Shown here: in pieces, positions 1 through 23,132 of the stretch
How positions within the stretch are numbered: position 1 is the first letter of the stretch
How the letters are laid out: each line of letters starts with the position of its first letter
Origin: a virus
Direction: 5' to 3' (one strand)
IMG/VR virus record: IMGVR_UViG_3300047678_000023
Span: 1-23,132 of that record
DNA length: 23,132 bases
Notes under the pieces: model-generated
Seen by the model: only the letters and a program-made list of their open reading frames with translations
Told to the model about the DNA's origin: nothing
Databases searched by the model: none
Translations under genes and position numbers: made by a program

Positions 1-572
1 TAGGTGCCCGTTCCGACATTGGCACTGGTGATCAGTCGCCCATTGGCGGTGCAATAGAGATAACTTCCCGAACGCTGAAAAGTAACAAAATGCCAGACAC
101 CGGGAATCGCGGCGATGTTACCCGAACATGCCGTTGCGCCAAGGGCTAAATTTGTCATATTAAACTGTAAAAGGCCGCCCGTGTCTTGCGCTAAACTGAA
201 CATATCGTTGCCAGCAGCCGTATTGGCGGGGCCTCTGACAAGCGTTCTTGTTCCAGCAGGAACTTGCGTGACTACATATAGCCAACCCTCATAGCAATAG
301 TTGCCTAGCAACGGCGCGTTAGTCGCATTTGCTGTGATCCTTGCATTTGCCGTCGAACTGTTATCAGTCGGATTATAAAGCGAGTACCCACCGAACCGGC
401 TTTGCCCGCTTGAGAACGTCATCGGTGAATTGACCGTGACCGTCTGGCCAAGCGCCGATACGTCCGTTGCTGAATTATCGAAAGGCAAGCTTAGAGGCGT
501 GTTGCCCCAGTATGAATCACCGGGGATCGCCATAGAACTGGATGCAGACATAAGCCAGCGCATCAAAGACAT
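1..572 (-). CDS. LamG/concanavalin A-like tail appendage protein, 3' end cut by window edge
   Basis: An open frame of 190 codons runs from an ATG at 572 to the left edge without a stop, so the C-terminus lies outside the window. Translation begins MSLMRWLMSASSSMAIPGDS. The middle reads like a laminin-G or concanavalin A-type jellyroll: a GGYSLYNP strand, then GNYCYEGWLYV, then GVWHFVTFQRSGSYLYCTANG followed by LI, the usual 'W.hvA..R.g....y.nG' pattern of LamG_3 domains. Such domains in phages sit in fibres and appendages and bind surface glycans; that role is inferred from family and position. The ATG lies 2 bases after the stop of the preceding fibre gene, which suggests coupled translation. 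In-frame ATGs at 563, 551 and 530 are alternative starts, and no strong Shine-Dalgarno decides between them. Confidence 0.75.
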   Translation of the reverse strand, partial: MSLMRWLMSASSSMAIPGDSYWGNTPLSLPFDNSATDVSALGQTVTVNSPMTFSSGQSRFGGYSLYNPTDNSSTANARITANATNAPLLGNYCYEGWLYVVTQVPAGTRTLVRGPANTAAGNDMFSLAQDTGGLLQFNMTNLALGATACSGNIAAIPGVWHFVTFQRSGSYLYCTANGRLITSANVGTGT

Positions 573-574
573 GC

Positions 575-1369
575 TCAATAATCCGTCGTGTAGGTCATGT
601 CATAGGTCGTCCCGGCGTCCAGCGTGTAGCCGAACAGCGTCAAAATCTTCCCGTTGACAGATGGGTTTGTGGGAACCGTTCCAGATGAATTGCGCCATTT
701 AAATGATGCAGGATAGACGGTTGTGCGAAGCGTTCCATCGCCGGTCAGACGAAGAACAAATTCTCCAACACCGCCACTGGCTGGCGGATTGCTGACTGTG
801 AGTGTCGCAATATTTGCATTGAAGGCAACATTGAACACAGTGCTGGCCGTCAGATCAAGTGTCAGCGTACCACCCGAAATCGTCGGCGCGGTCGATTGTT
901 CGTAGACGCCTTTGCCAAAAATAGTTTGCCCAGATCCAATCAATCGACTGGTCAGGCGCCAATTACCAGATCCTTCCGACCGGAAGAAAAGCACGTCACC
1001 GGCATTGACCTTCAAGTTTGCCGCGCCCGGCAAAAGCATGGTGGTGGCGTTATAGTTGACCGTGTTCGATCCAGCGAATTCCAACACCCGTTCGGCCCCA
1101 GATGCGACCGTATCGAACGCGGTGATCGTCTGGCCAGATCCGGTGACGAATAAGTAATTACCAAGCGCCGCACCAATCGCCATTGTCCCGGCGGCGGCAA
1201 TCGTCGTCGATACTTCGTTGAATGGAGTCGGGGTACCTGACGTCCACGCCAAAGACGTTCCGTTCGTGCCAAGCACCTTGCCAGATTGCCCAAACTGGGT
1301 TGGCAAGGGCGGATTGGCAACGACCGGGGTAAAGCCGGGTGACAGCCCTATATTTGGACCACCGGCCAT
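575..1369 (-). CDS. Tail fibre protein sharing repeat and C-terminal beta domain with upstream fibre
   Basis: 264 residues, Gly/Thr/Ser-rich with no transmembrane segment or signal peptide. Residues 25-44 (GQSGKVLGTNGTSLAWTSG) are a short copy of the 'GxxGQxLQTxG...W' fibre repeat found in the two upstream fibres. Residues 161-262 start with PTISGGTLTLD and align along their whole length with residues 319-415 of the fibre at 3909-5171. The shared landmarks are FNANIATLTVSNP versus LNANVTNLVLANP, PASFKWRN versus PASVKWAN, and DAGTTYDM versus NAGTSYKA. This looks like a shared C-terminal beta domain, perhaps for trimerisation or receptor contact, which is inference. The gene sits 1 base after the stop of the 422-residue gene. 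An unrelated N-terminal body (about 50-160) separates the two shared parts, so it is a mosaic. Confidence 0.8.
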   Translation of the reverse strand: MAGGPNIGLSPGFTPVVANPPLPTQFGQSGKVLGTNGTSLAWTSGTPTPFNEVSTTIAAAGTMAIGAALGNYLFVTGSGQTITAFDTVASGAERVLEFAGSNTVNYNATTMLLPGAANLKVNAGDVLFFRSEGSGNWRLTSRLIGSGQTIFGKGVYEQSTAPTISGGTLTLDLTASTVFNVAFNANIATLTVSNPPASGGVGEFVLRLTGDGTLRTTVYPASFKWRNSSGTVPTNPSVNGKILTLFGYTLDAGTTYDMTYTTDY

Positions 1370-1370
1370 C

Positions 1371-2639
1371 CTAGAAAGCCCCGCCGCGCGCCGTTACCTT
1401 GATGCCAGTGATAATAGCCGGGTTGCCAATCAAAGTAGGGTTTGCCAGCGCGCTTGCCACAATCGACGTCACAACCTTATAGCTGTTGACGCTGGTCACC
1501 ACCGTTCCTATGGCAGGGCCCGTCAACACTTCGCTTTGAACCGTGCCATTGCCAAGCATACCGGTGATTGTGAAATTTACGCCAGTCAAATTGGCAGAAG
1601 ATGAGATCGCCACTTTTGACATTTGGACAAAAGTTGCAATTGCTGAATAACCGATGCTGGTATTGGTGCCGACCGCGCCATTGGCATAGACCTGCAATAT
1701 CGACGCATATATCTTGGTGAAATAGACCGTGGCATTGTTTGGCCCTGCAATCGTTTCCGTGATCGTCGCACCAGTTGGATCTGTGCCAATGATCGTAAAA
1801 TTGACCGCGCTGATGTTACCAGCCGATGTCAAAGTCACCTGTGCCGGGTTCGGCAACGCATAAGGCGTGGCCGTCAGAGACATGTATCCAGCGCCGCCAA
1901 GCGTCTGTAAGGCACCGGCGGCTGCGGTTGCCGCTGATGTCGCCAATGATCCGTTGATCGCCGCATAGGCGTTGGCTGCAATGGTTTGAGACGTGCAAAC
2001 CGAGATTGGATTTGCCGCTGCCACGGTCTGCGTGTCTTGAATCGATGCGCGGATGCTATATCCAGGAGGCAAGACGATTGGAAAGACGTCTGGATTGACG
2101 TTGGTATTCAGGTTTGAACTGAAGCAAGCCGTCGTTGAACTTGGGCTTGCGATTGACGTAATCGGCACTTCCCGAAAAAGTGTCAGCGTCGGGCTTGCGA
2201 CCGAATAAGAAAATGTTCCAATGGTCACGGCTGATGTGGTCGGCGTGGTCGGCAACGTAACCGTAAACGCATTTGCCACGGTGGCATTTACGACGGTAAA
2301 AATGCCATTGTAATCGAGCGGATAAAATCCGGTCATATAGACGGTCATACCTACCGACAGACCGTGATTTCCTGACGTTGTAAAAGTCGCCGTGGTAGTC
2401 ACGGCTGTTGCCGCGCTTATTGCTACGCCTGCGTTGCCTGGCGCATAGAATAATCGAAGCATTGTGGCCGTTGGCGTGGCACCGGCGGCTTCAATGTCAA
2501 AGTTATCGATACGAGCGCCTGTCGAATTACCCATGGCTACAATGCCAACCGACCTTGGGTCTGTTCGGGATAAATCGCCAGCCGAAAGCGTGGCACCTCC
2601 GAAATATGGTGTTGATGCGTATTGTGCGAGATTGCTCAT
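1371..2639 (-). CDS. Beta-rich virion or tail appendage protein with tandem Ig-like modules
   Basis: 422 residues with almost no charged residues in the second half. Residues 78-146 form a beta module with the pattern NHGLSVGMTVYMTGF, DYNGIFTVV, AFTVTLP, common as an insert in phage virion proteins. Residues 267-333 and 342-408 are tandem copies of an Ig-like module: VTLTSAGNISAVNFTIIGTD...TITETIAGP against VAISSSANLTGVNFTITG...VQSEVLTGP. The same module occurs once in the 231-residue protein at 11816-12511 and once in the 448-residue protein at 18710-20056. The ATG directly follows the TAA of the preceding fibre gene, and AGGA about 10 bases upstream is a plausible Shine-Dalgarno. Exact role is unknown. 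Its place among fibre genes suggests a fibre, fibre cap or head decoration. Confidence 0.75.
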   Translation of the reverse strand: MSNLAQYASTPYFGGATLSAGDLSRTDPRSVGIVAMGNSTGARIDNFDIEAAGATPTATMLRLFYAPGNAGVAISAATAVTTTATFTTSGNHGLSVGMTVYMTGFYPLDYNGIFTVVNATVANAFTVTLPTTPTTSAVTIGTFSYSVASPTLTLFREVPITSIASPSSTTACFSSNLNTNVNPDVFPIVLPPGYSIRASIQDTQTVAAANPISVCTSQTIAANAYAAINGSLATSAATAAAGALQTLGGAGYMSLTATPYALPNPAQVTLTSAGNISAVNFTIIGTDPTGATITETIAGPNNATVYFTKIYASILQVYANGAVGTNTSIGYSAIATFVQMSKVAISSSANLTGVNFTITGMLGNGTVQSEVLTGPAIGTVVTSVNSYKVVTSIVASALANPTLIGNPAIITGIKVTARGGAF

Positions 2640-3530
2640 TTATCGGATTCCTAGATTTTGGAACATAAAGTCTGGGACAATCCCCGATGCAGTTTGTGTT
2701 TTCCAAGTCGGGGTGCTATTGGCGCCTTCCGACATAACTTGCCCATAAGTGCCGGCTGCAACGCGCACCATGTTCGTGCCATTGTAGTAAATCATGTCGC
2801 CCTTGGCGAAAGCCGTATTGGCAAGATCCGCCAAGACACCCGTTGCCGGGAGTGCCGCCAAGGATGTCCAGATCGGGTTTGCTGCCGCGCCGCTGGTTTG
2901 AAGGACCTGACCATTGGCGCCAGCCGGAAGCGCCACCCAGCCGGAGGCATTGCGGTAAAGCAAATTCCCCTGCGCCGTCCCAATGGAAGCGTCGAGCATT
3001 TGACTCATGGTCGTAGGCGTAGGTGCCGTCGTCGCGCCCGACACGTTGGCAAGCATGGTGGCAGTGCTGATCGGGGCCAACGATATAGTGCCGTTTTGCA
3101 CAATCGGACCGCCGGTCAAACCTGTGCCGGTATAGATAACTTGAACCCCAACGCCATGAAGGTTGGTGCCGTCCGAATAGACGACGACCTGCGACCCCTG
3201 GGGGACGACCACGCTGGTCGATGTTGCGGAAACCGTTTTGGCCGTGATCGTATAAGATCCGGCTGATTCATTATCGACGATCCAAAAGCCGCCATTGGCC
3301 GGAAAAAATAAGTTGATATTGCCCGTCAAAGTTCCGACCAGTTGCAGAACCAAGTTCTGGACTTGGCTTGCACTTACGGTCACATCGACATTACCGGCAA
3401 CAGGAACAGAGGCAACGCCGCCCAGATTGAGGTCGACCGTCAGAAACCCCAGATTAAGCAAGGTTCCCCAAGTATTAACATTTCCGTTAATAACTGGTTG
3501 GGGATAGCCCTTGTTCGGAGTTGTGGTCAC
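2640..3530 (-). CDS. Tail fibre protein, paralogue of the 420-residue fibre
   Basis: 296 residues from a GTG start at 3530. Residues 4-125 match the N-terminus of the fibre at 3909-5171: PVINGNVNTWGTLLN versus PVINGDFNAWGAELN, ASQVQNLVLQLVGTLTGNIN versus VSQVQSLSMKFTGVLTANIN, and VVVYSDGTNLH versus MLVYADGTNIW. Both then have a TGxxLxGGPI linker. Residues 179-223 are a full fibre repeat (LDASIGTAQGNLLYRNASGW, then GANGQVLQTSG...W) and 242-278 a weaker second copy. The gene ends with VPDFMFQNLGIR and lacks the PTISGGTLTLD C-terminal domain of its paralogue. The conserved N-terminus probably anchors the fibre to the tail (inference). An ATG start is not available at a sensible position, so GTG is chosen. 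Confidence 0.8.
   Translation of the reverse strand: MTTTPNKGYPQPVINGNVNTWGTLLNLGFLTVDLNLGGVASVPVAGNVDVTVSASQVQNLVLQLVGTLTGNINLFFPANGGFWIVDNESAGSYTITAKTVSATSTSVVVPQGSQVVVYSDGTNLHGVGVQVIYTGTGLTGGPIVQNGTISLAPISTATMLANVSGATTAPTPTTMSQMLDASIGTAQGNLLYRNASGWVALPAGANGQVLQTSGAAANPIWTSLAALPATGVLADLANTAFAKGDMIYYNGTNMVRVAAGTYGQVMSEGANSTPTWKTQTASGIVPDFMFQNLGIR
2697..2996 (-). repeat. Tail-fibre protein repeats, one full and one degenerate copy
   Basis: Positions 2862-2996 encode a full 45-residue repeat and 2697-2807 a degenerate copy in the same fibre. The consensus runs LD, G[ST]xxG, L[YF]R, SxW, LxPG, GQxLQTxG, then W. Full copies also lie at 4599-4736 and 4293-4427. Confidence 0.7.
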
Positions 3531-3648
3531 GCGCGCACCGCATCAAAGAATGGGGTGGCGAAGCGATGCCAGCACCCAAAGCAAGGAAAGCGGTAAAGCG
3601 GCGCGCTAAACCACAGGCATCATAAACAAACTTGCGACCGCTGACAAC

Positions 3649-3897
3649 TTAATGGTGGGGCTGCGCGAATAGTGCTTTGGCCGCTTCGACCAACCCGACC
3701 ACAAAAACAGACCCCATAACCCCTAAGACAGATGCCTGACCTTTGGCTTTTGCCATATCCAGACCATGAGCGTCGACCTTTGTGGTCAAAGCAACCAAGG
3801 CGTCAGAATGATTCTCGGTGCGATCAAGGGCAACCCTGACATCGCCGTTAAGCTTGTGGATCGCGTCCAGAACATCGGAAATCGTTGGATTAGCCAT
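3649..3897 (-). CDS. Putative holin-like small membrane protein
   Basis: 82 residues starting MANPTISDVLDAIHKLNGDV. Residues 5-50 are a charged amphipathic helix (DVRVALDRTENHSDALVAL). Residues about 54-77 are hydrophobic (ASVLGVMGSVFVVGLVEAAK) and form one likely transmembrane helix, and the protein ends FAQPHH. An N-terminal amphipathic helix followed by a C-terminal membrane segment is the layout of XhlA-type holin-associated proteins and small phage holins. Lysis genes often sit among tail-fibre genes, so this is a reasonable but unproven call. The frame is open further upstream to an ATG at 4047. The start at 3897 is preferred because AAAGG lies at a good distance before it and because the longer form would overlap the preceding fibre gene by more than 130 bases. 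No endolysin is visible nearby. Confidence 0.65.
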   Translation of the reverse strand: MANPTISDVLDAIHKLNGDVRVALDRTENHSDALVALTTKVDAHGLDMAKAKGQASVLGVMGSVFVVGLVEAAKALFAQPHH

Positions 3898-3908
3898 AAC
3901 ACGTACCT

Positions 3909-5171
3909 TTAGAAGTTTTGACCAGAAATGATGGCTTTGTAGGAAGTCCCGGCATTCGTTGTCCAAAACAGGAAAACATCTTGTTTCCCGTTCGTGGAAG
4001 TCAAGACCGGAGGCACCCCATTTGCCCATTTGACCGATGCAGGCCACGTCACGGTATAGGGGGTTCCCGTGGCGGTGAATTCCAAAATAAAGCCTGTTGG
4101 TGTACCTGTTGCTAATGGATTAGCAAGGACAAGGTTAGTCACATTGGCATTAAGCGTGACGGAAAAATAATTGGCTGTGGACTGATCCAGCGTCAGCGTC
4201 CCGCCGCTGATCGTCGGTGTCGTCATCGTGTCGCCAAGCTGTTTAAACACGTTCCAGCCGGTGAAGGTATTGTTGCCACCGGCGGAAATTGCATTGCTCC
4301 ACGTCAGATCGGCACCGGGCCCCCCAGTTTGCAAGATCTGGCCATTGGTGCCGGGGTTAAGCGTCAGCCATACCGATGAACCGCGAAACAGGATGGCGCC
4401 CTGTGTGGACCCAAATACGGCGTCCAGATAGGACGTCATGGACGTGGCGACGGGAATGGCCGGGCTTCCGGTCTTGTTTGCAACCAATTGAAGGGCGCCT
4501 GCCGTGGCTATGTCGATGGTGCCGACCGGGTTTGCTCCGTTGATCGGGCCACCTTGCAAGCTGGTCCCTGTATTGACCTGGGACGGCCCACCGATGCCGA
4601 CCGATGCCCACGTTGGGGGGCTGGACCCTTGGGTTTGCAAAAGCTGCCCGGCCACGCCCGGCGCAAGAATGGTCCAAAGGCTCGCGCCTCGATAAAGCAT
4701 CGCGCCCGGCGTTGATCCCATGGTCTGGTCCAGCAAAGCCGAAAACCCGGCTTGGGTTCCAAACCCGAAAGTATTAACATCAGTTGTTGCGGGCCAAATA
4801 TTAGTTCCGTCCGCATAGACAAGCATACGCTTGCCTTGAACAATCGATTGACCAGTGGCGCCGGTTGCCGTTGTAATAACGGTTAAAGTAAAAGCGCCGG
4901 TCGTTTGGTTATTGATAATATTAAAACCACCAATCCCCAATGGGAATATGACGTTAATATTTGCCGTCAATACGCCGGTAAATTTCATGGACAGGCTTTG
5001 GACTTGCGATACGGACAAGGTATAGTTTGCGCCGCCACCCACGTTAATGGATAGCTCAGACCCAAGGGCCTGATCGATTGTGGTCAGGTCAGCATTAAGC
5101 TCCGCACCCCAAGCGTTGAAATCGCCATTGATGACGGGCAGGACCAATGTCTTGTTCGTCGTGACAGTCAT
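3909..5171 (-). CDS. Tail fibre protein with two full fibre repeats and C-terminal beta domain
   Basis: 420 residues. Residues 1-125 are the N-terminal domain shared with the fibre at 2640-3530, with the landmark PVINGDFNAWGAELNADL. Residues 146-191 and 249-293 are two full fibre repeats: LDQTMGSTPGAMLYRGASLW...GVAGQLLQTQG, and LDAVFGSTQGAILFRGSSVW...GTNGQILQTGG. Residues 318-416 are the PTISGGTLTLD C-terminal domain also found at the end of the 264-residue fibre. The gene therefore combines both ends: the left paralogue keeps the N-terminus and the leftmost fibre keeps the C-terminus. Low charge and high Thr/Gly/Asn are typical of phage fibres. No convincing Shine-Dalgarno precedes the ATG at 5171. 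The 104 bases upstream hold no gene I can support. Confidence 0.82.
   Translation of the reverse strand: MTVTTNKTLVLPVINGDFNAWGAELNADLTTIDQALGSELSINVGGGANYTLSVSQVQSLSMKFTGVLTANINVIFPLGIGGFNIINNQTTGAFTLTVITTATGATGQSIVQGKRMLVYADGTNIWPATTDVNTFGFGTQAGFSALLDQTMGSTPGAMLYRGASLWTILAPGVAGQLLQTQGSSPPTWASVGIGGPSQVNTGTSLQGGPINGANPVGTIDIATAGALQLVANKTGSPAIPVATSMTSYLDAVFGSTQGAILFRGSSVWLTLNPGTNGQILQTGGPGADLTWSNAISAGGNNTFTGWNVFKQLGDTMTTPTISGGTLTLDQSTANYFSVTLNANVTNLVLANPLATGTPTGFILEFTATGTPYTVTWPASVKWANGVPPVLTSTNGKQDVFLFWTTNAGTSYKAIISGQNF
4293..4736 (-). repeat. Tail-fibre protein repeats, two full copies
   Basis: Positions 4599-4736 and 4293-4427 encode copies of about 45 residues separated by a non-repeat linker. 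Both read LD...G[ST]T.G...L[YF]RG.S.W, then PG..GQ[LI]LQT.G and TW. The DNA has diverged, so the relation is clear mainly at the protein level. Confidence 0.7.
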
Positions 5172-5275
5172 CGCGCATGGGGTCCGTTGATCGCCAGCGC
5201 GGCAAGTTTATCCCGATGCGGCGCGCAAGGGGATCTTTCAAAACCTTACCAAGAAGTTGGCATTAATGCTACTGC

Positions 5276-5980
5276 TTATAAATCGTAGAAAGGTATTAAG
5301 ATGTCGGCGTTTGTAACTGGGTGCTGGACAACCATGAACCCAGCCGGGATTGTTAGGTCAACCTTTTGAACGTCGCGCTGATCAATGATTCGCGTGGCAA
5401 CAATAACACGTCCGTCGCCATTAAGTTCCGTTACTCGGACTGCACCTTCGTATGGGACGTGGGTCCAAGTTCTATTCAGAATCACATCCCGAATTGTTCC
5501 AATGCCAACCCCAAATTTTGTAGCAAATGACGCTAGGCTATAATTTTTCCAATCTCGTCGAATTTCTTTAACGTCATCTTCTGTCAATTTTGCTTTATAT
5601 GACGTCGTTCCACGGGGCTGCGTTTTGTGGTGAACTTTGTCTTTCGCATTTTCACGAGCCGTTCCATATCTCAGATTTGTCAAACGATTGTCGGAGGGAT
5701 TACCATTATTGTGGCAAACATACATGCCTTTTAACTGGGGGCCTAAAAAAGCCCAAGCAACAGCGCGATGAACACCTATTGATCGCATACCGATATTAGC
5801 TCTTGTAACGGCATACGTCACATAGCCATTCCTGCCGGGCCGAGCATGTCTCAAGCCTGTTACGCAATCTTTGAACCGCCCGAGTGACGACACTTGATAG
5901 ATGCCTTCACACCCCGGAATGTCGCGCCATTCTTCGGCTTCATCAACTATTGTACAGGGGGATTTTGTAACTGACTCCAT
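5276..5980 (-). CDS. NUMOD4-HNH homing endonuclease fused to the tail of a short virion protein
   Basis: 234 residues. Residues 17-36 are a NUMOD4 motif (EEWRDIPGCEGIYQVSSLGR). Residues 70-105 are the HNH core: H71 in VHRAVAWAFLG, CHNNGNPSDNRLTNLRYGT with H90 and N92, and RENA after it. Residues 130-173 are an AT-hook/NUMOD3-like and helix-turn-helix DNA-binding tail (KAKLTEDDVKEI, SFATKFGVGIGTIRDVI, NRTWTHV). The relative at 9977-10489 ends just after the same point (GRTWSHLSEAA). This protein instead continues for about 58 residues to FMVVQHPVTNADILIPFYDL, which resembles the end of the upstream 80-residue protein (KFMIVVGTDGVSYKIPLYNS). The ATG at 5980 lies inside that gene in another frame, overlapping it by 38 bases. 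Expected role: a mobile nuclease cutting phage DNA. The fusion is unusual. Confidence 0.85.
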   Translation of the reverse strand: MESVTKSPCTIVDEAEEWRDIPGCEGIYQVSSLGRFKDCVTGLRHARPGRNGYVTYAVTRANIGMRSIGVHRAVAWAFLGPQLKGMYVCHNNGNPSDNRLTNLRYGTARENAKDKVHHKTQPRGTTSYKAKLTEDDVKEIRRDWKNYSLASFATKFGVGIGTIRDVILNRTWTHVPYEGAVRVTELNGDGRVIVATRIIDQRDVQKVDLTIPAGFMVVQHPVTNADILIPFYDL

Positions 5981-6185
5981 CGGTTCCTACCACAATCATA
6001 AATTTAACCGGATTAGCCGGAAGTGTAGCAGCACCACTGGTTGCTGTCGCGGAAAAACCTTGCTGCTGCGGAAAGACCTTCGAAAGGGTCTGATTCGCAT
6101 TGGCGATGGCTTTGGCAATGTTCTGGATGCCTTGAAAAAGGTTGGCCAGTCCGCCGCCGCTACTAAATCCTGGTCCATCAGTCAT
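5943..6185 (-). CDS. Short phage structural protein (hub-adjacent)
   Basis: 80 residues: MTDGPGFSSGGGLANLFQGI, then an amphipathic helix (QNIAKAIANANQTLSKVFPQ), then a short beta tail ending DGVSYKIPLYNS. Small proteins of this build, with an 'L...I..I..AI...N..L..VFPQ' helix followed by a beta strand ending in 'VP[YF]Y', are common next to the hub gene in podoviruses. I recall the pattern but not a named function. The ATG overlaps the stop of the hub gene by one base (TAATG), and GGGAGG upstream is a strong Shine-Dalgarno. Its 3' end overlaps the start of the homing nuclease gene by 38 bases in another frame. A second, diverged copy of its C-terminal segment appears to be fused to the end of that nuclease. 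Confidence 0.75.
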   Translation of the reverse strand: MTDGPGFSSGGGLANLFQGIQNIAKAIANANQTLSKVFPQQQGFSATATSGAATLPANPVKFMIVVGTDGVSYKIPLYNS

Positions 6186-8281
6186 TATCGCCTCCCTGCT
6201 GGGCCAATAACCATTTCATTCTTGCCTGCTCGCCAAAAAACAGAATGGTCCGTGCTTTCAATTTTTATCCGGCCTACGCGCCCGCGTCCTTTGACAATCA
6301 CATATTCGGTCGTCGATGTGACCACAAATGGGCCAAAGGTTTTTAACTTAGACGGTGTGGATGTTGTGTCGTCATTCACGTAGTCGGCGGTCTGGACGGT
6401 CAACTTGACCGACCCACCAGAGATAACGAAGTCTGGCAATATCCGTTGGATAGATAAGAAATTGTCACCTTCACCAAGCTTAAACCAGCCCGTCCAGGCA
6501 TACGAATCCATTGCCTGACCGTCAAAGTCATTGTCCATTTCATGCTGTTGAAGGATGCCATTCTGATCAACGCCGATAGGCGCTCCCAAGATCGATTGAT
6601 CAATCCAGTCGGTTCGGGTCAATGTCCCACAATCCCAGACCTTATCGAGCACATTGAGTTTGGCATAGCTGGTCACCACGCCATTTGATCCCACGGTTGG
6701 AAAGTAGAATCCAATTTCATTGAAATAGGCGTTTGGCGCCGCGAACACGTTGTCGAGATAATTGGTATCAATATTGTTGAAAACAAAATCCCAGACCGTG
6801 CAGCGCACAGGTTCGACGGCCGATCCATTGTAGACAAAGAAACCCTTTTGCGACATCCAGTAGATTTCAGGGCCCATCTTCGCCACGCCGCGAAGTGAAA
6901 TAAGCCCGCAACCAATGCCCAACTTGGTGAAACTGTAGACCAAAGGATAGCCGATATATTGCATCGACCAGAATTCGATGTCCGTCCAGAACAAGCCTTG
7001 CAATGGCGCCTGGATGCCACCGACAATTCGGGAGCCTGAAGGCAAGCGGAATGAACCGGCTTGGTTTGTCGCGGTCACAAGCCAGGATGAATAGTCGCTA
7101 ACGTCCGAAAATCGAATTAGCAATGGATCTTGGGTTGCCGCTCCTGGCGTTGAAACCAAGGTCATGTCTGTGCCGTAGATCACCAACTGCTGTTGCGGCA
7201 TAGCCACGAATAGGCCGGTAGACGTCCATGGTACGTAATTTCCGGTGTAGACGGCCCTGGGGATCAATGCCGCTGAATTCGAATAAACAGTGCCTAGAGG
7301 CGGCGTCCAGACATAGGGTGGGCCACCGGTATAGCTGGCAACTAGAAGCTGCCCCCAGTTATCCAATGACCACTGACGAAGGGTATTGTATCCGCTGATC
7401 GAAAGGCCGTATGGACCGACGCTATAGGCGCCGTCGCCATATCCAAAATTGGTATTGTCGACTGAACTGTGTAGCCCGTAGATGATTCTTACATTGCCGC
7501 CATTTTCGTAAGTTGGACCGGCGCTGCTGCCTGCTGCGGATGCAGTTGTAATCGTCGCTGACCCCGGCGTGTTGCCGTAATAGTTCTGGCCGAAATAACC
7601 ATCCCCATATCCTTGATTGGTCACGGTCACATCATAGGCACCACCGATGGTCAAACCGCCGACACTGGTCGGAACCCCCACCAGGATGTTCTGGTAATTT
7701 GTAAACGGGTAGGTGGCTAGAGTGATTATCACGGTGGTCGATGACACCGTTGTCTGGAAACTTAATGTTGCCCCGCCAGAAACAACGGTAGTGGTTGCTG
7801 GCACAGACGCGGTGATCGTGTAGTTGCCAGATCCAACCGTCTTGACTTCATAGGACCCTTGAAGAACCAAGCCCCCCACATAGCTCATATTTGCAATGAT
7901 GATGTAATCACCGACGATAGGGGTATAACCGCCATCCGTGACCGTGACCGTGCGCGATCCAGCCTGAGTTGAAAATGGCGCGGTCAGATTGTCGATCTGC
8001 AATTGCGGGGTAATGTCATAAAGCTGCTCTTGCAGATACAGATGCAAACGCTTGTTGGTGCCAATGCCAATGTATTGATTACCTGCAAGATCGGCCCACG
8101 CCTTCATCCCACGAGCGGTGCCGATGACTGCCGTGTTGGTCAATCGGATCGATCCACCCAATTTTTGCAAAAGCCCATCCTTGAAGCGAACGAGATTAGA
8201 GGCTGAGTAGCCTCCTTCGTTGCTTAAATATGTGGCCTGCACATTTACGCCGGGCCTAATATTTAACGGCACCATTGCCAT
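6185..8281 (-). CDS. P22 gp10-like tail hub / packaged-DNA stabilisation protein
   Basis: 698 residues. The N-terminus PLNIRPGVNVQATYLSNEGG, then NLVRFKDGLLQKLGG, matches the 'IRPGVN...T....gGw...d.VRFr.GlPEKiGGW' start of phage stabilisation (gp10-type) proteins. KAWADLAGNQYIGIGTNKRL and LYDITP follow, as expected for this beta-propeller family. Residues about 102-225 are two inserted beta modules (VGGLVLQGSYEVKTV, and VGGLTIGGAYDVTV) absent from the family core, followed by a Gly/Tyr-rich stretch. The later part carries the family body (SRIVGGIQAPLQGLFWTDIE, YWMSQKGFFVYNG). The protein would close the tail end of the connector and hold packaged DNA. ATG at 8281 lies 3 bases after the previous stop; a second ATG two codons on is an alternative. 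Confidence 0.85.
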   Translation of the reverse strand: MAMVPLNIRPGVNVQATYLSNEGGYSASNLVRFKDGLLQKLGGSIRLTNTAVIGTARGMKAWADLAGNQYIGIGTNKRLHLYLQEQLYDITPQLQIDNLTAPFSTQAGSRTVTVTDGGYTPIVGDYIIIANMSYVGGLVLQGSYEVKTVGSGNYTITASVPATTTVVSGGATLSFQTTVSSTTVIITLATYPFTNYQNILVGVPTSVGGLTIGGAYDVTVTNQGYGDGYFGQNYYGNTPGSATITTASAAGSSAGPTYENGGNVRIIYGLHSSVDNTNFGYGDGAYSVGPYGLSISGYNTLRQWSLDNWGQLLVASYTGGPPYVWTPPLGTVYSNSAALIPRAVYTGNYVPWTSTGLFVAMPQQQLVIYGTDMTLVSTPGAATQDPLLIRFSDVSDYSSWLVTATNQAGSFRLPSGSRIVGGIQAPLQGLFWTDIEFWSMQYIGYPLVYSFTKLGIGCGLISLRGVAKMGPEIYWMSQKGFFVYNGSAVEPVRCTVWDFVFNNIDTNYLDNVFAAPNAYFNEIGFYFPTVGSNGVVTSYAKLNVLDKVWDCGTLTRTDWIDQSILGAPIGVDQNGILQQHEMDNDFDGQAMDSYAWTGWFKLGEGDNFLSIQRILPDFVISGGSVKLTVQTADYVNDDTTSTPSKLKTFGPFVVTSTTEYVIVKGRGRVGRIKIESTDHSVFWRAGKNEMVIGPAGRR

Positions 8282-8284
8282 GGA

Positions 8285-8923
8285 TTAGCACCGACCGCCC
8301 CGTTTACGGACTGCTTCTGTCTTGCTCTTGCCAGCCGACATGCCCATGACATCCGAATTGTACTGATCCTTGTGACCATCAGACATGTTGGTGTCTTTGA
8401 TCACACCGCCTTTTTTAGACGGTTGTTTCTCGGCGTCGGAATCGTCGGCCAACTTTGTGACCGGCTTATCTTCGTCATCATCCTTTTTGGCGTATTGGCC
8501 AATGCCGTGAGACTTGTCGTAGGCATCCTTGCCTTCGGCGTCGATTTCAGCAAGGCGCTGCGCTGCCTTCGACTTGGATCGACTTCCGACCACGGTGGTT
8601 ACCGGACCATCAAATTGCTTGTTTGGGATAGCTTTGATACCTACATCATCCGCTGAACCCACTTTTTTCGGCGCCTGCATATCGGAAACCTTATCCAACT
8701 TGACCGGCTTTGTGGGGCGCATGTCCGATGGTCTTGTAAACGGTTCGGCCCCGTCCCACACTTTGTCGGCTGCATCTGGGAACACGCCACCGGAAACTGC
8801 TCGCTCAACGCGACCGCCGGATTTTCGACCAGGGCGATCTAACCGGCGCTTGCCGTGAACGCCTTCGATCATCTTTCCTTTGCGCTTTTTCTTTGCATTT
8901 GCAACTAAGTTTTCGTCGGCCAT
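8285..8923 (-). CDS. Basic low-complexity phage protein with a DRPGRKSGG motif
   Basis: 212 residues from ATG 8923, starting MADENLVANAKKKRKGK. It is dominated by Lys, Asp, Gly and Ser, has no hydrophobic core, and is probably largely disordered. Residues 18-37 (MIEGVHGKRRLDRPGRKSGG) are nearly identical to residues 49-68 of the 99-residue protein at 18399-18698. The C-terminus ends RKRGGRC. Such basic sequences could contact packaged DNA or act as flexible virion linkers, but no function is established. The start at 8923 has AGGTG six bases upstream and lies 8 bases after the previous stop. The frame is open to an ATG at 8977, but that would overlap the adaptor gene by 46 bases and has weaker support. 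It lies between the second adaptor and the hub gene. Confidence 0.7.
   Translation of the reverse strand: MADENLVANAKKKRKGKMIEGVHGKRRLDRPGRKSGGRVERAVSGGVFPDAADKVWDGAEPFTRPSDMRPTKPVKLDKVSDMQAPKKVGSADDVGIKAIPNKQFDGPVTTVVGSRSKSKAAQRLAEIDAEGKDAYDKSHGIGQYAKKDDDEDKPVTKLADDSDAEKQPSKKGGVIKDTNMSDGHKDQYNSDVMGMSAGKSKTEAVRKRGGRC
8813..8872 (-). repeat. 20-residue basic motif, copy 1 (copy 2 at 18495-18554)
   Basis: Encodes MIEGVHGKRRLDRPGRKSGG. The second copy encodes MVEGMVGKKRMDRPGRKSGG. The two DNA copies share an identical 14-base core (CGACCAGGGCGATC on the plus strand). Confidence 0.7.
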
Positions 8924-8931
8924 GGGAGCAC

Positions 8932-9654
8932 CTATGTTTGTGGTGGGCTGAGAGGGGAAGGTTGGCGCGCTGTCCAACCGGCACTGCGAAAAGTTTTTCT
9001 GACCTCCTGACCACCGGCTGCCGCTAGAAGCTTTTGGTATTGGTCCTCATACGAGGTGGCCAATTTCGGATCGTCCGACATTGCGCCATAATCCCGTTGA
9101 TACGCCGCCCAAAACACCATCGAACAAGCCGTGTAAAGCTCTGGCAAATTCAATGTGATCCAATTTGATGTATTGGTTGCCGAAAGCTTTGGCACATCAA
9201 CATTGCCGGTGACTTCAATGCCATAAGCGGCATCGGGGGCCGGGCCAACAAAGATGATGGTATTGTTAAATGGCGCCCAGAACGATGGATAGCAAGGGGA
9301 ACCCAAAGCAGCATCCGATGGGTATGCTGCATCCATAAATTCTTTGGTCGTATTTAGCAGTGCGCCTTGTCTGACGCCACCAACAACCAGATTGATTTGG
9401 GAGACAACAATCCAATTGTACGTGGTCGTCGGCAAAGTGAAGACACGGCTATTCGGGGTAAGCACTGCCGAATTGTCGGTGACATAGTTATTCACCAAAT
9501 CCAGATCATTCTGGATTCGTCCTTCGGTATAGTTGATTGCCGCCGGAATCAAATTGTTGAAATTTGTGTCCGTCGTAGGCGTTGCAGAAGTCGCGTCCGA
9601 AACCGGGACTTCGAGCAACGTGCAAACATACGTGATCCAATCGCTATAAAGCAC
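8932..9654 (-). CDS. Head-to-tail adaptor, SU10-type phage adaptor protein
   Basis: 240 residues from a GTG start at 9654, with GGAG eight bases upstream. The sequence begins LYSDWITYVCTLLEVPVSD. It continues with TDTNFNNLIPAAINYTEGRI and LDL, the 'f..lip..I..aE.rI.reLd' helix of SU10-type and related connector proteins. The middle is beta-rich (RVFTLPTTTYNWIVVSQIN). The C-terminal half has LPELYTACSMVFWAAYQRDY and a helix YEDQYQKLLAAAGGQEVRKT, typical of adaptor C-termini. It would bind the portal ring and extend the neck, a role inferred from family resemblance and position next to the gp10-like hub. It begins 1 base after the stop of the zinc-ribbon gene. Confidence 0.75.
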   Translation of the reverse strand: MLYSDWITYVCTLLEVPVSDATSATPTTDTNFNNLIPAAINYTEGRIQNDLDLVNNYVTDNSAVLTPNSRVFTLPTTTYNWIVVSQINLVVGGVRQGALLNTTKEFMDAAYPSDAALGSPCYPSFWAPFNNTIIFVGPAPDAAYGIEVTGNVDVPKLSATNTSNWITLNLPELYTACSMVFWAAYQRDYGAMSDDPKLATSYEDQYQKLLAAAGGQEVRKTFRSAGWTARQPSPLSPPQT

Positions 9655-9655
9655 G

Positions 9656-9976
9656 TTACGGCTCCGGGACTATTTGTGGCGGGGTTCCCAACGTCGCGGC
9701 CGATACACCCTGATCCGCTGCCGTGTAGTTTTCCGGGCGCGGTTGGTAAACTGGGATCGGATCTGGTGGTGTTGACTTTGGGCGCAATTGGTTCTGTGGT
9801 TTGTCCATGCACTTTGGGCAAACGCGAAGCCACAGATTGATCAATTGGTTGCCGCGAAAATCGTGCTGGAACGCCAAATCAACCAAATTATATAAAAACC
9901 CACATCTATCGCAAACGCCGAACGCAGATGGGGCTCCGGCATCTACTCTAGCTTTACCTGTGAATCGCCATGCCAT
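9656..9976 (-). CDS. Phage zinc-ribbon protein
   Basis: 106 residues. Cys22 and Cys25 (VCDRCGFLYN) with Cys53 and Cys56 (RVCPKCMDKP) form a CxxC...CxxC zinc ribbon, separated by a 27-residue spacer containing DFRGNQLIN. The C-terminal half is Pro-rich (PPDPIPVYQPRPENY). Small proteins of this pattern (WRFTG, CDRCGF, L..Q.D.RG..L.NL, C..C.D) recur in the connector regions of proteobacterial podoviruses and are usually annotated as hypothetical. The ATG immediately follows the TAA of the nuclease gene at 9977-10489. Its Shine-Dalgarno (GGAGGCGG) lies inside that gene's last codons. Confidence 0.75.
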   Translation of the reverse strand: MAWRFTGKARVDAGAPSAFGVCDRCGFLYNLVDLAFQHDFRGNQLINLWLRVCPKCMDKPQNQLRPKSTPPDPIPVYQPRPENYTAADQGVSAATLGTPPQIVPEP

Positions 9977-10489
9977 TTAAGCCGCCTCCGACAAATGAGA
10001 CCAGGTTCGGCCAGATAAAACCTGCCATATCGTTGTATGGCTTACATTAAGAAGCTTTCCCAATTCACGTTGATAATACCGATGAGCGTTATCTTTAATG
10101 TATTGGATACTTTCGTCTGAAAGTTTGGCTTTCCCAGATTTTTGCCCAATTGCTTCATTGCCATGAGCTTTTCTATCGGCGCAATTTTCTTTTGGTGTCC
10201 CGTATCTCAAGTTTTTAGCATTGTTATTTTTTTGGTTTCCATCCGAATGCAAAACCCACACACCTTTTTTGCGGGGACCAATAAATTCTTGAGCTACCAA
10301 ATGATGAATTCGGCAAGTAAAGTTTTTTAACCCTACGGTTGGATACACGCAAGGATACCCAACCTTATCAAGGTTTGGCTTCAAGATGCGGCCGCGTTTT
10401 CCGTTTGGGGTATCTAAACTTCTGACTTGGCCGAAGTTTGAAACTTCGTACCCCGGAATATGGCTGATTTTTTTCCATACTTCGCCCAT
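9977..10489 (-). CDS. NUMOD4-HNH free-standing homing endonuclease
   Basis: 170 residues. Residues 5-25 are a NUMOD4 motif (WKKISHIPGYEVSNFGQVRS). The HNH core follows: RIHHLVAQEFIGP with the first catalytic-type His, then VLHSDGNQKNNNAKNLRYGT and KENC. The C-terminal third is DNA-binding (SGKAKLSDESIQYIKDNAHR, then LGKLLNVSHTTIWQVLSGRT), a helix-turn-helix of the intron-encoded-nuclease type. It sits between the gp4-like adaptor and the zinc-ribbon gene, in the same orientation and with no spacer. Its Shine-Dalgarno AGGTGA overlaps the stop codon of the adaptor. Likely a selfish element cutting related phage DNA at an intergenic site. It is a clear relative of the nuclease at 5276-5980 and has no C-terminal extension. 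Confidence 0.88.
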   Translation of the reverse strand: MGEVWKKISHIPGYEVSNFGQVRSLDTPNGKRGRILKPNLDKVGYPCVYPTVGLKNFTCRIHHLVAQEFIGPRKKGVWVLHSDGNQKNNNAKNLRYGTPKENCADRKAHGNEAIGQKSGKAKLSDESIQYIKDNAHRYYQRELGKLLNVSHTTIWQVLSGRTWSHLSEAA

Positions 10490-10493
10490 GTGA

Positions 10494-11729
10494 TCACCTG
10501 TAATAGCCGGACATGACCGGCGTTAGGTACATGGGGGTATTCTCGGTGTCCTGGCTGGATGCTTCTTCCCATGCTATAGATTCTTCAATTGCCAATTCTT
10601 GTGTTAAAGCCGGGGCATATTTACGCGCTAACCGTCGGGCCAAGCCAGCGGCAAAGGCATCGTAAAACCGATATGGCATATCCATAGTTTTTCCATTTGC
10701 CATTACGGCATCTTGAGGTTGGACCATGGCGTAATAGTTGAACACGTAAGGCCCATTTTGATCTGGGACCGACCAAAAAGTTACCGTCGGATTGATCTGC
10801 CGGTTGAACCAATAGGTAGATGGGAACGCCTGGGTTTCCTTGTTTGCCTGATTGGAATAGTCGGTCCGGGAGATTGGCGTCGTCACGCGGTCATAGGGAG
10901 AATAGTTGGTTACTTGGCTTTGGAAAAATGACAGGCCGCCATTCTCTTGCGCACTTGCCGAAGTCGTAGCTACACCATTTGCCGTGAAAGTGAATTGGCT
11001 AGAGCTAACAACCGACACGACCGAGTACAGAGACGCACCAATGGTGACGTTTCCAACAATCGTTTCGACCTGGACCGAAAAGTTAGACCCCACCGAATAC
11101 CCGTGATTCGGCAAAGTGACGGTGATGGTTGATGAACCTGCCGATGACGTGAATAAGGGAACGGCACCACCAGCGACGACCGCCGATGTGGCTGCCGTTG
11201 AATTAACGATTTCAAGGTTGGCCGAATCTAGGACATTGCTGACTTGATAATTCCCCTGGATCACAATTCCACCGACAGCAATGGGAACCTGGACCGCAAT
11301 CCAGTTCCCAACGATCTGGTTGTGCGCGGGCCAATTGATGCTAACTGTGATTGAATTGAGCGCCGTCGTGAAAGCAACGGGCAAATTGACCGTGTTTCCC
11401 AACTGAAATTGACGGATGAAACTATCGAGGATCGTCACTACATTCGACGGAATCGAGTATGTGGCCACACCCTGGATCAGGGGAATCGACAATTGCTGGA
11501 CCAGCCAAAGGCATGGAACCCTGTTGCTCCACGATGACAGCAATAGATTTGCTGACATGCGGCAATTCCACATGTGCTCTGCGGTGATAGCGGCGGTTTT
11601 TAGCTGAATGCGCGCGAAAGCCTCCAACGTCAAATCACTTAACGCTGGGTCAAAATTATAGGTTCCGCTTGACGGTTGCGCCGCTTGCGTGGTCGCCGGA
11701 AGCGTCGATGTGCCTACAATGATGGTCAT
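10494..11729 (-). CDS. P22 gp4-like head-to-tail adaptor with inserted tandem beta modules
   Basis: 411 residues. Residues 28-118 form the N-terminal helical part (LSDLTLEAFARIQLKTAAIT, then NLLLSSWSNRVPCLWLVQQL, then YSIPSN). They match the 'l...Al..iGvl..ge....e......ln.ml.sW...g..lw' start of gp4-type packaged-DNA stabilisation or tail accessory proteins. Residues 272-411 form the C-terminal part (TDYSNQANKETQAFPSTYWF, then VFNYYAMVQPQDA, then MPYRFYDAFAAGLARRLARK). Residues about 122-265 are two tandem beta modules (VGGIVIQGNYQVSNV, VGNVTIGASLYSVVSV) splitting the family fold, with the same signature as the inserts in the gp10-like hub. The ATG at 11729 overlaps the TGA of a 24-codon frame (ATGA). 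Confidence 0.8.
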   Translation of the reverse strand: MTIIVGTSTLPATTQAAQPSSGTYNFDPALSDLTLEAFARIQLKTAAITAEHMWNCRMSANLLLSSWSNRVPCLWLVQQLSIPLIQGVATYSIPSNVVTILDSFIRQFQLGNTVNLPVAFTTALNSITVSINWPAHNQIVGNWIAVQVPIAVGGIVIQGNYQVSNVLDSANLEIVNSTAATSAVVAGGAVPLFTSSAGSSTITVTLPNHGYSVGSNFSVQVETIVGNVTIGASLYSVVSVVSSSQFTFTANGVATTSASAQENGGLSFFQSQVTNYSPYDRVTTPISRTDYSNQANKETQAFPSTYWFNRQINPTVTFWSVPDQNGPYVFNYYAMVQPQDAVMANGKTMDMPYRFYDAFAAGLARRLARKYAPALTQELAIEESIAWEEASSQDTENTPMYLTPVMSGYYR

Positions 11730-11800
11730 TCGGGTGAATCTTTTGTAACGATGGTTTCACGGTCTTGCTGTTGAAATACTTCTGCACGGGTGTCCCCCAT
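11726..11800 (-). CDS. Possible 24-residue leader-like small protein
   Basis: ATG at 11800, reads MGDTRAEVFQQQDRETIVTK then DSPE, and ends with TGA overlapping the adaptor ATG in the ATGA form typical of translational coupling. It fills most of an otherwise empty 86-base gap. No clear Shine-Dalgarno precedes it. It is in the same frame as the 231-residue gene just upstream, separated only by that gene's TAA and five codons. It could therefore be re-initiation, a readthrough tail, or chance. The sequence is charged and not recognisable. Confidence 0.35.
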   Translation of the reverse strand: MGDTRAEVFQQQDRETIVTKDSPE

Positions 11801-11815
11801 GGTGAAAATGGGTGA

Positions 11816-12511
11816 TTAACCCCCGTAGTTACCCGGCTGGATCGAGGACATGCGGATGCTTCCGGTGCCGGTCGTGACCGTCAAACGAAATGCCGCAATC
11901 GGGGTCGTGACTGAACCGTTAGCCGTTGCTGTGATCGATGTCAGGCCCGATGGGTTGTAGAAGTCCGGTACGATCAAACCCGTTGGCAACGCCTGATTTG
12001 GGTTCATCAAAGTTGCGTCGATCTGGCCGGTGACTGTGCCGGTCACATTGAATAGCAGACCAAGGTTGAACGGCGTAATATTGTTCTGGACAATGAACCA
12101 TTGTGTGGAGCCGGTGGTGTTCGTGCCAACCGACATCGCAGCCGAAAAAGCCGCAAATACGCGGACTTCGGTGATGGTCAAAAAGTCTTGCTGTGTGGCA
12201 ATGGTAGAAGCGCCACCCGATGGGATCGTCAAGGTTTCAACCTGACCGTTGCCAAATCGATCAGTTCCGGTAATGCGCACGGTGCGGTTTGATGCTTCAA
12301 TGCCAAACGTCACCAGCACCCGACGGGCGGCGTCAAGGGTGACGGTTGGAATTGTGACCTTTTGACCAACGCCGGTCGCCAAAGGCAGGAAATTGACGAC
12401 GTTCGTGGGGGATACCAACGTCAATGCACCCGCGCCGCCCGGTGTATTTGAGGCAACGATGTTGGTTGCGCTGGCTGCCGCGAGGGCCAAAGTGACGGAC
12501 AAAGGAAGCAT
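11816..12511 (-). CDS. Virion protein with one Ig-like module (decoration- or fibre-like)
   Basis: 231 residues starting MLPLSVTLALAAASATNIVA. The first 15 residues are hydrophobic, but the sequence then becomes Asn/Thr-rich without a cleavage-type site, so I do not call a signal peptide. Residues 64-134 are the Ig-like module (VLVTFGIEASNRTVRITGTD, GNGQVETLTIP, ITEVRVFAAFSAAMSVGTNT) also present twice in the 422-residue protein and once in the 448-residue protein. The C-terminal third (TSITATANGSVTTPIAAFRL, then TGTGSIRMSSIQPGNYGG) reads like a short beta domain. The ATG at 12511 has GGGA about 9 bases upstream. Function is not known; the module suggests a particle-surface role. Confidence 0.72.
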   Translation of the reverse strand: MLPLSVTLALAAASATNIVASNTPGGAGALTLVSPTNVVNFLPLATGVGQKVTIPTVTLDAARRVLVTFGIEASNRTVRITGTDRFGNGQVETLTIPSGGASTIATQQDFLTITEVRVFAAFSAAMSVGTNTTGSTQWFIVQNNITPFNLGLLFNVTGTVTGQIDATLMNPNQALPTGLIVPDFYNPSGLTSITATANGSVTTPIAAFRLTVTTGTGSIRMSSIQPGNYGG

Positions 12512-12523
12512 GTCGGGTTCCCA

Positions 12524-12598
12524 TCAATATGGTAGCCGCAAGCTTTGCGGTTCAACCCCCGACTGCGCGCCAAGGAAAATCAGGCCAAATCCTAGCAT
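12524..12598 (-). CDS. Possible 24-residue hydrophobic small protein
   Basis: ATG at 12598 reads MLGFGLIFLGAQSGVEPQSL and ends RLPY. GGTGGGG lies a few bases before the ATG. The frame fills almost exactly the gap between the 76-residue gene and the 231-residue gene, in a region otherwise packed without spacers. Very short Gly/Leu-rich frames like this occur among podovirus virion genes, but I cannot name one. The DNA also carries a 6-bp perfect hairpin at 12536-12550 (CCGCAA, GCT loop, TTGCGG), which could instead be what this spacer is for. Confidence 0.4.
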   Translation of the reverse strand: MLGFGLIFLGAQSGVEPQSLRLPY

Positions 12599-12621
12599 CA
12601 ACCCCACCGGCCTTCAAGGGA

Positions 12622-12852
12622 TTACCGGCGGCGCATCATCATCGGCAATGGGCGCATGGCCCCCATGTGCATCGGGACGATGTATTGATTCGCCGTCCCA
12701 GGGCTTGGGCCGCCGCCGGTCAATAATGCGAAAATGTTAACAGCGCCGGTGACGGCGGCAAAAAGGTCCCCCGGACCAGCAGACGATCCCGTCGCAAAGT
12801 AGTTGTTTGCGAAATACCTGGGGGCAAAATATCGGTCCGCATTATAGGCCAT
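12622..12852 (-). CDS. Small hypothetical phage virion protein
   Basis: 76 residues: MAYNADRYFAPRYFANNYFA, then a Gly/Ala-rich hydrophobic middle (DLFAAVTGAVNIFALLTGGG), then a Met/Arg-rich end (MRPLPMMMRRR). The N-terminal run of 'RYF.PRYFA..YF' resembles short proteins near phage tail genes with an 'RYWAPRYF' opening; function is unknown. The ATG at 12852 overlaps the stop of the preceding gene by one base (TAATG). The hydrophobic stretch (about residues 30-46) might insert in a membrane, but it is short and Gly-rich. Confidence 0.6.
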   Translation of the reverse strand: MAYNADRYFAPRYFANNYFATGSSAGPGDLFAAVTGAVNIFALLTGGGPSPGTANQYIVPMHMGAMRPLPMMMRRR

Positions 12853-13607
12853 TAGTTTGTATTCAGGGTTACAGCCGTGCGGTCGCCGCTTGAGTCAACC
12901 GTCGCCACAACCCGATCCACGGTGTTATTGATGTCCCGAATTGTCACGGTCGTCCCGGCGGCACCCGATACTTGTCCGGCCATCACGGCTGATAATATCC
13001 GCATGATCTGTTGAGCGGTAAACCCGGTTTCAAGGATCTGCGCCCATACCGCATCTGCCGCACCTTGGGCCGAAAGGTCGGTATAAGACTTGATGTTAGC
13101 GTCAAGTTTCCCAGATGCCGTCGGAGTAATAGAAACGCTACCAGAACCAATAATGCTGGCCCCTGCATTAGCAAGGGCGGTAAGGGTGGCTGATACCGCA
13201 CCATCGCCCACAATGGCGGAAAGGCCGTTTTCAAATCCACGAAGGTTTGCCAGCGTAACGTCGCCAGACCCAGTGATGCTAGATGCAGCGGAAACGATCA
13301 GTGATGCGAGCGCTGATGTGATGTTGCCGGACCCGGTTAGGGCGGAAGTGGCATTTAACCCACCAGCAAGGTTGGCTGCACTCACGGTGCCAGATGCCAG
13401 CAATGAATTGATGGTTGTCATCTGCCCGGCGGTGATAGCAGGCACCATTGCGGCAGTTGGATAATAGCCATTTGGGTATGCGGTTAGGTCGGTCATCTGG
13501 CCCACGGCCCACGATTCGACCCCGCTGTCAGTCATAAATGTCTGCCAGTTGATTCCGAACAACGCCATGGGTTCGGAGTTAATCGATAGCCCGTTTCGGA
13601 TAAGCAT
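12852..13607 (-). CDS. Repetitive virion protein with conserved phage C-terminal domain
   Basis: 251 residues. The N-terminal part is NWQTFMTDSGVESWAVGQMT. Residues about 85-165 contain repeats of roughly 23 residues built on 'A..[IL].GSG[ND][IV]T.A.L..L' (TSALTGSGNITSALASLIVS, SSITGSGDVTLANL, SAIVGDGAVSATLTAL, ASIIGSGSVSITPT), probably a regular beta or coiled shaft. The C-terminus (AADAVWAQILETGFTAQQIM, VSGAAGTTVTIRDINNTVDR, VVATVDSSGDRTAVTL) matches a well-known tail module of many phage proteins with 'AVWA..lE.gfta.eilRll.A...Gk.sG....t..iRD..ntk.RI.a.vd..GnRt.v'. A trimeric spike or decoration role is plausible but unproven. Starts in TAATG overlap with the 54-residue gene. Confidence 0.75.
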   Translation of the reverse strand: MLIRNGLSINSEPMALFGINWQTFMTDSGVESWAVGQMTDLTAYPNGYYPTAAMVPAITAGQMTTINSLLASGTVSAANLAGGLNATSALTGSGNITSALASLIVSAASSITGSGDVTLANLRGFENGLSAIVGDGAVSATLTALANAGASIIGSGSVSITPTASGKLDANIKSYTDLSAQGAADAVWAQILETGFTAQQIMRILSAVMAGQVSGAAGTTVTIRDINNTVDRVVATVDSSGDRTAVTLNTN

Positions 13608-13771
13608 TACTGGCCCCTGATGGCGTCCGCCGTTGCCTGATCGCCAAGCTGTTCGGCAATAGCCGCGTCATCTTCTTTCTGTCGCTGATAAACCAAAGTC
13701 GCCAACGTATAAACGTCGCCGCGCCAAGACCCGAAATCTTTTACTAATTCAATCAGGTCCTTGGTTGTCAT
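13607..13771 (-). CDS. Small hypothetical phage protein, 54 residues
   Basis: ATG at 13771 and TAA at 13609-13607, overlapping the next ATG by one base. The product is MTTKDLIELVKDFGSWRGDV, then YTLATLVYQRQKEDDAAIAE, then QLGDQATADAIRGQ. It is helical and charged, with no membrane segment. It lies 3 bases downstream of the 388-residue gene's upstream neighbour pattern: the 388-residue gene ends just after its start side at 13775, so the spacing to both sides is tight, which supports a real gene. It is below the length usually reported. No function is recognised. Confidence 0.7.
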   Translation of the reverse strand: MTTKDLIELVKDFGSWRGDVYTLATLVYQRQKEDDAAIAEQLGDQATADAIRGQ

Positions 13772-13774
13772 AAT

Positions 13775-14941
13775 TTACCCCCATGCGGCGTCGGCATAAC
13801 CCATGATTGGAGAGTTTGCGGCAAGTGCTGCACCCGCGAAGAAGAATGGCACCACGCAAGCTCCGTCTTTCACAACTGGCATACTTGGGACCTGCATAAT
13901 TAGGTTCCTCTCACCTGCCGCCGATGCGGTGACAATAGGGACACTTGCAAGTGGTTTGACCAAAAGCAAAGCCGATGTCATCACGGTTGCGGTCGTGTAA
14001 GCCGTCGAGATTTGATATTGCGTGACACGTTGAACCCCGCGATCACCCGCCGCCAATGGTAAGAATGGCAGAAAATTATTTGCTGCCACGCCTGAGTGAA
14101 CCACCTTGCCCGGTGTCGGCACGTTGGCTGCACCTGCGGTATAGTTGACGACCGCGCCAAGGACCTTACCGGTGGTGCCGGATTGATTGGTATATTGGAA
14201 ACCGGCGGCGGAAACGACCGGCGTAGCGGCTGGAGTACCGGTAGTGACAGTTTGAACCACCAACATCCTCAAGCCCGCGCCATCGGCATAACGGTTAGGA
14301 GTGACGGTTAGGGTATTAGTGCCAGATCCTGCGTCGGTGAATGCGATGAACGTGCCTGCAACGGCGTTTGCATAACTGGTCGAAACCTTGGCCGTGGTGG
14401 CTGATTGGCGAACAAGCCAATAAGTGGTTGCTGCGACAAGCCCTGTTGGCAATGCGCCGCCGGAGTTTGAAAATTGCACGGTTGTATATACCGTGGCCGT
14501 CCCAAAGTCGTTGGTATAGGTCAACAAAAGACCCGACGAAGATGATGCCGTGAAGGTGTTCGAATTGATCAATGTCTGCGCGGTCGTGATCAGATTATTG
14601 ATGCCGGGATAGTACATCACGATGTCAAACAGATCGATCTTGCCCGGAACCGATGTGGCAACCGACGAATAAGCACCCAGGTTGACCAGATTCTTGACGC
14701 TGGGGGATACGTCGCCACCAAGCCACATTCCAAAGCCGGGATTTAAATCAGTCGGCGTCTGGGCCACAAGAGCGGCGCCGGGATAGGTATTTGCGACCGG
14801 CGATCCGGGGACCTGAGACAAATCGTAATAGTTACCAGCCGTATAAGCAACGGTGGCCGCTGTAACCTTGGCCCAATCGGCCCGTTGATACTGGCCAGCC
14901 GCCATAGCGGAAACGAGATTGTCAATCGATGTGATCGCCAT
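13775..14941 (-). CDS. Virion protein, paralogue of the 287-residue gene with an inserted beta domain
   Basis: 388 residues. It aligns with the product of 14946-15809: a short helical N-terminus (IDNLVSAMAAGQYQRADWAK), NYYDLSQVPGSP, FDIVMYYPGI, LRMLVVQ, GFQYTNQSGTTGKVLGAVVN, AAGDRGVQRVTQYQ, LLLVKPLA, and VVKDGACVVP. Residues about 128-214 have no counterpart there. They carry a common virion module (VQFSNSGGALPTGLVAATTY, then LVRQSATTAKVSTS, then FIAFTDAGSGTNTLTVT), inserted between LINS and NRYADGAGLRM. A structural surface protein is the best guess: it has no membrane segment or catalytic motif, and the pair sits in the middle of the structural cluster. It begins 4 bases after the stop of its paralogue. 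Confidence 0.75.
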   Translation of the reverse strand: MAITSIDNLVSAMAAGQYQRADWAKVTAATVAYTAGNYYDLSQVPGSPVANTYPGAALVAQTPTDLNPGFGMWLGGDVSPSVKNLVNLGAYSSVATSVPGKIDLFDIVMYYPGINNLITTAQTLINSNTFTASSSSGLLLTYTNDFGTATVYTTVQFSNSGGALPTGLVAATTYWLVRQSATTAKVSTSYANAVAGTFIAFTDAGSGTNTLTVTPNRYADGAGLRMLVVQTVTTGTPAATPVVSAAGFQYTNQSGTTGKVLGAVVNYTAGAANVPTPGKVVHSGVAANNFLPFLPLAAGDRGVQRVTQYQISTAYTTATVMTSALLLVKPLASVPIVTASAAGERNLIMQVPSMPVVKDGACVVPFFFAGAALAANSPIMGYADAAWG

Positions 14942-14945
14942 GGGT

Positions 14946-15809
14946 TTAAGTCCAGTAAAGTGAAAATTCAGCGTGGATCGTTGCAGGAGTCGCGGTCGTG
15001 TTTGAACGCAAGATCATACCTAAATATGCCCCATCTTGCACGGATATTGGTCTTAACCGTTCGCGCACAAAATCGACCTCGATGATTGTGGTGGCTTCTT
15101 GGAGGCCGAAGGTCGCCAAAGGCTTGACGATGCAGACCGCAAACACGCCACCCACCGCCGTCTGCATGTTGACTGAATCAACTTGCATGATGCCGGTATC
15201 ACCTTGCTGCAATTCGATATAGGGAGATCCGCCTGTTACCGTCATGGCCGTGGCATCGGTTGCTGACGATACCAAGGCGCCCGCACTCGCAATATTATTG
15301 GTATAGGAGACTTGAGCAATGCGCCCGGCCACGCCGTTAGAATTGGTGTAGCCAATAATCGTGTTTGGGCTTACGCCATATCCCGCACCTTGAGACACCA
15401 GCATCAATTTGCAGCCAACGCCGCCATATCGCGGGATCGGCAAGCTATTGGTCATCGTCTGCAAACCACCGTCACCATCGACAAATGGATAATACATCAC
15501 GATGTCATTCAATGAGATTGTCGCCTGACCAATCGATGTCGCTGGCGGAATGAACATCGCTTTTTGAAGGTATTTAGTATATCCGGCGGCATTGCATGCG
15601 GGTCCTAGATAGACTCCATCAAACTCACCAAAGACGGCCGATACCAAAGGGGCGGATGCGTAATAGTTGCCGCCGGGGATGCCGGATGCATACGACATAT
15701 CGAACCATTGGCCCGCTGTCAGAATTGGGCCACCACGACGCAAAAGACCCGTCCATGACCGACCAGCGTCATAGGCGGCGGCAATATCCGCGATCCGCGT
15801 TTGGGTCAT
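14946..15809 (-). CDS. Virion protein, shorter paralogue of the 388-residue gene
   Basis: 287 residues. Landmarks shared with the next gene are IADIAAAYDAGRSWTGLLRR at the start, NDIVMYYPFV, CKLMLVSQGAGY, GYTNSNGVAGRIAQVSYTN, QQGDTGIMQVDSVNMQ, IVKPLATFGLQEATTIIEVD, and SVQDGAYLGMI. It lacks the 85-residue inserted module of its paralogue and so shows the ancestral domain boundaries. The 'DIVMYYP' to 'KPLA' body looks like a beta-rich virion protein; I do not recognise a named family. ATG at 15809 overlaps the TAA of the Cys-rich miniprotein by one base. Confidence 0.75.
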   Translation of the reverse strand: MTQTRIADIAAAYDAGRSWTGLLRRGGPILTAGQWFDMSYASGIPGGNYYASAPLVSAVFGEFDGVYLGPACNAAGYTKYLQKAMFIPPATSIGQATISLNDIVMYYPFVDGDGGLQTMTNSLPIPRYGGVGCKLMLVSQGAGYGVSPNTIIGYTNSNGVAGRIAQVSYTNNIASAGALVSSATDATAMTVTGGSPYIELQQGDTGIMQVDSVNMQTAVGGVFAVCIVKPLATFGLQEATTIIEVDFVRERLRPISVQDGAYLGMILRSNTTATPATIHAEFSLYWT

Positions 15810-16000
15810 TACGCACCGGGCGATTCAGCGTCAAGGTCTGGAACTTCTTCCGCCGCCATTGATGCAACGCTACGCGCGTGTGCGGTCATATTGGCATGGA
15901 TGGCACCGGAACAATTGCACGTCCGGTTGGGGCCGTCTGTTTCAGTGACTTCACAAGGCGCACCGCAATCTGCACAAGTGTAATAGGTGGGGTTTGCCAT
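15809..16000 (-). CDS. Cys-rich zinc-binding-type miniprotein
   Basis: 63 residues: MANPTYYTCADCGAPCEVTE, then RTCNCSGAIHANMTAHARSV, then an acidic end (EEVPDLDAESPGA). Cys9, Cys12, Cys28 and Cys30 (with Cys16) suggest a small zinc ribbon or knuckle. Role unknown. Its Shine-Dalgarno (GGAG) lies within the last codons of the upstream nuclease gene, and its own stop overlaps the start of the 287-residue gene. So it belongs to the structural operon rather than to the nuclease cassette. Confidence 0.65.
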   Translation of the reverse strand: MANPTYYTCADCGAPCEVTETDGPNRTCNCSGAIHANMTAHARSVASMAAEEVPDLDAESPGA

Positions 16001-16003
16001 TGG

Positions 16004-16801
16004 CTAAAGCTCCGTCGCTTGTATGTCGTGACAACCGCATTTCCGACAAGTCAAGACAACTCCCTTGCCGTGCTTTCCAAACCGCAGTTGAAGATTGTCC
16101 AACGAATTATTTGTCCTGTCACCATCTTTGTGGTGGACGGATTCGTAGCTATGTAGAATGCGCCCTAAACTCTTTGCCATAACTAGACGGTGCTGTGGGA
16201 CGTAACCACTCCGCGTTGCCATCGCAAAGTAAGGGTCGTCAGAATACACCCGCTCTATAAGGTATCCTTCCCCATTTTTTGAGATACCCCCTTTCCAGCT
16301 ACCGTGCTTATCTCCAGATGCTTTCTTTCCATCTGACACACCGTGTTTAATGGCTATCCTGCTAACAACACTTTGATTGCACCCGAATTTTGAGGCAACA
16401 GCAACCTGTTTTAAACCAGATTTAAGCGCCGCCACAATTTCAAGTTCTTCTTCGTCGCTTATTCGGCGGCGTTGGCCACCATGGTCCCGCAGCTTTATCC
16501 CGGCGCGGCGAACACACTCGCGCATAGCGTAATCCGCGCAGCCATATTTTTCTTTCATTTCAGGCCAAGACATCCCCGCCTGATAATCAGCAATCACCCG
16601 CTCTGCCGCTTCACCATCAAACTTCAATCGGCGGGGTTTTGGGTCTGTCCAGCTTGGAATATCTGCACCACCTTCATGCAGCATCCGATAGACAGCCTTG
16701 GGCGATACCCCCATTTTTGATGCTACTTTGTAGGCGCTCCCTAAATCCCGATAAAGCTCCATGGCGTAATCAATCTCGGCTTGACTGCGTTTTTTAACCA
16801 T
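16004..16801 (-). CDS. HNH homing endonuclease with three N-terminal helix-turn-helix segments
   Basis: 265 residues from ATG 16801, starting MVKKRSQAEIDYAMELYRDL. Residues 8-45, 63-102 and 116-155 are three helix-turn-helix-like units (AYKVASKMGVSPKAVYRML, WPEMKEKYGCADYAMRECV, VAVASKFGCNQSVVSRIAI). Then GDKHGSWKGGISKNGEGYL leads into an HNH_3 core: QHRLVMAKSLGRIL with H204, then ESVHHKDGDRTNNSLDNLQL with H223, H224 and N232. Cys252, Cys255 and Cys257 near the end could bind zinc. The frame extends to an ATG at 16831, but AGGGGGT sits just before 16801 and fits that start better. It lies between the 143-residue fibre-type gene and the Cys-rich miniprotein. The modular DNA-binding N-terminus suggests a long target site (inference). 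Confidence 0.87.
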   Translation of the reverse strand: MVKKRSQAEIDYAMELYRDLGSAYKVASKMGVSPKAVYRMLHEGGADIPSWTDPKPRRLKFDGEAAERVIADYQAGMSWPEMKEKYGCADYAMRECVRRAGIKLRDHGGQRRRISDEEELEIVAALKSGLKQVAVASKFGCNQSVVSRIAIKHGVSDGKKASGDKHGSWKGGISKNGEGYLIERVYSDDPYFAMATRSGYVPQHRLVMAKSLGRILHSYESVHHKDGDRTNNSLDNLQLRFGKHGKGVVLTCRKCGCHDIQATEL

Positions 16802-16845
16802 TTTAACCCCCTGTGGCATATAGCCAAACAAGAGATATTATTACA

Positions 16846-17277
16846 CTATGTCTCCGTGACTTGCAAGCTCGCAATAGCAAATTGGGGCTGAATCCCATTG
16901 CTGACCGTCAATGAACTCGACAAGGCCCCAAAATAAAGCAAGTTGCCAGCCCCAGATGAAGCGGTCCCGATACCGACATAGGTCAGCGTATCACCTGTGA
17001 CGCCACACTGCGCAAACTGAGCTAAAGCCGTATTTGATGCCACGTTGGATGCAATTGTCCAACCGCTCGACGTCCGGATGACTGCGATACGGGCATAGTT
17101 CGTATATGCCGTTTCGTTCGTGCTTTGCGTCCCACCGGCGCCCGGTGTGGCGTTATGAAGGCTTAAATACAAATTGGTATATGGACTGACGGAAGCGTTT
17201 TGAGCCATGCTGGTCCAAGTCGTCGCATTGAAGATCAACGCCAGAATGTTGGATGCTGTGGTCGTACCTTTAGGCAT
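16846..17277 (-). CDS. Phage fibre-type virion protein
   Basis: 143 residues. The pattern is: N-terminal helix (ASNILALIFNATTWTSM), YTNLYLSLHNATPG, ETAYTNYARIAVIRTSSGWT, a central variable strand, LTYVGIGTASSGAGNLLYFG, and ALSSSLTVSNGIQPQFAIAS. It matches a widespread phage family with 'LYvgLht..P......EvsggsYaRva........N...i.F.......vthvgi.da...G.ll..g.L......v.nG....f..g.l.v'. The family is generally taken as a small tail or virion-surface protein; the exact role is unknown. AGGAG lies 9 bases upstream of the ATG, and the gene is only 4 bases after the previous stop. Confidence 0.75.
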   Translation of the reverse strand: MPKGTTTASNILALIFNATTWTSMAQNASVSPYTNLYLSLHNATPGAGGTQSTNETAYTNYARIAVIRTSSGWTIASNVASNTALAQFAQCGVTGDTLTYVGIGTASSGAGNLLYFGALSSSLTVSNGIQPQFAIASLQVTET

Positions 17278-17281
17278 TGGG

Positions 17282-17980
17282 CTAGGCTCCTAAAATCTTG
17301 CGAAGCTGATTTTGGCGATCAGCAAAATCAGCCTCACGGGCCTTCAACTTGGCTTCGGCGTTCTCGATGTCTAACTCGCGCTGATCCAGCGATTCGCTGC
17401 GGCGATCAAGATCGGTCTGGGCCGATACAAAGTTTTGGGATTGCTTTTGCAACGCATAACCAGCTTCCAACAAGGCGTTATTATGCCGGTCCAATTCAGC
17501 CGACTGGGCATCCAATAACCGTTGAGCGGTAGCTGTATTCGTTTCAAGCGCTGCTTGTTTATCGACCAATGCCGCTTCTTGGGCTTTCACGTATTCCAGC
17601 CGGGCCCGAATGTCGGCCCATTTGGCGTCAATCGTGCTCTGATCCATCGCCAATTGATTGCGTTTTGCTGTCAGATCCGCTTCGGCATTGGCTTTATAAG
17701 CGTCGATCTCACCCAATAGCACTGACCGTTCGCGTAAATATTCGGCGCGGTCAGCCTCAAGCTGTGCTGCCTGGGCGTCTAATTCCTCGGCCCGGCGATC
17801 TAGCTTGTTTTGAGCCACCGCGATTTCGGTCTTCTTGGCATCAAGGTCAGCTTGCGCGGCCGCGATCTGGTTAAGCTGCGCTTGAACTGCGGCAGGATCT
17901 TTCACCATGTCCAGCAAGCTTGCCAGACCAGCAATCGATCCAGTGTCAGTTGTCGTTCCGCCGCCGCCCATCATTCCCAT
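17282..17980 (-). CDS. Long coiled-coil phage protein
   Basis: 232 residues. After a Gly/Thr-rich start (MGMMGGGGTTTDTGSIAGLA), residues about 30-225 are almost pure heptad-type helix rich in Ala, Gln, Asp, Glu, Leu and Arg, with no Pro beyond residue 29. Examples are AAAQADLDAKKTEIAVAQNK and LDAQAAQLEADRAEYLRERS. 'LD.R...L....L..A...L' is repeated along it, including near the end (DLDRRSESLDQRELDIENAE). No transmembrane or catalytic motif is visible. A scaffold, linker or fibre-rod role is possible, but its place after the capsid genes does not match a classical scaffold, which normally precedes the capsid gene. AGGAG precedes the ATG by 9 bases. Confidence 0.7.
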   Translation of the reverse strand: MGMMGGGGTTTDTGSIAGLASLLDMVKDPAAVQAQLNQIAAAQADLDAKKTEIAVAQNKLDRRAEELDAQAAQLEADRAEYLRERSVLLGEIDAYKANAEADLTAKRNQLAMDQSTIDAKWADIRARLEYVKAQEAALVDKQAALETNTATAQRLLDAQSAELDRHNNALLEAGYALQKQSQNFVSAQTDLDRRSESLDQRELDIENAEAKLKAREADFADRQNQLRKILGA

Positions 17981-17992
17981 GGATCATCGCTC

Positions 17993-18295
17993 CTATGAGT
18001 TCAAAATGACAGCAAGGCGCTGACCGCTGGATACGCCATAAAAGCGCGTCTCGTTCGCTGACATTCGATGCGCTGTGGTCACCGCCGTCGGGCTATCCCC
18101 AAACGCCAATGAGCAAGTGGTGTCAGTATTGACCATGATGAACGACGTGCGCGCGTTAAACTGCGCTGATTGCAATGAGGCACCAGTAATTGCCACCGCT
18201 TGTTCCGTCACATTTGGCTCGGCACCAGATGGAATCACAATGCCATTCTTGGTCGCTGGGGTGTCGTTGTACTCGGTAATGTATAAAGTCGCCAT
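17993..18295 (-). CDS. Small beta-rich phage virion protein (decoration-like)
   Basis: 100 residues: ATLYITEYNDTPATKNGIVI, then AVAITGASLQSAQFNARTSF, IMVNTDTTCSLAFGDSP, and NETRFYGVSSGQRLAVILNS. This matches a common short phage protein with 'tYltEy.............ep.v.eq.l......s.aFn..T..vri.tdt.cs..fG..P.At....rlaA..t..fgV..g.klAvi', usually found beside head and connector genes. Function is not established; capsid decoration is a guess. It is the first gene after the intrinsic terminator at 18319-18349, starting 24 bases beyond the T-tract. The Shine-Dalgarno is weak (GCGAG). Confidence 0.75.
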   Translation of the reverse strand: MATLYITEYNDTPATKNGIVIPSGAEPNVTEQAVAITGASLQSAQFNARTSFIMVNTDTTCSLAFGDSPTAVTTAHRMSANETRFYGVSSGQRLAVILNS

Positions 18296-18318
18296 TGCTG
18301 ACTCGCTATCTTAATCGG

Positions 18319-18349
18319 AAAAAGGCGCCGCGAAGAATCCCGGCGCCTT
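18319..18349 (-). terminator. Rho-independent terminator after the head genes
   Basis: On the minus strand AAGGCGCCG and CGGCGCCTT form a perfect 9-bp GC-rich stem around a 10-base loop (GGATTCTTCG). The 3' arm runs into TTTTT. It lies 50 bases after the stop of the 99-residue gene and just before the 100-residue gene. No promoter fits in the 24 bases that follow it, so downstream genes would need partial read-through or antitermination. Confidence 0.82.
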
Positions 18350-18398
18350 GAATCCATTAACCCCAGGTAGCCTTGCCCTTGATTGGGGGCGTTCGGAG

Positions 18399-18698
18399 TC
18401 AGCCGCTTGCGTTGCCGGTTTCGTCAGCATTGTGATCGGAAGCGTTGGAAATCTTCGCCGCCGTGCTCAATGGGGTTTTGTTCGCACCGATACCGCCGCC
18501 GCTCTTGCGACCAGGGCGATCCATGCGCTTCTTGCCGACCATACCCTCAACCATCCCGCCTTTCTTGTGGCCGACACGGCCACCTTTCTTGCGGGCACCG
18601 GCGCTGGCGCCATTGTCTAGAACGTCTTTACCGGCTTCGGAATCACCACCGGCATAGAACTTTGGAGTTGAACCAGTGTTGTGACGTGCCTTGCTCAT
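18399..18698 (-). CDS. Small basic Gly/Lys-rich phage protein with a DRPGRKSGG motif
   Basis: 99 residues: MSKARHNTGSTPKFYAGGDS, then GARKKGGRVGHKKGG, then MVEGMVGKKRMDRPGRKSGG (residues 49-68), and a polar end (NASDHNADETGNASG). It is strongly basic in the middle and probably disordered. The 20-residue motif is nearly the same as in the 212-residue protein at 8285-8923, although the rest of the two proteins does not align. DNA or RNA contact, or packaging into the capsid, is a possibility only. It directly follows the 448-residue virion gene (11 bases) and is the last gene before the terminator. Confidence 0.65.
   Translation of the reverse strand: MSKARHNTGSTPKFYAGGDSEAGKDVLDNGASAGARKKGGRVGHKKGGMVEGMVGKKRMDRPGRKSGGGIGANKTPLSTAAKISNASDHNADETGNASG
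18495..18554 (-). repeat. 20-residue basic motif, copy 2 (copy 1 at 8813-8872)
   Basis: Encodes MVEGMVGKKRMDRPGRKSGG. It shares a 14-base identical core with the copy at 8813-8872, and 14 of the 20 encoded residues are the same. Confidence 0.7.
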
Positions 18699-18709
18699 TG
18701 GTCTATTCC

Positions 18710-20056
18710 TTAGACTTGCGTTACGCCAAACATCGGCGTGACTGTGGTTGGGGTCGCTGCTGTTGCGTTGAACACCGGCAAGTGCATCGACACGAAGAAA
18801 CGCTTCACACCATCAGATGCCGATGCGTTGGTAATGGCTGAGCCACCGCCGTTGGTCGACACCTGAATGACGCCGCGAACATCGCCGGTCGTCTGAGTTG
18901 CTGGGGTGGTTTGAACTGCTGGGACAAAGCCCGTTGCAGTCGAAATCGCCGTGCCATTCCAAGACGTTTGCAGGTAATCCCAGCGATCCGCGCGAAGGTG
19001 AATACCCATCACATCGCTGACGCCGACCGAATAGGTATGGCCAGCATCGGTGAACGACGGGATCACCGCGATGATGTACTTGAAGCATTTCTTGCCATAG
19101 ACCGTGGTCGAGGCAGCCGAAGTGATCGATTCCGACATCAGGGCGCCATAGACGTCAAAACCAAGGACGCGAATAGCGCCGCCGGTAGCCGCCGCGTTAG
19201 CCGTGATCGAGACGCCGCGCGCCAGCGATTCGGTTGGGTTCAACACGCTAACCGCTCCGCCATTCCAATACGGATTGACGGCGGTTGCCGCACCTTGCTG
19301 CGGGAACACGCCATAGAAGTTGGCCGAACCAATTGGGGCTGCGGTCAATGATCCCGATGGCACCGGATAAACGGTCATCGTACCCGTGGCCAACGTGGTC
19401 GTGCCGATGGTCAGGACTTGGGTGATCAACGGAAGCGTATTGCCGGAGTTACCCGCGCCGCCGATGACAATCCATTGACCCGGATAGAATTGGTTCACAT
19501 CCGGGATCGCCGTGATGGTTGCCGAACCTGCCGTAGTCGTGCCGACCATGAAACCAAAATCCAACGCCAGCACGTTACCAGTGGTTAATCCACCGGTGCC
19601 GGTATAGGACGTTGGGTTCGAAAACAAAGTCGATGGCGATGCAGCATTGGCGCCCATGTTCGGGTAACCGCCGCCCGCCGTGAACGGCGCAAAAGGAACC
19701 TGAGCCACGCACTGACGACTGAAAGCATTGACCGTTCCGTTGGTCACCGCCGCGCCGCCGGGACAAGTCGTCACCAGCGTCATGGCAGTACCAGAAGTCA
19801 CCGCCTGTGCCGCCGCAATCGTCGCCGTGCCAAATGTCTGCGGAATTTGATCCGTAAGCAAAATCGACGGAGACGCATAGAAGCCGGGGAACCGACCGCC
19901 CTTGTAGCTGTCCTTGTTAGCCGGGGCGAAGCGGACGTCCGGGATTGTCGCTCCTTGATAAAACATTTGCGGGCCGTCCCAAACTTCATTCGAGTTTGGG
20001 GTGCCCATCAATGGTCCAAGGGCGATAAACGGACCCCGATTAGTTGTCGTTGCCAT
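18710..20056 (-). CDS. Large virion protein with an Ig-like module, next to the capsid gene
   Basis: 448 residues. The N-terminal region (GPFIALGPLMGTPNSNEVWD, VRFAPANKDSYKGGRFPGFY, PSILLTDQIPQTFGTATIAA) is followed by a long beta-rich section. Residues 280-348 are the Ig-like module (VSITANAAATGGAIRVLGFD, YGALMSESITSA, GKKCFKYIIAVIPSFTDAGH) seen also in the 422- and 231-residue proteins. The C-terminus reads DVRGVIQVSTNGGG, then KRFFVSMHLPVFNATAATPT. I do not recognise a named family. Size, beta content and place in the capsid transcript suggest a major capsid-surface or decoration protein. Its Shine-Dalgarno (AAAGGA) lies inside the last codons of the upstream nuclease gene. Confidence 0.72.
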   Translation of the reverse strand: MATTTNRGPFIALGPLMGTPNSNEVWDGPQMFYQGATIPDVRFAPANKDSYKGGRFPGFYASPSILLTDQIPQTFGTATIAAAQAVTSGTAMTLVTTCPGGAAVTNGTVNAFSRQCVAQVPFAPFTAGGGYPNMGANAASPSTLFSNPTSYTGTGGLTTGNVLALDFGFMVGTTTAGSATITAIPDVNQFYPGQWIVIGGAGNSGNTLPLITQVLTIGTTTLATGTMTVYPVPSGSLTAAPIGSANFYGVFPQQGAATAVNPYWNGGAVSVLNPTESLARGVSITANAAATGGAIRVLGFDVYGALMSESITSAASTTVYGKKCFKYIIAVIPSFTDAGHTYSVGVSDVMGIHLRADRWDYLQTSWNGTAISTATGFVPAVQTTPATQTTGDVRGVIQVSTNGGGSAITNASASDGVKRFFVSMHLPVFNATAATPTTVTPMFGVTQV

Positions 20057-20059
20057 AGG

Positions 20060-20767
20060 CTAATTCCTTTTCCCAAGTGGGACTACATTCGAGGTTTCGA
20101 CTTCCGCCAACTTACGGGCTTTGTGGAAATCTAAATAGTCCGCAGCAGCGCGCAGGACCGCCGAATCATCTTTCAGCTTGCCAATTCCAGTATTGCAATC
20201 AGAGCATAAAAGACCGCGAACATCACCAGTTTTGTGATCATGATCGACCGAAAGCCATTTAACTTTTCCAGCGCGTGTTGCCGTTTCTGGCTGTGCGCAA
20301 ACGGCACAAACGCCTTTTTGCTCAACAAACATCCGCTGGTAATCATCAAGGCCGATGCCAAAGCTTTTCTTCAAATCTTGCGCACGGAACCGATTTGGGT
20401 CGGCTTCACGAGCAGATTTTTGATAAGCAGCGCGGCCTTCTTTGGTGCGATGATCAAACTTCCCTTCCATCGGATAACCGCTGTCACGTAGGAATTCGAT
20501 GCGAGTCTCACCTTTGTCGCCAGTCACAGAACGAATTGGACCCTTTGGCCATTCACCATGGACATAGAACCACACCAATTTTTGAACTGTATAATCGCGC
20601 TTATCGACCTTGATGTATTGATAACCGTGGCCACCATCACCACCGGCTTTCGAGCCAATAATGATATTCCGAGCCGCACGTACTTTCCATGTGAACACGC
20701 CGGTTGCCCGGTCGTAGTTCAACACTTCAAGTAAACGTGCGTGCGTAAGTTCCACTTTGCTTCTCAT
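20060..20767 (-). CDS. Homing-type nuclease: degenerate HNH domain plus endonuclease VII domain
   Basis: 235 residues. Residues 8-98 align with phage HNH proteins (LLEVLNYDRATGVFTWKVRA, GYQYIKVDKRDYTVQKLVWF, then YVHGEWPKGPI, then TGDKGETRIEFLRDS). However, the usual 'HRLvW' is QKLVW and the usual 'IDHinGdr.DNR' is IRSVTGDKGETR, so the catalytic His residues are gone. Residues 135-215 are a recombination endonuclease VII domain (T4 gp49 family) with Cys154 and Cys157 (GVCAVC), DHDHKTG (His176, His178), RGLLCSDCN (Cys188, Cys191) and IGKLKDD, all key residues present. The start at 20767 is set by AGGAGG six bases upstream, and that site is buried in a hairpin. It is placed immediately after the major capsid gene. 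T4 endonuclease VII resolves branched DNA; a free-standing mobile nuclease is more likely here. Confidence 0.85.
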   Translation of the reverse strand: MRSKVELTHARLLEVLNYDRATGVFTWKVRAARNIIIGSKAGGDGGHGYQYIKVDKRDYTVQKLVWFYVHGEWPKGPIRSVTGDKGETRIEFLRDSGYPMEGKFDHRTKEGRAAYQKSAREADPNRFRAQDLKKSFGIGLDDYQRMFVEQKGVCAVCAQPETATRAGKVKWLSVDHDHKTGDVRGLLCSDCNTGIGKLKDDSAVLRAAADYLDFHKARKLAEVETSNVVPLGKRN

Positions 20768-20770
20768 TTC

Positions 20771-20798
20771 TCACCTCCTGTAATGATCCATACAGGAG
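20771..20798 (-). promoter_or_regulatory. Hairpin covering the Shine-Dalgarno of the nuclease gene
   Basis: On the minus strand CTCCTGTA (20798-20791) pairs perfectly with TACAGGAG (20782-20775) around an 8-base loop. The 3' arm contains most of AGGAGGTGA (20779-20771), the strongest Shine-Dalgarno in the window, six bases before the ATG at 20767. In long capsid transcripts the site would be hidden. There is no T-tract, so it is not a terminator. Confidence 0.75.
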
Positions 20799-20834
20799 AG
20801 CTTACATCAAGAGCCATATACAGTTCAGCATCAG

Positions 20835-21749
20835 TTACGATGTTGGAAATGTTCCATAAATTGACCGGGGATTATAATAGCCCGCACTGTAACGCTCGTA
20901 ACCCTTCACCAAAAGGTTGTCTGTGGTGAATTCGACTTGCATGTCGGTTTCGAACGGAACCCGTTCCATGTAAGCCAACCCCTTGATGTTCGTCAGCAAG
21001 AACCACGCATACGGGGAGGTCAGATAATCGTTGACGATGTAACCTTCTGGCAGGCCGCCCGCCGTGCCGCGAATTGCATTGACGTCGTTGTCGCCAGATC
21101 CTGGGCGCAACTCGGTCTGCAACAAGCGAATGGCCACTGGCTCCAATTCAGGCGGCACAACCAATTTCTTAGCGCGGGCATAAATCTTCAAACCAGCTTG
21201 GTCGATAAAGCTGCGGCGAATGGCAATCATGCCGGTCAACAGCGTGGCTTCATTCAAGTCGGCCGCGATGGTCGGCGCATTGCCGAACAGGCCGCTATCA
21301 ACCGGATGGTTGGGAGAGAGCAACGGCTGACCGTCACCGCCGACACCAGGGTTGTAGACGTTGGCCGTGTTCAAGACGTTGGCGCAAATGATTTCCTTCG
21401 TCTGATTGAAAGACTCAGTAAGGCCCAAATTGCTGGGCATAAATTGCGTCTTGTACAAATTGTCGTCTATGGCCTTGCGCGTGATGGCATAGCCAAGGGC
21501 GATTTCAACGTGCTCTTGCGAGTACGTGAATCGCTGGCCCGCGTTGTTGTCGAACGTGGTGGCTGCACCTTCGTTCTTCAACGCAGCGTAACCAAGGTAA
21601 CGAGCTTCAACAGTACGTTCGATAGCCATTTCTGACTGCATCGTATCGAAGATCTTGTCGTATTGCTTTTCGATTTGCTTGTATTTGCCAGTGACTTCGC
21701 GAAGCCCCGGAAACAGCAAATTGGCAATCTGTGTGAGTGCGACAGGCAT
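20835..21749 (-). CDS. Major capsid protein, HK97 fold (Mu gpT-like group)
   Basis: 304 residues starting MPVALTQIANLLFPGLREVT. The order of motifs fits HK97-fold major heads of the Mu gpT type: an N-terminal helix (YKQIEKQYDKIFDTMQSEMA), FTYSQEHVEIALGYAITRKA with IDDNLY, NVLNTANVYNPGVGGDGQPL with LSPNHPVDSG, LLTGMIAIRRSFIDQAGLKI, and AKKLVVPPELEPVAIRLLQT. Near the end are VNDYLTSPYAWFLLTN and YERYSAGYYNPRSIYGTFPT. 'GDGQ.L.S.NHP' and 'LVVPPELE..A' are the clearest signatures. Length is normal for the family and no scaffold or protease is fused. AAGGGAA precedes the ATG. The gene follows a 236-residue capsid-associated gene by 16 bases. Confidence 0.88.
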   Translation of the reverse strand: MPVALTQIANLLFPGLREVTGKYKQIEKQYDKIFDTMQSEMAIERTVEARYLGYAALKNEGAATTFDNNAGQRFTYSQEHVEIALGYAITRKAIDDNLYKTQFMPSNLGLTESFNQTKEIICANVLNTANVYNPGVGGDGQPLLSPNHPVDSGLFGNAPTIAADLNEATLLTGMIAIRRSFIDQAGLKIYARAKKLVVPPELEPVAIRLLQTELRPGSGDNDVNAIRGTAGGLPEGYIVNDYLTSPYAWFLLTNIKGLAYMERVPFETDMQVEFTTDNLLVKGYERYSAGYYNPRSIYGTFPTS

Positions 21750-21765
21750 TTTGCTATTCCCTTAA

Positions 21766-22476
21766 TTAGATACCGGCAACGCCAGCGCGATAATCGGAGG
21801 CATTGACAGTGACGTAGACGATGTTGAATGGCGTCGTCGCGTCATAGCCATTGCCCGGCGAACTGAACACGGTCGATGAGGATGGGAATCCGTTGACCGA
21901 GGTCTGCACGTTGGGGATGTCGTAGATTTTGAATGGTGATGTCGAACCGGCTGAGTTCGAATAGCTATTGATGTCCAGGTAGACACCCGAACGACCGTTC
22001 AAGGTGTTACCGGCGGTGCTGGCGCCTGCGGTGCCGCCCGTGGACCAAAGCCCGGTTGTAGCACTCAACAGAGAGTAACCGATTTGAGCCGTGTTGCCCA
22101 AGGTCGACAAGCCCGATGCGACTGCGCCACCGGCGCTGTTATTGGTCTGAACCGCGAAGAGCACGTTCGGATCATCAATGACATAAGCCACGACATCCTT
22201 GGTCGTGTCGCCACCTGGAAAGATGGGGGACCAAGAGACGTAGCCCTTGGCGACCGACAAATATTCGCAGCCGACGAAAATGCCTGCGAAGTTTGCTGCC
22301 GAACCCGCCGGCATCAAATCGATGTAGCCGGTATTCAGCGAAACAACGGGATCGCCAGTATAGAAATATTTGGTGTTGGCTGCCGCAATCTTGCGGACGC
22401 TTTGGTTGCCCGTCCATGCCGCGCCATCGACGCGGCGGACCGGGGTAAACCCAAAAGGTGTATATGCATTTGGCAT
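21766..22476 (-). CDS. Capsid-associated structural protein upstream of the capsid gene
   Basis: 236 residues: MPNAYTPFGFTPVRRVDGAA, then KYFYTGDPVVSLNTGYIDLM, FAGIFVGCEYLSVAKGYVSW, VVAYVIDDPNVLFAVQTNNS, GLSTLGNTAQIGY, and SGVYLDIN. The pattern 'N..Gf.Pv........i..g.a...y.GDpV........v......G.F.G..Y........w...........v...DDP...f..q......a..iG' is shared by proteins encoded next to the capsid gene in many podoviruses. It is usually regarded as a head decoration or stabilising protein; that role is inferred. Its Shine-Dalgarno (GAAGG) is six bases before the ATG, within a small inverted repeat (GACC, GGTC). It is the first gene after the 194-base untranslated region. Confidence 0.78.
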   Translation of the reverse strand: MPNAYTPFGFTPVRRVDGAAWTGNQSVRKIAAANTKYFYTGDPVVSLNTGYIDLMPAGSAANFAGIFVGCEYLSVAKGYVSWSPIFPGGDTTKDVVAYVIDDPNVLFAVQTNNSAGGAVASGLSTLGNTAQIGYSLLSATTGLWSTGGTAGASTAGNTLNGRSGVYLDINSYSNSAGSTSPFKIYDIPNVQTSVNGFPSSSTVFSSPGNGYDATTPFNIVYVTVNASDYRAGVAGI

Positions 22477-22539
22477 GACGGACCTTCATGGTCAATCTGT
22501 GTTTTGGCGGGCCTCGCCTAACAAAGAAGGAGTTGAAGA

Positions 22540-22560
22540 AACGACCCTGCGCGAGTCGTT
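22540..22560 (-). terminator. Weak hairpin with pyrimidine tail, possible terminator
   Basis: On the minus strand AACGAC pairs with GTCGTT across a 9-base loop (TCGCGCAGG), followed by TCTTCAACTCCTTC. The stem is only 6 bp and the tail is not a clean T-run, so termination is doubtful. Confidence 0.3.
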
Positions 22561-22584
22561 GGGTTGCCGTCGTGGCTAAAATGA

Positions 22585-22605
22585 ACACCCCTCGCGTAAG
22601 GGCGT
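22585..22605 (-). terminator. Hairpin in the capsid leader, possible attenuator terminator
   Basis: On the minus strand ACGCCCTT and AGGGGTGT form an 8-bp stem with two G-U pairs around a 5-base loop (ACGCG). It is followed by TCATTTTAG, a poor T-tract. It lies directly downstream of the competing hairpins at 22608-22659. Confidence 0.4.
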
Positions 22606-22607
22606 CT

Positions 22608-22659
22608 GCCCATGGTATGGGCGAAAATCTGGATTACGCTAACCTAGAAATTCGCCCAT
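22608..22659 (-). promoter_or_regulatory. Competing hairpins in the leader of the capsid genes
   Basis: In transcript order, ATGGGCGAA (22659-22651), TTCGCCCAT (22625-22617) and ATGGGC (22613-22608). The middle segment can pair with the first over 9 bp (25-base loop) or with the third over 6 bp (3-base loop), but not with both. This is the geometry of an attenuator or a mutually exclusive switch. The 194-base stretch 22477-22670 holds no gene I can support. Confidence 0.5.
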
Positions 22660-22670
22660 GACAAGCCTAT

Positions 22671-23132
22671 TTATTTGGCAGGGGAAATAAGCGTTCCGTC
22701 ACGGCGGGTGGCCAAGGCAAGATTGCGCTCAGTTTTAACCCCTGACACTTTGCGAACGCTTTCGTGATCGCGGGTAAACGTGCCTTGCGGCGTATCCATC
22801 AATCCTTTTGTCACGCGCTTGACTTCATCATTCGCCATATCAAAGGTTTCCTGATGGGCTTCTTGCGTCAGGTACTTGGGCCGCTCCATTAAAATCATGC
22901 CGTCCTTTTCGACGGATAGAAACCGATGGCGATCCGGCGGGACCGGTGACCAATGATTGTCCATTAAGTTGTTGATGTGGTCGCTGTCTTTCTTCCCATA
23001 GCAGGAAGCGCGCTTCCACTCATAGCTCATGTGCTCTGGGACAATCGACGGGTTGATGTGGAACCGGTCGTCGTCCCGCTTGCGATTACGAGTAAGGCGG
23101 ACGCCCTCTTCCCGGACCGGCTCGCGCTCGGC
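22671..23132 (-). CDS. Conserved phage head-region protein, 5' end cut by window edge
   Basis: 153 codons plus stop, open to the right edge, so the N-terminus is outside the window. An ATG at 23028-23030 exists, but the frame upstream of it is open and reads like the family: TRNRKRDDDRFHINPSIVPE, then HMSYEWKRASCYGKKDSDHI, then NHWSPVPPDRH. This matches a phage protein type with 'R.......id....pegm.Y.W......g..d..........GW.pvp..rhp', commonly encoded just before the capsid gene. The C-terminal part (QEAHQETFDMANDEVKRVTK, then a basic RDHESVRKVSGVKTERNL) is helical and polar. No enzyme motif is visible. A head-assembly role is inferred from position only. Confidence 0.72.
   Translation of the reverse strand, partial: AEREPVREEGVRLTRNRKRDDDRFHINPSIVPEHMSYEWKRASCYGKKDSDHINNLMDNHWSPVPPDRHRFLSVEKDGMILMERPKYLTQEAHQETFDMANDEVKRVTKGLMDTPQGTFTRDHESVRKVSGVKTERNLALATRRDGTLISPAK

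Follow-up and report, generated by a model that had tools for sequence, protein, structure and literature searches.

The window analyzed here, the whole 23,132-base stretch of an IMG/VR virus record, encodes a homing-type endonuclease to which sequence foreign to its family has been added in frame, about 13 residues at the N terminus and 59 at the C terminus, and the 3' piece very probably ends in a divergent copy of a C-terminal module of virion proteins. A moderately probable explanation is that the nuclease settled behind a gene that it left whole and that its reading frame was joined to DNA for the C-terminal end of a different module-containing protein, or that it carried this tail in.

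Gene order and the extended endonuclease

The late genes examined here are found on the minus strand. At this site, a gene similar to P22 gp10 is followed by a gene for an 80-residue protein, the nuclease gene, and a tail-fiber gene:

6185 to 8281, minus strand: P22 gp10-like "phage stabilization protein," 698 residues, ending in GPAGRR (phrog_3287, E = 2e-58)
5943 to 6185, minus strand: 80-residue gene with a helical N-terminal part and a C-terminal module, intact
5949 to 6053, minus strand: C-terminal module of the 80-residue protein, residues 45 to 79 (profile, 47 bits)
5276 to 5980, minus strand: free-standing HNH homing-type endonuclease, 234 residues, both ends extended in frame (Pfam and phrog_59)
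5943 to 5980, minus strand: overlap of the nuclease and 80-residue genes, 38 nucleotides
5816 to 5935, minus strand: NUMOD4 motif, nuclease residues 16 to 55 (Pfam)
5645 to 5776, minus strand: HNH_3 nuclease domain, residues 69 to 112 (Pfam)
5456 to 5587, minus strand: C-terminal helical DNA-binding-like region ending in RTWTHV, about residues 132 to 175
5276 to 5455, minus strand: 59-residue extension of the nuclease (residues 176 to 234), absent from all relatives seen
5282 to 5347, minus strand: very probable divergent copy of the virion C-terminal module, nuclease residues 212 to 233 (profile)
3909 to 5171, minus strand: tail-fiber gene, 420 residues, downstream of the nuclease (phrog_9017, E = 1e-14)
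9977 to 10489, minus strand: second phrog_59 endonuclease, 170 residues, without the extension

The gp10-like gene is matched to annotated phage stabilization proteins by tblastn, and its last base is shared with the start of the 80-residue gene. Three further nuclease genes are scattered among the structural genes: the second phrog_59 HNH gene, an HTH-HNH protein (positions 16004 to 16831), and an endonuclease VII-like protein (20060 to 20767), whose N terminus matches the HNH family phrog_99. Judged by eye, the fiber genes at 2640 to 3530 and 3909 to 5171 have similar N termini (xNKxxxxPVINGxxNxWG), which suggests a duplicated or exchanged fiber block.

The nuclease belongs to phrog_59 (E = 6e-41) and has the NUMOD4-HNH domain order, with Pfam matches to NUMOD4 (E = 4e-8) and then to HNH_3 (E = 5e-11); it shares 32% identity over 167 residues with its paralog at 9977 to 10489. 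Its phrog_59 relatives, from Achromobacter phage JWAlpha, a Listeria metagenomic phage (L224), Mycobacterium phage Lesedi (L226), and the IMG/VR sequence L003, align only as far as nuclease residues 175 to 184. The shortest of them stop exactly at a conserved motif, in GRTWSHV (JWAlpha) or RRTWTEI (the Listeria metagenomic phage); the paralog in the window ends in RTWSHLSEAA, four residues beyond RTWSHL, and the Lesedi and L003 proteins have about 12 to 20 unrelated residues beyond the RTWxHV position. The family thus ends at or soon after RTW.H[VL], whereas the nuclease at 5276 to 5980 continues for 59 residues past V175. An earlier note on this DNA, which had put this extension at about 58 residues and the end of the paralog near RTWSHL, was accurate on both counts, and the coordinates and C-terminal sequences that it quoted for the nuclease and the 80-residue ORF are exact. 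It had also considered that the same extension might occur on other nucleases of this family; none of the phrog_59 homologs compared has it. The extension is a decoration and not a core feature of phrog_59.

At the N terminus, the nuclease contains about 13 extra residues, MESVTKSPCTIVD, which the 3' end of the 80-residue gene encodes in a frame other than its own. Its ATG lies 38 nucleotides inside that gene, in agreement with the earlier description, and no other in-frame ATG, GTG, or TTG is found upstream of the NUMOD4 domain. An Rfam scan of the window detected no group I or group II intron or other relevant RNA family; the nuclease lies outside self-splicing elements, and the neighboring gene is unbroken.

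A widespread C-terminal module and the 80-residue neighbor

The 80-residue protein ends in SATAGxATLPANPVGF..V...G...KVPYY and is a clear member (47 bits) of a group of proteins that share the C-terminal consensus (S)ATAGxATLPANPVGFxxVxxxGxxxKVPYYN, or, in the fuller form of about 35 residues, ATAGxATLPANPVGFINVTVNGxPYKVPYYN. A scan of IMG/VR with degenerate DNA for L-P-x-N-P-[AV]-G-[FY] returned at least 120 loci, and in nearly all of the matches listed this motif lies about 25 residues from a C terminus. The module forms the ending of at least about 100 distinct phage proteins, from the products of 41-residue genes to 640-residue fibers, and is joined to many different N-terminal parts, both in short genes that follow gp10-like or other tail genes and in fibers of 299 to 640 residues. 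It also terminates the tail fibers of Acinetobacter Obolenskvirus and of Tunturiibacter phage Tunturi_3. The profile used here was built from 90 IMG/VR endings out of the pattern scan; its seed was a motif suggested by the 80-residue neighbor together with a family pattern, so that the breadth given is a lower bound. The member proteins that were scanned gave no match to a Pfam or PHROG family, and this common module of phage fibers and short tail-operon proteins is apparently unnamed. In several freshwater phages (L130, L143, L150, L153, and others), the module gene is directly followed by a small cupin-like gene with the pattern HHFSDGLYAKEM.IPKG....H.H..SHLSILAKG.

The predicted structure of the 80-residue protein (mean pLDDT, 71) consists of a helix at residues 12 to 37 and strands at residues 61 to 66 and 72 to 77; a Foldseek search with this model gave no significant match. 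A role in the virion may be assigned to this protein because it occupies the position of P22 gene 26 and because its module is also present on fibers. Uninterrupted orthologs of 72 to 93 residues are found directly after the gp10-like gene in six phages (L109, L122, L164, L189, L197, and L205), with helix, linker, and module unbroken, and those of L109, L164, and L205 are 43 to 47% identical to the protein from the window. Exact-peptide scans of IMG/VR for relatives of the 80-residue gene, the nuclease tail, and the fiber found none. The gene in the window has the same length and the complete pattern, and it ends like its uninterrupted orthologs; it is neither split nor in need of a replacement end.

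The ATG used by the nuclease is a common feature of such genes. Among the matches listed, an ATG is present at precisely position -38 in 58 of 100 distinct module genes, and the genes that follow them are quite different. This ATG stems from the codons for [ND]-G in the module and is a by-product of codon choice. The 38-nucleotide overlap thus carries little information and is not a signature of homing.

The most syntenic relative found, L109 (IMGVR_UViG_3300048793_000013, a 57.9-kb IMG/VR contig), has the same order of gp10-like gene, module gene, and fiber gene. The N-terminal domain of the fiber at 3909 to 5171 is common to fibers of several relatives, including the one that follows the module gene and the endonuclease gene in L109. 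The L109 junction between module gene and fiber (L231) is occupied by a 217-residue HNH endonuclease ORF on the opposite strand, which belongs to phrog_374 (E = 2e-66) and is unrelated to the phrog_59 nuclease of the window. The stop codon of this ORF overlaps, on the opposite strand, the 3' end of the module gene. A motif search of up to 2 kb downstream on either strand, covering the 113 module loci listed, recovered the L109 gene as the only other endonuclease; no phrog_59-type gene is found at this junction in L122, L164, L189, L197, or L205. As two unrelated endonucleases are located in the same junction, albeit in only two genomes, the boundary between the module gene and the fiber gene may be a hot spot for homing endonucleases.

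Origin of the nuclease tail

Residues 212 to 233 of the 234-residue nuclease match the module profile, with 11.5 bits (E = 9e-6) for the tail alone and 8.3 bits (E = 9e-5) for the whole protein. When 3,305 C-terminal 60-mers of the loci retrieved were scored, no other non-module sequence rose above 7.2 bits, and of 20,000 shuffled versions of the tail, only 1 did as well as the real one. This resemblance is thus more than chance, and the earlier statement that the two proteins have like endings is borne out. The tail fits the pattern P.GF..V...(8 to 10 residues)..[IV]P[YF]Y at its very C terminus, aligns only with profile columns 20 to 39 (the hairpin half), and lacks the ATAGxATLPANP linker; a direct BLASTP comparison with the tail of the 80-residue protein gave no similarity. 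Judging from these matches, the nuclease tail is very probably a divergent copy of the hairpin half of the module. The comparison of predicted structures proposed in the earlier note agrees in that both C termini are modeled as a pair of short strands, but the nuclease tail is modeled with low confidence (pLDDT of 33 to 50). The 10-mer CAGTTACAAA/TTTGTAACTG is present both in the nuclease tail (5310 to 5319) and at the 3' end of the 80-residue gene (5964 to 5973), in different frames, and is probably shared by chance.

Neither a donor gene nor a close relative of the 59-residue tail turned up in a phage homology search (no match at an E value of 10) or in scans of IMG/VR and genome_contigs, and the origin of the tail is thus deduced from its 22 matching residues. 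In IMG/VR, the tail pattern retrieved only fiber endings with a 10-residue spacing (L213 to L215) and a chance internal match (L212); in genome_contigs, it retrieved chance matches only.

The explanation favored here assumes that a free-standing NUMOD4-HNH homing-type endonuclease inserted just behind the stop codon of the small gene and before the tail-fiber block. After insertion, the nuclease frame would have lost its own start and stop codons and borrowed the ATG that is often present in module genes. With this ATG inside the 80-residue gene, translation of the nuclease would probably be coupled to that gene. The tail might be the 3' remnant of a different module-bearing gene, either a small gene or a fiber, at the landing site; alternatively, it might have been brought in together with the nuclease or picked up earlier. 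The codon usage of the tail, which falls between those of the virion genes and the nuclease cores, is in keeping with this explanation. The L109 junction contains no tail-like sequence, so the landing-site version draws on the window itself. By analogy with the free-standing endonucleases of T4, the gene might spread by cleaving nuclease-free relatives close to the junction, after which it would be copied into them along with its flanking sequence. Residues 1 to 175 would constitute the cutting part, with the tail most likely a passenger, and the cut would plausibly fall in the conserved 3' end of the module gene or next to it. Co-conversion of the end of the 80-residue gene by an orthologous module is possible, although nothing requires it.

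In the model of the earlier note, insertion took place close to the end of the 80-residue gene; the nuclease provided that gene with a replacement 3' end and retained the displaced original one as its own tail. This fits the homologous modules of the two abutting genes, but we regard it as quite improbable. In linker, module, and length, the 80-residue gene conforms to its six uninterrupted orthologs, which end like the gene in the window and not like the tail, so that its present end does not appear to be a replacement. The SATAGAATLPANP linker is missing from the tail, and nothing in any uninterrupted version corresponds to the ~35 residues that come before the hairpin. Moreover, in an alignment with 73 module endings among the matches listed, the tail is closest to those of L107, L196, and L092, whereas the ending of the neighbor ranks only 71st in closeness, with a score of 14 (the neighbor's own best matches score 80). 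Tail and neighbor do not rejoin into an uninterrupted host gene, since the host gene is already complete and the tail is unlike its end; the ATG at -38 is, in any case, common in module genes. What stands of that model is a homing-type nuclease located beside a small gene and fused to the same kind of ending; the displaced and replaced ends do not.

The tail could instead have arrived with the endonuclease, if an ancestor located elsewhere was fused to a module-bearing fiber or small gene and then homed here. Potential donors are plentiful among fibers and short genes that end in the module, and the greater closeness of the tail to the L107, L196, and L092 modules than to that of the neighbor is consistent with such a history; it nevertheless seems unlikely, given that the tail occurs in none of the phrog_59 homologs compared and has no phage match. 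We also give little credence to simple read-through into noncoding or off-frame DNA that resembles the module by chance. The match comprises just 22 residues, direct BLAST similarity is lacking, and the codon usage of the tail is at the 4th percentile of virion genes. On the other hand, none of about 3,300 natural ORF ends scores as high, the match is anchored at the very C terminus, and the 59-codon frame is open, with a codon usage above that of 98% of off-frame windows. A remnant of the cupin-like gene mentioned above has been effectively refuted as a source: TIP.GFM..QH is common to the tail and the L130-type proteins, but this local match reaches 3.9 bits, compared with 11.5 bits for the module, and does not continue beyond 14 residues. 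Finally, the captured module might dock the nuclease to the virion or tail assembly, as it may dock fibers, so that the nuclease would be carried in the particle and enter the cell along with the DNA, ready to act at once against a competing phage. This appears very improbable; if true, it would turn a homing endonuclease into a virion component.

Comparison with known systems

The nuclease is, by its sequence, a case of a homing-type endonuclease fused to the ending of a structural protein, and the junction in which it lies, at the 3' end of a conserved module gene and before a fiber block, is occupied in two related phages by endonucleases that are unrelated to each other. Should this be confirmed, it would be a further case of endonucleases gathering beside host-range genes and spreading them by co-conversion. 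The analysis also exposes the module itself.

In T4, free-standing endonucleases are found between genes, and 5 of 12 overlap the upstream ORF, with listed overlaps of 1, 11, 20, 23, and 24 bp (PMC2988022). The window nuclease resembles the mob genes of T4-like phages and other phrog_59 members in its domain order, its place between conserved genes, and a start that overlaps the upstream gene. As with free-standing HNH homing endonucleases, a second copy is present in the same genome and another endonuclease occupies the junction of a relative. In contrast to the T4 mob genes, it has a 59-residue extension ending in a virion module, and its 38-nucleotide overlap is longer than those listed for T4. 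The arrangement is also similar to that of genes split by endonucleases (mobE in Aeh1 nrdA and mobA in T4 gene 60), with a conserved coding sequence adjacent to the nuclease and host-gene-like sequence on its far side. Here, however, the adjacent gene is complete and lacks nothing that the fragment on the far side could supply. With respect to the module LPANPVGFxxVxxxGxxxKVPYYN of fibers and short tail-operon genes, the tail is a probable divergent member that is located on a nuclease.
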